Assembly (NCBI RefSeq): GCF_006334915.2
Contig: NZ_VDMA02000006.1
Span: 372,001 to 436,000, forward strand
DNA length: 64,000 nucleotides
Source of the DNA: Microbispora catharanthi
Lineage (GTDB): Bacteria > Actinomycetota > Actinomycetes > Streptosporangiales > Streptosporangiaceae
Reading direction: 5' to 3'
Shown: piece after piece, positions 1 through 64,000 of the stretch
Position numbering within the stretch: position 1 is the first letter of the stretch
Layout: every line of letters begins with the position of its first letter
Translations under genes and position numbers: made by a program
Notes under the pieces: generated by a model
Database searches by the model: none
Told to the model about the DNA's origin: nothing
What the model saw: only the letters and a program-made list of their open reading frames with translations

Positions 1-276
1 TACTCGCCCCGCTTCCTGTGGATGTGGCCGAACGCCCGCATCTCGGTCATGGGCGGCGAACAGGCGGCCACCGTGCTCACCATGGTCGGCGACGCCGACG
101 CCGACGAGATCCGGGCCCAGTACGAGCACCAGGGCAACCCCTACTACTCGACCGCGCGTCTGTGGGACGACGGGGTGATCGACCCGGCGGACACCAGGAC
201 CGTCCTCGGCCTGGCGCTCGGCGCCGCCGCGAACGCCCCCCTCGAACCCGTCGGCTACGGCGTCTTCCGGATGTGA
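1..276 (+). CDS. Acyl-CoA carboxylase beta (carboxyltransferase) subunit, C-terminal end only
   Basis: The frame is open from base 1 and ends in TGA at 274-276, so only the last 91 residues are in the window. The segment carries the conserved end of carboxyltransferase beta subunits ([19 protein letters not shown], then [19 protein letters not shown] and a terminal YGVFRM). The same ending occurs in the paralogue at 29729-31327. The next gene is the biotin-carrying alpha subunit, starting at the base after this stop, so the two form one holoenzyme. HMG-CoA lyase and an acyl-CoA dehydrogenase downstream make 3-methylcrotonyl-CoA carboxylase (leucine degradation) the best guess. That substrate is inferred from context, not from residues visible here. 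Confidence 0.9.
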
Positions 277-2229
277 GTGATGTTCTCCAGTGTCCTGATC
301 GCCAACCGGGGCGAGATCGCCGTCCGGATCATCCGTACGCTGCGGGCCCTGGGCGTGCGCGCCGTCGCCGTCCACAGTGACGCCGACCGCGACGCGCGCC
401 ACGTGCGCGAGGCCGACCTCGCCGTACGGCTCCCGCGCGGTTACCTCGACATCGACGCGATCGTCGAGGCCGCCCGGACGAGCGGCGCCGAGGCCGTCCA
501 CCCCGGGTATGGCTTCCTCGCCGAGAACGCCGAGTTCGCCCAGCGCTGCGCGCAGGAGGGCCTGGTGTTCGTCGGCCCGCCGGCCGGGGCCATCGAGGCC
601 ATGGGCGACAAGATCCGGGCCAAGGAGACGGTCGCCCGCGCGGGCGTTCCGGTCGTGCCCGGCGGCGCGGAACCGCACGACGACCTGGCCGAGGTCGCCG
701 AGCGCATCGGCTTCCCCGTGCTGATCAAGCCGTCCGCGGGCGGGGGCGGCAAGGGCATGCTGCGGGTCGAGTCCGCCGACGGCCTGGCCGCGGCCGTCGA
801 GTCGGCCCGCCGTACGGCGACGGCGGCCTTCGGGGACGGCACCCTGCTGATCGAGCGGTTCGTGGACCGGCCCCGGCACATCGAGATCCAGGTCATGGCC
901 GACGGCCACGGGAACGTCGTGCACCTCGGCGAGCGTGAGTGCAGCCTGCAGCGGCGGCACCAGAAGATCGTCGAGGAGGCGCCCTCGCCGCTGCTCGACG
1001 ACGAGACGCGGGCCCGCATGGGGGCGGCGGCGGTGCAGGCCGCCCGGTCGGTCGGCTACGTCGGCGCGGGGACGGTCGAGTTCATCGTCCCCGGCTCCCA
1101 TCCCGGCGACTTCTTCTTCATGGAGATGAACACGCGGCTGCAGGTCGAGCACCCGGTCACCGAGCTGGTCACGGGCCTCGACCTGGTCGAACTGCAACTG
1201 CGGATCGCCGCGGGAGAGTTGCTGCCGTTCGGGCAGGACGAGGTGCGCCTGCGCGGCCACGCCGTCGAGGCTCGCGTCTACGCCGAGGACCCGGCCCGCG
1301 ACTTCCTGCCGACCGGCGGCCGGATCCTGGCCCTGCGCGAGCCCGCGGGCGAGGGCGTGCGGTTCGACTCCGGGCTGACCGGCGGGATGGCCGTGGGCAG
1401 TGACTACGACCCGATGCTGGCCAAGGCGGTGGCCTGGGCCCCCGATCGGGCGGGCGCGCTCGCGACCCTCGACCGTGCGCTGGCCTCGACCGTGATCCTC
1501 GGGGTCACCACGAACATCGGGTTCCTGCGCGCGCTGCTGGCCGACCCCGAGGTCGCGGCCGGGCGCCTCGACACCGGGCTGGTCGAGCGGCGGCTCGGCG
1601 ACCTGGTGAGCGGCGAGGTGCCGGACGAGGTGCTGGCGGCGGCCGCGCTCGTCTTCCACTCCGGGTTCCACGTCTCCGGACGCACGACCGACGACCCGTG
1701 GGACGTGGCGGACGGGTGGCGCGTCGGAGAGCCCGCCTGGACCGTGCACCGGCTCGGCGTGCCCGTACGAGTGCGGGGCGCCGCCGGCGACGCGGAGATC
1801 GAAGTTAACGAGCGTTCACTCGGCCGGGTGCGGCTGGAGTGGACCGGCACCGATGAGGCGGCGGTCACCCTCGGCGGCGTCACCCGGAGGTACGCGGTGG
1901 CCCGGAACCGCGACACGGTGTGGCTCGCCGAGGGCGGCCGCGCATGGCCCGTCACCCGGCACGATCCCGGCGACCCGAAGGACCGGCAGGGTGGGGCGCT
2001 CGCCGGCGACGGGGTCGTACGCAGCCCGATGCCGGGAACGGTGCTGCTCGTGAAGGCGGCGGAGGGCGACCGGGTCACCGCGGGGCAGCCGCTGGTCGTC
2101 GTGGAGGCGATGAAGATGGAACACACCCTGACGGCGCCGGCCGACGGCGTGCTCGCCGAGCTGCGCGCCCGGCCGGGGCAGACGGTGGAGCTGGACGCGC
2201 TCGTGGCGAGGGTGACGCCGTGCGAGTGA
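277..2229 (+). CDS. Biotin carboxylase/BCCP alpha subunit, probably 3-methylcrotonyl-CoA carboxylase
   Basis: A 650-residue acyl-CoA carboxylase alpha chain. It carboxylates its own biotin with ATP and bicarbonate and hands the carboxyl group to the beta subunit encoded just upstream. Visible features in order are the N-terminal motif [16 protein letters not shown], the ATP-grasp glycine loop SAGGGGKGM (about residues 153-161), [14 protein letters not shown], and a C-terminal biotinyl domain with EAMKMEH, where Lys613 is the biotin attachment site. Length is normal for fused BC-BCCP proteins. GTG at 277 and ATG at 280 are adjacent in-frame starts. The gene abuts the beta-subunit stop and overlaps the lyase gene by 10 bases, so the operon is tightly coupled. 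Confidence 0.93.
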
Positions 2230-3116
2230 CGATCTACGAGGTCGGCCCGCGCGACGGCCTGCAGAACGAGTCCGCCGTCGTGCCCGTCGAGGTCAAGCGC
2301 GAGTTCATCGGCCGGCTGGCCGAGGCCGGGCTGACGACCATCGAGGCGACGAGCTTCGTGCACCCCAAGTGGGTGCCCCAGCTCGCGGACGCAGGGGAGC
2401 TGCTGGAGAGCCTGCCGCGGGTGCCGGGAGTCCGCTACCCGGTGCTCGTCCCCAACGAGCGGGGCCTCGACCGGGCCACCCTGCAGCAGGGCGTCACCGA
2501 CATCGCGATCTTCGGCAGCGCCACCGAGTCGTTCGCCCAGCGCAACCTGAACCGGACCGTCGAGTCGCAGTTCGAGATGTTCGCCCCCGTCGTCGCACGG
2601 GCCCTCGCCCACGGCATGCGGGTCAGGGCGTACGTGTCGATGTGCTTCGCCGACCCCTGGGAGGGACCGGTCGCGCCCGAGCAGGTCGCCCGGGTCGGGC
2701 GCAGGCTGCTCGACCTCGGCTGCTGCGAGCTGTCGCTCGGCGACACGATCGGCGTCGGCACGCCCCGGCACGTCGAGGCGCTGCTCGACGCCTTCGCCGA
2801 GGCCGGCGTCGGGCCCGACCGGCTGGCCGTCCACTTCCACGACACCTACGGACAGGCCCTGGCCAACACGCTCACCGCCCTCAAGAGGGGGATCACTGTC
2901 GTGGACTCCTCCGCTGGCGGCATCGGCGGCTGCCCGTACGCCAAGAGCGCCACCGGCAACCTCGCGACCGAGGACCTGGTCTGGATGCTCGACGGTCTCG
3001 GCGTCGAGACCGGGGTGGACGTCAGGTCGCTGGCCGCCACCAGCCTCTGGCTCGCCGAGATCCTGGGCCGGCCGAGCCCCTCCCGCGTCGTCCAGGCTCT
3101 GGCCAAGGAGATTTGA
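2220..3116 (+). CDS. Hydroxymethylglutaryl-CoA lyase
   Basis: A 298-residue TIM-barrel lyase that splits 3-hydroxy-3-methylglutaryl-CoA into acetyl-CoA and acetoacetate, the last step of leucine degradation. The N-terminus has the family motif [13 protein letters not shown] (metal- and substrate-binding Arg-Asp). [12 protein letters not shown] carries metal ligands, and [14 protein letters not shown] holds the catalytic cysteine loop. The GTG start at 2220 lies inside the end of the alpha-subunit gene (10-base overlap) and puts the RDG motif at the normal distance from the N-terminus. Longer in-frame extension upstream is only a shadow of the carboxylase gene. The acyl-CoA dehydrogenase starts 1 base after the stop. 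Confidence 0.92.
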
Positions 3117-3117
3117 G

Positions 3118-4266
3118 ATGCTCAACGACGAGCACGTCGAACTACGCAAGTCAGTCGAGGAGTTCGCCCGTGAGGTGGTGGCCCCCGTCATCGGGGACTA
3201 CTACGAGCGGTGCGAGTTCCCGTACGACATCGTCCGCAGGATGGGCGCGATGGGCCTGTTCGGCCTGCCCGTTCCGGAGGAGTACGGCGGCATGGGCGGG
3301 GACTACTTCGCGCTGTGCCTGGCCCTGGAGGAGCTGGCCAGGGTCGACTCCTCGGTGGCGATCACCCTGGAGGCGGCGGTCTCGCTGGGCGAGATGCCCA
3401 TCCTGCGGTTCGGCACGGACGCCCAGAAGCGGCGGTGGCTGCCGAAGATGGCGGCGGGGGAGATCCTCGGGGCGTTCGGCCTGACCGAGCCCGGCGGCGG
3501 GTCCGACGTGCCGGGCGGCATGCGCACCACGGCCGTCCTCGACGGCGGCGAATGGGTGATCAACGGCGCGAAGGCGTTCATCACCAACTCGGGCACCGAC
3601 ATCACCGGCGTCGTCGCCGTGGCGGCGATCACCGGCCGCAGGGAGGACGGCAGGCCGGAGATCTCCACGATCCTCGTGCCGTCGGGCACGTCCGGCTTCA
3701 CCGTGTCGAAGAAGTACTCCAAGGTCGGCTGGTCGGCCTCGGACACCCGGGAGCTGTCGTTCGCCGACTGCCGGGTGCCGGAGGAGAACCTGCTGGGCGA
3801 GCGCGGCCGGGGCTACGCGCAGTTCCTCCAGACGCTGGACGAGGGCCGGGTGGCCATCGCCGCGCTGTCGGTCGGCCTCGCCCAGGGCTGCGTGGACGAG
3901 TCGCTGCGGTACGTGCGCGAGCGCCGGGCCTTCGGCCAGGAGATCGGCCGCTACCAGGCCATGCAGTTCAAGATCGCCGACATGGAGGCCAGGGTGCACA
4001 CGGCCCGCCTGGCCTACTACCACGCCGCCGAGCGCATGCTGGCCGGTCTGCCGTTCAAGAAGGAGGCGGCGATCGCCAAGCTCGTGTCGTCCAACGCCGC
4101 GATGGACAACGCCCGCGACGCCACCCAGATCTTCGGCGGCTACGGCTTCATGAACGAGTTTCCCGTCGGCCGCTTCTACCGCGACGCGAAGATCCTGGAG
4201 ATCGGCGAGGGCACCAGCGAGGTGCAGCGCATGCTCATCGCCCGCGAACTCGGCCTGCCCGCTTAG
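3118..4266 (+). CDS. Acyl-CoA dehydrogenase, isovaleryl-CoA dehydrogenase candidate
   Basis: A 382-residue flavoprotein of the acyl-CoA dehydrogenase family. It has FGLTEPGGGSD (flavin contact), the ITNSGTDIT segment, the C-terminal helix QIFGGYGFMNEFPVGRFYRDAKI, and GEGTSEVQR near the end. The Glu before GTS is at the catalytic-base position used by short-chain and 2-methyl-branched enzymes. Classical isovaleryl-CoA dehydrogenases place the base elsewhere, so the isovaleryl assignment rests mainly on the operon (carboxylase plus HMG-CoA lyase). 2-Methylbutyryl- or isobutyryl-CoA are alternatives. It is the last gene of the operon; a convergent HAD gene follows after about 120 bases. Confidence 0.9.
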   Translation: MLNDEHVELRKSVEEFAREVVAPVIGDYYERCEFPYDIVRRMGAMGLFGLPVPEEYGGMGGDYFALCLALEELARVDSSVAITLEAAVSLGEMPILRFGTDAQKRRWLPKMAAGEILGAFGLTEPGGGSDVPGGMRTTAVLDGGEWVINGAKAFITNSGTDITGVVAVAAITGRREDGRPEISTILVPSGTSGFTVSKKYSKVGWSASDTRELSFADCRVPEENLLGERGRGYAQFLQTLDEGRVAIAALSVGLAQGCVDESLRYVRERRAFGQEIGRYQAMQFKIADMEARVHTARLAYYHAAERMLAGLPFKKEAAIAKLVSSNAAMDNARDATQIFGGYGFMNEFPVGRFYRDAKILEIGEGTSEVQRMLIARELGLPA

Positions 4267-4390
4267 ATCGCTCTTACCTGGAGATACGCCGTGCTCGATC
4301 GTGCGAGCCGGGGTCGCGTACACGCCCCCGGAGGCCGTCGTCGCCGGGGCATGCCCCCGCGGCAACGAGCAGCTTGCCCCGAAAACGGCC

Positions 4391-5005
4391 TCAGGCGCTC
4401 GTGCCGCTCGGCCGGCCGGTGAGCGGCCGGACGTCGATGATCGCCATGCCCGCCGCCTGGGCAGCGGCGATGCCTTCGTCGCTGTCCTCGTACACGGTGC
4501 AGCGGTTTGGGGGGATGCCGATCAGCTTCGCCGCGCGCAGGAAGATGTCCGGCGCGGGCTTGCCCCGTTCGACGTCGTCGCGGGTGACCACGGTGCCGAA
4601 CCGGTGACGGATCGGCAGGTGGCGGAGCGTCATCTCGATCACTCTCCGGGCGCCGCCGGAGGCCACGGCCATGGGCAGCCTTCCGTGGAAGGAGGAGACC
4701 ACGGCCTCGATCTCCGGGTGCACGCGGATCTCGTGCGCCGTCCGCAGGAACCGTTCGTCGCGATCCGCCACTATCTCCTCCACGGGCCGCCGGAGGGTGA
4801 GCCCGCCCTCGCGTGCCAGCAGACGGACCATCTCGGCCGAGGAGAGGCCGGTGCGCGCGTCGAACCATTCCTGGTCCAGCTGTACGCCCTCCTCGGCCAG
4901 CGCTCCGGCCAACGCGACATAGTTCGCCCGCTGGCTGTCCACCAGCGTTCCGTCCCAGTCGAAGAGCAGGGCACCGGCGTCTCCGGGATGGAGTTCAGGC
5001 AACAA
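4391..5005 (-). CDS. HAD-superfamily phosphatase, beta-phosphoglucomutase-like subclass
   Basis: A 204-residue haloacid-dehalogenase-type hydrolase. Motif I is LLFDWDGTLVDS (nucleophile Asp and general acid Asp), motif II is AVASGG, the conserved Lys is in RGKPAPDIFL, and motif IV is VYEDSDEGIAAAQAAGM. The alpha-helical cap between motifs I and II is the subclass IA/phosphoglucomutase type. The substrate cannot be read from sequence; sugar phosphates or phosphoglycolate are typical. It lies downstream of the response-regulator gene on the same strand with about 60 bases between, so it could be read from the same promoter. Confidence 0.85.
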   Translation of the reverse strand: MLPELHPGDAGALLFDWDGTLVDSQRANYVALAGALAEEGVQLDQEWFDARTGLSSAEMVRLLAREGGLTLRRPVEEIVADRDERFLRTAHEIRVHPEIEAVVSSFHGRLPMAVASGGARRVIEMTLRHLPIRHRFGTVVTRDDVERGKPAPDIFLRAAKLIGIPPNRCTVYEDSDEGIAAAQAAGMAIIDVRPLTGRPSGTSA

Positions 5006-5067
5006 GGTCCTCCGCCTTCCGACGAGGGTGATCGATTCTCACCGTTGCACCGTACGCGCTCGCGCGG

Positions 5068-5739
5068 TCAGGCGATGGTGTAGCGGAGCTCCGGGCGGCC
5101 GGGGCCGCCGTACCGCGGGACCCGGCGCGCGACGCCGGTGTCGACGAGGTGTTCCAGATAGCGCCGGGCCGTCACCCGGGACGCGCCCACGGCCGTGCCC
5201 ACGGTCTGGGCCGACATGCCGTCGGCGGCGTCCCGCAGCGCGCCCGCCACCGCCTCCAGGGTGTCGGCCGTCATCCCCTTCGGCAGATGAGGGCGGGCGG
5301 TTCCGCGCAGGGTGGACAGCGCTCGGTCCACCTCGCCCTGGCCGCTGACCTCGCCCGACCCGCTGATGGACGACCGGAACGCCGCGTACCGTTCGAGCTT
5401 CTCCTGCAGCAGGGCGAACGTGAAGGGCTTGAGCAGATACTGCACGACCCCGGCGGAGACGGCCGACCTGACCACCGACAGGTCTCGCGCGGAGGTGACG
5501 GCGATGACGTCGCAGGGGAGGCCCGCGGCCCGCATGGCCCGGCAGACGTCCAGCCCGTGCATGTCCGGCAGGTAGAGGTCGAGGAGCACGAGATCCACCG
5601 GATCGCGGCGCAGCACGCGGACGGCCTCGCCGCCGGACCTGGCCACGTCGGCGACCCGGAAGCCCGGCACCCGCTCGACGTACAGGCGGTTCGCCTCGGC
5701 CGTGAGCTCCTCGTCCTCCACGATCAGGACCGAGATCAC
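5068..5739 (-). CDS. CitB/DcuR-type response regulator
   Basis: A 223-residue response regulator. The receiver domain (about 1-120) has acidic pocket VEDEE, phospho-acceptor Asp54 in LLDLYLPD, and Lys in LLKPF. The C-terminal part (about 150-223) holds a helix-turn-helix (SAQTVGTAVGASRVTARRYLEHL) with the wing typical of regulators of citrate, malate and other dicarboxylates. Its ATG overlaps the stop of the sensor kinase fragment by 4 bases (ATGA), so the two were one operon. The kinase is now truncated by an insertion, leaving this regulator without its normal sensor and probably without its native promoter. Confidence 0.9.
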   Translation of the reverse strand: MISVLIVEDEELTAEANRLYVERVPGFRVADVARSGGEAVRVLRRDPVDLVLLDLYLPDMHGLDVCRAMRAAGLPCDVIAVTSARDLSVVRSAVSAGVVQYLLKPFTFALLQEKLERYAAFRSSISGSGEVSGQGEVDRALSTLRGTARPHLPKGMTADTLEAVAGALRDAADGMSAQTVGTAVGASRVTARRYLEHLVDTGVARRVPRYGGPGRPELRYTIA

Positions 5740-6125
5740 GGCCGCACCTCCTCGCGCGCCGAGCCGCCGCCGGGAGCGCCTGCGGGGGCCGGGCCCGACC
5801 CTTCCGTCGGGGGCGGCAGCGGGAGCCGTACGGTGAAGACCGCACCCTGACCACCGGTGCCCTGACCGCCGGGGCCCTGACCACCGGTGCCCACCTCGAT
5901 GCCGCCGCCCAGGCGCCGGGCGGCCTGCCCCGCCATCGCGAGGCCGAGCCCCCGGCCGTCGCCCTTCGTGGACCAGCCGCGCCGGAACACGTCCCGTACG
6001 ACGGCGGGGTCGAGCCCGGGACCGCTGTCGGCGACCCGGATCAGGAACGTGCCGTCCTCGGCGCGCAGGTGGACGCGGACCCGGGCGGGCGGCGCGCCCT
6101 GGACGGCCGCGCCTACAAATGCCAT
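5736..6125 (-). pseudogene. Remnant of CitA/DpiB-type sensor histidine kinase (ATPase C-terminus only)
   Basis: Only the end of the ATP-binding domain remains: VADSGPGLD (G1 box) and STKGDGRGLGLAMAGQAARRLGG (G2 box), followed by a Gly/Gln-rich repeat GGQGPGGQGTGGQG. The sensor, dimerisation domain and N box, several hundred residues in intact relatives, are absent. Homology stops at about 6114, where the sequence becomes AT-richer and enters the left end of the tnpB element. The frame stays open into the element and offers an ATG at 6125-6123, so a short ATPase fragment might still be made, but it could not sense or autophosphorylate. Together with the dctA remnant at 7427 this marks a deletion. 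Confidence 0.85.
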
Positions 6126-6180
6126 GCCCAATTGTTCTAACGATCCGTACTCGCTAGTCAACGGATGGTAAGACGCTGGT

Positions 6181-7376
6181 GTGAGGCTCCGGTACAACTT
6201 CCGCCTCTACCCCACCCCGGACAGCGCGTCGCGCTGGCCAAGGCGTTCGGGTGTGCGCGGGTGGTGTTCAACGACGGGTTACGGGCACGAGTCGACGCCC
6301 ACGCGGTCGGGTTGCCGTATGTCTCGGACGGCGAGTTGTCCAAGCGGGTCATCACCGAGGCGAGGAGGCCCCCGGAACGCTCCTGGCTGGGCGAGGTGTC
6401 GGCTGTGGTGTTGCAGCAGGCGCTGGCGGACTTGAACACCGCGTACCGGAACTTCTTCGCCTCGGTCACGGGTAGGCGGAAGGGGCCGAAGGTCGCCCCG
6501 CCCCGCTTGCGATCGCGGAAGGACACTCGGCAGGCGATCCGCTTCACCCGCAACGCCCGGTTCTCCATCACCCCGAGTGGGAAGCTTCGCCTTCCGAAGA
6601 TCGGGGACCTGGCAGTGCGCTGGTCCCGCGCCCTGCCTGTCGAACCATCGTCGGTGACGGTGGTCAAGGACGCGGCCGGGCGATACTTCGCCTCGTTCGT
6701 GGTCGAGGTCGCCGAACAGCCCCTGCCACAGGTGGAGCCAGAGGCCGGGATCGACCTCGGACTGACCGCCTTCGCGGTCCTGTCGAACGGACGGAAGATT
6801 GGCTCCCCGCGGTTCCTGCGCCGGGCGGAGAAGAAACTCAAGCGGCTCCAGCGGGCGCTGTCGCGCAAACAGAAGGGGTCGAACAACCGGGCCAAAGCCC
6901 GCCTCGCCGTGGCCCGCCAGCATGCCAAGGTCGCCGACGCGCGCCTCGAGTTCCGCCACCGGCAATCCACGAAGCTGATCCGCGACAACCAAGCGATCTA
7001 TGTGGAAGACCTGGCGGTCAAGGGGCTGGCACGCACCCGGTTGGCCAAGAGCGTGCACGACGCGGGCTGGTCGTCCTTCGTGACCATGCTGGAGTACAAG
7101 GCCCGCATGCACGGGCGGGTCTTCCACCGGATCGATCGGTGGTTTCCCTCCTCCAAGCTCTGCTCTGAGTGCGGGGCACTGGCCGAGTCCATGCCGCTGA
7201 AAGTCCGGGAGTGGACCTGCCCGTGTGGGGCGATTCACGACCGGGATGTCAACGCCGCCAAGAACATCCTCGCCGCCGGACGGGCGGAGAGGCTAAACGC
7301 CTGTGGAGCGCAGGTAAGACCGGGGCCAGCCCCGGCACAGCGCGAGGAAGCAGGAAGCCACAGGGGTGCCGCGTGA
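6181..7376 (+). pseudogene. tnpB: tnpB, RNA-guided nuclease gene with a frameshift at codon 13
   Basis: The protein begins VRLRYNFRLYPTP in the frame of GTG 6181, but the rest of TnpB is in the +2 frame (GQRVALAKAFGCARVVFNDGL onward). One G appears to be missing in the CCGG run at 6218-6220. Downstream everything looks intact: RuvC residues in GIDLGLT (Asp), YVEDLAVKGL (Glu) and HDRDVNAAKNI (Asp), plus a four-cysteine zinc finger (CSECG...CPCG). An ATG at 6165 in the downstream frame would give a full-length protein whose first 18 residues are unrelated to TnpB, replacing the first beta strand. So the gene is either recently inactivated or needs frameshifting or the alternative start. Confidence 0.8.
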
Positions 7377-7426
7377 CCGTGCGGCACGGGCTGAATCCCG
7401 GGCCTTCAGGCCGGGGAGCGCGTTAA
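7230..7426 (+). ncRNA. Putative omega (guide) RNA region at the tnpB 3' end
   Basis: In IS605-family elements the guide RNA scaffold overlaps the end of tnpB and runs to the right end of the element, with the guide taken from the flanking DNA. Here the region after the zinc finger contains several short GC hairpins (for example GGGGCCAGCCCC at 7322-7333 and the terminal hairpin 7397-7416) and lies between tnpB and the right boundary. If an RNA is made, its guide would start at about 7427, in the dctA remnant. The start coordinate is arbitrary and no RNA evidence exists. Confidence 0.4.
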
Positions 7427-7882
7427 TCCTTCAATCTCGACGGCACCGCCATCTACCTGACCATGGCGACGCTGTTCGTGGCGCGGGCGACCGGCTTGCC
7501 GCTCTCCGCGGGGGAGCAGATCGGTCTGCTGGTCTTCATGATCATCGCATCCAAGGGGGCGGCGGGCGTCACCGGAGCCGGCCTCGCCACGCTGGCGGCG
7601 GGCCTGCAGTCGCACCGGCCGGCCCTCGTGGACGGCGTCGGCCTGATCGTGGGCATCGACCGGTTCATGTCGGAGGCCCGGGCGCTGACCAACTTCGCGG
7701 GAAACGCGGTCGCCACCGTCCTGATCGGCACGTGGGTGGGCGACTTCGACCGCTCACGGGCGGAGGAGGTGCTGGCCGGCCGGGCCCCCTTCGACGAGGC
7801 GACGTTCGTGGACGACGGGGGCGCCGCCCCGGCCTCCGAGGCGGACCGCGCCCCCGCCGCCGCCCCGCTGGCTCACCCGTAA
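7427..7882 (+). pseudogene. Remnant of DctA-type dicarboxylate/cation symporter (C-terminal third)
   Basis: The reading frame begins abruptly after the tnpB element with SFNLDGTAIYLT, the counterpart of the NMDGT sodium/substrate motif of the DAACS family. It continues through SKGAAGVTGAGL (second hairpin loop) and TNFAGNAVATVLI (last helix), then a hydrophilic tail to TAA at 7880-7882. Intact carriers have about 420-450 residues; about 150 remain, so the N-terminal two thirds are missing. An internal ATG (7463) could only start a non-functional piece. The gene was originally divergent from the CitA-type kinase, which fits a sensor controlling C4-dicarboxylate or citrate uptake. Confidence 0.88.
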
Positions 7883-7887
7883 CCGGA

Positions 7888-8253
7888 TCAGCGGGCGGGC
7901 GGCTGGAACTCCGGCTGGTCGAGCACCCGCAGCCAGCTTCCGTCGGGCTGGCGCCGCACGACCTGGGCCCGGGCGCCGGCGCCGTCCCCCGGCGGGGTCG
8001 AGGTCAGCGCGATGTCGCCGCTGACCAGGGTCGGCAGCGGTTCCTCGGGCTCGAAACGGGGACGGTTCGCCAGCACCTTCTCCCATAGGGCGCGGATCGC
8101 CTCCCGGCCGACCGTCACGCTGCCCGGAGGGTAGGCCAGCACCGCGTCCTCCTCGTACAGCGCCGCCACTCCCGCGGCGTCCCCGGCGTTGGACCGCTCG
8201 ACGAACAGGCGGGTGATGTCCTCCGGCCGCATGGCCTTCTCGTACTCCGGCAT
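7888..8253 (-). CDS. SnoaL-like / NTF2-fold small protein
   Basis: A 121-residue protein of the SnoaL-like fold: an N-terminal helix pair (DITRLFVERSNAGDAAGVAALYEEDAVLAYP) followed by GREAIRALWEKVLANRPRF and beta strands ending in VVRRQPDGSWLRVLDQPEF. Family members are small isomerases/hydrolases or proteins of unknown role. No catalytic residues can be assigned. The start at 8253 is chosen because GGGAGGAA lies 3 bases upstream, whereas a longer in-frame ATG at 8313 has no ribosome site. It is divergent from the LysR gene across about 95 bases, so it is the likely target of that regulator. Confidence 0.8.
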   Translation of the reverse strand: MPEYEKAMRPEDITRLFVERSNAGDAAGVAALYEEDAVLAYPPGSVTVGREAIRALWEKVLANRPRFEPEEPLPTLVSGDIALTSTPPGDGAGARAQVVRRQPDGSWLRVLDQPEFQPPAR

Positions 8254-8333
8254 GGGTTCCTCCCGAACTCTCGTACGGGCTCCAGCCTGCCGAGCCGCCT
8301 TCCAGAAGTCCAACAGATGGATCGGATGGAAAC

Positions 8334-8339
8334 TAGAAT
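8334..8339 (+). promoter_or_regulatory. -10 box of the LysR gene
   Basis: TAGAAT lies 8 bases before the ATG at 8348, so the transcript would start at or within a base or two of the start codon (near-leaderless). No convincing -35 was seen. Confidence 0.5.
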
Positions 8340-8347
8340 CAGCGGTT

Positions 8348-9232
8348 ATGGAACTGCGTCAGCTGGAGTATTTCGTCGCGGTCGCCGAGGAGCGCAACTT
8401 CACCCGCGCCGCCGAGCGGGTGCACATCAGCCAGTCGGGCGTCAGCGCCCAGATCCGGCAACTCGAACGCGAACTCGGCGCCGAGTTGTTCGACCGGTCC
8501 GCGCGGAGCGTCACGCTGACCGTCGCGGGGAAGGCCGCGCTCGACCACGCCCGCGCCGCGCTCGCCGCGGCCGGGGCGCTGGGACAGGCGGTGGGCGAGG
8601 TGACCGGCCTCATCCGGGGCCGGCTCACCGTCGGAATGGTCGTCGGCTGCACCGTCACGCCGCTGTTCGACGCCCTCGCCGCGTTCCACCGGGCCCATCC
8701 GGGGGTCGAGATCTCCCTGCTGGAGGACAACTCCGACCGGCTCGTCGAGGGGGTGCGCGCCGGCGCCCTCGACCTGGCCCTCGCCGGTCTCGCCGCCGCT
8801 CCGGACGGCCTGGAGACGTTGACGGTCATCAGCGAGCGGCTCGTCGCCGCCGTCCCCCCGAACCACCCCCTCGCGGGCCGGGACGGGGTCACTCTGGGCG
8901 ACCTCGGCTCCTACCCGATCGTCTGCATGCCGTACGGCACCGGCCTGCGCACGGTGTTCGACCGGGCCTGCGCGTCCCGGGGCCTCCAGCCGGTGATCGC
9001 GCTGCAGGCCGGGGCGGCCGACGCCGTCGCCGGCCTCGCGGCCAGGGGACTCGGCGTCGCCGTCCTCAGCGAGTCGATGGCCGCGGCCCACCGCGACCGG
9101 CTCACCGCGCTCACCATCGAGGACGCCGACACGCCCGCCCTGCTCGCGCTGCTGTGGCGCGGCGGGCAGGGTCCCGCCGTACGCGAGTTCGTGCGGCACG
9201 CCCGGCGGTCCTTCGCCGTCACCGCCGGCTGA
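8348..9232 (+). CDS. LysR-family transcriptional regulator
   Basis: A 294-residue LysR regulator. The winged helix-turn-helix is at the N-terminus (MELRQLEYFVAVAEERNFTR, then HISQSGVSAQIRQLERELG), followed by the linker helix and a periplasmic-binding-like effector domain from about residue 90 (RGRLTVGMVVGCTVTPLFDAL). Length is typical. The ATG at 8348 starts exactly at the conserved MELRQL sequence. LysR genes usually control the divergent neighbour, here the SnoaL-like gene. The effector is unknown. Confidence 0.92.
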   Translation: MELRQLEYFVAVAEERNFTRAAERVHISQSGVSAQIRQLERELGAELFDRSARSVTLTVAGKAALDHARAALAAAGALGQAVGEVTGLIRGRLTVGMVVGCTVTPLFDALAAFHRAHPGVEISLLEDNSDRLVEGVRAGALDLALAGLAAAPDGLETLTVISERLVAAVPPNHPLAGRDGVTLGDLGSYPIVCMPYGTGLRTVFDRACASRGLQPVIALQAGAADAVAGLAARGLGVAVLSESMAAAHRDRLTALTIEDADTPALLALLWRGGQGPAVREFVRHARRSFAVTAG

Positions 9233-9301
9233 GGGGCCTTCCCCGCCTGCCGCCGGTCTCGCGGGGTGAGCTCGGATTGGACGTATGTGCCTGGGTACTC
9301 C

Positions 9302-9307
9302 TAGAGT
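9302..9307 (+). promoter_or_regulatory. -10 box of the GNAT gene
   Basis: TAGAGT ends 7 bases before the ATG at 9315, giving an almost leaderless transcript. A GGGTAC at 9293-9298 preceded by GATT (9275-9278, 14-base spacer) could be a second, sigma-B-like promoter overlapping it. Confidence 0.45.
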
Positions 9308-9314
9308 CCATTTC

Positions 9315-9758
9315 ATGACGTCTGGTGATCTCCAGTTCCGGAGGGCCGAGAAGACCGACGCGGACGAGATCTTCGCACTCGCCCGCGAGTTCGCGGTGAC
9401 GTTCCGGCCCGAGCGGGCGCCGTTCGACGCGGCGCTGCCGCAACTCCTGGAGAACGAGGACGCCTTCCTCATCGTCGCCACGGTCGAGGGGACCGTACGC
9501 GGCTACCTGCTGGGCTTCACCCACCTCACGCTGTTCGCCAACGGCAGGGTCGCGTGGGTCGAGGAGGCGATGATCGAGAGCGGCTACCGCCGCCACGGCA
9601 TCGGGCGGCGGCTGCTGGAGGAGTTCGAGACGTGGGCGCGCTCACGGCAGGCCGGATACGTCGCGCTGGCGACCCGGCGGGCCGCCGAGTTCTACGGCGC
9701 CCTCGGCTACGAGGTGTCCGCCACCTACTACCGCAAGATGCTCAGACCGAAGACCTGA
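9315..9758 (+). CDS. GNAT-family N-acetyltransferase
   Basis: A 147-residue acetyl-CoA-dependent acetyltransferase. Motif A is visible as VEEAMIESGYRRHGIGRRLLEEFETWA (the R-x-x-G-x-G/A pyrophosphate loop), followed by YVALATRRAAEFYGALGYEVSATYYRK, a typical C-terminal strand pair. It begins QFRRAEKTDADEIFALA, the usual first strand and helix. ATG 9315 is preferred over an in-frame ATG at 9285 because a -10 box lies 7 bases upstream. The acceptor substrate is unknown. It stands alone between LysR and a lipoprotein gene. Confidence 0.85.
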   Translation: MTSGDLQFRRAEKTDADEIFALAREFAVTFRPERAPFDAALPQLLENEDAFLIVATVEGTVRGYLLGFTHLTLFANGRVAWVEEAMIESGYRRHGIGRRLLEEFETWARSRQAGYVALATRRAAEFYGALGYEVSATYYRKMLRPKT

Positions 9759-9824
9759 GTCCGCTATCCGGGCTCGCGGGATCGGGAAACTCCTGATCGA
9801 CCTGAGGCCGGCGATGATCGCGTC

Positions 9825-9830
9825 TATGAT
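9825..9830 (+). promoter_or_regulatory. -10 box of leaderless lipoprotein gene
   Basis: TATGAT, exactly 6 bases before ATG 9837. There is no ribosome-binding site, so the start codon is probably the first base of the transcript. Confidence 0.6.
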
Positions 9831-9836
9831 TCCCGG

Positions 9837-10457
9837 ATGCCTCCAAGGTCCGTTCTGCCGCTTCTGGTGCTTCTCGGTCTCCTCGTCGGGTGTGGCGCGG
9901 TCGGCCGCAAGAGCAGCACGGACGACGTCGTGTCTTCGGAGCCGTCCGCCTCGCCGGTGGAGTCCATCCAAGGACGCTGGTGGACGTGGGCGTCCTCCGA
10001 GACCGAGAGCACCAACCCCGTCGCGGACGACACCGGAGAGTTCTGCGACCGGAACCAGCCGGAGGACGTCTGGTTCCTCGCCGGGACCTTCGGCGGCACC
10101 GTACGGCGGACATGCGCGCTTCCCGCGGGGAGGCCGGTGGTGTTCCCGCTGGTGAATCTGGTCGGCTCCCAGGCGGACTGTGAGGACTTCATGGTCACAG
10201 CGAAAGGCCGCGCCGTCCTCGACGGCCGACCGGCCACGCCGGAACGGATGGAAGAGGAGGACGTCGCCGTGACCGGTGTGGCGGGCAATCCTCTGACCGG
10301 CGTGGAGGGAACGGAAACGTTCTACGCGTGTGGACTCTGGGTGCGCCTCCAGCCGCTGCGGCCCGGCCGCCACACGCTGACCGTCCACGGGTCCTCCGGT
10401 GGCTTCCGCGTCGGCGCCGACTACACGCTCATCGTCGGCACCGGGCGGCAGGCATGA
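9837..10457 (+). CDS. Secreted lipoprotein of unknown function
   Basis: A 206-residue protein with a lipoprotein signal peptide (MPPRSVLPLLVLLGLLVGCG, lipobox LVGC, modified Cys about residue 19) and a Ser/Pro-rich stretch. The compact domain starts QGRWWTWASSE and includes FCDRNQPEDVWFLAGTFGGTVRRTC and several cysteines (FCDR, RRTC, ADCED, YACG) likely to pair outside the cell. I do not recognise a characterised family; similar proteins are known to me only as hypothetical actinobacterial lipoproteins. A -10 box 6 bases upstream supports ATG 9837. It is convergent with the large unknown gene on the other strand. Confidence 0.75.
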   Translation: MPPRSVLPLLVLLGLLVGCGAVGRKSSTDDVVSSEPSASPVESIQGRWWTWASSETESTNPVADDTGEFCDRNQPEDVWFLAGTFGGTVRRTCALPAGRPVVFPLVNLVGSQADCEDFMVTAKGRAVLDGRPATPERMEEEDVAVTGVAGNPLTGVEGTETFYACGLWVRLQPLRPGRHTLTVHGSSGGFRVGADYTLIVGTGRQA

Positions 10458-10521
10458 CCCGACCGCCCGTCCGGCGAGATCCCGTGCGCGTCGCGCCGTA
10501 GGCCACTCGCGGGCGGGACGG

Positions 10522-12528
10522 TCAGACGGCCGAGGTGAGCTGGGCGTCCAGGCGGTAGCCGTCCACGGTCACGTAGACCGAGTCGCCGGGCCGCGCGTTC
10601 AGCCGCATCAGGACCGGCTGGAGCGAGTCGAACACCGGCTGCCGGTCGCGCCACACCAGCACGACGGCGTTGTCCCCCGGGCCGGTGACCGACAGCAGCG
10701 TCCCCGGACGCATGCCGAGCTGGGCGGCGTACCCCTCGGGGACCGCCACCGGCTCGCCGCGCAGATGACCGCTGGTGACGTCGATCCGCTGCCAGCGGCG
10801 CGGGTCGGAGGCCGGGCTGGAGGTCGGGCGGGGGTTCGGCACCAGATGCGGCCGGGGCACGCCCCCCGCGAGGTTGCCGCCCGCCAGGTTCCCGTTCGGA
10901 TGGCCGCCCAGGTTCCCGTTCACGGTGCCGTTCAGGTTGCCGCTCGTGAGCGCGCTGAGCGCGGCGAGCGCGGTGGCGGCGTCGGGCCCGTTGTTGGCCT
11001 GCGAGGGGATCGGGACCCCGCCGCGGCCGTGGTGGTGCCCGTTCGCGCCCGGCGTACGGCGGGGCAGCGGCGCGGGCTTCGCCGTCTGGTCGGGGCCGTG
11101 CCGGGTGGGCAGTGCGCCGGGTTCGGACGCGGAGCCCGGCTGCGGCATGGAGTCCAGCCACGCCTTGGCCGAGTGGGCGCGGATGCCGAGCTGGCCGAGC
11201 AGCTCCACGACGTCGGCGTCGGCGGGCTTGTTCGCCAGTAGCTGGCGGGTCTTCTCCCGCAGCCCCGCCAGGTCGCCGACCACGAGCCAGCCGTCCTGCA
11301 GGCGGCGGTCGGGCATCAGCGTCACCAGCACCCGCCACAGCGGCGTGCCGAGGGCCGGGACCTCGATGGGGTGGGACGGGTCCGCCGCGATGAGCTGCTC
11401 CTGGGTGGCGGCGGCGCCCAGCCACTCGGTGAGCCCGAACAGATGGCCGGTGAGCGGCGCGGAGTCGGGGGAGCGCAGCCACAGCAGCACCCGCTCCTCG
11501 GCCGTGCGCTGGGCCTGGGAGAGCAGTTCGCGGTCCACGTTGAGGTTGTGCGCCAGCGTGCGCAGGCTCACCGGCTCGGCGGCGAACAGCCGCTCGGCGG
11601 CGACGGCCCTGGCGAGCGGGTCCCAGCCGCGGAACAGGCCCTCGATTACCGCGACCATCGGGTGCGCGCTGAGGTCGGCCGGCTGCCGCTCCCGTGCCGC
11701 CTCGGCCGGCGGCTGGGCGGGGGCGGCCGCGGGCTGCGGGAGCGAGGCCCCGGACTGCCGGGCGAAGGGCTGGGTGGCGGGCTTGGCCGGCTCCGCGGCA
11801 GGCGCGGCGGGTGACGGGGCCGGTGACGGCGCGCCCTGCCCCGGCCGGGCGGGCGCCTGCCCCTGCTGCGCGGGTGTCTGGGCGGGTGCCGGCGCGGCCT
11901 GCCCGGGCGCCGGCGCGGCCGGCCGGGCGAACGGCTGTGAGGTGGTTCCGGGGGCGGTCGCCTGGGGGAACGGCTGAGACGTCGTCCCCGGCGCGGCCTG
12001 CGGAAGGGGCCCGGAGGCGGGACCGGCGGGCGCCTGCGCCTGTGCCTGGGGTGCGGCCTCGCCCCCCGCGAGCGCCTGCGCGGACCGCCCGGACGCCAGC
12101 TCGCTCTCCAGGCGCGCGAACACCTCACGGAACACCGTGGTCAGGAGGACCTCGGGCGAGGCGGGGGCGGCCGGGGCCTGGAGATCGCACGGCGTCAGAC
12201 GGCGCAGCCGGTACCACCCGCCGAGGTGGTTGACCACCGCGCGTACGGGATCGGGCCAGCCGGGCATGGCCGGGTCCACGGTGTGCACCTGGAGCGCCGG
12301 GAGCAGGTCGGTGAGGGGCAGGTGATCCCATCGGCCGACGGCCAGGCGGGCGAGCCGCTCGCAGAGCCAGTCAACGCCGGTCGCCCGCATCGCGCGGCCG
12401 ATCCCGACGGATGCCCACCAGCCGCCGGGCAGGCGCGGGTCGGCCAGCATCTCGGCCACCTGCTGAGGACGGCTCCAGCGCAGGGCCGGGACCAGGTCGC
12501 TCAGGCAGATCGTTGACTCGGCGTCCAT
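10522..12528 (-). CDS. Large modular protein of unknown function with Pro/Ala and Asn/Gly linkers
   Basis: A 668-residue protein I cannot assign. Three folded segments are separated by low-complexity linkers. They are residues 1 to about 160 (LSDLVPALRWSRPQQVAEMLADPR...), a middle helical segment (about 290-470, VAVIEGLFRGWDPLARAVAAERLF...), and a C-terminal beta-rich segment of about 85 residues (EPVAVPEGYAAQLGMRPGTLLSV...RPGDSVYVTVDGYRL), vaguely AbrB- or SH3-like. The linkers are Ala/Pro/Gln-rich (about 165-285) and repetitive Asn-Gly (LNGTVNGNLGGHPNGNLAGG). ATG 12528 is chosen because a longer start would overlap the kinase gene; GGGAGGGT lies 12 bases upstream. It follows PsuG-PsuK on the same strand after 37 bases and may be co-transcribed. 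Confidence 0.7.
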   Translation of the reverse strand: MDAESTICLSDLVPALRWSRPQQVAEMLADPRLPGGWWASVGIGRAMRATGVDWLCERLARLAVGRWDHLPLTDLLPALQVHTVDPAMPGWPDPVRAVVNHLGGWYRLRRLTPCDLQAPAAPASPEVLLTTVFREVFARLESELASGRSAQALAGGEAAPQAQAQAPAGPASGPLPQAAPGTTSQPFPQATAPGTTSQPFARPAAPAPGQAAPAPAQTPAQQGQAPARPGQGAPSPAPSPAAPAAEPAKPATQPFARQSGASLPQPAAAPAQPPAEAARERQPADLSAHPMVAVIEGLFRGWDPLARAVAAERLFAAEPVSLRTLAHNLNVDRELLSQAQRTAEERVLLWLRSPDSAPLTGHLFGLTEWLGAAATQEQLIAADPSHPIEVPALGTPLWRVLVTLMPDRRLQDGWLVVGDLAGLREKTRQLLANKPADADVVELLGQLGIRAHSAKAWLDSMPQPGSASEPGALPTRHGPDQTAKPAPLPRRTPGANGHHHGRGGVPIPSQANNGPDAATALAALSALTSGNLNGTVNGNLGGHPNGNLAGGNLAGGVPRPHLVPNPRPTSSPASDPRRWQRIDVTSGHLRGEPVAVPEGYAAQLGMRPGTLLSVTGPGDNAVVLVWRDRQPVFDSLQPVLMRLNARPGDSVYVTVDGYRLDAQLTSAV

Positions 12529-12565
12529 CGGTATGACCGCACCCTCCCGAGAGTGACGCATGTTG

Positions 12566-13504
12566 CTAATGGTGCAGCTTACGCCGCAAACCAGCAATTG
12601 GTGTCAATAGGGTAAAGTTCCCAGGATCCGGCCGGGCGCCGACCTGCGCGACCGCCGCCGCGCCCGTCTCACACCCCTTGCGCAGGGCTTCCTCGGGTGC
12701 GCTCCCGGCCATCGAGGCGACCAGGAACCCCGCGGCGAACGCGTCTCCCGCGCCCGTCGAGTCGACCACCTCCGCCGGGGGCGCGGCCGCTCTGGCGACT
12801 ATACGGCCATCGCGGGCCAGCAGGGCACCACCGGCCCCCAGCTTGACCACCGCCGTGCCGTAGTGGGCGCTGAGCGTGCGGGCCGCCGCCTCCGGATCCG
12901 GGGCGTCCGCGAGCAGCAGCGCCTCCTCCAGGTTGGGGATCACGACGCTCGCCGGGGCGGTCTCGCGGAGGAACCGCTCGGTGCCGAACGCGCGCAGCGG
13001 CCCGCAGGAGGCCGGATCGACGCTGACGGGGATCCCGCGCCCGGCGGCCTCGCGCATGGCGAGCCGCACGAGCTCCAGGCCCGGCTCGGCGAACATCGTG
13101 TACGCCGACAGGTGCAGATGCCCGACCCCGTCGAGCAGGTCGGGCGTCCAGTCGCCGACCCCGATGTGGCCGCTCGCCCCGCGGTTGGTGAGCATGGACC
13201 GCTCCCCGGTGGAGTCGACCATCGCGATCACGACGGCCGAGGGCCGTTCCGGGTCGATCCGCAGGTGCGGCCGGACCCCGGCCCTGGTCAGCTGGGCCGC
13301 GTGCCACTCGCCGGTGTCGTACCCCGCCCGCGCGAGCAGGCGGGTGTCGGCGCCGAGCCGGGCGGCCCAGGAGGCGGTGTTCGCCCCCGAGCCGCCCGGG
13401 CGCAACGCGATGTCGGCGGGCGTGTCGGTGCCGGTGGCCGCGGGGCCGTCGTGTAGCGCGACGACGTCGGTGACCACGTCGCCGATCACCAGCAGACCGC
13501 TCAC
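12566..13504 (-). CDS. psuK: PfkB-family sugar kinase, probable pseudouridine kinase
   Basis: A 312-residue ribokinase-family kinase. It has the N-terminal GGSGANTASWAARLG signature (PfkB motif 1) and the C-terminal VDSTGAGDAFAAGFLVA signature with the catalytic Asp and anion hole. The substrate is inferred from the coupled neighbour: its ATG overlaps the stop of the PsuG gene by 4 bases (ATGA), and PsuK phosphorylates pseudouridine to the 5'-phosphate that PsuG cleaves. On sequence alone ribose or other nucleosides could not be excluded. Confidence 0.82.
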   Translation of the reverse strand: MSGLLVIGDVVTDVVALHDGPAATGTDTPADIALRPGGSGANTASWAARLGADTRLLARAGYDTGEWHAAQLTRAGVRPHLRIDPERPSAVVIAMVDSTGERSMLTNRGASGHIGVGDWTPDLLDGVGHLHLSAYTMFAEPGLELVRLAMREAAGRGIPVSVDPASCGPLRAFGTERFLRETAPASVVIPNLEEALLLADAPDPEAAARTLSAHYGTAVVKLGAGGALLARDGRIVARAAAPPAEVVDSTGAGDAFAAGFLVASMAGSAPEEALRKGCETGAAAVAQVGARPDPGNFTLLTPIAGLRRKLHH

Positions 13505-14403
13505 CCGGCCGCCCAGGCGGCCGCGATCTCCCCGGCCAGGCGGGTGTTGCCGCGTACGGCCGCGAGGTTGGCCTCCAGCGACGCGCCGCCCGTGCCCTCG
13601 ACCAGGTATTCCAGCAGGAACGGGGTGATGGCCTGCCCGGTGATCCCGCGCTCCTCGGCGGCGCGCAGGCCCTCCGCGAGCACCCGGTCGTGCAGGTCCG
13701 GGTCGAGCTGGAGCTCGGCCGGAACCGGGTTCGCCACGATCAGCGCCGTGTCCAGCCCGCCGAGCGCGTCCTGGGCCCGCATGACGCCGGCGGCCTCCTG
13801 CGGCGTCTCGACGCGCCAGTCCACCGGCTCACCGGAGCTGTGCAGGTAGAAGCCGGGGAACTCGTCGGTCCGGTAGCCGACGACGGTGACCTGCTTGGTC
13901 TCCAGCCGCTGGAGCGTCGCGGGCACGTCGAGGATCGACTTCACCCCGGCGCACACGACCGTGATCCTGGTGCGGCTGAGCGTGTCGATGTCGGCCGACT
14001 CGTCCTGCACCGTGGTCCAGCCGCGGTGGACGCCGCCGAGACCCCCGGTGGCGAAGACCCGCACGCCCGCGCGGGCGGCCAGGAACGAGGTGCCCGAGAC
14101 CGTCGTGGCACCGCTCAGCCCGAGCGCGGCGGCCGGGGCGAGGTCGCGGAAGCCGAGCTTGCGCAGGCCCGGCTCGGTCGCGATCCGCTCCAGCCCGTCC
14201 TTGTCCAGGCCCACCCGGGGGACGCCGTCCAGCACCGCCACCGTCGCCGGCACGGCCCCCGCCTGCCGGACGATGTCCTCCAGTTCGAGGGCGACCTGGA
14301 GGTTGCGGGGCTGGGGAAGCCCGTGGGAGATGATGGTGGACTCCAGGGCGACGACCGGACGGCCGCCGGCCAGCGCCTCTGCGACCTCATCGGAAACGCG
14401 CAT
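13501..14403 (-). CDS. psuG: Pseudouridine-5'-phosphate glycosidase
   Basis: A 300-residue protein of the PsuG/IndA family, which breaks the C-C glycosidic bond of pseudouridine 5'-phosphate to give uracil and ribose 5-phosphate. Recognisable segments are VVALESTIISHGLPQPRNL near the N-terminus, TVSGTSFLAARAGVRVFATGGLGGVHRG with the conserved glycines, and a C-terminal NPVPAELQLD region followed by TPFLLEYL. ATG 14403 is preferred because AGGAG lies 6 bases upstream and it sits at the family N-terminus; the open frame upstream is not conserved-looking. It is translationally coupled to the kinase gene, forming a pseudouridine salvage unit. It is divergent from the FAD oxidoreductase across a 232-base region. 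Confidence 0.92.
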   Translation of the reverse strand: MRVSDEVAEALAGGRPVVALESTIISHGLPQPRNLQVALELEDIVRQAGAVPATVAVLDGVPRVGLDKDGLERIATEPGLRKLGFRDLAPAAALGLSGATTVSGTSFLAARAGVRVFATGGLGGVHRGWTTVQDESADIDTLSRTRITVVCAGVKSILDVPATLQRLETKQVTVVGYRTDEFPGFYLHSSGEPVDWRVETPQEAAGVMRAQDALGGLDTALIVANPVPAELQLDPDLHDRVLAEGLRAAEERGITGQAITPFLLEYLVEGTGGASLEANLAAVRGNTRLAGEIAAAWAAG

Positions 14404-14635
14404 GTCTCTCCTGTCTCCCGCTTGGGGTGCTTTCGTTGGCGGAAGATTGTCCGCTTCGGCATATTCTGCCCGGGTCATGCGGGGGATCTTGCGATAAGTT
14501 GCGGGCGTCCGCCCAGGCCCACCCGCCATCCTCCCGTCACCCCCTCCGAGACCCTCCCACGTCCGCCGCCGCGACCCGCGTCCGGCCCGCATGCAACCGC
14601 GACACCGAGCCACGTACGACCCGGGAGAACGCTCC

Positions 14636-16174
14636 ATGCCACGCTCGCACTACGACGTCGTCATCGCCGGCGCCGGGCACAACGGCCTCGTTGCCGCGGC
14701 CTACCTCGCCCGGGCGGGGCGCAGCGTGCTGGTCCTGGAACGCCTCGGCCACGTGGGCGGCCTCGCGGTGTCGGCCCGCGCGTTCCCCGGCGTGGACGCG
14801 CGGCTGTCGCGCTACTCCTACCTGGTCAGCCTGCTGCCCACGAAGATCGTGCAGGATCTCGGGCTGCGCCTCGACCTGCGCCGCCGCCGCTTCGCCTCCT
14901 ACACCCCGGCCGGCGACACCGGCCTGCTCGTGGACAACGAGGACGCCGCGCGCACCGCCGCCTCCTTCGAGGCGGTGACCGGGGGGCGGCACGACCTGGC
15001 GGCCTGGGAGCGGTTCTACGGGATGACCGCCCACGTGGCCCGGCGGGTCGCGCCGACGCTGCTCGAACCGCTGCGCGGCCGTACGGCTCTGCGGGAGGTC
15101 GTGGGGGACGACGAGGCGTGGCGCGACCTGTTCGAACGGCCCGTCGGCGAGGTGGTGGACGAGCGGTTCGCCGACGACACCGTGCGCGGGGTCGTCCTCA
15201 CCGACGCCCTGATCGGCACCTTCGCCGATCCGGCCACCGACCTGCTGGCCAACCGGTGCTTCCTCTACCACGTCATCGGCGACGGCACGGGCGACTGGAA
15301 CGTGCCTGTTGGCGGCATGGGCGCGGTGACCACCGAGCTCGCCGAGGTCGCCCGGCGGCACGGGGCCGAGATCCGCACCGGCGCCGAGGTGCTGGCCATC
15401 GACCCGGGCACGGGAGAGGTCACGTTCGACGACGGCGCGGAGCACGCGGTGACAGCGGGGAAGGTGCTGGCCAATCTGCCGCCCGCCGTGCTCGCCCGGC
15501 TGCTTGGGGAGACTCCCGAGCAGCCCGAGGGCGCCCAGCTCAAGATCAACATGGTGCTGTCGCGGCTGCCCCGGCTGCGGGACCCCGCCGTGGACCCCGC
15601 CGAGGCGTTCAGCGGCACCTTCCACATCAACGAGAGCCGCGATCAGCTCGCCGCGGCGTACGCGCAGGCCGCCGCGGGGAAGGTGCCGGACCTGCCGCCC
15701 GCCGAGGTCTACTGCCACTCGCTCACCGACCCCTCGATCCTCGGCCCGCGGCTGCGGGAGGCGGGGGCGCACACGATGACGCTGTTCGGCCTGCACATGC
15801 CGGCGCGCCTGTTCACGGACCCGGCGGCCAAGCGGGAGGCGCTGGCCCGCACGCTCGCCTCGATCGATTCCGTGCTCGCCGAGCCCATCGAGGACTGCCT
15901 GCTGCGCGCGCCCTCGGGCGAGCCCTGCCTGGAGGTCAAGACCCCGCTCGACCTGGAGCGGGACGCGGGCCTGCCCGGCGGCCACATCTTCCACCACGAC
16001 CTGTCCTGGCCGTACGGCGAGGAGGGCGGCCACGGGGCTCGGCCTGCTCAGTGGGGCGTCGAGACGGCGCACGAGCGGGTGCTGCTGTGCGGCGCGGGCG
16101 CCCGGCGCGGCGGCGGCGTCAGCGGCATCCCCGGTCACAACGCCGCGATGGCGCTCTTAACGGAACCTTCATGA
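14636..16174 (+). CDS. FAD-dependent oxidoreductase, phytoene-desaturase/PYROXD2-like
   Basis: A 512-residue flavoprotein. The N-terminal dinucleotide-binding motif is VVIAGAGHNGLVAAAYLARAG, followed by LERLGHVGGLAVS, which is typical of the carotenoid-desaturase-like amine oxidase superfamily. NVPVGGMGAVTTELAEVARRHGAEI is the usual central motif, and the C-terminal FAD loop is LLCGAGARRGGGVSGIPGHNAA. The start is ATG 14636, with GGGAGAA 6 bases upstream. No carotenoid genes lie nearby, so the substrate is unknown. A two-component system begins 20 bases after the stop. Confidence 0.85.
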   Translation: MPRSHYDVVIAGAGHNGLVAAAYLARAGRSVLVLERLGHVGGLAVSARAFPGVDARLSRYSYLVSLLPTKIVQDLGLRLDLRRRRFASYTPAGDTGLLVDNEDAARTAASFEAVTGGRHDLAAWERFYGMTAHVARRVAPTLLEPLRGRTALREVVGDDEAWRDLFERPVGEVVDERFADDTVRGVVLTDALIGTFADPATDLLANRCFLYHVIGDGTGDWNVPVGGMGAVTTELAEVARRHGAEIRTGAEVLAIDPGTGEVTFDDGAEHAVTAGKVLANLPPAVLARLLGETPEQPEGAQLKINMVLSRLPRLRDPAVDPAEAFSGTFHINESRDQLAAAYAQAAAGKVPDLPPAEVYCHSLTDPSILGPRLREAGAHTMTLFGLHMPARLFTDPAAKREALARTLASIDSVLAEPIEDCLLRAPSGEPCLEVKTPLDLERDAGLPGGHIFHHDLSWPYGEEGGHGARPAQWGVETAHERVLLCGAGARRGGGVSGIPGHNAAMALLTEPS

Positions 16175-16182
16175 CGCTCGGG

Positions 16183-16188
16183 TAGCTT
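16183..16188 (+). promoter_or_regulatory. -10 box of leaderless response regulator gene
   Basis: TAGCTT, exactly 6 bases before GTG 16195, which decides that start over the in-frame GTG at 16189. The box lies only 8 bases after the FAD oxidoreductase stop, so the regulator has its own promoter despite the close spacing. Confidence 0.55.
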
Positions 16189-16194
16189 GTGCCG

Positions 16195-16914
16195 GTGCGT
16201 GAGGAACCGGCAAAACTACTGGTAGTGGACGACGAGCCCGCTCTCAGGGAGGCGTTGCGCAGCAGCCTGGAGTTCGAGGGCTACGCGGTCGAGACCGCCG
16301 CGGACGGGCTGACCGCGCTCGACCTCCTCGACCGCGCCGCACAGAACGGGGGAGCGTACGACGGGGCCCTCCTCGACGTCATGATGCCCCGGCTCGACGG
16401 GCTGACGACCTGCCGACGGCTGCGCGCCTCGGGCAACCGGCTCCCGGTCCTCATGCTGACCGCGCGCGACGCCGTCGGCGACCGCGTCTCCGGCCTGGAC
16501 GCCGGGGCGGACGACTACCTGGTCAAGCCGTTCGAGCTCGACGAGCTGCTCGCCCGGGTGCGGGCGCTGCTGCGGCGCGGCGGGCAGTACGCGCAGAACG
16601 AGAGCGGCGGCGACGTCCTCGCCTTCGGCGACCTGCGCATGGACACCGTGAGCTGGGAGGTCACCCGGGCCGGCCGCAGGCTCGACCTCACCCGCACCGA
16701 GCACCTGCTGCTCGAACTGTTTCTCACCCATCCCCGGCAGGTGCTCACCCGCGAGCAGATCCTTCGGGAGGTGTGGGGCTTCGACTTCGAGCCGTCGTCG
16801 AACTCGCTCGACGTGTACGTGATGTACCTGCGGCGCAAGACCGAGGCGGGCGGGCTGCCGCGCCTGATCCACACCGTGCGCGGCGTGGGCTACGTGCTGC
16901 GGCCGTCGCCGTGA
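16195..16914 (+). CDS. OmpR-family response regulator
   Basis: A 239-residue regulator with a receiver domain (acidic pocket VVDDEP, phospho-acceptor Asp61 in LLDVMMP, Thr in MLTARD, Lys in [11 protein letters not shown]). The C-terminal winged helix has [29 protein letters not shown] and ends [12 protein letters not shown]. It resembles the MprA/TcrA group of actinobacterial regulators. The partner kinase gene begins inside its stop codon (GTGA overlap). Regulated genes cannot be told from the sequence; autoregulation is common in this group. Confidence 0.92.
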
Positions 16915-18344
16915 GGCGGCGTTCGCTCCGGTCCCGGCTCACCCTGCTGATCGCGGCGGCGGTCGCCCTGGCCGTCGCGGTGGCGGCGGCCGTGTGCTGG
17001 CTGTTCGTCCGCGGCGAGATGCGCGGCCAGATCGTCGGCTCGATCACGCACCTGCGGCCGCCGGCGCAACAGGTCGGGTTCGCGCTGCGGGACTGCGCCG
17101 GTCAGGGACGCAAGGAGGGCCACCCGCGGCCCGACTGGGACCCCTCCGGGCGCAGCTGGCAGGTCGTCCTGGCGGACGGCTCGGTCTGCGTCGCGTCCGG
17201 ATCGGCGCAGGTGACGCCGACCGCGCGGGAGCGGGTGATGGCCGTCTCCGGCGGCACGCCCGTGCTGCGCGACGCGGTCACCACCGACGGCACCTCCGTG
17301 CTCGTCTACACCTTCAGATATGAGCCTCGTCTCGGCGGCCCGCCGGGCGACGCCGCGCAGTTCCCGGAGCCGCCCCTGCCGCAGGGCCCGGTGACGGTCA
17401 GCGTGTTCCGCTCCACCGCCGAGATGGACCAGACGCTCCGCATCCTCGCCCTCGTCTTCGGCTCGGTCAGCGTGCTCGGCGTGCTCGGCGCCGCCGTGGC
17501 CGGTCTCTGGCTGGCCCGTACGGCGCTGCGCCCGGTGGAGGGGCTGACCCGCGCGGTCGAGCACGTGGCCAGGACCGAGGACCTGCGTGTGACGATCCCG
17601 GTGGAGGGGGAGGACGAGATCGCCCGCCTCAGCCGGTCGTTCAACACCATGACCGCCGCCCTGTCCAGCTCGCAGGAGCGCCAGCGGCGGCTCGTGGCCG
17701 ACGCGGGACACGAGCTGCGCACTCCGCTGACGAGCCTGCGCACCAACATCGACCTGCTGCTGCGCAGCGAGAACACCGGCCGCGCCATCGAGCCCTCGGC
17801 CAAGCGGCGGCTGCTGGCGAACGTCAAGGAGCAGTTCGAGGAGATGTCGAGCCTCATCGGCGACCTGCTGGAGCTGTCGAGGAAGGCGGAGAGCGGCGAG
17901 CTGTCGTCCGACATCGACCTGCACGAGGTGGTGGCGTCGGCGGTCGAGCGGGCCAGGCGGCGCGGCCCCGGGCTGCGCTTCGACGTCGACCTGGAGCCGT
18001 GGCAGGTCCACGGGGACGCCCGGGGCCTGCAGCGGGCCGCGGTGAACGTGCTCGACAACGCCGTGAAGTTCAGCCCGCCCGGGGGGCTGGTGACCGTGCG
18101 GCTCAAGGGCGGCGTGCTGACCGTGCGCGACGAGGGCCCCGGCATCCCCGAGGACGAGCTGCCGCACGTCTTCGAGCGGTTCTGGCGCTCGCCGTCGGCG
18201 CGCAGCCTGCCCGGCTCGGGGCTCGGCCTGTCCATCGTGGCACAGGCCGTACGGGACGCCGGGGGACGGGTCGCGATCGAGAACGCGCCGGGAGGCGGCA
18301 CGCTCGCCACGGTCGAACTCCCCGGCGGCCCGCCCACCGCCTGA
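16911..18344 (+). CDS. Sensor histidine kinase, EnvZ/MprB-like
   Basis: A 477-residue membrane kinase. A first transmembrane helix (about 8-30, [23 protein letters not shown]) and an extracytoplasmic sensor of about 150 residues lead to a second helix (about 183-205, [24 protein letters not shown]). Then come HAMP, the dimerisation domain with His267 in [16 protein letters not shown], and the ATPase domain with [12 protein letters not shown] (N box), [22 protein letters not shown] (G1/F) and [13 protein letters not shown] (G2). The GTG start overlaps the regulator stop by 4 bases. The ligand is unknown. Confidence 0.92.
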
Positions 18345-18532
18345 CCTGCCTGGGCAGGCTCGGGTGCGTGGACGCCGAGGTCCGGCGGGGTCACCGCCGT
18401 CCGGGCGTCCGCGATCGGCCCGGATCCGCAGGTGACGACCACTAGGGTGGTGGGTTAACGCGACGGGAACGACGGATGACGAGATCCCGCTCGCTCCACC
18501 AGGTGCCGAGCCCGTTCGGGAGACGCGACAGG

Positions 18533-19417
18533 ATGACCAGCCCGAAGGCCACCGTCGACGTGGTGGTGCTCACCATGAACGACCGGCCCGAGCCGTTCGA
18601 ACGGGCGATGGAATCCCTTCTGGCCCAGCGGGACGTCGATCTGCGCGTGGTCATCGTCGGCAACGGCGTACAGCCCGATCACGTGCCCGCCGGGGCCCGT
18701 ACGGTGGTCCTGCCCGTCAACGAGGGCATCCCCGCCGGGCGGAACGCCGGCTCCGACGCCCTCGCCGGGCCGGACGCCGGCGAGTTCGTCTTCTTCCTCG
18801 ACAACGACGCCGTCCTGCCTGCCACCGACACCCTCGCCCGGCTCGTCGCCGTCGCCCGCCGCCACACCCGGGCGGCCTACATCCAGCCGCGCATCGCCGA
18901 CCCAGGCACCGGGGTCACGCTGCGCCGGTGGGTGCCCCGCCTGCGCGCCGGCACGGCCACCCGGCCGGGCACCATCACCGTCATGGCCGAAGGCGTCGTC
19001 CTCATCCGCCGCGCCGACTACGAGCAGGCCGGGGGCTGGCCGGGCCACTTCTTCCTCTTCCACGAGGGCATCGACCTGAGCTGGCGGCTGTGGGACCTCG
19101 GGCGCACCGGCTACTACGCGCCGGACGTCGTCATCCACCACCCCGCCACCGACCCCGCGAGGCACGCTCCCTTCTACCGCCTCGTCGCGCGCAACCGCGT
19201 GTGGCTCGCCTACCGCCGGCTGCCCGCCCCGCTCATTCCCGTCTATCTGGCCCTCTGGACCGTGGTCAGCGTCGCGCGGATTCGCTCCCGTGCGAACCTC
19301 GCCGTCTGGTTCCGGGGGCTGCGCGAGGGCCTGAAGGGCGGGCACGGGCAGCGCAGTCCCATGTCCTGGGCCACCGTGGCACGGCTCACCCGCGCGGGCC
19401 GTCCCCCGATCGTCTGA
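18533..19417 (+). CDS. Family 2 glycosyltransferase
   Basis: A 294-residue GT-A type transferase. VDVVVLTMNDRPEPFERAMESLLAQ is the nucleotide-sugar strand, VLPVNEGIPAGRNAGSDAL is the conserved acceptor loop, FFLDNDAVLP holds the metal-binding acidic motif, and FFLFHEGIDLSWRLWDLGRTGYYAPDVVIHHP is the C-terminal signature of rhamnosyl-type GT2 enzymes. A hydrophobic stretch near the end suggests membrane contact. Start 18533 has GGGAG 9 bases upstream; an in-frame ATG at 18476, after a TAGGGT box at 18443, would add 19 basic residues and cannot be excluded. The next genes are also glycosyltransferases. Confidence 0.85.
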   Translation: MTSPKATVDVVVLTMNDRPEPFERAMESLLAQRDVDLRVVIVGNGVQPDHVPAGARTVVLPVNEGIPAGRNAGSDALAGPDAGEFVFFLDNDAVLPATDTLARLVAVARRHTRAAYIQPRIADPGTGVTLRRWVPRLRAGTATRPGTITVMAEGVVLIRRADYEQAGGWPGHFFLFHEGIDLSWRLWDLGRTGYYAPDVVIHHPATDPARHAPFYRLVARNRVWLAYRRLPAPLIPVYLALWTVVSVARIRSRANLAVWFRGLREGLKGGHGQRSPMSWATVARLTRAGRPPIV

Positions 19418-19506
19418 CCGGAGCCTCTCGGGAGCGTTCTCGCGTTCTCATCCGGGGTTAATGAACGCCTCAGGGCCGTCCCATTCCGGCCCGCGAGCGT
19501 GGGCCC

Positions 19507-19608
19507 ATGAGCGAGCGACTCAACAGGCACAGCGCGGTTTGCACCGGCGTCATCGGCGCGCCTCCGGCGCGACGCCACTCCGAGCCGTCGGGCGAGGAGG
19601 CGGCATGA
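19507..19608 (+). CDS. Coupled mini-ORF 1 (33 residues), diverged copy
   Basis: This short frame begins MSERLNRHSAVC and ends HSEPSGEEAA. Start and end match the two mini-ORFs that follow, while the middle is different. Its TGA overlaps the ATG of mini-ORF 2 (ATGA at 19605-19608). The ribosome site before its own ATG is weak. No known family. Together the three frames form a stop/start ladder leading into the glycosyltransferase gene at 19765. It may be a leader peptide or merely a repeat that carries a ribosome site; see findings. Confidence 0.5.
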   Translation: MSERLNRHSAVCTGVIGAPPARRHSEPSGEEAA

Positions 19609-19688
19609 GCGAGCGAAGCGAGCGAATCGGTAAGCACAGTGCAATTTGCGAATGCAACTCCGAGCCGTCGGGCGAGGAGGCGGCATGA
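19605..19688 (+). CDS. Coupled mini-ORF 2 (27 residues)
   Basis: The frame reads MSERSERIGKHSAIC...SEPSGEEAA and is preceded by GAGGAGG 5 bases before the ATG. Its TGA overlaps the ATG of mini-ORF 3. It contains two cysteines (ICEC). The sequence is identical to mini-ORF 3 at the protein level, because the two are the 80-base tandem repeat read in phase with its own start. No function is known to me. Confidence 0.5.
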   Translation: MSERSERIGKHSAICECNSEPSGEEAA

Positions 19689-19764
19689 GCGAGCGAAGCG
19701 AGCGAATCGGTAAGCACAGTGCAATTTGCGAATGCAACTCCGAGCCGTCAGGCGAGGAGGCGGC
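19605..19764 (+). repeat. 80-bp tandem direct repeat, two near-perfect copies
   Basis: Units 19605-19684 and 19685-19764 differ at a single base (G/A in the GTCGGGCG/GTCAGGCG segment). A further 24 bases of the unit precede the first copy (19581-19604). Each unit carries GAGGAGGCGGCATGAGCGAG, i.e. a ribosome site plus start codon. The 80-base unit length equals an 84-base ORF minus the 4-base ATGA overlap, so the repeat preserves coupling although it is not a multiple of three. Confidence 0.9.
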
Positions 19765-19768
19765 ATGA
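19685..19768 (+). CDS. Coupled mini-ORF 3 (27 residues)
   Basis: Same peptide as mini-ORF 2. Its TGA overlaps the ATG of the glycosyltransferase gene (ATGA at 19765-19768), and GAGGAGG before that ATG lies inside its last codons. Ribosomes finishing this frame would be positioned to restart on the glycosyltransferase. Confidence 0.5.
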   Translation: MSERSERIGKHSAICECNSEPSGEEAA

Positions 19769-20937
19769 GCATGACGATGGTTTCCGGGCCGGCGGCGGGG
19801 GCGTCCCGCAGGACCCGCCTGGTCGAGGTTGTCGTCCCGGTGTACAACGAGGAGCGCGTCCTGGCCGCGAGCGTGGAGCGGCTGCACGCCTACCTGAGCG
19901 GCGACTTCCCGTACGGCTTCCGCGTGACGATCGCCGACAACGCGAGCACGGACGGCACGTGGACGATCGCCCGGCGGCTGGCCCGGGAGCTGCCGGGGGT
20001 GCGGGCCGTCCACCTCGACCAGAAGGGCCGGGGCCGGGCGCTGCGGCGGGTGTGGGAGTCCAGCGACGCCGACGTGGTCGGCTACATGGACGTGGACCTG
20101 TCGACCGACCTGGACGCGTTCCTCCCCCTGATCGCGCCGCTGATGACCGGCCACAGCGACCTGGCGATCGGGACCCGCCTGTCCCCGTGGTCCAACGTGG
20201 TGCGCGGCCCGAAGCGGGAGGTCGTCTCCAGGTCGTACAACCTGCTGCTGCGCTCGCTCATGGGGGCGCGCTTCTCCGACGCGCAGTGCGGTTTCAAGGC
20301 GGCCCGCACCGAGGTCGTGCAGGCCCTGCTGCCCGCCGTCAAGGACGAGGCGTGGTTCTTCGACACCGAGCTGCTGCTGCTGGCCGAGCAGCACGGGCTG
20401 CGCATCCACGAGGTGCCGGTCGACTGGGTGGACGATCCCGACAGCCGGGTGGACATCGTCAGGACGGCCGTGGACGACCTCAGGGGCATGTGGCGGGTCG
20501 CCCGGGGGAGCCTCGCGGCCCCCGCGGCACCGCCGTCCCGGACGTCGGTGCGCACGCAGATCCCGGTCTTCGCGGTGATCGGGGCGATCAGCACGGTGGC
20601 GCACCTGGCGCTGTTCTGGATGCTGCGCTCGGTGCTGCCGCCCGTGGCGGCCAACGCGATCGCGCTGTTGGTCACCGCCGTCGCCAACACCGCGGCCAAC
20701 CGCCGCTTCACCTTCGGCGTGCGGGGCCGGGCGGGCGCTCTGCGGCATCACCTCGGCGGGCTCGTCGCCTTCGTCGCCGGGCTCGCGCTGACCAGCGGGG
20801 GCCTGGCCGCGCTGCCCGGCGGCGCGTCACGGGCGGCCGAGCTCGCCGCCGTCGTCGTGGCGAACGGCCTGGCCACCCTGCTGCGCTTCCTGCTCCTGCG
20901 ATCCTGGGTCTTCGCGCCCCGGAAGGACTCCCGATGA
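19765..20937 (+). CDS. Polyprenyl-phosphate glycosyltransferase fused to a GtrA-like membrane domain
   Basis: A 390-residue protein. Residues about 18-250 are a dolichol-phosphate-mannose-synthase-like GT2 domain: VEVVVPVYNEERVLAASVERL, IADNASTDGTW, YMDVDLSTDLD (DxD-type metal motif), GTRLSPWSNVVRGPKREVVSRSYN and the GFKAAR segment. Residues about 265-385 are a GtrA-type domain with four predicted helices (VFAVIGAISTVAHLALFWML, ANAIALLVTAVANTAANRRFTF and two more). Such proteins load a sugar onto undecaprenyl phosphate and help flip it for surface glycosylation. ATG 19765 is coupled to the mini-ORF ladder, and the stop overlaps the next gene (ATGA), which is the likely sugar-using transferase. 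Confidence 0.88.
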   Translation: MSMTMVSGPAAGASRRTRLVEVVVPVYNEERVLAASVERLHAYLSGDFPYGFRVTIADNASTDGTWTIARRLARELPGVRAVHLDQKGRGRALRRVWESSDADVVGYMDVDLSTDLDAFLPLIAPLMTGHSDLAIGTRLSPWSNVVRGPKREVVSRSYNLLLRSLMGARFSDAQCGFKAARTEVVQALLPAVKDEAWFFDTELLLLAEQHGLRIHEVPVDWVDDPDSRVDIVRTAVDDLRGMWRVARGSLAAPAAPPSRTSVRTQIPVFAVIGAISTVAHLALFWMLRSVLPPVAANAIALLVTAVANTAANRRFTFGVRGRAGALRHHLGGLVAFVAGLALTSGGLAALPGGASRAAELAAVVVANGLATLLRFLLLRSWVFAPRKDSR

Positions 20938-23015
20938 CCCTCGTCGCCGCCGTGACTCAGACAAGCCACCGGGCCGCGGCGGACAGGGTGACCCCGCTCC
21001 TGCGCTGGGGGAAGTGGGCCGTCCTCGTCCTCGCCGCCGTGCTCTACACGTGGGCGCTCGGCCGCAACGGGTACGCCAACGACTACTACGCCGCCGCGAT
21101 CTACTCCGGCACGAAGAGCTGGAAGGCGTTCTTCTTCGGCGCGCTCGACGCCGGGTCGTACATCACGGTCGACAAGCCGCCCTTCGCGCTGTGGGTGATG
21201 GGCCTGCCGGCCCGGATCTTCGGGTTCGGCACGTGGAGCATGCTGCTGCCGCAGGCGGCGGCCGGCGTGGCGTCGGTCGCCCTGGTCCACTCCGCCGTAC
21301 GGCGGGCGCTGCGCGGGCTCGACGCCCGTGCGGCCGGGGCCGCGGCCCTGCTGGCGGCGCTCGTCATGACGCTGACCCCCATCACCGTGGCCATCAACAG
21401 GGACAACAACCCGGACACCGTCCTGGTGCTGCTGCTGGTCGCGGCCGGATGGTTCTGCCTGGAGGCGATCCGCACCGGGCGCCTGCGCACGCTGCTGGTC
21501 ACCGCCGTGCTGGTGGGTCTCGCCTTCAACACCAAGATGCTCCAGGCGTACCTCGTGCTGCCGGCGTTCGCGCTGACCTTTCTCTACGCCGCGCCGGGGG
21601 CGTTCGTACGCCGGATCGGGCGCCTCCTGGCCGCCGGGGCGGTCCTCGTGGTCACCAGCGCGTGGTGGATGGTCGTGGTCGACCGGTGGCCCGCGTCCTC
21701 GCGGCCGTACATCGGCGGCAGCACGGACAACACCGTCTGGGACCTGGTGATCGGTTACAACGGCCTGGGCCGGATCTTCGGCGGCGCGGGCAACGGCGGC
21801 GGCCCGGGACGACTTCCCGCCGACGCCCCGGAAGGCGTGACACGCGCCTTCGGCGGCGGCATGGGCGGTGGCGCTGGCGGCGGCGCTGGTGGCGGATTCG
21901 GCGGCGCGTCCGGCGCGGGCAGGCTGTTCAACGACGTCATGGCCGGGCAGATCTCCTGGCTGCTCCCGTTCGCCGCCGTGGCCCTCGTCTGCGGCCTCGT
22001 CCTGGTCGCCAGACCGGGCCCCGGGCCGTCGAAGGGGACCGCGAGGAACGCGGTGCGCGCGTCGCTGCTGGTGTGGGGCGGCTGGCTCGTCGTGCACTAC
22101 GCCGTCTTCAGCTTCTCCAGCGGCACCTTCCACCCGTACTACACGACCGCGATGGCCCCCGCGGTCGCCGCGCTGACCGGCATCGGCGGCGTGCTGATGT
22201 GGCGGGCGGCACGCGCCTCGGCCGCCTGGCGGCTGATCCTGGCCGCCGCGGTCGCCGTGACCGGGGCCTGGTCGTTCGTCGTGCTGCGCCGTACGCCGGA
22301 GTTCGTGCCGTGGCTCGCCTGGGCCGTCGCGGGCGGCACGGTGGTCGCGGCGCTCGCCCTGGCGGCCACGCCGCTCGCGGGCCGCGGCACGGGGCGTGGC
22401 GGCCCGGCCGGGCGTGGGGGCCGGGCGGCCGCGCGGATCACGGCGGTGGCGCTCGCCGCGGCGGTCGCGGCCGGGCTGGCCGGTCCGGCGGCGTACGCGG
22501 TGACGCCGCTGGGCACGGCGGTGAACGGCACCAACCCCACGGCGGGGCCGTCGCAGGGCATGGGAGGACCGTTCGGCCGCGGCGGCTTCGGCGGCTTCGG
22601 CGGCCCCGGCGGGCGGCAGGGCGGACGCGGCATGCGCGGGCCCGGCGGCCAGGTGGACGCCGCGATGGCGGCCTACCTGAAGCGGAACAAGGGCGGCGCC
22701 ACCTGGCTGGTGGCGGTGGACAGCGCGCAGAGCGCGTCGTCGCTCATCCTGTCCACCGGCGAGCCGGTCATCGCGATGGGCGGGTTCACCGGGTCGGACC
22801 CGGCGATGACGGTCGACAAGCTGCAGCGGTACGTCGCCGAGGGGAGGCTCACGTACATCCTGATCGGCGACGGCGGTTTCGGACCCTCCCGGGGCGCGAG
22901 CTCGGAGGTCACCGAATGGGTGAAGGCGCACGGCACGCAGGTCGAGCCCGCGGAGTACGGGGGCACGGACAGCGGCGCGGACGGCGGTGGGTCCTCGCTG
23001 TACAAGCTGGGCTGA
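20934..23015 (+). CDS. Family 39 (PMT/ArnT-like) membrane glycosyltransferase
   Basis: A 693-residue polytopic protein. The N-terminal part has GYANDYYAAAIYSGTKSWKAF and ITVDKPPFALWVMGL, the characteristic loop of PMT_2/ArnT-like transferases that use polyprenyl-phosphate sugars, followed by about ten hydrophobic helices. Two extended glycine-rich loops (about residues 285-325 with MGGGAGGGAGGGFGG, and about 540-570 with GPFGRGGFGGFGGPGG) are unusual. After the last helix a soluble C-terminal domain (about 120 residues, TWLVAVDSAQSASSLILSTGEPVIAMGGFTG) ends the protein, as in other actinobacterial members. Translationally coupled to the upstream sugar-phosphate synthase, suggesting a two-gene protein or surface glycosylation route. 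Confidence 0.88.
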   Translation: MTLVAAVTQTSHRAAADRVTPLLRWGKWAVLVLAAVLYTWALGRNGYANDYYAAAIYSGTKSWKAFFFGALDAGSYITVDKPPFALWVMGLPARIFGFGTWSMLLPQAAAGVASVALVHSAVRRALRGLDARAAGAAALLAALVMTLTPITVAINRDNNPDTVLVLLLVAAGWFCLEAIRTGRLRTLLVTAVLVGLAFNTKMLQAYLVLPAFALTFLYAAPGAFVRRIGRLLAAGAVLVVTSAWWMVVVDRWPASSRPYIGGSTDNTVWDLVIGYNGLGRIFGGAGNGGGPGRLPADAPEGVTRAFGGGMGGGAGGGAGGGFGGASGAGRLFNDVMAGQISWLLPFAAVALVCGLVLVARPGPGPSKGTARNAVRASLLVWGGWLVVHYAVFSFSSGTFHPYYTTAMAPAVAALTGIGGVLMWRAARASAAWRLILAAAVAVTGAWSFVVLRRTPEFVPWLAWAVAGGTVVAALALAATPLAGRGTGRGGPAGRGGRAAARITAVALAAAVAAGLAGPAAYAVTPLGTAVNGTNPTAGPSQGMGGPFGRGGFGGFGGPGGRQGGRGMRGPGGQVDAAMAAYLKRNKGGATWLVAVDSAQSASSLILSTGEPVIAMGGFTGSDPAMTVDKLQRYVAEGRLTYILIGDGGFGPSRGASSEVTEWVKAHGTQVEPAEYGGTDSGADGGGSSLYKLG

Positions 23016-23019
23016 CGGC

Positions 23020-23044
23020 GTTCGGCCGCCTCCTCAGCGGGTAC
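23020..23044 (+). promoter_or_regulatory. Sigma-B-like promoter of ferritin-like gene
   Basis: GTTC at 23020-23023 and GGGTAC at 23039-23044, with a 15-base spacer. This matches the GNTT-N14-16-GGGTAC pattern of actinobacterial general-stress sigma factors. It ends 37 bases before the ATG. Stress control of a ferritin-like protein is plausible, but this is a pattern match only. Confidence 0.45.
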
Positions 23045-23081
23045 GTGATGGGACTTGCGACCGACGAAAGGACGACCCCAC

Positions 23082-23498
23082 ATGGACACCGAGGGCTTCA
23101 TCGCCCTGCTCAACGAGGACCTGGAGAGCGAGTACCGCTCGATCGTGCAGTACGTGCAGCACACGGCCACGATCAAGGGCGCGCAGTACCTGTCGATCAT
23201 CGAGGAGCTCAAGCAGCACCTCGGCCAGGAACTCGACCACGCGAGCACGCTGGCCGAGCAGATCGACTTCCTCGGCGGCGTCCCGAGCGTCCGCGTTCCC
23301 GAGGTGCCGGTGGCGACCGACGGCGCCGACGCCCTCCGGCTCGACCTGGAGTTGGAGCAGGAGCAGCTGCGCCGCTACCGCGAGCGTGTGGAGCAGGCCC
23401 AGGAACTCGGCCTGAGCGACGTGGCCGAGGCGCTGCGCCCGCTGCTGCAGCAGACCCAGGACCACGTCATGGACCTGCAGACCGCCCTGGGGAAGTGA
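23082..23498 (+). CDS. Ferritin-like / bacterioferritin-type four-helix protein
   Basis: A 138-residue all-helical protein (MDTEGFIALLNEDLESEYRS, VQYVQHTATIKGAQYLSIIEELKQHLGQELDHASTLAEQ, then DLELEQEQLRRYRERVEQAQ and LLQQTQDHVMDL). The spaced Glu and E-x-x-H type residues (LESEY, QELDHA, LELEQE, TQDHV) match the diiron ligands of ferritin/bacterioferritin-like proteins. The length is shorter than classical bacterioferritin (about 155), so a Dps-like or other ferritin-like role is possible. ATG 23082 has AAAGGACG upstream. A perfect 16-bp terminator follows. Confidence 0.8.
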   Translation: MDTEGFIALLNEDLESEYRSIVQYVQHTATIKGAQYLSIIEELKQHLGQELDHASTLAEQIDFLGGVPSVRVPEVPVATDGADALRLDLELEQEQLRRYRERVEQAQELGLSDVAEALRPLLQQTQDHVMDLQTALGK

Positions 23499-23521
23499 CG
23501 GACGGCCACAGGTGGAGTGAG

Positions 23522-23560
23522 GCGGGACGTCGCGGCCGGTGCCGGGCCGCGACGTCCCGC
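23522..23560. terminator. Bidirectional hairpin terminator
   Basis: A perfect 16-bp stem (23522-23537 with 23545-23560) and 7-base loop between the ferritin-like gene (+) and the regulator gene (-). There is no T tract, as is usual in actinobacteria. Confidence 0.8.
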
Positions 23561-23741
23561 ATGCGGGTGCCGAGGAGGACGAGCGCAACCGGCCGCCACC
23601 GCCGCCAGGGACGACCACGACGCCCGATGCGGGCCCATGAACAAGTCCCGCTGAGCGAATACCCATCGGGCGTTGTGGGTGGCCCAGCTCGAGCCACAGG
23701 CCCCGTCGGCGGCACCTCGCCGTGATCGTACGGCGGGCGGA

Positions 23742-24587
23742 TCAGCGCGGCCTGGCGTAGTCGTCGAGGGCGCGCACGATCAGCGCCCTCGCGTCGTCGC
23801 GGAAGGCCGCCACCTCGCAGAACTCCTCGAACGCCTGGGCGTAGAAGGCGACGTCCTCGGCGTCGCGAAGCAGCAGGTCCCTGGTTCTGGTCGCCACCCC
23901 GACCAAGCGGTCGTCGTAGATCCAGAACGAGTTCATCAGGGCGGACGGCAACTGCGCCTCGAACGGCAGCAGCCCGAACTCCACGTTCGGCAGCGTGGTC
24001 ACCGCGATCAGCCGGTCGAGCTGGCCGCGCATCACGTCCGGCGGCGCGAGCCGATAACGCAGCACCGCCTCCGGCATGACGAACCGGAACCGCCGCGCCG
24101 GGTCGTACAGGATCTCCTGGCGCCGCATGCGGACGCGGATGGCGTCGTCCACGTCGTCGGTGGACTCATGCACCCGCCTGACCTTGCCGAAGATGTGCCT
24201 GGCGTACTCGGTGGTCTGCAGCAGGCCGATCACCACGCCCGGCTCGAAGGCCCGGAACAGCCGCGTGCGCGTCTCCAGGTCGCGGACGTCCTCCTGCAGC
24301 GCGGCCAGGCCGTTCCTGTGCCGCTGCCGCCAGGAATCCTGCCGCTCCAGCAGGCCGGCCGCCTGCCGGATCAGGCCGTCGATCGTCTGCGGGTCGGCGT
24401 CCAAGGCCTTCCCCCATAGGGCCACGTCGTCCTCGGTGGCGGTCTGGCGGGCGTTCTCGATCCGCGAGACCTTCGACGGCTGCCAGCGCAGCCGCTCCGC
24501 GAGGTCCTTCCCGGACAGGCGGGAGTTCTCCCGCAACCGGCGTAGCTGGGCTCCCAGGTCCATGCGGGCCTGATGGAAACCGCTCAT
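23742..24587 (-). CDS. XRE-type helix-turn-helix regulator with DUF5753 domain
   Basis: A 281-residue protein. The N-terminal helix-turn-helix (about 10-65, LGAQLRRLRENSRLSGKDLAERLRWQPSKVSRIENARQTAT) is followed by a DUF5753 domain (about 90-275), recognisable from FEPGVVIGLLQTTEYAR, VRMRRQEILYDP, AVLRYRLAPPDVMRGQLDRL and NSFWIYDDRLV. Such regulators occur in dozens of copies in Streptomyces-like genomes, usually beside a tiny acidic partner, and influence development and antibiotic production. The start is ATG 24587 with GGAGG 6 bases upstream. The small gene at 24655-24870 precedes it on the same strand. Confidence 0.9.
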   Translation of the reverse strand: MSGFHQARMDLGAQLRRLRENSRLSGKDLAERLRWQPSKVSRIENARQTATEDDVALWGKALDADPQTIDGLIRQAAGLLERQDSWRQRHRNGLAALQEDVRDLETRTRLFRAFEPGVVIGLLQTTEYARHIFGKVRRVHESTDDVDDAIRVRMRRQEILYDPARRFRFVMPEAVLRYRLAPPDVMRGQLDRLIAVTTLPNVEFGLLPFEAQLPSALMNSFWIYDDRLVGVATRTRDLLLRDAEDVAFYAQAFEEFCEVAAFRDDARALIVRALDDYARPR

Positions 24588-24654
24588 GCCCACCTCCGGC
24601 CGTGGTGCGGACCAAGGTAGACCCGGCACGCCGGATCACGCCAGAGGGCGGCCA

Positions 24655-24870
24655 TCAGTCGTGATCAGGCAAGACCCGCCGGGCGATCTCGACGAGGAGT
24701 TCCCTCGGCACCTCGACCGCGGTCTCCCCGTCGAGCACATGGCGCAGGTCGGCGCGGGCCTCGCGGTCCACGACCTCCAGGCCCTGGACGACTATCGTGC
24801 CGCGGTCGGTCTCGTAGAGGGAGGGGCAGGCCCCCGCCTCCGACGTGGAGCCGAGAAAGCGCAATCGCAT
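24655..24870 (-). CDS. Small partner protein of the DUF5753 regulator
   Basis: A 71-residue protein beginning MRLRFLGSTSEAGACPSLYETDRG and continuing TIVVQGLEVVDREARADL, with acidic C-terminal half (ETAVEVPRELLVEIARRVLPDHD). Small proteins of the form MRL-FLG...SPTLYATDRG-Y-VQG recur next to helix-turn-helix/DUF5753 genes in actinobacteria; this is from memory of the family and not a search. GAGAAGGAC before ATG 24870 is a good ribosome site. The gap to the regulator is 67 bases, so both are probably co-transcribed. Role unknown; an antitoxin- or anti-activator-like role is a guess. Confidence 0.75.
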   Translation of the reverse strand: MRLRFLGSTSEAGACPSLYETDRGTIVVQGLEVVDREARADLRHVLDGETAVEVPRELLVEIARRVLPDHD

Positions 24871-24911
24871 GTCCTTCTCTCCCGATTGGCGGCGATCGGG
24901 CGCAATCCTAG

Positions 24912-26654
24912 TCATGGGGGAACGGGCACGCACACGGCGCGAAGACGCTCGCCGAGCGCCTTCGCCTGGGCGTCCAGGAGCGGGCTGGCCGCCACGCCTC
25001 TGCCCAGGAGCCCGTGGACGACGAAGTTCAGCGCGTGCAGGTTCGGCAGCGCGAACCGCTCGATCGGGAGGTCGCCGACCTCCGGCAGCAGTTCCCTGAG
25101 CCGGTCCACGGTCAGGAACGCCGCGAGCCACGGATACCGTGCGGGGTCGCGCACCCACACGCCGAGGTTGGCGTCGCCGCCCTTGTCGCCCGACCGGGCG
25201 CCGGCGACCGTGCCGAGCGGGGCGACCGGCCCGGCAGCGAGATCCCCGGCGTACGGCGGAACCGCGGTGCCGGCCGCGTCGCCGGGCGGCGGCCCGCCCG
25301 CCTGCTCGCCCAGCACAGGGCCGGACGGCGGCACGTGCGGCACCTCGACGCGGAATCCGTCCACGGTCACCACCGGGAGCACGGCCTGCGCGTCGACCGA
25401 CGAGGGCCAGTAGACCCCGTAGGGGGAGGCGTCGCCGGGCGGCGTCAGACCGTAGAAGCCGGGATAGCTCGCCAGACCGGTCTCCACGACGGCGGAGGAG
25501 AACGCCCGCCCCGCCCTGCGCGGATCGGGATCCATGACCGTGATCCGCAGCAACGCGGTCCCGGCGTCGCCCCCGCCGAGGGGGGTGAGCTCCACGTGGA
25601 CCTGCTCGAACGACTCGCGGGGGACACGGGCCCAGATCGCCTCCTGCGCGATCCGGGCCTTGGCCGCGATGTCGAGGCCGGTCAGCACGAGCGTCATCGT
25701 GTTGCGGTGGCCGCCGAGGTAGGTGACGGCGACCTTCAGCGTGTCCGGAGGCGGTTCGCCGCGCACGCCCGTGATCCTGACCCGGTCGGGGCCCTCCTGC
25801 TCCAGCCGGACGGTGTCGAAACGGGCGGTCACGTCCGGTCCGAGGTAGCGGGGGGAGGCGATCTCGTACAGCAGTTGCGCGGTCACGGTCCCGGTCGAGA
25901 CCAGCCCGCCGGTGCCGGGGTGCTTGGTGATCACGCTCGACCCGTCGGCGTACAACTCGGCGATGGGGAAGCCGCAGTGAGCGAGGTCCGGCACCTCTCC
26001 GAAGAAGGCGTAGTTGCCGCCGGTCGCCTGGCAGCCGCACTCGATCACATGCCCGGCGACGACGGAGCCGGCCAGCGGGTCGAGATCGCTCGGATCCCAG
26101 CCGAACCACCACATGCCGGGCCCGGTGACCAGCGCCGCGTCGGTGACCCGCCCGGTCACGACGACGTCCGCGCCGTGCTCCAGCGCCACGGCGATCGGCC
26201 GGCCGCCGAGGTAGGCGTTGGCGGTGAGCGGGGCCGCCCGCAGGGTCTCGCCGGTGTCCGCGTTGACCGGCGGTTCGGCGAGTGGCATGAGGTCGTCGCC
26301 GGTGACGTGGGCGACGGCCGCGCGCAGCCCGAGCCGGTCGGCCAGGGCCGAGACCGCCTCGGCGCAGCCGGCCGGATCGAGGCCGCCCGCGTTGGCCACG
26401 ACTCTGATGCCCCGGTCGAGGCAGGTGCCGAGGACCTGCTCCATCTGCGTGAGGAACGTACGCGCGTAGCCGGGGCGGCCCTTGAGCCGGTTGCCGGCGA
26501 GGATCGACATGGTGAGCTCGGCGAGCCAGTCGCCCGTCAGCACGTCGATCGGCCCACCCTCGACCATCTCCGCGGCGGCCGACAGCCGGTCGCCGTAGAA
26601 GCCGCCGCAGTTCGCGACCCGCATCGGTCCCGGCCGTCCGGCCTCCGCCGTCAT
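24912..26654 (-). CDS. AtuA-like protein (DUF1446) with C-terminal ferredoxin-fold domain
   Basis: A 580-residue protein of the acyclic terpene utilisation AtuA family. The DUF1446 part (about 1-450) has RVANCGGFYGDRLSAAAEMVEGG at the N-terminus, then DWLAELTMSILAG, VANAGGLDP, VTGRVTDAALV and GTGGLVSTGTVTAQLLYEI. The end (about 475-575, GARSGDKGGDANLGVWVR...NLHALNFVVHGLLG) is the small AtuA-associated domain often found as a separate ORF. AtuA is needed for citronellol/geraniol catabolism in pseudomonads, but its reaction is unknown. ATG 26654 overlaps the hydratase stop (ATGA). It is the last gene of a four-gene operon. Confidence 0.85.
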   Translation of the reverse strand: MTAEAGRPGPMRVANCGGFYGDRLSAAAEMVEGGPIDVLTGDWLAELTMSILAGNRLKGRPGYARTFLTQMEQVLGTCLDRGIRVVANAGGLDPAGCAEAVSALADRLGLRAAVAHVTGDDLMPLAEPPVNADTGETLRAAPLTANAYLGGRPIAVALEHGADVVVTGRVTDAALVTGPGMWWFGWDPSDLDPLAGSVVAGHVIECGCQATGGNYAFFGEVPDLAHCGFPIAELYADGSSVITKHPGTGGLVSTGTVTAQLLYEIASPRYLGPDVTARFDTVRLEQEGPDRVRITGVRGEPPPDTLKVAVTYLGGHRNTMTLVLTGLDIAAKARIAQEAIWARVPRESFEQVHVELTPLGGGDAGTALLRITVMDPDPRRAGRAFSSAVVETGLASYPGFYGLTPPGDASPYGVYWPSSVDAQAVLPVVTVDGFRVEVPHVPPSGPVLGEQAGGPPPGDAAGTAVPPYAGDLAAGPVAPLGTVAGARSGDKGGDANLGVWVRDPARYPWLAAFLTVDRLRELLPEVGDLPIERFALPNLHALNFVVHGLLGRGVAASPLLDAQAKALGERLRAVCVPVPP

Positions 26655-27451
26655 CGTCCCGCGTCTCCGGCCGGGGCCTCGGCGGGCACCCAGGCGGCGG
26701 GCCGTTTCTCCGCGAAGGCCCGGATGCCCTCCTGCCCCTCCTCCGAGGTGAAGCGCTCGGCCGACAGCGCGGCCATCGCGCGGAACCCCTCCTCGACCGG
26801 CAGCAGCGGCACCTCCCGCACGAGCCGTTTGGTGATCGACAGCGCCTCGGGGCCGCCGCGCAGCAGCATGCCGGTGTAGTGCGCCACGGTCGCGTCGAGG
26901 TCCTCCTCCGGGACGGCCCGGGTCAGCAGGCCGATCTCCACCGCGCGTTCGGCGGTGAAGACCTCTCCGGTCAGGAAATACTCGGCCGCGGCCCGGGGCT
27001 CCAGGCGCCGCAGGCAGGTGACCGCGATCATGGCGGGGACCACCCCGAGCCGCACCTCGGTGAAGGCGAACGACGCGGTCGCCGGGGCGACGGCGAAGTC
27101 GCAGGCCGCCACCAGGCCGAGGCCGCCCGCTCGCGCCGTGCCGTTCAGACGGCACACGACCGGCTTCGGGCTCTCCCAGATCCGCAGCATGATGTCGGGG
27201 AACGACGCGGTGACCGGCGCCCCTCCGCCGCGCTGCTCCTTCAGGTCGGCGCCCGCGCAGAACACCGGCCCCGCGCCGGTGAGCACGACGACCCGTACGG
27301 CGGGCTCGTCCAGCGCCCACGACAGGGCGTCGTCGAGCTGCCGCAGCAGCCGGGACGACAGGGCGTTGCGGTTGTGCGGCGAGTCGAGCGTGATCGTGGC
27401 CACGCCGCCCGCCTGCTCCCGGCGTACCAGCACCTCCTGGGGTTCGCTCAC
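26651..27451 (-). CDS. Enoyl-CoA hydratase/isomerase family protein
   Basis: A 266-residue crotonase-fold enzyme. VATITLDSPHNRNALSSRLL is the N-terminal strand, VFCAGADLKEQ is the first oxyanion-hole loop, and NGTARAGGLGLVAACDFAVA is the second. The residue after the second loop region (FAFTEVRLGVVPA) carries the Glu expected of hydratases. In AtuA-type operons the hydratase acts on the branched glutaconyl-CoA made by the carboxylase (isohexenylglutaconyl- or methylglutaconyl-CoA). Its ATG overlaps the alpha-subunit stop and its stop overlaps the AtuA start, both as ATGA. Confidence 0.88.
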   Translation of the reverse strand: MSEPQEVLVRREQAGGVATITLDSPHNRNALSSRLLRQLDDALSWALDEPAVRVVVLTGAGPVFCAGADLKEQRGGGAPVTASFPDIMLRIWESPKPVVCRLNGTARAGGLGLVAACDFAVAPATASFAFTEVRLGVVPAMIAVTCLRRLEPRAAAEYFLTGEVFTAERAVEIGLLTRAVPEEDLDATVAHYTGMLLRGGPEALSITKRLVREVPLLPVEEGFRAMAALSAERFTSEEGQEGIRAFAEKRPAAWVPAEAPAGDAGR

Positions 27452-29631
27452 GGCCGGCTCGCCTCCCCGCCCGGATCCGCGCCGATCTCCCTGCCGATCT
27501 CTGTCCCGATTTCTGGGCCGATCTCCGCGCCGATCTCTGGGCCGCCGTGCGTGCCCGGATCCGCGCCGCGATCCGGGTCCGAACCCGCACCGGTCGCAGG
27601 GCTGGCTGCGGTCCCTGACTCCGTCGCGGGCTCCGTTCCGGTGCCTTCCGGGTGCGGGCCGCCGTCCGGTTCCCGCGGCGGCGACGGCTCGATGACGGCG
27701 AGCGGCACGCCCGCCTCGACCTGCGCGCCCGGCGTCACGTGCAGCGCGGCCACCGTGCCCGAGGCGGGGGACACGATCAGGTGCTCCATCTTCATCGCCT
27801 CCAGCACGACCACCGGCTGCCCGGCCTCGACCACGTCACCGGGCTTGACCTCGACACGCAGGACCGTACCCGGCATCGGGGCGGGCAGTGCTCCCGGCGT
27901 CACGCGCGCGGCCGGTTCGGGCAGCCGCTCGACCGGGGTGAGCCGCACCGGACCGAGCGGAGAGTCGACATGCACCATGCCGGGGTGCATGTCGGGGTAG
28001 GCGGCCACCTCGAAGGCGTGCCGCAGGCCCGCCGTCTCCAGCACCACCCGGCCGGGTTCCGCCGCCACGAGCGTGACGTCCTCGAAGCCGTCGGCTCGCA
28101 GCCCGTCCCTGGTCAGCCGGTAGGCGATCTCCAGGCGTCCGCCGTCCTCGGCGGAGAACACCGCTTGTTGCGGCTGGGACGGGACGTTGCGCCAGCCGCT
28201 CGGCAGCCCGCCCAGCACGCCGTCGCGCCGGGCGGCCGCGCGGCCGGCCGCCGCCCCGGCCAGCGCCGCCGCGAGCGCGGACAGCCGTACGGCCTCGGGA
28301 CCGGCGAGCGGGGCCGGTGCGGGATGCCGGTCGAGGAAGCCGGTGTCGAGCGCCCCGGACAGGAAGTCCGGGTGCCGCAGCACTCCCACGAGCAGGTCGC
28401 GGTTGGTCGTAAGCCCGTGGATGCGCGCCCGCGCGAGCGCGTCCGCCAGCCGCCGGGCCGCCTCCGCCCGGTCCCGGCCGTAGGAGACGACCTTGGCCAG
28501 CATCGGGTCGTAGTGGACGCCCACCTCCGAGCCGGAGAGCACTCCCGAGTCGAGCCGCAGCCGTGCCCCGAGTCCGAACTCGCCGTCCACGCCGGGGATC
28601 TCGAAACGGTGCAGCACGCCGCTCTGCGGGCGGCCCCCGGAGTCCTCCGCGTACAGGCGGGCCTCGATCGCGTGACCGACCGGGCTCGGCGGCAGCGCGG
28701 CGAGATGGGCGCCCTCGGCCACCTCGATCTGCAGCCGGACCAGGTCCACCCCGTAGACGCACTCGGTGACCGGGTGCTCCACCTGGAGGCGGGTGTTCAT
28801 CTCCAGGAAGAAGAAGCCCTCGTCCGACAGCAGGAACTCGACGGTGCCCGCGCCCTGGTAGCCGATCGCGCGGGCGGCCCGGATCGCCGCCTCGCTCAGC
28901 TCGCGGCGCAGTTCGGGGGTGACCGCGGGGGAGGGGGCCTCCTCGATCACCTTCTGGTGGCGGCGCTGGATCGAGCACTCGCGCTCGCCGAGCGCCCAGA
29001 CCGTGCCGTGGGCGTCGGCGAGGATCTGCACCTCGATGTGGCGGGCGCCCTCCAGCAGCGGCTCGGCGAACAGCGTCCCGTCGCCGAAGGCCGACAGCGC
29101 CTCCCGCCGGGCCGACTCGACGGCCCCGGCCAGATCGGCCGGATCGCGCACCACCCGCATGCCGCGCCCGCCGCCGCCCGCCGACGCCTTGACCAGCACG
29201 GGAGCCGTCATCTCCACCAGGCCGTCCGGGGACAGCGGGATGGTCGGCAGGACCGGCACGCCGGCCTCCGCCATCAGCGCCTTGGCCTCGATCTTCTTGC
29301 CCATGGCGGCGACGGCCTCGGGAGAGGGGCCGATCCAGGTCAGCCCGGCGTCCAGCACGGCGCGGGCGAAGCCGGCGTTCTCCGACAGGAAGCCGTATCC
29401 GGGGTGGACCGCGTCGGCTCCCGACCTGCGGGCCGCCTCGACGATCCGCTCCGGGTCGAGGTACGCCAGGGGGGCGCCCAGCCGTACGGCCTGGTCGGCC
29501 TCGGCGGTGTGCGGGGCGGACGCGTCGGCGTCGGTGAAGACGGCGACGGTCTCGATTCCCAGCTCCCGGCAGGTGCGGAAGACCCGGCGGGCGATCTCCC
29601 CGCGGTTCGCGACCAGCAGCCGCCCGATCAT
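27448..29631 (-). CDS. Biotin carboxylase/BCCP alpha subunit, geranyl-/methylcrotonyl-CoA type, with repetitive tail
   Basis: A 727-residue acyl-CoA carboxylase alpha chain, paralogous to the protein at 277. It has RLLVANRGEIARRVFRTCRELG, the ATP-grasp loop [23 protein letters not shown] and the biotinyl motif EAMKMEH with Lys614. After the biotinyl domain there is an extra tail of about 70 residues, Pro/Gly/Glu-rich and ending in five EIGx tetrapeptides (PEIGAEIGPEIGTEIGREIG), which the paralogue lacks. The operon with AtuA and a hydratase suggests a terpene- or leucine-type branched acyl-CoA. Whether geranyl-CoA or 3-methylcrotonyl-CoA is the substrate cannot be decided here. Confidence 0.88.
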   Translation of the reverse strand: MIGRLLVANRGEIARRVFRTCRELGIETVAVFTDADASAPHTAEADQAVRLGAPLAYLDPERIVEAARRSGADAVHPGYGFLSENAGFARAVLDAGLTWIGPSPEAVAAMGKKIEAKALMAEAGVPVLPTIPLSPDGLVEMTAPVLVKASAGGGGRGMRVVRDPADLAGAVESARREALSAFGDGTLFAEPLLEGARHIEVQILADAHGTVWALGERECSIQRRHQKVIEEAPSPAVTPELRRELSEAAIRAARAIGYQGAGTVEFLLSDEGFFFLEMNTRLQVEHPVTECVYGVDLVRLQIEVAEGAHLAALPPSPVGHAIEARLYAEDSGGRPQSGVLHRFEIPGVDGEFGLGARLRLDSGVLSGSEVGVHYDPMLAKVVSYGRDRAEAARRLADALARARIHGLTTNRDLLVGVLRHPDFLSGALDTGFLDRHPAPAPLAGPEAVRLSALAAALAGAAAGRAAARRDGVLGGLPSGWRNVPSQPQQAVFSAEDGGRLEIAYRLTRDGLRADGFEDVTLVAAEPGRVVLETAGLRHAFEVAAYPDMHPGMVHVDSPLGPVRLTPVERLPEPAARVTPGALPAPMPGTVLRVEVKPGDVVEAGQPVVVLEAMKMEHLIVSPASGTVAALHVTPGAQVEAGVPLAVIEPSPPREPDGGPHPEGTGTEPATESGTAASPATGAGSDPDRGADPGTHGGPEIGAEIGPEIGTEIGREIGADPGGEASRP

Positions 29632-29658
29632 GACCCCTCACCCCCGTCGATCTGCGTG

Positions 29659-29718
29659 AACACGGTGCCGATGCACGCGGTGCCGATGAACACGGTGCTG
29701 ATGAACACGGTGCTGATG
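29659..29718 (+). repeat. 15-bp tandem repeat between carboxylase subunit genes
   Basis: Four 15-base units at 29659, 29674, 29689 and 29704. Units 3 and 4 are identical (AACACGGTGCTGATG), unit 1 has one change, and unit 2 differs from unit 1 in two positions. It fills most of the 97-base gap between the two subunit genes, which in the other operon is zero. Confidence 0.85.
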
Positions 29719-29728
29719 AGCATGCCGG

Positions 29729-31327
29729 TCACATCCGGAAGACGCCGTAGCCGGCCCGGCCGGCGTCCGGCGCTCCCGCCACCGCCGACAGGCACAGCCC
29801 GAGCACCGTACGCGTGTCACGGGGGTCGATGACCCCGTCGTCGTACAGCCGGCCGGACAGGAAGAACGCCGCCGACTCCGACTCGATCTGCGCCTCGACC
29901 GCCGCGCGCATCGCCGCGTCGGCCTCCTCGTCGTAGACCTGCCCCCGCGCCTGGGCGGCGGCCCGGCCCACGATCGACATGACGCCCGCGAGCTGGGCCG
30001 GCCCCATGACGGCCGACTTGGCGCTCGGCCAGCTGAACAGGAAGCGGGGGTCGTAGGCCCGCCCGCACATGCCGTAGTTGCCCGCGCCGTAGGAGGCGCC
30101 CATGACGATCGTGATGTGCGGCACGGTCGAGTTGGCCACCGCGTTGATCATCAGCGCGCCGTGCTTGATGATGCCGCTCTGCTCGTACTCCCTGCCGACC
30201 ATGTACCCCGTGGTGTTCTGCAGGAAGACCAGCGGCGTACGCGACTGGTTCGCGAGCTGGATGAACTGGGCGGCCTTCTGGGACTCCGCGCCGAACAGCA
30301 CGCCGCTGGCGTTGGCGAGGACCCCGACCGGATGGCCGTGGACGCTCGCCCACCCGGTGACCAGGCTCGGCCCGTAGAGCGGCTTGAACTCGTCGAAGTC
30401 GCTGCCGTCCACCACCCGGGCCAGGACCTCGCGGGGATCGAAGGGGACCTTCAGGTCCTCCGGCACGATCCCCAGCAGTTCGTCCTCGTCGTACAGCGGA
30501 GCCGCGTAGCCGGGGACGGGAACGTTCCCGCTCTTGCGCCAGTTGAGGCGCCGCACGATGCGGCGGCCGATCCGCAGCGCGTCGTACTCGTCGGTGGCGA
30601 GGTGGTCGGCCAGCCCGGAGGCCCGCGCGTGCATCTCCGCGCCGCCCAGCGACTCGTCATCGGACTCCTCGCCGGTCGCCATCTTCACCAGGGGCGGGCC
30701 GCCGAGGAACACCTTGGCCCGCTCCCGCACCATGACGACGTGGTCGCTCAGGCCCGGCACGTACGCGCCGCCCGCGGTGGCGTTGCCGAAGACCAGTGCG
30801 ATCGTCGGGACGCCTTCGGCCGACAGCCGGGTCAGGTCGCGGAAGACCTGGCCACCGGGGATGAAGATGTCCTTCTGCGACGGCAGGTCCGCGCCGCCCG
30901 ACTCCACCAGGTTCACGTACGGCATCCGGTTGCGCAGCGCGATCTCGGCGGCGCGCAGCGTCTTGCGCAGCGTCCAGGGGTTGGACGCGCCGCCGCGCAC
31001 GGTCGGGTCGCTGGCCGTGACGACGCACTCGACACCCTCGATCACCCCGATGCCGGTCACGACGCTCGCGCCGACGGGATACTCGGTGCCCCAGGCCGCC
31101 AGCGGGGACAGCTCCAGGAACGGCGAGTCGGGGTCGACGAGCAGTTCGATCCGCTCGCGGGGGAGCAGCTTGCCGCGCTCCCGGTGCCGTTGGACGTACT
31201 TGGGCCCGCCTCCGGCGACGGCCTTGGCGTGCTCGGCCTCGAGCTCGGCGAGCTTCGCCAGCATGGCCTCGCGCCGCGTTCCGTACTCGCCGCTGGAGGT
31301 CTCCAGCCGGCTGACGAGCACCGTCAT
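29729..31327 (-). CDS. Acyl-CoA carboxylase beta (carboxyltransferase) subunit
   Basis: A 532-residue carboxyltransferase, complete paralogue of the fragment at 1-276. It has the two crotonase-like lobes: ASDPTVRGGASNPWTLRKTLRAAEIA, LVESGGADLPSQ, FGNATAGGAYVPGLSD (first oxyanion loop), then GVLFGAESQKAAQFIQL, FLQNTTGYMVG, MGASYGAGNYGMCGRAYDPRFLFSWPSAK and the YGVFRM end. That pattern is of 3-methylcrotonyl-/geranyl-CoA carboxylase beta chains, unlike propionyl/acetyl-CoA types. ATG 31327 starts MTVLVSRLET; a longer frame upstream lacks a ribosome site. First gene of the AtuA operon. Confidence 0.9.
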   Translation of the reverse strand: MTVLVSRLETSSGEYGTRREAMLAKLAELEAEHAKAVAGGGPKYVQRHRERGKLLPRERIELLVDPDSPFLELSPLAAWGTEYPVGASVVTGIGVIEGVECVVTASDPTVRGGASNPWTLRKTLRAAEIALRNRMPYVNLVESGGADLPSQKDIFIPGGQVFRDLTRLSAEGVPTIALVFGNATAGGAYVPGLSDHVVMVRERAKVFLGGPPLVKMATGEESDDESLGGAEMHARASGLADHLATDEYDALRIGRRIVRRLNWRKSGNVPVPGYAAPLYDEDELLGIVPEDLKVPFDPREVLARVVDGSDFDEFKPLYGPSLVTGWASVHGHPVGVLANASGVLFGAESQKAAQFIQLANQSRTPLVFLQNTTGYMVGREYEQSGIIKHGALMINAVANSTVPHITIVMGASYGAGNYGMCGRAYDPRFLFSWPSAKSAVMGPAQLAGVMSIVGRAAAQARGQVYDEEADAAMRAAVEAQIESESAAFFLSGRLYDDGVIDPRDTRTVLGLCLSAVAGAPDAGRAGYGVFRM

Positions 31328-31479
31328 GGCACCACCGAACCGAGTTCTGTCACCTGATGATCCTCCGTGGTGAGCCGCCGTCACGTCAACGAGCCGGGTC
31401 CGGCCTCCGGGTCGGCCCCGGCCGAATCAACCCCAACCTGAACCAGCACCGACCCGAACCGGCCCCGACGCCTTTCGCG

Positions 31480-33285
31480 TCAGCCACAGTGTGACCACGC
31501 GCTGCTCCAGGCGGCGGTGCCGTAGCCGCCGCCCCAGATGACGCACTTGCCCTTGGCCGGCAGCCGGATCGGCCCGGCGTAGGTCGTGTAGCTGCCGGAG
31601 TCGGTCTTCGACGAGCCGTTCTGGACCTTGAGGACCGCGCTCATCTTGATCTTTCCGGGCACCACGTACTTCGACATGGTGATCACACAGTTGTAGCCGT
31701 TGGACGCGTTGTAGAGCAGGTACGTCGTCGCCTGCCCGTAGGAGTGCGAGTCGACGACGGCGTAGCCGCTGCCGCACACGCCCTTGGCGGTGTACGGGTT
31801 GAGCTTGGGCGCCGCGGTCTGCGTCGGGGTGGCCTTCGCCGTCGCGCTGGGCTTGGGCGCCGTCGTGGTCTTCGCCGGAGCCGGGGTGGTCTTCGCGGGT
31901 GCCGGCGTGGTCTGCGCCGGCGCGGTGACCTTGGGAGTGGGCTTGACCTGGGTCGGGACCGGGTGGGAGGGCGACGGGTGCGCCTGACGGGTGCGCGTGG
32001 GGGAGGCGGCCGGCTTCGGTCCCACGCTCGGCCGGTGTGCCGAGGGACTCGGCGAGGGCTTCCTGTCTTTCGGCCGCACGGGGTTGGTGACCAGATCGGA
32101 CGGCTGCGGGATGGGCACGTCGTCGTCCTGGGACTGCGTCACCATGGGCGTCACCGTGGGCGACGCGGTGGGACCGAGGGGGTCCTCCGAGGAGATCTGC
32201 TGGGCGGACACCCACGTCGGCACGAGGAAGGCCGCCGCCGCGAGGACCGACACCCCGACACCGGCCGCCGTCCACGTCAGCACCGGCCGCCGCGGTCGCG
32301 ACCCGTCGGGGCCGGGCCCGCGCCGTACGGGCGGTGCGGGCGGCGTGGGCGCTCCGGCGCCGTGCGGCCCCGGTACGGGCGCGTGCGGGCCCGGCGCATG
32401 CGGCCCGGGCACCGGCGCGGCGCCGTGCGGCCCCGGTCCTGGTGCCTGCGGCCCGGCCGCGGCGGCGGGCCGTACGGGCATGGTGGGCTGCCCGGTGAGC
32501 CGCGCGACCACGTCCTCGGCCGAGGGACGCAGCGCGGGGTCCTTCGACAGGCACGCGGCGACGATGTCCCGCAGGGGCGCCGCGAGGTCGCCCAGGTCGG
32601 GCTGCGCGTGCAGGATCCGGGTGATCACCGAGGGGATCGAGTCCGCTCCGAAGGCGGGCCTGCCGGTGGCGGCGAACACCATCGTGACGCCCCAGGCGAA
32701 CATGTCGGCGGACCCGCCCGCCGTGCCGCCGGAGAGCACCTCGGGGGCCAGGTAGGCGGGTGTGCCGATGGACGCGCCGGTCGCGGTGGACTGGGGCGAG
32801 TCGGGCGCCCTGGCCACCCCGAAGTCGATGACGACCGGGCCCTCGGGGCCCATCAGGACGTTGGCCGGCTTGAAGTCGCGATGGGTGATGCCCGCCCGGT
32901 GGATGGCGGCCAGCGCCGTCGCCGTGCTGATGGCGAGCCGTTCGAGCGCGGCGCCCCTGCGCGGGCCCTCCCGGTCGACGAGCTGCCGCAGCGACGGCCC
33001 GGACACGAACTCGCTGACGATGAACGGCTGGTTGCCCGCGAGGTCGGCGTACAGGACGGGGGCCGTGCAGAAGGGCGCGACCCGCTGCGCCAGCGCGACC
33101 TCGCGCAGGAACCGCTCCCGTGCCTCGGGATCGGCCGTCAGCCGGGTGTGCAGCAACTTGACCGCGACCTGCTCGCCCGCCGGGCCGCGCCCCAGGAAGA
33201 CGACCCCCTGGCCGCCCTCCCCGAGCCGGTCGACGAGCGTGAACGGGCCCAGGCGGTCGGGATCCCCAGCCTCTAACGCCACCAT
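31480..33285 (-). CDS. Receptor-type Ser/Thr protein kinase with secreted Cys-containing domain
   Basis: A 601-residue kinase. Residues about 14-265 form the kinase domain: GEGGQGVV glycine loop, Lys43 in AVKLL, HRDFKPANV with catalytic Asp137, DFGVA, and GTPAYLAPEVL. A Pro/Gly/Ala linker leads to one transmembrane helix (about 340-360, AAGVGVSVLAAAAFLVPTWV). The outer part begins with Thr/Pro/Lys-rich wall-spanning repeats (TTPAPAKTTPAPAKTTT) and ends in a compact domain of about 105 residues (GVCGSGYAVVDSHSYGQATTYLLYN...) with four cysteines. I do not recognise the outer domain. The kinase part closely resembles that of the kinase-MFS fusion at 49952. Confidence 0.9.
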   Translation of the reverse strand: MVALEAGDPDRLGPFTLVDRLGEGGQGVVFLGRGPAGEQVAVKLLHTRLTADPEARERFLREVALAQRVAPFCTAPVLYADLAGNQPFIVSEFVSGPSLRQLVDREGPRRGAALERLAISTATALAAIHRAGITHRDFKPANVLMGPEGPVVIDFGVARAPDSPQSTATGASIGTPAYLAPEVLSGGTAGGSADMFAWGVTMVFAATGRPAFGADSIPSVITRILHAQPDLGDLAAPLRDIVAACLSKDPALRPSAEDVVARLTGQPTMPVRPAAAAGPQAPGPGPHGAAPVPGPHAPGPHAPVPGPHGAGAPTPPAPPVRRGPGPDGSRPRRPVLTWTAAGVGVSVLAAAAFLVPTWVSAQQISSEDPLGPTASPTVTPMVTQSQDDDVPIPQPSDLVTNPVRPKDRKPSPSPSAHRPSVGPKPAASPTRTRQAHPSPSHPVPTQVKPTPKVTAPAQTTPAPAKTTPAPAKTTTAPKPSATAKATPTQTAAPKLNPYTAKGVCGSGYAVVDSHSYGQATTYLLYNASNGYNCVITMSKYVVPGKIKMSAVLKVQNGSSKTDSGSYTTYAGPIRLPAKGKCVIWGGGYGTAAWSSAWSHCG

Positions 33286-33335
33286 CGCCCCCGATTAACA
33301 CGCAACCTGACAATGGGACCAAACGCTACCAGTGG

Positions 33336-34676
33336 TCAGATCGCCTTACCGGGGTTGAGGATGTTCAGCGGGTCGAACACCTGCTTGATGCCCTGGTGCA
33401 GTTCGGCCGCCACCGGGCCGGTCTCCAGGCCGAGCCAGCGCTTCTTCAGCAGGCCCACGCCGTGCTCGCCGGTAAGCGTCCCGCCGAGGTCGAGGGCGGC
33501 GCGGAAGACCTCGTCGGCCGCGGTCCAGACCTCCTCCGGCGGCTCGGCGAGGCCGCGGTCGAACACGAACACCGGGTGCACGTTGCCGTCCCCCGCGTGG
33601 GCGACCGTCGCGATCATCACGCCGTGCCGGGCCGCGACCTCCTCGATCGTGGTGATCATCTCGGGAAGCACGGAGCGGGGCACGCACACGTCCTCCACCA
33701 GGCACTGGCCCAGCCGCTCCTTGGCCTGGTAGGCCAGGCGCCTGATGCCGATGAGCTCGGCGGCCTCCTCCGGCGTGGACGACACCGCGACGAACGACGC
33801 GGCCCCGCACAGCGCCGCCATCTCGTCGGCCGAGCCCTCCGCCTGGGCGATGAGCATCGCCCTGGTGGACGGCTCCAGCCCGATGTTCTTCCAGTCGTCG
33901 ATGGCCTGCAGGGTCGTGCGGTCCATCAGTTCGAGCATCGACGGCTGGCAGCCCGCGGCGACGATCGCCGACACGGCCGCCGCGGCGTCGCGCAGCGAGG
34001 TGAACTCGGCGGCGACCGTGGCCATCTCGCGCGGCGCCCGCCGCAGCCGCACGGTCGCGGCGGTGATCACGCCGAGCGTGCCCTCCGAGCCGACGAACAG
34101 GCCGGTCAGGTCGTAGCCGGTCACGCCCTTCATCGTCCGGCGGCCGGTGTTCAGCACCCGCCCGTCCGCCAGCACGACCTCGAGCCCGAGCGTGGAGTCG
34201 CGGGTCACGCCGTACTTCACGCACCGCAGGCCGCCCGCGTTGGTCGCCAGGTTGCCGCCGATGGTCGAGATCTCGTACGACGAGGGGTCGGGGGCGTACA
34301 TCAGGCCGTGCTCGCGGGCCGCCCGGTCGAGGTCGGCGGTGATGACGCCGGGCTCCACGACCGCGATCTCGTCCTGCGGCGACAGTTCGCGGATCGCCGT
34401 CATCCGCGCGAGGGACAGGACGACGCAGCCGTCGACGGCCGTCGCCCCGCCGGCGAGCCCGGTGCCCGCGCCGCGCGGGACCACCGGCACGCGGTGCTCG
34501 CTCGCCCAGCGCATCGTGGCCACGACGTCGTCGCGCGACTGCGCGAGCACCACGCCGAGCGGCCTGCCCGGCGGCACGAACGTGCGGTCCCTGGCGTACG
34601 AGTCCATGACGTCGGGATCGGTGAGGACTCGCCCGTCCGGCAGCGCCGCGGCGAGCGCGGAGGTCAGCTCGTTCAC
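33336..34676 (-). CDS. FAD-linked oxidase, glycolate oxidase GlcD / D-lactate dehydrogenase-like
   Basis: A 446-residue flavoprotein of the vanillyl-alcohol-oxidase fold. The FAD-binding domain has VPVVPRGAGTGLAGGATAVDGCVVLSL, EISTIGGNLATNAGGLRCVKYG and VGSEGTLGVITAATVRL. The C-terminal cap has the metal/substrate motif HAGDGNVHPVFVFD and GTLTGEHGVGLLKKRWLG. The substrate is a 2-hydroxy acid (glycolate or D-lactate are most common) and the electron acceptor is membrane quinone or a separate subunit. No GlcE/GlcF partner lies adjacent. The GTG start at 34676 follows a -10 box at exactly 6 bases. Confidence 0.9.
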   Translation of the reverse strand: MNELTSALAAALPDGRVLTDPDVMDSYARDRTFVPPGRPLGVVLAQSRDDVVATMRWASEHRVPVVPRGAGTGLAGGATAVDGCVVLSLARMTAIRELSPQDEIAVVEPGVITADLDRAAREHGLMYAPDPSSYEISTIGGNLATNAGGLRCVKYGVTRDSTLGLEVVLADGRVLNTGRRTMKGVTGYDLTGLFVGSEGTLGVITAATVRLRRAPREMATVAAEFTSLRDAAAAVSAIVAAGCQPSMLELMDRTTLQAIDDWKNIGLEPSTRAMLIAQAEGSADEMAALCGAASFVAVSSTPEEAAELIGIRRLAYQAKERLGQCLVEDVCVPRSVLPEMITTIEEVAARHGVMIATVAHAGDGNVHPVFVFDRGLAEPPEEVWTAADEVFRAALDLGGTLTGEHGVGLLKKRWLGLETGPVAAELHQGIKQVFDPLNILNPGKAI

Positions 34677-34682
34677 GTCTGG

Positions 34683-34688
34683 ACTTTA
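34683..34688 (-). promoter_or_regulatory. -10 box of leaderless glcD-like gene
   Basis: On the minus strand, TAAAGT followed by 6 bases and then GTG (34676). No ribosome site is present. Confidence 0.6.
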
Positions 34689-34750
34689 CGGCACGGTTCG
34701 GTATCGGGTCTCATCCGGAATTATTAACGGTTTTAGGCACAGATCACATT

Positions 34751-34756
34751 TTGACA
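34751..34756 (+). promoter_or_regulatory. Possible -35 element of the M6 protease gene
   Basis: A consensus TTGACA in an AT-richer stretch, about 118 bases before the protease start. The matching -10 (TTTACC at 34774, 17-base spacer) is weak, so only the -35 is clear. Confidence 0.35.
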
Positions 34757-34873
34757 ACCATGCCGGTTGCCTCTTTACCCCCCCTTTACCCCCTCGTTTA
34801 AGGTCCCGCATGCGCGCTCATCCCGGCGCGCCGTGCATGGGTGTCCGGGGAACCCGGACGGGAAGGGATCTCG

Positions 34874-37630
34874 TTGTCCAGAAGAATCCGGCGTCTCGCC
34901 GCGATCGTGCCCGCGCTCGGGCTGGCGGCAGGAGGTCTGGCCGCGGCCGGTGCGGCTGCGGCGCCCACGGCGGGCTACCAGCCCTCCGCCAAGGACCACT
35001 ACATCAACTACGCGCCGCCGCGTGTGCAGGGCGACTTCACCACCACCGAGGAGAAGGTCCCTGCCAAGGGCGCCAAGCGCACCGCGGCCCTGGCGCAGGC
35101 CGTCGACCACAAGTTCGCGAGCGGCAACCCGGTCGCGGCACGGGTGCTGGCCAAGCACGAGAAGCAGGCGATCAGTACCGGGAAGAACCCCTTCGACTTC
35201 ATCTACAAGAAGGCGAAGACGACCCGCACCGCCAAGCTCCTCACGCTGCTGGTCGAGTTCAACGACCAGGCCAACGACGACTTCTCCGGCTGGTCCCACC
35301 CGAAGACGATCGACGACGTCGACGACTGCATCACCGAGCCGCCCGGCACCAAGCTGAACGGCCCGCTGCACAACAAGATCCCCGACCCCGCGACCGCCGG
35401 CGGTGGGGGCAAGGACAACAACTCCATGTGGGTGGCCGACTTCAACACCGCCCACTACAACAACATGCTCTACAGCTCGAAGGGGATCACGACCCGGGTC
35501 CGCCCGGACCTGACCGACCCCCGGGACGGCAAGAAGGGCATCGACATCTCCGGCTCCACCATGAAGAACATGTACGAGGAGATGTCGAAGGGCGCCTACA
35601 CCGTCACCGGCGAGGCCGTCGGCTGGATCAAGGTCCCGCACTCCGAGGCGTGGTACGGCGCGGGCAAGTGCCACACCTACCCGCAGGACATGACCGGTCA
35701 CCCGGACAACCCGCGCGGCGCCGCCCAGCTCGCGGTCGACGCGGTCGACGCGCTCGTGAAGTCGAACCCGAACTTCCCGTGGGCGGACTACGACGTGGAG
35801 GACACCTCCGACGCCGACGGCGACGGCAACTACGACGAGCCCGACGGCGTCGTCGACCACCTCGTGCTGATCCACGCCGGCGAGGACAAGTCGGGCGGCG
35901 GCGGCGCCGAGGGCACGCTCGCCCTGTGGGCCCACTCCAGCGACGTGGCCGGCGGCTACACGGTCCCGGGCACGAGCGTGAAGATCTCCAACTACATCCT
36001 GCAGCCGGAGGACTCCGGCGTGGGTGTGTTCGCCCACGAGTACGGCCACGACCTCGGCCTGCCGGACCTGTACGACACCACCGGCGAAGGCGACTCCGAC
36101 GTCGACTTCTGGGACCTGATGTCGAGCGGCTCGCACTCCGGGCCGATCTTCCAGTCCCTGCCCACCCACATGGGCCTGTGGGACAAGTGGGTGCTCGGCT
36201 GGGCCAACCCCAAGGTCATCGAGCCGGGCGGCAAGAACCAGCTCGTGGCGGTCGGCCAGACCTCGCGTACGCCGAAGGGCACCGAGGACGGCGTCCGCAT
36301 CAACCTGCCGGACAAGCTGAACATCATGTCCACCCCGCACAGCGGGTCGAACCTGTGGTGGTCCAACAGCGACCAGGACTGGGCCGACAACAAGCTGACC
36401 AGGACGGTCGACGTCCCGGCCGGATCGGACGTGAAGTTCCGGTGGTGGAGCGACTGGGACATCGAGGCCGACTGGGACTACGGCTTCGTCGAGGTCTCCG
36501 CCGACGGCGGCGCCACCTGGACCGAGCAGAAGGTCTTCAACGAGGACGGCAGCCTCGCCAGCACCGGTGACGACTACACCGACCCCAACGGCCGCCTCAA
36601 GGACTACGGCGGCAAGAAGTACGGCGTCACCGGGGTCAGCGCCGGCTGGCAGCACCTGTACGTCGACCTGGCGCCGTTCGCCGGGAAGTCCGTCCAGATC
36701 CGCCTGCGCATCGCCACCGACGCGGCGTCCGTGCACCGCGGCTGGTTCAACGACGACTTCTCGCTGACCAACGGCGCCACCGCGGTCTGGTCCGACGACG
36801 TCGAGGGCGGCGCCAACGGCTGGACGGCCACCAAGGGCACGTTCACCGACACGACCGGCGCGGGCTGGGTCATCCACTCCGGCCAGGAGCAGGCGGCGCA
36901 GTACTACCTGGCCGAGTGGCGCAACTTCGACGGGTTCGACAAGGGCCTGCAGTACGCCTACGACACGACCTGGCTGCGCGACGGCGCGTGGAAGGTCGAG
37001 AAGGTCAAGTACAACGCCCCCGGCCTGCTCGTGTGGTACCGCGACACCTCGGTGGCCAACAACGACGTCTCGGGCCGCACGTTCGACCTGCCGTCGGTGG
37101 GCCCGAAGGGCGAGCTGCTCATCGTGGACTCGCACTTCGACCCGCTGCGCCGTACGGGTGCGGCGGCGGAGAAGGACCCGTCGGTCCTGAAGAACCTCCC
37201 GTCCCGTCCGCAGTCGTCCAACGCGGCGTTCAACTTCGCCGGCACCTACCCGTTCAAGGAGTGCGTCGAGGGCGAGCCGTTCACGGAGTACTGCACCTCG
37301 TTCGGCAAGCAGGCCGCGGTGACGACGTTTACGGACGCCAAGGGCTGGTACCCCGGCCTGGAGGTCCGCGACGACAGCCTCTACTACCGCCAGCGTGACT
37401 CCTCTGCGGTCGTCCCGTCCAAGGACAACCAGCCGTACTCGACCAGGATCGTCCACGCCGACGGCTCCCCGGCGACGGAGCTGTACGGCACCGACCTCGG
37501 CGACGGCGTCATCCTCGGCACCGGCAACCCCGGCGACGAGGGCAAGCAGCTCGGCGTGCAGATCAAGCTGATCAGCCCGCTGCCGGCCAACATGGGCGCG
37601 ATCGTCCAGGTCACCCCCGCCAAGAAGTAA
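34874..37630 (+). CDS. Secreted immune-inhibitor-A-type (M6) metalloprotease
   Basis: A 918-residue exported zinc protease. The signal peptide is RRIRRLAAIVPALGLAAGGL followed by AAAGAAAAPTA. A propeptide-like segment follows, then the M6 catalytic domain with VFAHEYGHDLGLPDLYDT (HExxH at about residues 387-391, third ligand region downstream) and FWDLMSSGSHSGP, the family Met-turn area. Acidic Asp-rich loops (EDTSDADGDGNYDEPDG) suggest calcium binding. The C-terminal half contains jelly-roll/MAM-like segments (KFRWWSDWDIEADWDYGFVEVSADGG). TTG 34874 is chosen because GGGAAGGGA lies 6-7 bases upstream and the signal peptide starts there; GTG 34841 would add 11 residues. Confidence 0.9.
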   Translation: MSRRIRRLAAIVPALGLAAGGLAAAGAAAAPTAGYQPSAKDHYINYAPPRVQGDFTTTEEKVPAKGAKRTAALAQAVDHKFASGNPVAARVLAKHEKQAISTGKNPFDFIYKKAKTTRTAKLLTLLVEFNDQANDDFSGWSHPKTIDDVDDCITEPPGTKLNGPLHNKIPDPATAGGGGKDNNSMWVADFNTAHYNNMLYSSKGITTRVRPDLTDPRDGKKGIDISGSTMKNMYEEMSKGAYTVTGEAVGWIKVPHSEAWYGAGKCHTYPQDMTGHPDNPRGAAQLAVDAVDALVKSNPNFPWADYDVEDTSDADGDGNYDEPDGVVDHLVLIHAGEDKSGGGGAEGTLALWAHSSDVAGGYTVPGTSVKISNYILQPEDSGVGVFAHEYGHDLGLPDLYDTTGEGDSDVDFWDLMSSGSHSGPIFQSLPTHMGLWDKWVLGWANPKVIEPGGKNQLVAVGQTSRTPKGTEDGVRINLPDKLNIMSTPHSGSNLWWSNSDQDWADNKLTRTVDVPAGSDVKFRWWSDWDIEADWDYGFVEVSADGGATWTEQKVFNEDGSLASTGDDYTDPNGRLKDYGGKKYGVTGVSAGWQHLYVDLAPFAGKSVQIRLRIATDAASVHRGWFNDDFSLTNGATAVWSDDVEGGANGWTATKGTFTDTTGAGWVIHSGQEQAAQYYLAEWRNFDGFDKGLQYAYDTTWLRDGAWKVEKVKYNAPGLLVWYRDTSVANNDVSGRTFDLPSVGPKGELLIVDSHFDPLRRTGAAAEKDPSVLKNLPSRPQSSNAAFNFAGTYPFKECVEGEPFTEYCTSFGKQAAVTTFTDAKGWYPGLEVRDDSLYYRQRDSSAVVPSKDNQPYSTRIVHADGSPATELYGTDLGDGVILGTGNPGDEGKQLGVQIKLISPLPANMGAIVQVTPAKK

Positions 37631-37676
37631 CAGCCAAGAAGTAACCGCCACCGGGTTGTGAAACCCCGTGGTCCCC

Positions 37677-37715
37677 GTGCCCGGCCGCCGTCCGCTCCGG
37701 ACGGCAGCCGGGCAC
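37677..37715 (+). terminator. Terminator of the M6 protease gene
   Basis: Nested hairpin: outer GTGCCCGGC/GCCGGGCAC (37677-37685 and 37707-37715) and inner GCCGTCCG/CGGACGGC with a 3-base loop, one mismatched base on each side. Confidence 0.75.
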
Positions 37716-37754
37716 ACTCGTGCCCGGGGCCGCGCGCCCGGCCGCGGCGGCCCC

Positions 37755-37760
37755 TAGCAT
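37755..37760 (+). promoter_or_regulatory. -10 box of leaderless lipid-kinase gene
   Basis: TAGCAT, exactly 6 bases before GTG 37767, which favours that codon over the in-frame GTG at 37761. Confidence 0.55.
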
Positions 37761-37766
37761 GTGACC

Positions 37767-38696
37767 GTGCGGAGCAAGGCGGAGCATACGGCGGCCATTC
37801 ACCGGGAGCGGAAGGCCGCCGTCGTCGTGAACACCAAGTCCCGGCGGGGCCGCCGCCACTACGCCGAGGTGCTGCGGCTGCTGAAGGAGCGGGACTTCCG
37901 GCTCACCGGCGTCCACCCCGTGACCGACCCCTCGCGGCTGCGCGACATCCTGACCCGCGCGCTCGACTCCGGCCCCGACCTGCTCGTCGTCGGCGGCGGC
38001 GACGGCACGCTGAGCAGCTCGGTCAGGCACGTGGCGGGCCGCGACGTCGCCCTCGGCGTGCTGCCGCTGGGCACCACCAACAACTTCGCCCGCAGCCTGG
38101 GGCTGCCGCTCGACCTGGCCGGGGCGATCGGCGTGTTCACCGAGGGCAAGGTGGCCGACATCGACCTCGGGATCTGCGGCGACCGGCCCTTCGCCAACCT
38201 CGCGAGCTTCGGCGTCTCGGTCGAGGTGGCGGGCACCGTGAAGCCGTGGCTCAAGCGGATGCTCGGCCGGGCGGCCTACCCGCTGACCGCGATCACGATC
38301 CTGCCGAGGCACCGGCCGTTCCGCGCCTACATCACTGTGGACGGCAAGCGCCACGAGCTGCTGACCCACCAGCTCAACATCGCCAACGGCCGCTTCCACG
38401 GCGGCTGGCAGATCGCCAGGGACGTCAGCATCGACAACCGCAAGCTGGTGGCCTACCAGCTCGGCTCCGGCAAGCGGCTGCGCCTGCTCGGGGAGACCCT
38501 CGTGCGGGCGACCACCGGCAGGTGGACCAGCCTCGCGGGCGGGCCGTTCGTGACCGGCCAGGAGATGCTGCTGGAGACCGACCCGCCCATGGCGGCCGAC
38601 ATCGACGGCGAGGTGCGGCTGCGCACCCCGCTCGTGCTCAGGACCATCCCGAACGGCGTTCGGGTGATGGTTCCGCAGAGCTTCGAGGACACCTGA
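37767..38696 (+). CDS. Diacylglycerol-kinase catalytic-domain protein (lipid kinase)
   Basis: A 309-residue protein with the DAGK catalytic fold: AAVVVNTKSRRGRRHYAEVL, VVGGGDGTLSSSV (the GGDGT nucleotide motif), LGVLPLGTTNNFARSLGLP (substrate/nucleotide loop) and a C-terminal beta sandwich ending IDGEVRLRTPLVLRTIPNGVRVMVP. Relatives phosphorylate diacylglycerol, other lipids or act in phosphatidylinositol-type lipid metabolism. The exact lipid cannot be inferred. Its stop lies 3 bases from the convergent SWIM gene stop. Confidence 0.88.
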   Translation: MRSKAEHTAAIHRERKAAVVVNTKSRRGRRHYAEVLRLLKERDFRLTGVHPVTDPSRLRDILTRALDSGPDLLVVGGGDGTLSSSVRHVAGRDVALGVLPLGTTNNFARSLGLPLDLAGAIGVFTEGKVADIDLGICGDRPFANLASFGVSVEVAGTVKPWLKRMLGRAAYPLTAITILPRHRPFRAYITVDGKRHELLTHQLNIANGRFHGGWQIARDVSIDNRKLVAYQLGSGKRLRLLGETLVRATTGRWTSLAGGPFVTGQEMLLETDPPMAADIDGEVRLRTPLVLRTIPNGVRVMVPQSFEDT

Positions 38697-38699
38697 TCC

Positions 38700-39578
38700 C
38701 TACTCGTTCTCCTCGGCCGCGAGAGTCCGGTACGCGGGCCGCAGCAGGTCGAGGAGCGGGATGTGCCTGGCCTTGACCTGCGGCGGGTCCAGCGCGCGCA
38801 GCAGCAGGTCGGGAGGCGACCCGGGATCGGCCGGCGGGCCGAGGCGGGCCGGTGAGGCGCCGGACTCGTAGAAGTCGCCGATCCGCTCGGCGAACGGAAC
38901 GTCGGCCACGTCGAGCAGCTCGGGAATGCCGCCGCCAGGCCCACCCTGAACGCCGCCACCCTGAACGCCGCCGCCGTGGCCGCCTCCGCCGGTGGCGCGG
39001 AGGGCGTCGAGCAGCGCCTCCCTGCCCATGCCCCGCCAGGCCAGCACCAGGAACGGGTCGCCGTCGAACGCCTCGGCCAGCAGGTAGAGCACGGCCGACA
39101 GGTGCTTGCACGGAAAGCCCCAGTCGGGACAGGAGCAGGCCATGTCCAGGCCGCGCTCGCCGGGGAACAGCGGAAGCCCGCACCCGGAGAAGACGTCCTC
39201 GATCTCCGGCGGCATCTCCCCGGCGAGCAGCTTGGCCCGGTGGAGGGCCTGCGCGGCAAGCGCCTCGACCAGCCCCGCCCACTCCCGCGCGCCGTACGCC
39301 GTGATCCGCACGCTCACGTCGTACGGCTCCGGGCGCGAGCCCTGCACCCGGGCCTTCACCAGGCCGGGACCGAGGTCGAGATCGAGCACCTGGCCCCGTC
39401 GCGCGTAGGCCCGCCCCCGGCTCAGCCTGCCCGCGTCGCAGACGCGCTCCAGGATGTCGATGAACCGCCGCGACCACCATTGCTCGCCGATGGAGCCCCG
39501 CTTCGAGCGCGCCTTGATGCCGCCCTCGACCCTGATGGGCCGCGCGGCCTCGAACCAGCCGTCCCGCCCGACCGGCAT
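38700..39578 (-). CDS. SWIM zinc-finger protein
   Basis: A 292-residue protein with a SWIM motif CSCPDWGFPCKH (CxC...CxH) at about residues 148-159, preceded by a long beta-rich region (GRAYARRGQVLDLDLGPGLVKARVQGSRPEPYDVSVRI). A Gly/His/Val-Gln repeat (GGGGHGGGVQGGGVQGGPGGG) separates it from the C-terminus. SWIM proteins paired with SNF2 helicases are common in bacteria; the role (DNA or protein binding) is unproven. Its ATG follows directly on the TGA of the SNF2 gene, so the two are translated together. Confidence 0.85.
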   Translation of the reverse strand: MPVGRDGWFEAARPIRVEGGIKARSKRGSIGEQWWSRRFIDILERVCDAGRLSRGRAYARRGQVLDLDLGPGLVKARVQGSRPEPYDVSVRITAYGAREWAGLVEALAAQALHRAKLLAGEMPPEIEDVFSGCGLPLFPGERGLDMACSCPDWGFPCKHLSAVLYLLAEAFDGDPFLVLAWRGMGREALLDALRATGGGGHGGGVQGGGVQGGPGGGIPELLDVADVPFAERIGDFYESGASPARLGPPADPGSPPDLLLRALDPPQVKARHIPLLDLLRPAYRTLAAEENE

Positions 39579-42500
39579 TCAGCTCACCGCCTCGGGGGAC
39601 AGGCGGAACAGCTCGCGCAGCTCCGCCGTGGACAGCCCGGCGATCCAGTCCTCGCCCGTCCCGACGACGCTTTCGGCCAGGGCCTTCTTGCGCTCGATCA
39701 TCTCGTCGATCCGCTCCTCCAGGGTCCCCGCGCAGATGAACTTCCTGACCTGTACGTTGCGGGTCTGGCCGATGCGGAACGCCCGGTCGGTGGCCTGGTT
39801 CTCCACGGCCGGGTTCCACCACCGGTCCACGTGCACGACGTGGTTGGCGGCGGTGAGGTTGAGCCCGGTGCCGGCGGCCTTGAGCGACAGCAGGAAGATC
39901 ATCGGCTCGTCCTCGGTCTGGAACCGCTCCACCAGCGCGTCGCGCGTCTTCTTCGGCAGCCCGCCGTGCAGCCACAGCACCGGGCGGTCGAGGCGGGCCG
40001 CCAGATAGGGCTGCAGCATCGAGCCGAACTCGGCGTACTGCGTGAAGACCAGCGCCTTGTCGCCCTCGCTGAGGATCTCCTCGGCCAGCTCCTCCAGCCG
40101 GGCCAGCTTCCCCGACCGGCCGGTCAGCCGGGAGCCGTCCTTGAGCAGGTGGGCGGGGTGGTTGCAGACCTGCTTGAGCCTGGTCATCGCGGCCAGGACG
40201 TTTCCGCGCCGCTCGATGCCCTCGCTGCCGGCGATCCTGTCCATCATGTCCTCGACCACCGCCTCGTAGAGGCTCGCCTGCTCGGGGGTGAGCGTGCACC
40301 AGACCTTCATCTCCATCTTGTCCGGCAGGTCGGAGATGATCGTTTTATCGGTCTTCAGGCGCCTGAGCACGAACGGGCCGGTGGCCCGCTTGAGCGCGGT
40401 TGTGGCCACCTCGTCGCCCCGCCGTTCGATCGGCTCCTGATAGCGGTCGCGGAAGGCCCTCGCCGATCCGAGCAGGCCGGGATTGCAGAACTCCATGATC
40501 GACCACAGCTCGGCCAGATGGTTCTCGACCGGGGTGCCGGTCAGCGCCAGCCTCGTCCGCGCCGGGAGCGAGCGCACAGCCTGGGCCTGCCGCGCGGCGG
40601 CGTTCTTGATGGCCTGGGCCTCGTCGCAGACGACCCGGGCCCAGCCGAAGCGGGCCAGGGCGTCCCGGTCGCGCAACGCCGTGCCGTACGTCGTGAGGAC
40701 GAGGTCGGCCACGCCGACCCGCTCGGCCAGCTCCTCGCCGCGCAGGCGGCCCGTGCCGTGATGGAGGTAGACGTCCAGCGAGGGCGCGAAGCGGGCGGCC
40801 TCCTTCTGCCAGTTGCTGAGCAGCGACATCGGGCACACCAGCAGCGTCACCCCGGCCCGCTCGCCCGACTCGCGCTCATTTACGAGCAACGAAAGGGTCT
40901 GGGCGGTTTTGCCCAAGCCCATATCGTCGGCGAGGATGCCGCCGAGTCCGATCCGGGACATGAAGCTGAGCCAGGCGAGGCCGCGTTCCTGGTAGGGCCG
41001 CAGCGTGCCGTGGAAGGCGGCCGGGGTCGTCACGGGTTCGAGACGGCGGTCGGCCTCGCCGGACAGCAGGTCGCCGAGCAGGCCGTCGGCGTCCACCTCG
41101 ACGAGCGGCAGCTCGTCGTCCCCGCCGTGGACCACCTCCTGGATGACCTCGCCGATCGTCATCCGGCCCGAACCGCGGCGCTCCACCGCCTTGAGCGCGG
41201 CCCCGAGCTGCCGGGCGTCCAGCTCGACCCACTGCCCCCGCAGCCGGACCAGTGGCACCTTGAGGCGGGCCAGATCGGCCAGCTCCGCCTCGCTGATCGT
41301 CTCGTCGCCGACGGCCAGCTCGGCCCGGAAGTCCACGAGCTGAGCCAGCCCGAACCCCTGGTCGGCGGCGGCGCCGGGTCCGGAGCGGGACCGTGCGGTG
41401 AGCTTCAGGCCGAGCCGGGTGCGCCCCGCCCACGCGGGCAGCTGCACGCCGAACCCGGCCGACTGGAGGAGGGGCGCGGCGTGCCGGAGGAAATGGAAGG
41501 CCCCCTCCACGTCGAGGCCGACGTGTGTCGGCCGAACCTCCCGGAGCGCGTGGTCGATCGTCGGGTAGAGACGCGCCGCCCGGCCCAGGCCGGCGAGCAG
41601 CGTCTCGTCCGGCCGCCCGGGCAGGCCGGGCATGCTCTCGCCCGCCCAGACGAGGGGAGCGGGCACGTAGAGGCTCGGGTCCTCGGCCGACTGGAGGGCG
41701 AACTCCACCCGCCACGCCCCTGCGCCCGCCTCGTGGCCGGGCTGCTCCTCGGCCAGGATGGGCTCGACGAGGCGGAAGCACACCTTGACCGGGCCGTCGA
41801 GCTGGTGGGCCGCCCTGAACCAGTCCTCCAGCGGCCGGGCCAGCGCCTCCGCCTCCTCCCGGCGCGCGCCGGGAAGGGCCGCGGTGTCCCCGGTAAGCGC
41901 CACCGTCCACCGGTCGGCCAGGGGGCTGCGCGGCCCGGGCCGGTGCCCGCCGAGCAGTCGCTCCGGCAGCGCCTGCCGTACGGCGGCGTCGGCCAGACCC
42001 GCCAGCGCCTCGATCAGCACATGGGCGGAGGGCCGCTCTTCTCCCACGGCCCGGCAGGCCGGTGGCATGGCGGCGGCGAGCTCGCGGACGCGGTCGGCGT
42101 GCGCGCCGGTCAACACCGGCCGCCAGCGCGCCGCGTAGCCGCCGTCCTCGGCGACGAGCTGGGGCAGCACCCGGCCGCGCCGCACCAGGTCACGGGCGTG
42201 GGCGGCGACGACCGTGAGATAGCGCAGGGACGGCCCGGCGGCGGGCGGCGGCTCGAACGCCCCTGTCAGCAGCCGCAGCGCGGGCCCCGGCTCGACCAGC
42301 AGCGCGGGCACCCGCCACGGGCTGATCCTCGCCCGGCGCGCGGTGATCCGCAGACCGGTCTCCGGCGAGGGGAGGGGACTCGTCGCCGAACTCGGCAGCA
42401 GCAGCACCGCCTCGCCGGACACGGCCTTGCCCGCCGCCTCGGCCGCGGCGTCCCCCCAGCGCGGCAGCTCCGCGGCGAGGGTGCTCGCCGGAGTGGCGAA

Positions 42501-42608
42501 GGGGTGAGGGCGCACCTCGGCGCGGGAGGCCAGCGGCTCCGCGCCGGCCGTCTCCTCCGCCCAGAGCACGAGTCTCCCGCCGTTCCAGGCGGCGTGGATC
42601 ACGATCAA
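39579..42608 (-). CDS. SNF2/RapA-family DNA-dependent ATPase (helicase-like)
   Basis: A 1009-residue protein. The N-terminal half (about 1-520) is a bacterial SNF2-associated region of unknown function. The ATPase core follows: GGILADDMGLGKTAQTLSLL (Walker A, about residue 565), VVCDEAQAIKN (DEAQ box), LTGTPVENHLAELWSIMEF, then the second lobe with KALVFTQYAEFGSML, LSLKAAGTGLNLTAANHVVHVDRWWNPAVENQATDRAFRIGQ. The TTG start at 42608 has AAGGA 7 bases upstream and overlaps the stop of a leader mini-ORF (TTGA). The open frame further upstream is not protein-like. Operon with the SWIM protein. Confidence 0.88.
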   Translation of the reverse strand: MIVIHAAWNGGRLVLWAEETAGAEPLASRAEVRPHPFATPASTLAAELPRWGDAAAEAAGKAVSGEAVLLLPSSATSPLPSPETGLRITARRARISPWRVPALLVEPGPALRLLTGAFEPPPAAGPSLRYLTVVAAHARDLVRRGRVLPQLVAEDGGYAARWRPVLTGAHADRVRELAAAMPPACRAVGEERPSAHVLIEALAGLADAAVRQALPERLLGGHRPGPRSPLADRWTVALTGDTAALPGARREEAEALARPLEDWFRAAHQLDGPVKVCFRLVEPILAEEQPGHEAGAGAWRVEFALQSAEDPSLYVPAPLVWAGESMPGLPGRPDETLLAGLGRAARLYPTIDHALREVRPTHVGLDVEGAFHFLRHAAPLLQSAGFGVQLPAWAGRTRLGLKLTARSRSGPGAAADQGFGLAQLVDFRAELAVGDETISEAELADLARLKVPLVRLRGQWVELDARQLGAALKAVERRGSGRMTIGEVIQEVVHGGDDELPLVEVDADGLLGDLLSGEADRRLEPVTTPAAFHGTLRPYQERGLAWLSFMSRIGLGGILADDMGLGKTAQTLSLLVNERESGERAGVTLLVCPMSLLSNWQKEAARFAPSLDVYLHHGTGRLRGEELAERVGVADLVLTTYGTALRDRDALARFGWARVVCDEAQAIKNAAARQAQAVRSLPARTRLALTGTPVENHLAELWSIMEFCNPGLLGSARAFRDRYQEPIERRGDEVATTALKRATGPFVLRRLKTDKTIISDLPDKMEMKVWCTLTPEQASLYEAVVEDMMDRIAGSEGIERRGNVLAAMTRLKQVCNHPAHLLKDGSRLTGRSGKLARLEELAEEILSEGDKALVFTQYAEFGSMLQPYLAARLDRPVLWLHGGLPKKTRDALVERFQTEDEPMIFLLSLKAAGTGLNLTAANHVVHVDRWWNPAVENQATDRAFRIGQTRNVQVRKFICAGTLEERIDEMIERKKALAESVVGTGEDWIAGLSTAELRELFRLSPEAVS

Positions 42609-42670
42609 ATCGTTTCCTTCACCTGGAGTGCGAGCCGCCCGCCGTCGCAGGCCGCGTGGATCACCAGCAC
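42605..42670 (-). CDS. Leader mini-ORF duplicating the SNF2 N-terminus (21 residues)
   Basis: GTG 42670, preceded by GGGAGGAG at 5 bases, opens a 21-codon frame VLVIHAACDGGRLALQVKET plus Ile. It aligns with residues 2-21 of the SNF2 protein (IVIHAAWNGGRLVLWAEETA). Its TGA overlaps the TTG start of the SNF2 gene (TTGA), so translation is probably coupled. It looks like a tandem duplication of the gene start in which the first copy acquired a stop. No independent function is known. Confidence 0.6.
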   Translation of the reverse strand: MLVIHAACDGGRLALQVKETI

Positions 42671-42725
42671 GCCGTCTCCTCCCGCCAATTCGGAACGCTA
42701 GCAGCGGAGACAAGGCTCCCGAGCA

Positions 42726-43376
42726 TCACTCGGTGGGCGGGAGCCGTACGGCCGTGTAGCGGCGCAGGTCGTCCTCGCCGAGCGGAGCTCCGGGGAGGGG
42801 CGACTCCACGTCGGCGCGCAGGCCGTCCAGCATGATCTCCACCACGCGTCCCATGGCCTGCTCGTTGTGCATGCCCGGTGGCGTGTACACGTTCAGGGTC
42901 ATCAGCAGGGCGATGTCGCCGGGGCCGATGTCGGCGCGCAGCACGCCGTCCGCCTGCGCCCGTTCGATCATCCGCAGGACGGCGACGATCACCCGCTGCC
43001 GGAGCTCGTGCAGGTCGGCGCCGGCGCGCATCCGCTGGTGCAGGTGCGGTTGGAGCTTCGCCGGCAGCACGCCCAGCCGCAGGGCCACCGAGCCGCGCAG
43101 GAAACGGCACAACGCGTGCCAGGCGTCCGGCTCCTCCTGCCAGGCCGTCTCCGCCAGGTCCACAAGCCGGCGCAGGCTCTGCTCGCCGACCGCCCGGAGG
43201 AGCGCGTCCCTGTCGGGGAAGCGGCGGTAGAGCGTGCCGACGCCCACGCCCGCCCGGCGGGCGACCTCCTCCAGCGGCACGTCGACGCCCTGCTCCAGGA
43301 ACAGCTCCTGGGCCGCGGCGACGATCAGGTCCCGGTTGCGGCGTGCGTCGGCGCGCAGCCCCTTCTCCACTGCCAC
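42726..43376 (-). CDS. TetR-family transcriptional regulator
   Basis: A 216-residue repressor-type protein. The N-terminal helix-turn-helix is ARRNRDLIVAAAQELFLEQG, then VPLEEVARRAGVGVGTLYRRFPDRDALLRAV, very typical of TetR. The C-terminal ligand domain (about 85-190) is unassigned. It is divergent from a flavin monooxygenase gene across about 80 bases containing inverted and direct repeats, so it most likely represses that gene and itself. The GTG start at 43376 fits the family N-terminus. Confidence 0.9.
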   Translation of the reverse strand: MAVEKGLRADARRNRDLIVAAAQELFLEQGVDVPLEEVARRAGVGVGTLYRRFPDRDALLRAVGEQSLRRLVDLAETAWQEEPDAWHALCRFLRGSVALRLGVLPAKLQPHLHQRMRAGADLHELRQRVIVAVLRMIERAQADGVLRADIGPGDIALLMTLNVYTPPGMHNEQAMGRVVEIMLDGLRADVESPLPGAPLGEDDLRRYTAVRLPPTE

Positions 43377-43396
43377 CTCACGAAGGATCTGGACGT

Positions 43397-43450
43397 TTTT
43401 CCTCCGGTTAGGATACCGTCGCTTATGCGGAGGAAAATCTTCCGGTTAGG
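43397..43450. promoter_or_regulatory. Likely TetR operator region
   Basis: Between the divergent TetR and monooxygenase genes: a perfect 10-bp inverted repeat TTTTCCTCCG/CGGAGGAAAA (43397-43406 and 43428-43437), and a direct repeat TCCGGTTAGG at 43403-43412 and 43441-43450. TAGGAT at 43410 could be the -10 of the monooxygenase gene and lies inside the repeats. Confidence 0.55.
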
Positions 43451-43459
43451 GGGTGCGTG

Positions 43460-44611
43460 ATGAGCACAGCGCTGATCTCGGGGGCCGGGATCGCGGGCCC
43501 GACGCTGGCCTACTGGCTGGCGAGGCACGGATTCCGGGTCACGGTCGTGGAACGCGGGGGAAAGCCCCGGTCCAGCGGCAACCCGGTGGACGTCAGAGGG
43601 CCGGCCGTCACGGTCGCGGAACGGATGGGCGTCATGCCCCGGCTGCGCCGGGCCGCCACCGGCACGACGGGGGTCAGCTTCGTCGACGCGGCGGGCAGGC
43701 GGGTCGGCCGGATGGACATGCGCGCCGTGCAGCGGCCGGACGAGGTCGAGGTGCCGCGCGGCGACCTCGCGTCGATCCTGTACGAGGCGAGCCGCGACCA
43801 CGCCGAGTTCCTCTTCGACGACTCCATCACGGCGCTCGGCCAGGACGAGCACGGGGTGGACGTCGCCTTCGAGCGCGCCGCCCCCCGCCGCTTCGACCTG
43901 GTGATCGGAGCCGACGGCCTGCACTCGGTGACGCGGCGCCTGACGTTCGGCCAGGAGACGGGGACGCCGCAGAGCGGGCTCGTGCGCCACATGGGCCTGT
44001 ACGTCGCGACGATGCCGCTCCCCGACGGGGCGGCCGGAGCGGGCCGGGACATTCTCATGCACAACACGCCCGGCAAGGCGATCGCCGTCAACCCCCGGCC
44101 CGCGGGCGCGTTCTTCCTCTACCGCAGCCCGGCGGCGCCGGGGTTCGACCACCGCGACACCGAGCAGCACAGGCGGATGCTGATCGACGCCTTCGCGGAC
44201 GTGTCCTGGCGGGCGCCGGAACTGCTCGACCACGTACGCACCGCCGGTGACCTCTACTTCGACTCCGTCAGCCAGGTGCGCCTGCCCCGGTGGTGGAAGG
44301 GCCGCGTCGCGCTCCTCGGCGACGCCGCGTCCTGTGTGTCGCTGTTCGGAGACGGTTCCACCCTGGCCATGGCGGGGGCGTTCACCCTCGCCGAGGCACT
44401 GGCCGCCCGCTCCGGCGACCCCGCGGCGGCCTTCCGGCGGTACGAGGCGGCGCACCGGCGCCTGGTGGACCCCAAGCAGCGCAACGTCGCGCAGGCGTCG
44501 GCACTTCTCGCTCCCGCGACGCGAGGCGGCATCCTCGCCAGGAACCTGGCCACCCGCCTGTGGCCCGCCGTGGCCGCCGCCACACGGCTCAAGCACGCTC
44601 TCGCGTGGTGA
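43460..44611 (+). CDS. FAD-dependent monooxygenase (PHBH fold)
   Basis: A 383-residue flavin hydroxylase. The N-terminal FAD motif is ALISGAGIAGPTLAYWLARHGFRVTVVER; then the DG motif FDLVIGADGLHSVTRRL, and the second FAD motif RVALLGDAASCVSLFGDGSTLAMAGAFTLAEAL. It resembles TetX/rifampicin-monooxygenase-like and polyketide-tailoring hydroxylases. The substrate is not predictable, and a drug-inactivating role under TetR control is possible. ATG 43460 is next to an in-frame GTG at 43457; GGGGG precedes both. Confidence 0.88.
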   Translation: MSTALISGAGIAGPTLAYWLARHGFRVTVVERGGKPRSSGNPVDVRGPAVTVAERMGVMPRLRRAATGTTGVSFVDAAGRRVGRMDMRAVQRPDEVEVPRGDLASILYEASRDHAEFLFDDSITALGQDEHGVDVAFERAAPRRFDLVIGADGLHSVTRRLTFGQETGTPQSGLVRHMGLYVATMPLPDGAAGAGRDILMHNTPGKAIAVNPRPAGAFFLYRSPAAPGFDHRDTEQHRRMLIDAFADVSWRAPELLDHVRTAGDLYFDSVSQVRLPRWWKGRVALLGDAASCVSLFGDGSTLAMAGAFTLAEALAARSGDPAAAFRRYEAAHRRLVDPKQRNVAQASALLAPATRGGILARNLATRLWPAVAAATRLKHALAW

Positions 44612-44689
44612 GTGCGGGCGTGGTGCCGGTGGCGGACTCGGCCGACCACCCAGGTCGCGGTCACCGGCTCCGGCCCGCGCGTCGTCCCC

Positions 44690-45442
44690 TCAGAGACCGG
44701 ACGTCCGCCAGGTGGCGCCGGTCGCGGTGACGGCGAAGGCCTCGTAGCCGTCCAGCTCCTCCACCCACTCCCGGGCGGCGCCGCCCATGGCGAAGGCGCC
44801 GGTGGCGTACGCGTCGGCCAGGGCGAGGTCCGGCCCGATCACCGTCACCGAGGCCAGCTCGGTGGCGGGCCGGCCGGTGTGGGGGTCGATGACGTGCGCC
44901 CCGCGCTCCGCGGTGCCCGAGGTCGCCACGGCGAGGTCGTTGCCCGACACCACGGCGGCGAGGTCTCCCGGACGGAGCGGGTGGGCGACGCCGACCCGCC
45001 AGGAGCGGCCGGGGCCCGCCGCGCCGGACAGCCGCACGTCCCCGCCGCCGTTCACGCAGTGGTCCGGCGCGCCCGCTTCGCGCAGCATGGCGGAGGCCCG
45101 TTCGACCGCCCAGCCCTTGACGATGGCCGAGGGGTCGAGCCGGCCCCCGGGGTAGGCGGTGAAGTATCCGCGGGACCGGTCGCTCACCGATTCGCACATG
45201 CGGAGGATGCCGGCCACCTCCGGCGGGCAGTCGGCCAGGGTGATCTCGCCCCGGCCCAGCCGGCTGACCGGGCTGTCCGGCTTGTAGGTCGAGAAGACCT
45301 CGTCGACGTGGTGCAGCCAGGCCACCGCCTCCGACAAGGCCGCCGCGACACGCGGCCCGTCCTCGTCGTCGTGACGTCCGTCGGAGTGGCGTACGTCGAA
45401 GGAGAAAACGGTGCCCATCACATGCTCGACGTGGCGGGTCAT
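44690..45442 (-). CDS. apbE: FAD:protein FMN transferase
   Basis: A 250-residue ApbE. RHVEHVMGTVFSFDV is the N-terminal motif (MGT), GRLDPSAIVKGWAVERAS is the FAD-binding segment, CVNGGGDVRLSG, then ERGAHVIDPHTGRPATELASVTVIGPDLALADAYATGAFAMG with the metal-binding Asp/Thr residues. It transfers FMN from FAD to a threonine of a target protein, here surely the neighbouring FMN-binding protein (motif DTVSGATYTS). ATG overlaps the stop of that gene (ATGA). No signal peptide is evident, so modification may occur before or independently of export. Confidence 0.92.
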   Translation of the reverse strand: MTRHVEHVMGTVFSFDVRHSDGRHDDEDGPRVAAALSEAVAWLHHVDEVFSTYKPDSPVSRLGRGEITLADCPPEVAGILRMCESVSDRSRGYFTAYPGGRLDPSAIVKGWAVERASAMLREAGAPDHCVNGGGDVRLSGAAGPGRSWRVGVAHPLRPGDLAAVVSGNDLAVATSGTAERGAHVIDPHTGRPATELASVTVIGPDLALADAYATGAFAMGGAAREWVEELDGYEAFAVTATGATWRTSGL

Positions 45443-46089
45443 AGGCCGGCCTTGTCGAGCGCGCTCTGCAGGGAGCGGGTGTAGCCGTCGCTGGTGTACG
45501 TGGCGCCGGAGACCGTGTCGATCTGGGCGGACTTCGCCGACAGCGCCTCGTCGTTGAGGATCGGCAGGGCCTCGTTGTTGATCCTGATGTCGCGGTGGTT
45601 GTTCGCCGGGGCGTCGAGCACCTTGATGCCGGCCATCTTCCCACCGGAGACCACGATCGCCACCTGCACCGGTCCCCAGCGGGTGTCGGCGGAGTCGCCG
45701 GTGACGGTCTTGTCGCCGCTGGTGGCACCCGCGGTGGCGCCCTGCCCGGTCCAGGATCCCGTGGGATTCGAGGAACCGGCGGCACCGGAGGACTTGGAGG
45801 AACCCGAGGCGCCGGAGGAACCGGCGGCACCGGAGGAGCTCCCGCCGAAGCGGTCCCCGTCTCCGTCGTCGAACTCGTCGTGGTCGTCGTCGTGGTCGTC
45901 GTCGTGGTCGCGGTCACGGCCGAAGAAGCCGTCGCCGGAGCCCTCCCCGCTCCCGCCCGCCGTCCCGTCGTCACCCTGCGTGACGGCGGCCGGACGCTCG
46001 GCGAGTGAGGTCACCTCGTGCGGTTTGAAGGACAGCAGCAGCACGAGACCGACGGCGGTCGCGAGCACGGCCAGTATTGCTCTGCGCAT
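45439..46089 (-). CDS. Membrane-anchored FMN-binding protein with Asp/His-rich segment
   Basis: A 216-residue protein. An N-terminal helix (RRAILAVLATAVGLVLLLSF) anchors or exports it. Residues about 50-85 are strikingly acidic and histidine-rich (FGRDRDHDDDHDDDHDEFDD), followed by a Ser/Gly/Ala linker. The FMN-binding domain (about 130-216) ends with IDTVSGATYTSDGYTRSLQSAL. DTVSGATYT fits the ApbE target consensus, the last Thr being the flavinylated residue. ATG 46089 is preceded by GGAAG. It lies between a ferric-reductase-like membrane protein and ApbE and probably relays electrons outside the membrane. Confidence 0.9.
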   Translation of the reverse strand: MRRAILAVLATAVGLVLLLSFKPHEVTSLAERPAAVTQGDDGTAGGSGEGSGDGFFGRDRDHDDDHDDDHDEFDDGDGDRFGGSSSGAAGSSGASGSSKSSGAAGSSNPTGSWTGQGATAGATSGDKTVTGDSADTRWGPVQVAIVVSGGKMAGIKVLDAPANNHRDIRINNEALPILNDEALSAKSAQIDTVSGATYTSDGYTRSLQSALDKAGL

Positions 46090-46109
46090 GGCACTTCCAA
46101 TCCGGATGG

Positions 46110-47483
46110 TCAGAACTCGAACGACTCGTGGTGGATGCGGCGCTTCGGCACCCCGGCGGCCCGCAGGGCGGCGGTGACGGCGCGCGTCATCTCGGCCGGC
46201 CCGCAGACGTACGCCTCGTGGCGGGGCAGGTCCGGCACCAGCCCGGCGAGCGTCGCGGGGGTGAACGGGTCGCCGATCACGGCTCGGGGGCCGACGCAGT
46301 AGCGCAGCGTCGCGCCGCGCGCCCTGGCGATCTCCTCGAGCTCGGCGCGGAACACCAGGTCCCGTTCGTCGCGCGCACGGTAGAGGAGGGTCAGGTCGCC
46401 GGAGGCGGCCGGCACCGACTCGAACAGCGCGCGCAGCGGCGTGATGCCGACGCCGCCCGCGACGAGCAGCACCTTGCGCGCCCGGCGCCCGCTCGCGGTG
46501 AACGCGCCGTACGGCCCCTCGGCGAGCACCCGGGTGCCGGGCCGCAGACCGGCGAGAGAGCGGCTCTGGTCGCCGAGGTCCTTCACCGTGATCCGCATCT
46601 CGCTCGCACCGGGCGGGGCGGACAGCGAGTACGGGTTGGGGGACCACCACAGGTGCCCGGTCAGGAACCGCCAGCGGAAGAACTGGCCGGGCTCGGCCCG
46701 CAGCCGGTCCAGGCGCCGTCCGGTCACGTACACGGAGACGACCCCCGGAGCCTCGGGCACCACCCGGGAGACCCTCAGGCGGTGCCGCACGGCCAGTCGC
46801 ACGGGCGTGAGAAAGCGATACCACACGATCAGCGCCGCGACGCCCAAGTAGAGGACGTACCAGGAGGTGCGGGCGACCGGGGCCACGGCGAACTCCGCGC
46901 CCGTGGCGAGCTGGTGCCCGAAGGCCAGCCACGCGGCCAGATAGGTGTAGAAGTGCAGGTGGAACCACGTCTCGTAGCGCAGCTTCGGGCGGATCTTACG
47001 GGCGGAGACGACACCGACGCCCACCAGGAGCAGCAGCGCGACGGTGGCCTTCAGCACGTCGGGATAGGTGAGGTTCAGCGTCACCGTCTCGCGCACCACG
47101 TCGGTGCGGTCGGTCAGCGCGTAACCCCAGATGATCAGCAGCATGTGCGCCACCGCCAGACCGACGACGTAGCGGCCGCCCATGGAGTGCCACCGGGCGA
47201 GCCGGTCGGAGCCGACGCCGCGCTCCAGCGCGGGGACCCGGGCCATCAGAGCCAGCAGCACGGCGATCGCGTATCCGGCGAGCAGCCCGGTGATGCGCCC
47301 CGCGTTCGTCAGCCAGTCGTCGAAGCCCGCGACGCTGGGCGTGTTCGCCCACCACATGCCGACGACCGCGACCACGCCCGCGGCGATGAGCGCCAGGACG
47401 GCCTCTGGGCGGGCCCGCACGCTCCGTCGCGGCGGATGCGCGTGCCCGGTCGTCACCGATGTCCCCGGGAAGGTGGTGGTCAC
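46110..47483 (-). CDS. Ferric-reductase-like transmembrane flavoprotein
   Basis: A 457-residue protein. The N-terminal half has about six helices with paired histidines (ARWHSMGGRYVVGLAVAHMLLI; ETWFHLHFYTYLAAWLAFGHQLA), as in heme-b ferric reductases. The C-terminal half is a ferredoxin-NADP-reductase-like module: PGQFFRWRFL, NPYSLSAPPGASEMRITVKDLGDQS (FAD), VLLVAGGVGITPLRALFE (NAD-ribose) and EAYVCGPAEMTRAV. It would pass electrons from NAD(P)H across the membrane. The GTG start at 47483 has GAGGAGG 5 bases upstream. First gene of the FMN-protein/ApbE operon and divergent from a two-component system. Confidence 0.9.
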   Translation of the reverse strand: MTTTFPGTSVTTGHAHPPRRSVRARPEAVLALIAAGVVAVVGMWWANTPSVAGFDDWLTNAGRITGLLAGYAIAVLLALMARVPALERGVGSDRLARWHSMGGRYVVGLAVAHMLLIIWGYALTDRTDVVRETVTLNLTYPDVLKATVALLLLVGVGVVSARKIRPKLRYETWFHLHFYTYLAAWLAFGHQLATGAEFAVAPVARTSWYVLYLGVAALIVWYRFLTPVRLAVRHRLRVSRVVPEAPGVVSVYVTGRRLDRLRAEPGQFFRWRFLTGHLWWSPNPYSLSAPPGASEMRITVKDLGDQSRSLAGLRPGTRVLAEGPYGAFTASGRRARKVLLVAGGVGITPLRALFESVPAASGDLTLLYRARDERDLVFRAELEEIARARGATLRYCVGPRAVIGDPFTPATLAGLVPDLPRHEAYVCGPAEMTRAVTAALRAAGVPKRRIHHESFEF

Positions 47484-47539
47484 GGCTGCCTCCTCGTCGT
47501 CAACACGCGACCCACCGTGCCAACCGAACCTCTTGTTTT

Positions 47540-47574
47540 CCTATGAACCGGGGCACCTGCGGACCATTCATAGG
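47540..47574. promoter_or_regulatory. Inverted repeat between flavin operon and two-component system
   Basis: CCTATGAA (47540-47547) and TTCATAGG (47567-47574), perfect 8-bp arms with a 19-base spacer. It lies in the 150-base region shared by the divergent promoters. TAGGAT (47571-47576) could be the -10 of the regulator gene, so the right arm overlaps a promoter. A response-regulator or repressor site is likely. Confidence 0.55.
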
Positions 47575-47632
47575 ATTCTCTGAGGCGGCTCACAGGGTAG
47601 GCCCGGTGAGCGGGGAGGACCCTGTAGGCATC

Positions 47633-48361
47633 ATGCGTAAGACTTCGAACGACCAGCCCGGACTGGTCCGCCCCGACGGAACCCCCGTACGCGTCCTCGT
47701 GGTCGACGACGAACCGGACCTCGTCGAGGTCCTCGCCGCGGTGCTGAAGTACGAGGGATGGGAGGTGCGCACGGCGGGTGACGGGACGTCGGCCGTGCAG
47801 GAGGCACGGGAGTTCCAGCCCGACGCGGTGCTGCTGGACGTGATGCTGCCCGACTTCGACGGGCTGGAGGTGCTGCGCCGCCTGCGTGCCGAGGCCCCGG
47901 ACGTGTGCGTACTGTTCCTGACCGCGCGCGACGCGGTGGAGGACCGCATCGCGGGCATCACGGCGGGCGGGGACGACTACGTGACCAAACCGTTCAGCCT
48001 GGAGGAGGTGCTCGCCCGGCTGCGCGGGCTGCTGCGCCGCGCCGGCATGGCGCGCAGCGCCGAGGGCGACCGGCTGGTGGTGGGCGATCTGGTGATGGAC
48101 GAGGACGCCCGCGAGGTGACCCGGGACGGGGAACTGGTCGATCTCACGCCGACCGAGTTCGAGCTGCTGCGCTTCCTCATGCGCAACCCCCGGCGCGTGC
48201 TGAGCAAGGCGCAGATCCTCGACCGCGTCTGGTCGTACGACTTCGGCGGGCAGGCGCACGTGGTCGAGCTGTACATCAGCTACCTGCGCAAGAAGATCGA
48301 CGCCGGCCGCAGGCCGCTGATCCACACGGTGCGGGGCGTGGGATACGTCCTGCGGCCGTGA
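47633..48361 (+). CDS. OmpR-family response regulator
   Basis: A 242-residue regulator. Receiver: VLVVDDEPDLVEVL, phospho-acceptor Asp69 in LLDVMLPDFDG, FLTARDAVEDRIAG, YVTKPFSLEEVLARL. C-terminal winged helix: DLTPTEFELLRFLMRNPRRVLSKAQILDRVWSYDFGG...[10 protein letters not shown]. It matches the PrrA/TcrX-like actinobacterial group. ATG 47633 is used; GTG 47606 in frame is an alternative giving 9 more residues. The kinase gene follows after 10 bases. Divergence from the flavin operon suggests that operon as a target. Confidence 0.9.
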   Translation: MRKTSNDQPGLVRPDGTPVRVLVVDDEPDLVEVLAAVLKYEGWEVRTAGDGTSAVQEAREFQPDAVLLDVMLPDFDGLEVLRRLRAEAPDVCVLFLTARDAVEDRIAGITAGGDDYVTKPFSLEEVLARLRGLLRRAGMARSAEGDRLVVGDLVMDEDAREVTRDGELVDLTPTEFELLRFLMRNPRRVLSKAQILDRVWSYDFGGQAHVVELYISYLRKKIDAGRRPLIHTVRGVGYVLRP

Positions 48362-48371
48362 TCGCGCCGCC

Positions 48372-49892
48372 GTGACCGGCTCGCCGCGCCACACGGTGCC
48401 GCGTACGCGCCGCCGCCTGCTTCGCCTGGTGCCGACGACGCTGCGGGCCCGCCTGGTGGTGGGCACGCTGGTGCTGCTCGTGCTCGCCTGCGCGGCGGCC
48501 GGGGCGGCCTCGTCCCTCCTGCTCGAACGCTTCATGGTCGAACGAGTGGACCAGCAGCTGTCCGTGACGGCCGGGCGGTTCGCGGCGAGCCTGGCCCACG
48601 AGGAGCGCGAGCACGGGTATCCGCGCAATCCGTACGGCGAGCGCGGCGACTCGCGCGGCCAGGCCCCCGGCACGCTGGGCGTCCTCGTCCGGGACGGCCA
48701 GGTGGGCGAGCCGGCGGTGGTGGGCCGGGCCGACCCGGTCCTGTCCGCGGCGGACCAGAGGTTGCTGGCCGCCGTCCCGGCCGACGGGCTCGGGCACACG
48801 GTGGACATGTCCTCGGGCGGACTCGACGACTACCGGGTGATGGCCGTGGAGAACGACGACGGGGAGCTCCTCGTCACCGGCCTGCCCCTGGACGACGTGC
48901 GTGACACCGTGCAGCGCCTGCAGATGGCCGAGATCGGGGTGTTCGCCGTCGTCGTGCTCGTCACCGGGATCGCCGGGGCCGTCTGGGTGCGGCTGTCGCT
49001 GCGCCCGCTGGACCGGGTCGCGGCCACGGCCCGGCGCGTGGCCCGCCTGCCGCTGGCCGACGGTGAGGTGGCGCTGCCCGAGGGGGTGCCCGACGAGGAC
49101 CCCCGCACCGAGATCGGCCAGGTGGGGGAGGCCTTCAACCGCATGCTCGGCCACGTGGGGCGGGCCCTCGCCCACCGCCACGCCAGCGAGCAGCGGATGC
49201 GCACCTTCGCGGCCGACGCCAGCCACGAACTGCGCACCCCGCTCGCCACCGTCCGCGCCCACGTCCAGCTCGCCCGGCGCGACGAGCGGGCCGTCCCCGG
49301 CGCCGTGCGGCACGCCCTGGAACGCATCGACGCCGAGTCGGCCCGCATGGGCACGCTCGTGGACGACCTGCTGCTGCTCACCCGGCTCGACGCCGGCCGC
49401 CCGCTGGCGCGCGAGGTGGTCGATCTGACCCGCCTGGCCATCGACGCGACCGGCGACGCCCGCGCCTACGGGCCCGACCACCGCTGGAGGCTCGATCTGC
49501 CCGAGGAGCCGGTCACCGTGCCCGGGGACCCCGACCGGCTCCACCAGGTGGTGGCCAATCTGCTGGGTAACGCCCGCGCGCACACCCCGCCCGGCACGAC
49601 GGTCACCGTGGCCTTGCGTGTGCCCGGCCCGGACACGGTGGAGCTGACCGTGACCGACGACGGCCCCGGCATCCCCGAGGACCTTCAGGGCGAAATCTTC
49701 GAGCGGTTCGTCCGCGCCGACAAGGCCCGCACCCGGGCCTCGGGCGGCAGCGGCCTGGGGCTCGCGATCGTCAAGGCGGTGGTGGCCGCGCACGGCGGCA
49801 CCGTCGACGTCGAGAGCCGTCCCGGCCGTACGGCGTTCCGGGTCATACTGCCCGCCGGGCCTGTGCCGTCGGACAAGGCGCTTCTCGATTGA
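48372..49892 (+). CDS. Sensor histidine kinase
   Basis: A 506-residue kinase. First transmembrane helix about 27-50 (LVVGTLVLLVLACAAAGAASSLLL), outer domain of about 130 residues, second helix about 178-200 (IGVFAVVVLVTGIAGAVWVRL), HAMP, dimerisation domain with His285 in DASHELRTPLATVRAHVQLA. The ATPase domain has NLLGNARAHTPP (N box), VTDDGPGIPEDLQGEIFERFVR and GGSGLGLAIVKAVVAAHGG. GTG 48372 is the first start after the regulator stop. The signal is unknown; redox or iron status would fit the divergent flavin operon, which is inference. Confidence 0.92.
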   Translation: MTGSPRHTVPRTRRRLLRLVPTTLRARLVVGTLVLLVLACAAAGAASSLLLERFMVERVDQQLSVTAGRFAASLAHEEREHGYPRNPYGERGDSRGQAPGTLGVLVRDGQVGEPAVVGRADPVLSAADQRLLAAVPADGLGHTVDMSSGGLDDYRVMAVENDDGELLVTGLPLDDVRDTVQRLQMAEIGVFAVVVLVTGIAGAVWVRLSLRPLDRVAATARRVARLPLADGEVALPEGVPDEDPRTEIGQVGEAFNRMLGHVGRALAHRHASEQRMRTFAADASHELRTPLATVRAHVQLARRDERAVPGAVRHALERIDAESARMGTLVDDLLLLTRLDAGRPLAREVVDLTRLAIDATGDARAYGPDHRWRLDLPEEPVTVPGDPDRLHQVVANLLGNARAHTPPGTTVTVALRVPGPDTVELTVTDDGPGIPEDLQGEIFERFVRADKARTRASGGSGLGLAIVKAVVAAHGGTVDVESRPGRTAFRVILPAGPVPSDKALLD

Positions 49893-49951
49893 TCCTGACC
49901 CCTGGTGATCGGTTCCGGTAATGTCGCCCCGTCCGATACCGGGAGGGGGAC

Positions 49952-52342
49952 ATGGCGGGGTTACGGGCGCTTCGTACCGACGATCCGCGGCAGGTGGGCC
50001 TCTACCGGCTGCTCGGCCTGCTCGGCGAGGGCGGCCAGGGAACCGTTTACCAGGGCCTGGCCCCGGGCGGTGAGCCGGTGGCGGTGAAACTGCTGCACGC
50101 GCGGTTCGCCGGGGACGACCGGGCGCGGGCGCGGTTCGCGGCCGAGCTGGACCACGCGCGCAGGGTGGCGGCGTTCTGCACGGCGCGGGTGCTGGACGCC
50201 GACGTGGCGGGGGATCGTCCCTACATCGTGTCGGAGTTCGTGGCGGGGCCGTCGCTGGGTGAGGTGATCGCCTCGGGCGGGCCGGTGACGGGCGGTGCGC
50301 TGGAGCGGCTGGCGATCGCGACGGTGACCGCGCTGGCGGCGATCCACGAGGCCGGGGTGGTGCACCGCGACTTCAAGCCGGGCAACGTCATCATGGGGGC
50401 GGACGGACCTCGGGTGATCGATTTCGGCATCGCGCGGGCGCTGGACGCCACCGGCACCATGTCCAGCGCGGTCGTGGGCACCCCCGCCTACATGGCGCCC
50501 GAGCAGATCGCGGGACAGGCGGTCGGTCCTGCCGCGGACGTCTTCGCCTGGGCCTGCACGATCGCGCACGCCGCCACCGGGGCCACCCCCTTCGGGCAGG
50601 ACTCCATCCCCGCGGTCATGCACCGCATCCTGCACGCCGACCCCGACCTGGGCCCCCTCACCGGCGCACTGACCGGCCCGTTGCGCGAGATCCTCACCGC
50701 CTGCCTGGCCAAGGACCCCGCCCGCCGCCCCGCCGCCCGGCAGATCCTGCTGAGCCTCCTCGGCGCCGGCCACCCCGCCGACACCTTGCTCGCGGAAGGC
50801 GCCCGCGCGGCCGCCCACCCCGCCGCCCACCCCGGTCCCGGCGCCGGCCCACCGCCGTACGACGGGCCGCGGCCCTCCGACGCCCCGCCTCCGCGCACGC
50901 TGCCGCTGTCGTCCGCGCCTTCGGCCGCCGACGGCCCGCGGCCCGGCGCGCGGGTGCTCGGCGCGTCACCGATGATCGTGGCGGCGGTGCTGGCGCTGGG
51001 CGGGTTCATGGTGCTCCTGGACGGCACCGTGATGGGGACGGCCGTGCGTACGCTCTCCATGGACTTCGGGGCGTCGTACGCGGACGCGCAGTGGGTGATC
51101 ACCGCCTACCTGCTGGCCGCGACGATGGTCATCCCCGTCACCGGATGGCTGGCTCAGCGGTTCGGGGCGGCGGCGGTGTGGATCACCGCACTCGTCCTGT
51201 CGTTGGCCGGCTCGGTCCTGTGCGGGCTGGCCTGGTCGTTCGGCGCCCTCATCGCCTTCCGGGTGATACAGGGACTCGGCGCCGGGATGGTCTTCCCGCT
51301 GAGCCGCATCCTCGTCGCCGAGGTCGCCGGCCGCGAGCGGCGCGGCCGGGCGATGGCCCTGATCGCGGTGGCCGTGCAGGCGGCGCCCATCGCCGGGCCC
51401 GTCGTCGCGGGAGTGGTCATCGACATGCTGTCGTGGCGGTGGATCTTCTTCCTCACCGTCCCCCTGCTGCTGCTGACGAGCATCCTGTCCGCCGTGCTCA
51501 TTCCCTTCGCACCCGACCCGGCGGTCGTCGGCCGGCCCGACGTGGGCGGGCTGATCTGCCTGAGCGGCGGACTGACCGCGGTCGTCTTCGGGTTGAGCCG
51601 GATGGGCGGGAACGTCGCCTCGGTCGTCACGCCCGAGGTCGCACTCCCCTTGACGGCCGGGGTGGGGCTGCTCGCGGCGTACGTGGGGTGGGCGGCCCGA
51701 TCCACCGGGCGGGTGGTGGACCCGCGCCTGTTCCGCGACCGCGCGTTCGCCGCCTCGGCATCCGCGTCGCTGCTCCACCACGTCGCGCTCTTCGCCGCGG
51801 TGTTCCTGGTGCCGCTGTACTTCCAGACCGTCGACGGCCTGTCGGCCCGGCAGGCCGGCTGGTTGTTCGCCGCGCAGGGGGCGGGCACGCTCGTCGCGGT
51901 GCTCCTGGCCGGGTGGCTGGTCGACGTCTCGCGCAACGCGCGCCTGCCGGTGCTCGTCGGCCTCGCCCTGGTCGCGGCCGGCACGCTTCCCTTCGCGCTC
52001 GCCTCGGCGCACACGAATCCGCCGGTGCTGGTCGCGGCGTTGTTCGTCCGCGGCGTCGGGCTGGCGTTCGTCGGCACGCCCCTGATGACCAGCCTCTATC
52101 ACTCGCTGCCGGAGGCGCGGATCCCGGCGGCGACGACGGCCAACGCCATGGGCCTGCAGGCCGGCGGCGCGGCGGGGACGGCGCTGATCGCGGTGGTGCT
52201 GGGATGGTCCACCGTCCCAGGCGTCGCGAGCCTGAGCTCGGGATTCCCCTCGGCGTTCTGGGCGATTCTGGTGGTCGTCGCGCTCACCGTGGTCCCCGCC
52301 CTGTTGCTGCCCGCGGGCGAGGCCCGCCGGACGAGCACCTGA
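49952..52342 (+). CDS. Fusion of a Ser/Thr protein kinase and a DHA2-type MFS transporter
   Basis: A single 796-residue frame without interruption. Residues 17-270 are a kinase: glycine loop GEGGQGTV (25-32), Lys46 in AVKLL, HRDFKPGN with Asp140 and Asn145, DFG at 157-159, GTPAYMAPEQ. Residues about 275-338 are a Pro/Ala linker. Residues 341-790 are a 14-helix-type MFS drug/proton exporter: GGFMVLLDGTVMGTAVRTL (motif D1), WVITAYLLAATMVIPVTGWLAQRFGAAAVW (motif A region), FRVIQGLGAGMVFPLSR (motif B) and SWRWIFFLTVPL. All catalytic kinase residues are kept. The ribosome site GGGAGGGG before ATG 49952 is strong. The kinase half is most like that at 31480. Substrates are unknown. Confidence 0.92.
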   Translation: MAGLRALRTDDPRQVGLYRLLGLLGEGGQGTVYQGLAPGGEPVAVKLLHARFAGDDRARARFAAELDHARRVAAFCTARVLDADVAGDRPYIVSEFVAGPSLGEVIASGGPVTGGALERLAIATVTALAAIHEAGVVHRDFKPGNVIMGADGPRVIDFGIARALDATGTMSSAVVGTPAYMAPEQIAGQAVGPAADVFAWACTIAHAATGATPFGQDSIPAVMHRILHADPDLGPLTGALTGPLREILTACLAKDPARRPAARQILLSLLGAGHPADTLLAEGARAAAHPAAHPGPGAGPPPYDGPRPSDAPPPRTLPLSSAPSAADGPRPGARVLGASPMIVAAVLALGGFMVLLDGTVMGTAVRTLSMDFGASYADAQWVITAYLLAATMVIPVTGWLAQRFGAAAVWITALVLSLAGSVLCGLAWSFGALIAFRVIQGLGAGMVFPLSRILVAEVAGRERRGRAMALIAVAVQAAPIAGPVVAGVVIDMLSWRWIFFLTVPLLLLTSILSAVLIPFAPDPAVVGRPDVGGLICLSGGLTAVVFGLSRMGGNVASVVTPEVALPLTAGVGLLAAYVGWAARSTGRVVDPRLFRDRAFAASASASLLHHVALFAAVFLVPLYFQTVDGLSARQAGWLFAAQGAGTLVAVLLAGWLVDVSRNARLPVLVGLALVAAGTLPFALASAHTNPPVLVAALFVRGVGLAFVGTPLMTSLYHSLPEARIPAATTANAMGLQAGGAAGTALIAVVLGWSTVPGVASLSSGFPSAFWAILVVVALTVVPALLLPAGEARRTST

Positions 52343-52347
52343 CCCCG

Positions 52348-52367
52348 ACCCCCCTGTTTGAGGGGGT
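52348..52367 (+). terminator. Short terminator after the kinase-MFS gene
   Basis: ACCCCC (52348-52353) pairs with GGGGGT (52362-52367) around an 8-base loop, 5 bases after the stop codon. The 60 bases that follow are unusually AT-rich for this genome and then G-rich, with no clear promoter. Confidence 0.5.
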
Positions 52368-52466
52368 GCTGTGAAACAAATGTTGCATATGAGGAATACT
52401 TAGACGTTGGGGGGGCAGGGGGGGTCTTTCTGAGCGGAGGTCCCTCCGCGACAAGAGAGGTGTGCA

Positions 52467-52730
52467 ATGACCGCGACCGCTACCGAGCGCCGCACTGCTG
52501 ACGGGCTTACTCACCCGTGGCCGGATGACCGCTACGAGGTCAGGTGTGACAGGGAGAGCCCGTTCACCGGTAGCCGTGACCGTTACCACTACGCCAAGAA
52601 CGCCGTGGAGTCGGCGAAGGCGCTGGAGAGAGCGGGGCTCGCCCGCCGCGTTGTGGTCGTCAGGCTGGCGGACGAGACCGTCATCTACGACCGTGTCGGC
52701 GACGTGAACCTGCCTCCAGAGTCGTGGTGA
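52467..52730 (+). CDS. Small protein of unknown function
   Basis: An 87-residue protein, MTATATERRTADGLTHPWPDDRYEVRCDR then SRDRYHYAKNAVESAKALERAGLARRVVVVRLADETVIYDRVGD. The second half looks like a small alpha/beta unit. I do not recognise a family. AGAGAGG 6 bases before the ATG is a good ribosome site. The 5' leader contains a small hairpin (GGAGG TCC CTCC at 52437-52447). Codon usage is less GC-extreme than its neighbours (GCTACC, GACGGGCTTACTC), which may indicate an acquired gene. A strong terminator follows. Confidence 0.65.
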   Translation: MTATATERRTADGLTHPWPDDRYEVRCDRESPFTGSRDRYHYAKNAVESAKALERAGLARRVVVVRLADETVIYDRVGDVNLPPESW

Positions 52731-52788
52731 TTTGGCATGACACAGTGTGACATGTCCGGTCGCGTCTGGTTCGTCTAACGGAAGACGA

Positions 52789-52819
52789 CGATCCCCCGGG
52801 AGTGTGTCCCGGGGGATCG
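52789..52819. terminator. Strong bidirectional terminator
   Basis: A perfect 13-bp stem (52789-52801 with 52807-52819) and 5-base loop GTGTG between the small gene (+) and the CBM-like gene (-). Confidence 0.85.
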
Positions 52820-52856
52820 TCTGTGTAGGCGTGGCCGGTTGCCGCCGCGCGGGGCG

Positions 52857-53258
52857 TCAGGCGGGCGTGCAGCTGATGCTGGGAGCTCCGCCGCCGCCCC
52901 CGCTGGTCATGAGGCCGAAAGCGGTCGAGCCGCCCATCGGGATGTCGCCGTTGTAGCTCTCGTTGCCGAACGCGTAGATGCCCGGCAGGCCGATCACCGG
53001 AAGCGAGACGGCTCCCCCTACCTGGGTGACGACGGTGCCGTCGGTGTAACGCAACGACACGCGCCAGCCCTTGATCGCCGACGACCCGCTGTTGCGCACG
53101 GTGACCTGTGCGATCGCGCCGTGGCTCTGCGAACCGCCCCAGACGGTGGTGATCGTGTAGGTCGCCGTGCAGCCGATCGAGTCCGCGGCCGCCGGGACGG
53201 CCGTGATCCCCGCGGTCGCCAGGACCAGGGCTGCCGTGGCGATCGTCTGTCTGATCAT
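52857..53258 (-). CDS. Secreted stand-alone CBM2-like protein
   Basis: A 133-residue protein with a Sec signal (MIRQTIATAALVLATAGITA, VPAAA) and a single domain starting IGCTATYTITTVWGG and ending PSISCTPA, the disulfide-closed layout of cellulose-binding family 2 modules. NSGSSAIKGWRVSLRY and GSTAFGLMTSG are also CBM2-like. Of the three surface tryptophans used by CBM2a to stack on cellulose, the first is present (TVWGG). The second position is GG and the third is Tyr (NESYNGDI, compare LSWNGSL in the neighbouring enzyme). It may bind a different glucan or have lost binding. Downstream of the GH9 gene on the same strand, beyond a terminator. Confidence 0.8.
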   Translation of the reverse strand: MIRQTIATAALVLATAGITAVPAAADSIGCTATYTITTVWGGSQSHGAIAQVTVRNSGSSAIKGWRVSLRYTDGTVVTQVGGAVSLPVIGLPGIYAFGNESYNGDIPMGGSTAFGLMTSGGGGGAPSISCTPA

Positions 53259-53291
53259 CGATCTCTCCCTTTCTCGGCGCTGACGTGGATA

Positions 53292-53331
53292 CCCGCCTTC
53301 CCCAGAGAGGGGTCCGTCTGGGGAAGGCGGG
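53292..53331 (-). terminator. Terminator after the GH9 gene
   Basis: A perfect 14-bp stem (53292-53305 with 53318-53331) and 12-base loop, 28 bases after the GH9 stop and before the CBM2-like gene. Confidence 0.8.
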
Positions 53332-53359
53332 CGGACTCGGGCGAGCCCGGGAACGCGGG

Positions 53360-55875
<2,516 letters not shown>

Positions 55876-55891
55876 GGCTTACGGGGCGTGC

Positions 55892-58366
55892 TCAGCCGTT
55901 GGGGAAGAGCAGGCCGTACTGTCCGAGCGCGGTGGCCACGTCGGTCTGCGCCCAGAAGCGGTGGTAGTGGAAGACCGGCGCGGATCCGCCGTTCAGGTAC
56001 GACTGGACCTTCGGCCAGTCCGGGTCGTTCTTGTACCAGGACCGGATGGAGATGAAGGTCGAGTTGCTGTTGATCGGGTCGCCGTTCGGCATCTTGCCGG
56101 TCCAGCCGGACGGGACGTAGATCGGGTCGTCGAGGCGGTTGTAGTCCGTCTTGGTCTCGGCCACCGACACGCCCTTGGCGTCCTGGTTGTTCTTCCAGAT
56201 GCCGTCGAGCAGCGCCTTGGCCGTGCTCTTGGCCTGGGCGTTGCCCGACTTGGCCGCGTAGAACATCAGCGTCTTGGCGTACGAACCGGCCACGCCGATG
56301 TCGTCGGTGTAGTCGGCGATGGTCACGTGCAGGCCGGTGTTGGCCGGCGGCATCCCGGTGCCGCTGAAGCTGGCGTCCGGCTGGCCGGTCCAGTGCAGCG
56401 TCGACGGGATCTGGAAGGTGCCGTCGGAGTTCACCGTGGTGCCGGACAGCGCCCAGGTGACCCACTTGTCGAGCACCGACTTGGCGTCGGCGTTGCCCGT
56501 GGCGTAGTAGTACTCCGCCACGCGCTCCATCGACCACGCCTGGAAACCGAACCACTGGTTCGACGGCGGGTCGTGGTAGACCGGCTGCCAGTCATAGGCC
56601 ATGCCGAAGAACTTCGGCAGACTCGACGGCGGGGCGGCGTAGTGACCCTCCCAGCTGTTGGTCGCGCCACCGGCGATGGCGCCCTCGGCCGACTGCAGCC
56701 ACTTGTAGAACTGGATCTGCCGGGTGAGGCTGGTCGACCAGTCGGTGACGGCCGTGGCGCCCTTGGGCTTCAGCGCGCTGACGTTCGACAGCGCCCAGGC
56801 CGCCATCGGGTTCTGGTAGCCGCCGTGGTTGTGGCTGGAGCCGATGCGCCAGGCCCAGCCGGCCGACGTGTCGTACGCGCCGCCCCAGGCGTAGTACCAG
56901 GACAGCAGGTAGTTCGACGCGTTCTTGCCGGTGCCCGCCGGGCAGGAGGTGCTGGTGCAGTTCGGCTGCTTGAAGTACTTGTCGTACATCGCGTAGCGCA
57001 GGTAGTCGCCCATCTTCGCGGCGTTGGCCACGGAGGTGGAGATCTGCGACTGCTTGCCCTGCTCGGTCGCCCAGGTCAGCGCCCAGTAGGCGGCCTGGAC
57101 GGCGCGGGCGTCGGCGTCCGGCGCGTTGGTGTACTTCCACTGCTTGGCGTAGCTGCTGTCGCCGGTGAACAGGTCGAGGTACCCGTTCGGGCCGCCGAAC
57201 TTGAAGGTGTCGCACGACGGCTGCGGGATGGTCTCGAAGACCGACTCCTCGGGCCCGCGCTGGTAGGTGTTGATGTACGCCGGCTTGGTGGTGCCGTCGC
57301 CGCAGCGGCCGTAGCCGTAGGTGTTGTCGACGTCCAGCAGCCAGTGCATGCCGTAGATGTCGGAGGTGCCGTAGGCGGACTTCAGCTCGCCCGCGATCGG
57401 GTCGGTGCCGACGCTGACGCTGTTGTCCAGCTTCGACGGGTACTGGCTGATGTCGTTCCACTCACCCGCGTACGTCGCCGGCTTGCTGGCGTCGTACTTG
57501 TCGTTGGTGGGCTGGTCGGTGTGCGACGGGATGATGTACTTCTCCATCGTCGTCCACGCGGTGTTGAACTTCGACCAGTCACCGGTGATCTTGCCGTACA
57601 TCGCCTCCAGCCACAGGTAGTAGCTGAACGCCTCGGACGTCGTCTCGTGGCCCTGGTCGGGAGCCTCCACGAGCAGCGTCTCGACCGAGTGGTACGGCAC
57701 GCCCTGGGGCGAGAAGTACCCGTTGGCCGGGTCGTGGATCTTGTTGTACATCGTCATGAAGTTGTTGATGTACTGGTTGTCCCCCGGCGAGGGGCTCGTC
57801 GACGGCGACGCGGAGGGCGACGCCGAAGGCGAGGCGGAGGGGGACGCCGACGGCGACGCGGAGGGCGACGCGGACGGGCTGGCCGAGGGGCTCGGGGAGG
57901 GGCTCGGGGACGGGCTGACGGTCGCCCCACAGGTCACGCCGTTGATGGAGAACGAGGTGGGCTTGTTGTTGCTGCCGGACCACGTTCCCTGGAACCCGAT
58001 GTTGGTCGTCGCGCCGGTGCCGAGGTTCCCGTTCCACGACATGTTCGTGGCCGTGACGGTGGCGCCGCTCTGGCTCCAGTTGGCCGACCAGCCGTTCGAC
58101 AGCCTCTGCCCGTTGGGGAAGTCGAACTTGAGCGTCCAGCTGCTGATCGAGTCGCCCAGGTTCTTGATGTCCAGGCTGGCTGTGAAACCGCCCGATCCGG
58201 AACCCCAGGAGTTAAGCGCGTACTGGACGTCGCAGGACACGGCGGCGGACGCGGGGGTCTGCGCCAGCCCGACGAGGAGGCCGCCCGACACGGAGGCGGC
58301 CGCCAGCAGGGCGAGCCGTTTCCGCGATCGTGGGAGCGCTCCCGTACTCAGAGCTCTCGTTCGCAT
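55892..58366 (-). CDS. GH48 cellobiohydrolase with N-terminal CBM2
   Basis: An 824-residue secreted exo-cellulase. Signal peptide [20 protein letters not shown] then [11 protein letters not shown]2 ([23 protein letters not shown]...GVTCGATV), a Pro-Ser-Ala linker, and the GH48 catalytic domain from about residue 195 ([51 protein letters not shown]). The Glu in [13 protein letters not shown] is the conserved acid. It acts processively from chain ends, as the central enzyme of aerobic actinobacterial cellulose systems. ATG 58366 places the signal peptide correctly; a longer frame starts inside the promoter. A CelR box lies at the inferred transcription start and a second inside codons 7-12. Confidence 0.93.
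57785..57915 (-). repeat. Pro-Ser-Ala linker minisatellite in GH48
   Basis: About seven units encoding SASPSP-like hexapeptides (GACGGCGACGCGGAGGGC on the plus strand, with variants) link the CBM2 and the GH48 domain. Units are nearly identical at DNA level, indicating recent expansion. Confidence 0.8.
58331..58344. promoter_or_regulatory. Second CelR-like box, inside the GH48 signal-peptide codons
   Basis: TGGGAGCGCTCCCG, 13 of 14 matches to the palindrome at 58475. Centre-to-centre distance is 144 bases, suitable for looping or a roadblock. Confidence 0.6.
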
Positions 58367-58474
58367 TTGAGGAGGGTCTCCAAAGTGGGTTGGGGGTGGG
58401 AGCATCGGGTGAAGAAATGCCAGGTAGCGGATTTCGTGACCGATGCGGGCAAGGGTGGATCTGAACCGATACGA

Positions 58475-58488
58475 TGGGAGCGCTCCCA
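58475..58488. promoter_or_regulatory. CelR/CebR operator of the cellulase genes
   Basis: Perfect palindrome TGGGAGCGCTCCCA. This is the known 14-bp site of the LacI-family cellulase repressor CelR/CebR, which is released by cellobiose. It begins about 7 bases after the -10 of the GH48 promoter, so bound repressor would cover the transcription start. Confidence 0.92.
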
Positions 58489-58495
58489 CCTCAGG

Positions 58496-58523
58496 ATTGT
58501 GGATTGGGCCCCCGGTATGTCAA
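58496..58523 (-). promoter_or_regulatory. GH48 promoter
   Basis: On the minus strand, -35 TTGACA (58523-58518), 16-base spacer, -10 CACAAT (58501-58496). The predicted start, about 58488, coincides with the edge of the CelR box. The leader to the ATG is about 122 bases. Confidence 0.6.
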
Positions 58524-58732
58524 TGACGGGTTGCCGACGCCTCACGCGGTGACCCCCTCGGGCGGTGAGCCGGGCCCTCTTGCTGGCCTTTTGCCCGCCT
58601 CAGGCGGATGTGGCACTAATTCATAACTGAAACTTTCATGTGTAACAGCCTGGCCGTTCACCCCGCCGAGCCCCGTGGTTAGGGCTCTCGGCTGCGGGTA
58701 GGCGCTTCCCAACCCTGGAAGGGAGGCAGGCC
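58524..58732. other. Divergent intergenic region upstream of the holin-like operon
   Basis: Part of a 366-base gene-free stretch (58367-58732); the left part holds the GH48 promoter and operator. This part contains no ORF I can support. Around 58615-58650 it is AT-richer (ATTCATAACTGAAACTTTCA), and a sigma-B-like promoter lies at 58677-58701. Confidence 0.6.
58677..58701 (+). promoter_or_regulatory. Sigma-B-like promoter of the holin/DUF3618/YihY operon
   Basis: GGTT (58677-58680), 15-base spacer, GGGTAG (58696-58701), about 31 bases before ATG 58733. Same layout and spacer as the promoter before the ferritin-like gene at 23020-23044, except G for C in the last base. Confidence 0.4.
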
Positions 58733-59131
58733 ATGACCATCCAGAAGGAGTCGCTGTCCACGGGCGAACTCGTCCGCCGGCTGTCCGAGGACGTCTCCCG
58801 GCTGATCCGCGACGAACTGCGGCTGGCGCGGCTGGAAATGACTCGAAAGGGCAAACGCGCGGGCATGGGCGCGGGCCTGCTCGGCGCCGCGGGTCTCATC
58901 GCGTTCTACGGCGGAGGAGCCCTCGTGGCCACGGCGATCCTGGCGCTCGCGCTTGTGCTGCCGGCCTGGGCCAGCGCCCTGATCATCGGCGTCGCGCTGC
59001 TGGCGCTCGCCGGGCTGCTCGCCCTGGTGGGCAAGGAGCAGGTGTCCCGTGCGGCGCCGCCCACTCCCGACGAGGCGATGCGCAGCCTCAAAGCAGACAT
59101 CGACGTCATGAAGGAGAGTGCGCGCAGATGA
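58733..59131 (+). CDS. Holin-like membrane protein (phage holin superfamily III / DUF1469)
   Basis: A 132-residue protein with an amphipathic N-terminal helix (TGELVRRLSEDVSRLIRDELRLARLEMTRKGKRAG). Two transmembrane helices follow (GLLGAAGLIAFYGGGALVATAILALALV and ALIIGVALLALAGLLALVG), then a charged tail ending MRSLKADIDVMKESARR. Chromosomal members are not phage genes; they typically sit before DUF3618 genes, as here. The function is unknown, possibly an envelope or membrane-curvature role. GGGAGG 7 bases before the ATG. Its stop overlaps the next start (ATGA). Confidence 0.85.
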   Translation: MTIQKESLSTGELVRRLSEDVSRLIRDELRLARLEMTRKGKRAGMGAGLLGAAGLIAFYGGGALVATAILALALVLPAWASALIIGVALLALAGLLALVGKEQVSRAAPPTPDEAMRSLKADIDVMKESARR

Positions 59132-60072
59132 CCGAGACCGAACCCGGAGCGGCCCGGCCGAACGCCGGGACCGTGGGTGTGCACAGACAGGACGTGTCCG
59201 AGCCGGTCACCGAGCCGGAGTCGCTGAACGCCGTGCGGCAGTCGCGGCCCGGCCCCGAGCCCGTCGCCGCGGCCCGGGACACCGAGACCAGGGGCGAACA
59301 CGAGGAGAAGGGGCACGACGAGATCGCCGAGGTCCGCCAGGAGATCGAGCGGACCCGCGACCACCTCGGCGACACGATCGAGGCCCTGGCCGCCAAGGCC
59401 GACGTGAAGGCACGGGCGCAGGAACGCGTGCACGCGACCACCGCGGCCGCGCGGGCCAGGGTGGCCGGTGTCACCGGCCGCGTGCGCGAGGCCACGCCGC
59501 AGCCGCTGCGCGGAGCCGCAGGCAGGGTCGGCGAGCAGGCGAAGCGTCGTCCCGGCCTGATCGCCGCCGTCGGAGCCGCGGGCACCGCGCTGCTGCTGCT
59601 GCGCCGGATCACCCGGAGCCAGGGCCGTATGACGAGGCCCGGTCTGTCCGGCATGTTCCAGAAGCCGGGCATCTCTGGCAAGGGGGGCGTGTCGAGGATG
59701 CGCGGCCTCGGCGGAGCCCGCGCGGGCAGGGGGATGCTCGGCACGTCCGGCAAGATCGGCATGCCGCGCGGCGGCTCCCGGATGTTCGGCTCCCGGATGT
59801 TCGGCGCCAAGAGCAGGTTCGGCGGCATGGGCCCGCTCGGCGGCAAGGGCGCGTTCGGCGGCAAGGGTGCGTTCGGTGGGAAGAGGACGTCCGGTGGCAT
59901 GAGCGTGTTCGGCGGGAAGAGGACGCCCGGCGGCATGAGCGTGTTCGGCCGCAAGAGCAGGTTCGGCGGGACGGGCATGCGCGGCATGTTCGGCCGGTCC
60001 CGCGTGTTCGGCGGTCGCCGGATGTTCCCGCAGCCACGTCGCACGCTCATGCGGAGGTTCGCCCACCGATGA
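59128..60072 (+). CDS. DUF3618 membrane protein with long Gly/Phe/Met/Arg-rich tail
   Basis: A 314-residue protein. The DUF3618 segment (about 64-115) is EIAEVRQEIERTRDHLGDTIEALAAKADVKARAQERV, followed by amphipathic helices and one hydrophobic helix (GLIAAVGAAGTALLLL). The last 145 residues are a highly basic repeat of SGGM, FGGK, MFGxR and RFGG units with almost no acidic residues (net strongly positive), much longer than usual family tails. It might bind nucleic acid, lipid or wall polymers; that is speculation. Coupled by ATGA at both ends to the holin-like and YihY genes. Confidence 0.85.
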   Translation: MTETEPGAARPNAGTVGVHRQDVSEPVTEPESLNAVRQSRPGPEPVAAARDTETRGEHEEKGHDEIAEVRQEIERTRDHLGDTIEALAAKADVKARAQERVHATTAAARARVAGVTGRVREATPQPLRGAAGRVGEQAKRRPGLIAAVGAAGTALLLLRRITRSQGRMTRPGLSGMFQKPGISGKGGVSRMRGLGGARAGRGMLGTSGKIGMPRGGSRMFGSRMFGAKSRFGGMGPLGGKGAFGGKGAFGGKRTSGGMSVFGGKRTPGGMSVFGRKSRFGGTGMRGMFGRSRVFGGRRMFPQPRRTLMRRFAHR

Positions 60073-61073
60073 CCGACCCCGAGGACGAGCAGGGGCCGCT
60101 GGAGAGGCTGTCGCGCCGCGACTGGATCGGAGTCGTCAAGCGCACGGCCAAGGAGTTCAAGGAGGACAACGTCCCCGACTGGGCGGCCTCGCTGACGTAC
60201 TACGCCGTCCTCTCGATCTTCCCCGGGCTCATCGTGCTGGTGTCGATACTCGGCCTGCTGGGGCAGAGCGCCACCGGCCCGCTGCTCGGGAACATCAAGT
60301 CGCTGACGCCGGGGCCGGTCCAGCAGATGCTGCAGACCGGCCTCGCCAACGTCCAGCAGCACCAGGGCACCGCCGGGGTGTTCGCCATCACGGGTCTGCT
60401 GCTCGCGCTGTGGGCGGCCTCCGGCTACATGGGGGCGTTCATCCGGGCGACCAACGCGATCTTCGACATCCGCGAGGGCCGTCCGTTCTGGAAGGTGACC
60501 CCGCTCCGGGTGGGGCTGACGCTGCTGCTGGTGATCCTGATGGCGGTCTCCGTGCTCGCCGTCACCTTCACCGGCCGTCTCGCCGAGATCGCGGGGAACC
60601 TGCTCGGCCTCGGGCCCGCCGCGGTCACCGTCTGGGGCATCGTGAAGTGGCCGGTCCTCGTGCTGCTCGCGGCGGGCATGATCACGTTGCTCTACTACGC
60701 CGCGCCCAACGTCCGCCAGCCCGGCGTGCGGTGGCTCAGCCCCGGCAGCCTGTTCGCCGTCGTGGCCTGGGTCGTGGTGTCCGCCGGCTTCGGGCTGTAC
60801 GTCGCGCGGTTCGGCTCCTACAACAAGACGTACGGCACGCTCGCGGCCGTGGTCGTCTTCCTCGTCTGGCTGTGGCTGTCGAACATCGTCATCCTGAGCG
60901 GCGCGGAACTCGACGCCGAGCTCCAGCGCGGTCGCAAGATCGCCGAAGGCGAGTCCCCCGCGGAGCCGTACGTCGACCCCCGTGATCCCCCGAAGAACCC
61001 CGAGCCCGAGGAAGGCCTGAGCGAGGTTCCAGGGACACGGCGTGAAGCGCGCCAGGAAGCCGACGCGCCGTAA
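60069..61073 (+). CDS. YihY/BrkB-family inner-membrane protein
   Basis: A 334-residue polytopic protein. WAASLTYYAVLSIFPGLIVLVSILGLLG is the family N-terminal signature, followed by LLALWAASGYMGAFIRATNAIFDIREGRPFWK, and about six helices in total (VGLTLLLVILMAVSVLAVTF, WPVLVLLAAGMITLLYY, GSLFAVVAWVVVSAGFGLYV, VFLVWLWLSNIVILSGAELDAELQ). The C-terminal tail is acidic and proline-rich. These proteins were once called ribonuclease BN by mistake; the role is unresolved. Last gene of the operon and followed by a strong terminator. Confidence 0.9.
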   Translation: MTDPEDEQGPLERLSRRDWIGVVKRTAKEFKEDNVPDWAASLTYYAVLSIFPGLIVLVSILGLLGQSATGPLLGNIKSLTPGPVQQMLQTGLANVQQHQGTAGVFAITGLLLALWAASGYMGAFIRATNAIFDIREGRPFWKVTPLRVGLTLLLVILMAVSVLAVTFTGRLAEIAGNLLGLGPAAVTVWGIVKWPVLVLLAAGMITLLYYAAPNVRQPGVRWLSPGSLFAVVAWVVVSAGFGLYVARFGSYNKTYGTLAAVVVFLVWLWLSNIVILSGAELDAELQRGRKIAEGESPAEPYVDPRDPPKNPEPEEGLSEVPGTRREARQEADAP

Positions 61074-61118
61074 GGCGGCGCGCCCGGCATCGACGTCTCG
61101 CTGCCGAAGAGAGTTTGT

Positions 61119-61151
61119 GAGACAGGCCCGGCCCGGTGCCGGGCCTGTCTC
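61119..61151. terminator. Terminator after yihY-like gene
   Basis: A perfect 14-bp stem (61119-61132 with 61138-61151) with a 5-base loop, between convergent genes; likely works in both directions. Confidence 0.85.
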
Positions 61152-61167
61152 ATGACTGCGGCGCTTC

Positions 61168-61782
61168 TCATGGCTGAGGCGACGGAGACCGGCCGTCGTC
61201 CGCGCCGGGCGGGGCGGACGGGGCGACGTTGCGGCGGCGGGCGCGGAGCGCGCGAACTCTGCCCCGGCTCGCGCACGCCGGGGACGGGCACCACCGCCGG
61301 CGCCCCGGCGGGTCGACGAAGACGCCCCTGCAGTCGGGCTCGGGGCAGCTCTTCAGGGCCAGCCGGTCGGAGCCGGTCATCTGGTCCACCGCCTGACGGG
61401 CGATCCGGGCCAGGGCGTGCGCCGTGGTCAACGGGGGCTCGCGCCGCAGCCGGTCGTCCGCGCTCAGCCGGACCGGATCGTCGTGCTCGCGGAGGAAGGC
61501 GGACAGGTGGGCCACGGCGTCCGCCGGTGGCGGCCGCTCCTCGACGGTGGCCAGCGCGAGCGAACGCAGCGCCTCCCGCAGCGTCCACGTGCGGTGCAGG
61601 TCGCCCTGTCCCGGCGGCCGGGCCGGGGACAGCTCGCACCGCTCCAGCCACTCCGCCAGGCGGGCGGGAGTGGCCAGCCGTTCCACGGGAGCCGCGCTGA
61701 ACGTTCGGCCTCTGGTGGCGAGCAGGTTCAACCAGACGGCGCCGCAGTCGAAGCGGAAGGCGAGCCTGTCGTCCTTGGTCAC
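61168..61782 (-). CDS. CGNR zinc-finger regulator (ABATE domain)
   Basis: A 204-residue protein. The N-terminal part (FRFDCGAVWLNLLATRG...WTLREALRSLALATVEERPP) is the ABATE-type domain. The C-terminal zinc finger reads CPEPDCRGVFVDPPGRRRWCPSPAC followed by ASRGRVRALRARRR, i.e. the CGNR finger with ASR in place of GNR. The family are presumed stress-related transcription regulators. The GTG start at 61782 lies 6 bases after a -10 box (TACCCT), and both overlap the first GTAACG palindrome, so autoregulation is plausible. Divergent from the phosphotriesterase-like gene. Confidence 0.85.
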   Translation of the reverse strand: MTKDDRLAFRFDCGAVWLNLLATRGRTFSAAPVERLATPARLAEWLERCELSPARPPGQGDLHRTWTLREALRSLALATVEERPPPADAVAHLSAFLREHDDPVRLSADDRLRREPPLTTAHALARIARQAVDQMTGSDRLALKSCPEPDCRGVFVDPPGRRRWCPSPACASRGRVRALRARRRNVAPSAPPGADDGRSPSPQP

Positions 61783-61788
61783 GACATC

Positions 61789-61794
61789 AGGGTA
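61789..61794 (-). promoter_or_regulatory. -10 box of leaderless CGNR gene
   Basis: On the minus strand, TACCCT, 6 bases, then GTG 61782. Overlaps operator 1 by 3 bases. Confidence 0.55.
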
Positions 61795-61810
61795 ACGCTT
61801 CAGCCGTTAC
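61792..61810. promoter_or_regulatory. Operator 1, GTAACG-N7-CGTTAC
   Basis: Perfect 6-bp inverted arms with a 7-base spacer. It lies between the divergent CGNR and phosphotriesterase-like genes, overlapping the -10 of the former and the -35 area of the latter. Confidence 0.75.
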
Positions 61811-61829
61811 ATCCCCTACAGTCCTCCTC

Positions 61830-61848
61830 GTAACGCCCAAGGCGTTAC
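61830..61848. promoter_or_regulatory. Operator 2, GTAACG-N7-CGTTAC
   Basis: GTAACGCC CAA GGCGTTAC, an 8-bp perfect palindrome with a 3-base centre and the same GTAACG-N7-CGTTAC core as operator 1. Centres are 38 bases apart. TACAGT (61817-61822), a likely -10 for the phosphotriesterase-like gene, lies between the two sites. Confidence 0.75.
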
Positions 61849-61869
61849 CTCGGTGAGGAGGAGTGGGAC

Positions 61870-62808
61870 ATGACGACGAGGCAGGCGCCGCGGGAGCGGC
61901 TGACGCCGGCGGCCGTCCGGACCGTGCTCGGGGACATACCGCCCGAGGAGCTGGGGGTCTGCGACGCCCACGACCATCTGTTCTTCGCCTCGCCGGCCCT
62001 GCCGGGTCAGGAACTGGACGACGCCGGGGCCGCGCTCGCCGAGCTCGACGCCTTCGCCGCTCTCGGTGGACGTGCGGTGGTGCAGTGGACCCCCTGGGGG
62101 CTGGGACCGCGGGCGGGAGAACTGCCGGGCCTGTCCCGGCGGTCCGGTGTGCACGTCGTCTCCGCCACCGGGCTCCACCAGGCCAGGCACTACGACCCGG
62201 ACGAGCTGCGGCGCGTCCACGGCGGGCTGGCCGGCCTGTTCGTCCGCGAGCTGACCGCCGCTCCCGTGAGAGCCGGCCTGATCAAGGTCGCCGGCGCCTA
62301 TCACCGGCTCGACGACCACGCACGGCACGTCATGGCGGCCGCCGCCGAAGCGCACCACGCCACCGACGCGCCCATCGGCGTCCACCTGGAGGCCGGAACC
62401 GCGGCCATGGACGTGCTCGACCTGCTGTGCCGTACGCACGGTGTCCCTCCGCACCGCGTGATCCTCGGGCACCTGCACCGGTTCCCGGACGCGCGCATCC
62501 ACAGGGAGGCAGCCGAGGCCGGTGCGTTCCTGGCGTTCGACGGTCCGTCGCGGGCGCACCATGCCGGCGACTGGCGCCTTCTGGACTGCCTGGAAGCGCT
62601 CGCCGGGGCGGGACACTCCCACCGGATCCTGCTCGGCGGCGACACGGTCACGGCGGCGGCCCGGTCCGGCGCCGACGGTCCGGGTATGCCGTTCCTGCTC
62701 GGCGGCCTGCGCCCGCGGATCGAGCGGGAGCTCGGCCCCGGCGTCGCATCCGCGATCTTCGTCGAGAATCCGGCACGGGCGTTCGCGGCCCACTGGCGGC
62801 GGCCATGA
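61870..62808 (+). CDS. Phosphotriesterase-family metal hydrolase
   Basis: A 312-residue amidohydrolase-superfamily TIM barrel. CDAHDHLFF gives the HxH metal ligands, GLIKVAGAY the bridging Lys, IGVHLEAGTAA and VILGHLHRFPD the two further His ligands, and LLGGDTVT the catalytic Asp. The layout is that of PTE-like lactonases/hydrolases; the substrate is unknown. ATG 61870 has GAGGAGG 8-9 bases upstream. Expression is probably governed by the paired palindromes and the divergent CGNR protein. Confidence 0.88.
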   Translation: MTTRQAPRERLTPAAVRTVLGDIPPEELGVCDAHDHLFFASPALPGQELDDAGAALAELDAFAALGGRAVVQWTPWGLGPRAGELPGLSRRSGVHVVSATGLHQARHYDPDELRRVHGGLAGLFVRELTAAPVRAGLIKVAGAYHRLDDHARHVMAAAAEAHHATDAPIGVHLEAGTAAMDVLDLLCRTHGVPPHRVILGHLHRFPDARIHREAAEAGAFLAFDGPSRAHHAGDWRLLDCLEALAGAGHSHRILLGGDTVTAAARSGADGPGMPFLLGGLRPRIERELGPGVASAIFVENPARAFAAHWRRP

Positions 62809-62833
62809 AGCCGGGAGAAGCCCGGCCGGCGCA

Positions 62834-62869
62834 GGCCCCGCCTTCTCGATCAGGAGAAAGGACGGGGCC
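62834..62869. terminator. Terminator between the hydrolase and the peptide genes
   Basis: Outer stem GGCCCCG (62834-62840) with CGGGGCC (62863-62869) and inner TTCTC/GAGAA, between genes that converge here. Confidence 0.7.
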
Positions 62870-62877
62870 GCGTCCGG

Positions 62878-62994
62878 TCAGCAGCAGTGCATCATGTCCG
62901 CGCTGGCGGGGGTGGTCGACGCTGCGGTGATGGCGGCGGTGACGCCGATGGACATGAGGGCGGTGAGTACGGCGGCGGCGATGCGGCGGCGCAT
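62878..62994 (-). CDS. Secreted micro-peptide A (38 residues, ends HCC)
   Basis: The protein starts MRRRIAAAVLTALMSIGVTA, continues with a hydrophobic stretch and ends TTPASA DMMHCC. It is a textbook Sec signal peptide (three Arg, hydrophobic core, AxA site) with only six residues after the predicted cleavage. AAGGAGCTCCT before the ATG is a strong ribosome site. Except for the penultimate residues (DMM versus DEV) it equals peptide B, encoded 47 bases upstream on the same strand. The near-identity, kept frame and ribosome sites argue for real genes. No known family comes to mind; the function is unknown. Confidence 0.7.
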   Translation of the reverse strand: MRRRIAAAVLTALMSIGVTAAITAASTTPASADMMHCC

Positions 62995-63041
62995 AGGAGC
63001 TCCTTCGGTATCGGCGGTGGGCAGGGCGATCCCGGGTTCGG

Positions 63042-63158
63042 TCAGCAGCAGTGCACCTCGTCCGCGCTGGCGGGGGTGGTCGACGCTGCGGTGATGGCGG
63101 CGGTGACGCCGATGGACATGAGGGCCGTGAGTACGGCGGCGGCGATGCGGCGGCGCAT
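63042..63158 (-). CDS. Secreted micro-peptide B (38 residues, ends HCC)
   Basis: Tandem duplicate of peptide A: same 32-residue signal peptide, mature hexapeptide DEVHCC. AAGGAG 6 bases before ATG 63158. The frame stays open far upstream, but that part is antisense to the MaoC gene and includes no other strong ribosome site, so the short start is preferred. The pair is probably one transcript ending at the hairpin 62834-62869. Two cysteines next to a histidine could bind metal or form a disulfide, which is speculation. Confidence 0.72.
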   Translation of the reverse strand: MRRRIAAAVLTALMSIGVTAAITAASTTPASADEVHCC

Positions 63159-63392
63159 GACGAGCTCCTTCTTGGGACTGCGGTGGATGCGGGTGCGGAC
63201 CTCGCCGCGTTCGGCGAAGTCCTCGCGAAGCGATCCCCACTGTTGGAGGCGCGGGTCGTGTACGCCAGGTGTCCGGATGTCCGGAAAAATTCGGAACGCT
63301 GCCGCTTTGCCGAAACTCGACTGCGGAAAACGCCAACGGCGTACCGGGGCGTGACGGTGGCCGGGCTCACCCCGCCGGGAGCTGATCCAGAA
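63159..63392. other. Intergenic region between peptide genes and MaoC gene
   Basis: No convincing gene. It contains a palindrome CCGGA TG TCCGG (63273-63284) followed by an A-rich stretch, a candidate operator, and leads to the leaderless promoter at 63393. The minus strand just before peptide B reads like coding sequence (LREDFAERGEVRTR), possibly a gene remnant. Confidence 0.5.
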
Positions 63393-63398
63393 TAGTAT
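63393..63398 (+). promoter_or_regulatory. -10 box of leaderless MaoC gene
   Basis: TAGTAT, exactly 6 bases before GTG 63405; no ribosome site. Confidence 0.6.
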
Positions 63399-63404
63399 TC
63401 TGGT

Positions 63405-63923
63405 GTGACGGTCCATGAAGCCCGCATCGGGCGCTATTACGAGGACTTCGTGGTCGGCGACGTCTACCAGCACCCTCTCGGCCGGACGGTCGGCGAGGCC
63501 GACAACACCTGGTTCACGCTGCTGACGATGAACACCAACCAGAACCACTTCAACGCGCACTTCGCCGCTCGGGCTCCGGTCGGAAAGATCATCGTGAACT
63601 CGGGCCTCTCGGTGGCGATCGTGCTCGGGTTGTCGGTCCTCGACGTCAGCCAGACGGCCATGATGAACCTCGGCTGGGACGAGATCCGGCTGACCCATCC
63701 GGTCTTCGTGGGCGACACGCTGTACGCCGAGTCGATCGTGGTGGACAAGCGCGAGTCGAGGTCCCGGCCGTACGCCGGGATCGTCACCTGCCGCACCCGG
63801 GGCCTGAACCAGGACGGGGACGAGGTGATGTCCTGGCGGCGCGCGGTGATGGTCTACAAGCGCGACGCGCCGCACGACAAGGGGTACTTCCCGCGTGCCA
63901 AGACCGGCCCGATGGAGGCGTAG
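63405..63923 (+). CDS. MaoC-type acyl-CoA hydratase
   Basis: A 172-residue hot-dog-fold protein. GRYYEDFVVGDVYQHPLGRTVGEADNTWFTLLTMNTNQNHFNAHFA carries the hydratase signature, with Asn at the usual Asp place and His retained in NQNHFN. VFVGDTLYAESIVVDKRES is the second conserved part. It resembles the MaoC protein beside AccA1/AccD1/FadE19 in the M. tuberculosis leucine-degradation locus (Rv2498c-Rv2502c), proposed to hydrate methylglutaconyl-/itaconyl-type CoA esters. An acyl-CoA dehydrogenase gene starts in its stop codon (1-base overlap). Confidence 0.88.
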   Translation: MTVHEARIGRYYEDFVVGDVYQHPLGRTVGEADNTWFTLLTMNTNQNHFNAHFAARAPVGKIIVNSGLSVAIVLGLSVLDVSQTAMMNLGWDEIRLTHPVFVGDTLYAESIVVDKRESRSRPYAGIVTCRTRGLNQDGDEVMSWRRAVMVYKRDAPHDKGYFPRAKTGPMEA

Positions 63924-64000
63924 TGGACTTCGAGCTGAACGAGGAGCAGCGGCTGTTCCGGCAGACGCTGCGGGAGTTCGTGGACAAGGAGATCGTCCCC
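63923..64000 (+). CDS. Acyl-CoA dehydrogenase, N-terminal 26 residues only
   Basis: GTG 63923 opens VDFELNEEQRLFRQTLREFV then DKEIVP, the standard first helix of acyl-CoA dehydrogenases, cut by the window end. It overlaps the MaoC stop by one base. A FadE19-like role in branched-chain acyl-CoA oxidation is suggested by the MaoC neighbour. Confidence 0.85.
   Translation, partial: MDFELNEEQRLFRQTLREFVDKEIVP

Follow-up and report, generated by a model that had tools for sequence, protein, structure and literature searches.

A Ser/Thr kinase joined in one chain to a DHA2-type MFS fold in Microbispora: an exporter fold that may anchor or steer a kinase

In Ks-Amt5 of Kuenenia, an ammonium sensor histidine kinase, the Amt domain has lost transport and signals, according to the portion of PMC5764959 on which we draw. 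CbrA of Pseudomonas joins an SLC5 domain to a histidine kinase, and a chimera reportedly shows that its signalling does not depend on transport; UhpC, in turn, works with the kinase UhpB (both from the cited sections of PMC8871633). Transceptors are called rare in the text consulted of PMC11109136. Here we describe a locus of Microbispora catharanthi in which a Ser/Thr kinase is joined to a transporter fold of the major facilitator superfamily (MFS). An earlier note on this DNA had raised the question of whether such an architecture was already well described. We found no description of a Ser/Thr kinase-MFS fusion among the open-access papers listed in our searches, and none in the parts of PMC1262709, PMC2877116 and PMC11032199 that we cite.

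The window, the 64,000-nucleotide stretch that was analyzed from this 9.25 Mb genome, carries the fusion gene on its plus strand (49952..52342; ATG at 49952, stop ending at 52342). It is a single frame of 796 codons plus stop, uninterrupted by internal stops, just as the earlier note had read it. The Ser/Thr kinase domain (residues 18-266; 50003..50749, plus strand) matches Pfam PF00069 with 134 bits; both sequence and Pfam bear out that it is complete, with its catalytic residues present (K46, HRDFKPGN, DFG and APE). It scores below the PASTA-type Stk1/PknB model NF033483 (169.9 bits against a cut-off of 450), and there are no PASTA repeats among the Pfam matches of the protein. A Pro/Ala linker (residues 271-337; 50762..50962, plus strand), mostly predicted to be disordered, leads to a DHA2-type MFS domain with 14 predicted helices (residues 338-796; 50963..52339, plus strand). 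The assignment of a 14-helix-type MFS was upheld by family models, AlphaFold2 and Foldseek: Pfam MFS_1 matches residues 347-743 with 206 bits (cut-off 33.4), and the NCBIfam EmrB/DHA2 model TIGR00711, for which only the window copy was scored, matches residues 341-750 with 260.9 bits (cut-off 230.2). An AlphaFold2 model of the window protein, built on a 24-sequence alignment (mean pLDDT 79.3, pTM 0.59), consists of a kinase, a disordered linker (residues 286-335 at pLDDT below 50) and 14 long helices between residues 340 and 784. Foldseek matches of the kinase include M. tuberculosis PknB, and those of the MFS part include EmrB, EfpA and QacA. By its motifs and predicted fold, the kinase half is an intact PknB-like (Hanks-type) Ser/Thr kinase.

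The transporter motifs A, B and D1 had all been listed as present. In the window copy D1 (D357, T359) and motif B (R437, Q440, G441) are indeed intact, and W381 and the Gly-Pro of motif C are preserved; motif A, however, is degenerate, with QRFGAA instead of D-R/K-x-G-R-R/K. Because G297, the nearest free-standing relative, has the same sequence at this site, this loss need not stem from the fusion.

The fusion is present in four of 15 Microbispora genomes, those of the window's own species, M. siamensis, M. rosea and M. hainanensis, in each case at the same genomic site. When the four genes are aligned as nucleotides, the kinase part is free of gaps, and 18 of the 20 gap intervals elsewhere have lengths divisible by three; the remaining two, of 4 and 1 bases, both lie in the linker and cancel each other's offset. 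Pairwise against the window gene, every gap is a multiple of three (7/7, 5/5 and 10/10). The other three pairs give 5/9, 8/13 and 8/10, the rest being short neighbouring gaps that reflect aligner placement. No copy is truncated (0/4), and a search for a stop or frameshift between kinase and MFS found none in the linker, where the lengths of the orthologues vary through frame-keeping indels. The indels of the four orthologues imply that the frame is maintained through the linker and the MFS, and the recurrence of this frame in four genomes, with such indels, that the fusion is not an assembly error. It might still be argued that two genes were joined by a sequencing error, or that the MFS half is translated separately from an internal start, for which M341, just ahead of helix 1, is conceivable from sequence. 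Yet the frame is continuous in four independently assembled species and the linker itself carries frame-keeping indels; the orthologues rule out sequencing error as the origin of the fusion, and we consider an artefact of either kind highly improbable. The single-chain kinase-MFS fusion is real and conserved.

In all four bearers the gene order is FMN-binding protein, ferric-reductase-like protein, response regulator, histidine kinase, fusion, GH9 and GH48, the neighbours being named by eye from sequence rather than by family search. In the window, an OmpR-type response regulator (47609..48361, plus strand; named by eye from its conserved part) pairs with a sensor histidine kinase (48372..49892, plus strand). 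Six Microbispora genomes show the same order minus the fusion. Homology to these empty-site genomes ends at about 49857, with some 35 bases of the histidine kinase gene still to come, and restarts at the fusion stop codon or a few bases on (about 52339-52350), delimiting an inserted segment at 49858..52339 (plus strand); in one of the six, G002, the borders are less clean (homology ends at about 49843 and restarts at about 52412). The remaining five genomes yielded no such locus: their top-scoring histidine kinase matches reach only 43-46% identity. A tree of five flanking genes, which is unrooted, splits the four genomes with the fusion from the six without it at a support of 1.0. Given six empty sites, and a root that to judge by branch lengths falls on the side of the non-bearers, the fusion was probably gained once in Microbispora. 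Its start codon is preceded by a GGGAGGGGG stretch and lies 59 bases past the histidine kinase stop. This spacing makes co-transcription with the histidine kinase likely and, by position and orientation, the fusion is probably co-transcribed with the response regulator/histidine kinase pair.

Several details of the locus deserve separate record. The insertion altered the last dozen codons of the histidine kinase (window 49858-49892), which differ from those of the empty-site genomes, and a similar LPAG stretch ends both the histidine kinase and the fusion, perhaps marking a recombination site. In M. hainanensis, short PSRAEP-like repeats stand ahead of the histidine kinase core, and the fusion linker has repeated GHPA units at about residue 277. 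On the other strand, GH9- and GH48-type cellulases with Ser/Pro linkers (window 53360-58489; named by eye) adjoin the locus in all ten genomes compared.

Where did the kinase half come from? Seven kinases are closest to it, with 74-81% identity over the trimmed domain; they come from Microbispora, Actinoallomurus, Actinomadura and a fourth genus. They form a clade with the fusion kinases with support of 0.923, or 0.956 with M. corallina included. The earlier note had proposed close kinship with the receptor kinase at 31480 of the window, and hence a domain swap. That kinase lies on the opposite, minus strand, and is 58% identical to the fusion kinase in the trimmed domain. Ranked among 87 kinase domains it comes only 58th in identity and 46th in tree distance, which gives no support to a swap. 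Nor do the relatives fit the idea of an outer sensor domain giving way to the transporter: none of the seven nearest kinases shows a large outer domain, and in six of them the C-terminal domain is short and has four predicted helices. In a set of 82 distinct kinase frames, picked by similarity, the kinase is followed by one predicted helix in 59, by four in eight and by an MFS-like part in five, namely the four fusions and a protein of genome G098 described below.

Two further groups of kinases came to light in this comparison. The members of one kinase subfamily (L109, L110, L108, L024, L025 and L026) end alike, in a C-terminal domain of some 200 residues for which four helices are predicted; in L109 this domain has no Pfam family above the cut-off and is possibly an undescribed membrane domain. 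In Nonomuraea, two kinases (L031 on the minus strand and L033 on the plus strand) end in another domain, of six helices, and look alike by eye.

The closest free-standing relatives of the MFS half are found in G297 and G488, two genomes that share a genus and belong to a different family of the class (2/295 genomes sampled in that genus). These two are 85% identical to each other, with the next best at or below 44%, and are 44-51% identical to the fused MFS domains over aligned positions. Their frames have 520 and 513 residues, too short for an added kinase, so the proteins are free-standing. We had considered Q452R, F607L, P641A, G705A, S740A and the degenerate motif A as losses specific to the fusion; all are common to G297 and G488, and we rejected them as such.

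As the earlier note had suggested, we searched for the two-domain architecture in samples of the order and class. A whole-length profile run on 121 genomes of the order, with the best eight candidates per genome, found full-length matches only in M. catharanthi, M. rosea and M. siamensis, M. hainanensis being outside this sample. In 197 genomes of the class, with the best five scored, it was full-length only in the window genome among the matches listed; a profile of the junction, run on 296 genomes of the class with the best seven scored, covered the whole junction only in the window genome and M. siamensis among the matches listed. A pattern scan of genome contigs gave 38 confirmed loci, full-length in three Microbispora. 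Because the profile searches score few candidates and the best matches are those listed, fusions to other MFS types may have been missed. Three kinases with long matches (L174, L178 and L180) have four or five helices and do not look MFS-like by eye; four other loci (L175, L176, L177 and L181) are absent among the kinases listed with three or more helices, or were missed by the motif.

The searches also found one half-MFS fusion, in genome G098 of another genus of the family (L112, 1702-3327, minus strand; C1:1143737-1145359). This protein has a kinase, a Pro-rich linker and six MFS-type helices, followed by a stop, and its MFS_1 match reaches 39.4 bits (cut-off 33.4). It was seen in one of five genomes of its genus. 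Its kinase sits on a different branch of the kinase tree from the fusion kinases, and its best alignment to the window MFS is 36% over 76 residues; this weak match and the kinase's other branch argue for an independent fusion. Half an MFS is unlikely to pump alone, which makes a non-transport use of the fold plausible in G098.

To compare selection on the two halves we used dN/dS (Nei-Gojobori, with bootstrap intervals) in the six species pairs of the four fusions; third positions are 92-97% G+C, so that absolute values are rough and only comparisons count. In the kinase half (residues 1-270) dN/dS is 0.20-0.27, against 0.67-0.86 in the fused MFS at similar dS, and the bootstrap intervals are disjoint in all six pairs. 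The intervals of the fused MFS reach 1 in three pairs and lie below 1 in the other three. The neighbouring histidine kinase gives 0.22-0.45, in an alignment that takes in about a dozen codons before its start, and a free-standing DHA2 paralogue of the same four species 0.35-0.55, with intervals overlapping those of the fused MFS in four of six pairs. The G297/G488 pair, gap-free over 450 codons, has a dN/dS of 0.19 (0.14-0.26), at a larger dS of 0.41.

These values bear on whether the MFS half does anything at all. If it were a decaying chance fusion, with selection on the kinase only, one would look for values near one, as approached here and reached by the intervals of half the pairs, for many indels, as are found, and for an excess of nonsynonymous changes. 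Such an excess is seen in the branch contrasts of MFS against kinase for M. siamensis (p 0.02) and M. hainanensis (p 0.003), though four fusion sequences are too few to separate relaxed from diversifying selection; the M. rosea contrast is not significant (p 0.16), and on the window branch synonymous/nonsynonymous singletons number 7/5 in the MFS and 10/3 in the kinase (p 0.41). On the other hand, the intervals stay below one in the remaining pairs, the indels preserve the frame through linker and MFS, every copy is full to its end, and columns that are near-invariant in free-standing DHA2 proteins vary less among the fusions (9/43) than variable ones do (79/168). Stop codons would be created by about 0.5% of the changes considered in helix cores, so their being missing is weak evidence alone, and avoidance of polar residues in helix cores is not significant (9 of 85 against 14.7% expected, p 0.18). 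By these comparisons, constraint on the fused MFS is weakened, not gone, and we think it quite unlikely that this half has no selected role.

A second alternative is a working exporter with a built-in kinase, in which phosphorylation of the linker or a neighbour gates export, or the transport state sets kinase activity. The window copy is its best witness: it scores above the curated TIGR00711 cut-off, has 14 helices with D1 and motif B intact, and shows no measurable relaxation on its branch. Constraint on the fused MFS, moreover, is only partly separable from that on the free-standing paralogue of the same species. A further comparison used 61 columns in which at least 16 of the 19 free-standing DHA2 proteins, several of them closely related to one another, agree, as do both nearest relatives. 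In all four fusions 42 are unchanged, and 19 are changed in at least one. Four are changed in all four fusions: V361M, F417S, G486A in motif C, and N502, lost from helix 6. The free-standing proteins keep G486 in 19/19 and N502 in 18/19. G486 is the first closing glycine of the antiporter motif as written in the section of PMC10604125 cited here, in which the most conserved motif C glycine of TetA(C) accepts Ser and Ala; by analogy, Ala may be tolerated in motif C of the fusions. At near-invariant DHA2 columns the fusions differ in 9-13 of 46, and divergent free-standing proteins at least as often (up to 21 of 60), so column departures alone prove no loss of transport.

The number of helices differs among the four fusions. 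A plain hydropathy scan gives 14 helices in the window copy, 12 in M. siamensis, 10 in M. rosea and 12 in M. hainanensis; an AlphaFold2 model of the M. hainanensis fusion also has 12 helices, with lower confidence than the window model (mean pLDDT 70.2). The segment of helices 7-8 (residues 521-578; 51512..51685, plus strand) is absent in M. rosea, and 47 of its 58 codons are absent in M. hainanensis, in addition to further indels. These two are sisters in the fusion-gene tree, and perhaps lost the pair in one event; that a 12-helix core is left, however, tells against repurposing of the fold. MFS_1 scores are 131-146 bits in the other three fusions and 175-180 in three free-standing relatives; the window copy, which outscores both, is the least changed of the four. 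The elevated clade-wide dN/dS relative to the nearest free-standing proteins, the helix loss and the changes at G486 and N502 argue against a maintained pump, and the half MFS of G098 also speaks against the exporter. We therefore regard a working exporter as possible but on balance doubtful. Kinase-gated export, which the earlier note had put forward, is less favoured, least so for the window copy with its branch not significantly relaxed, and that copy could still be pumping.

The reading we prefer, and give an even chance, is that a membrane kinase of the PknB kind recruited a DHA2-type MFS fold that is now an anchor or input domain rather than a maintained pump. A former exporter may have found a new use in anchoring or steering a kinase, the kinase half being tightly conserved and the exporter half drifting. 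Reuse of the fold is supported by the other short polytopic domains of the nearest kinases and by the half transporter of G098; the good transporter score, 14 helices and nonsignificant branch relaxation of the window copy count against it. In such a protein the MFS fold, no longer retained as a pump, would tie a cytosolic kinase to the membrane through a flexible linker. It could serve as an anchor alone. Alternatively, a ligand or lipid that shifts the conformation of the MFS would move the linker, and occupancy may in this way reach the kinase. The kinase could then phosphorylate the adjacent response regulator or another membrane-proximal target, the two-component pair being a candidate partner by position alone. 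The transceptor idea of the earlier note survives to this extent, as a receptor or anchor derived from an exporter fold with sensing possible; transport as a maintained property is unsupported by the clade-wide constraint and the helix loss. More speculatively, and somewhat unlikely in our estimate, the fusion would be a receptor Ser/Thr kinase that senses through a non-pumping former MFS drug exporter, a counterpart of Ks-Amt5 and CbrA that arose at least twice in one family, its exporter half freely adapting to new ligands.

For most bacterial Ser/Thr kinases no activator is known. If a kinase is coupled to the fold of a small-molecule exporter, the ligands of exporters, such as drugs, metabolites and lipids, become candidate signals. 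Such a protein would also extend the conversion of transporters to receptors from histidine kinases to Ser/Thr kinases. The locus is also a good natural experiment: the empty site survives in relatives, a single insertion seems to have occurred, its four descendants have changed to different extents, and free-standing proteins serve as controls.

How does the fusion compare with known proteins? With EmrB, EfpA and QacA it shares fold, family model and motifs D1 and B; these are not fused to kinases, and the 19 free-standing proteins compared keep G486 (19/19) and N502 (18/19). Like actinobacterial PknB-type receptor kinases it has an N-terminal kinase, a Pro-rich linker and membrane attachment, but in most of those kinases (59 of 82 frames) a single predicted helix follows the kinase domain, whereas the fusions have 12-14. 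The G098 protein has the same succession of kinase, Pro-rich linker and MFS-type helices, but with the N-terminal MFS half only and a kinase of another branch. UhpC has the MFS fold and is not known to be a DHA2 protein. It resembles the fusion, as far as the cited account of it goes, in being a transporter-like receptor for a kinase, and differs in that UhpC and UhpB are separate proteins and the kinase is a histidine kinase. CbrA, from the sections cited, carries a transporter domain of 13-14 helices on a kinase, as does the fusion, but its fold is SLC5, STAC and PAS domains intervene, and it is a histidine kinase. Finally, Ks-Amt5, as portrayed in the cited portion, likewise has a transporter domain and a kinase in one chain; there an Amt fold that has lost transport is combined with a histidine kinase in the reverse domain order, whereas the fusion, known from its sequence, combines an MFS fold with a Ser/Thr kinase.
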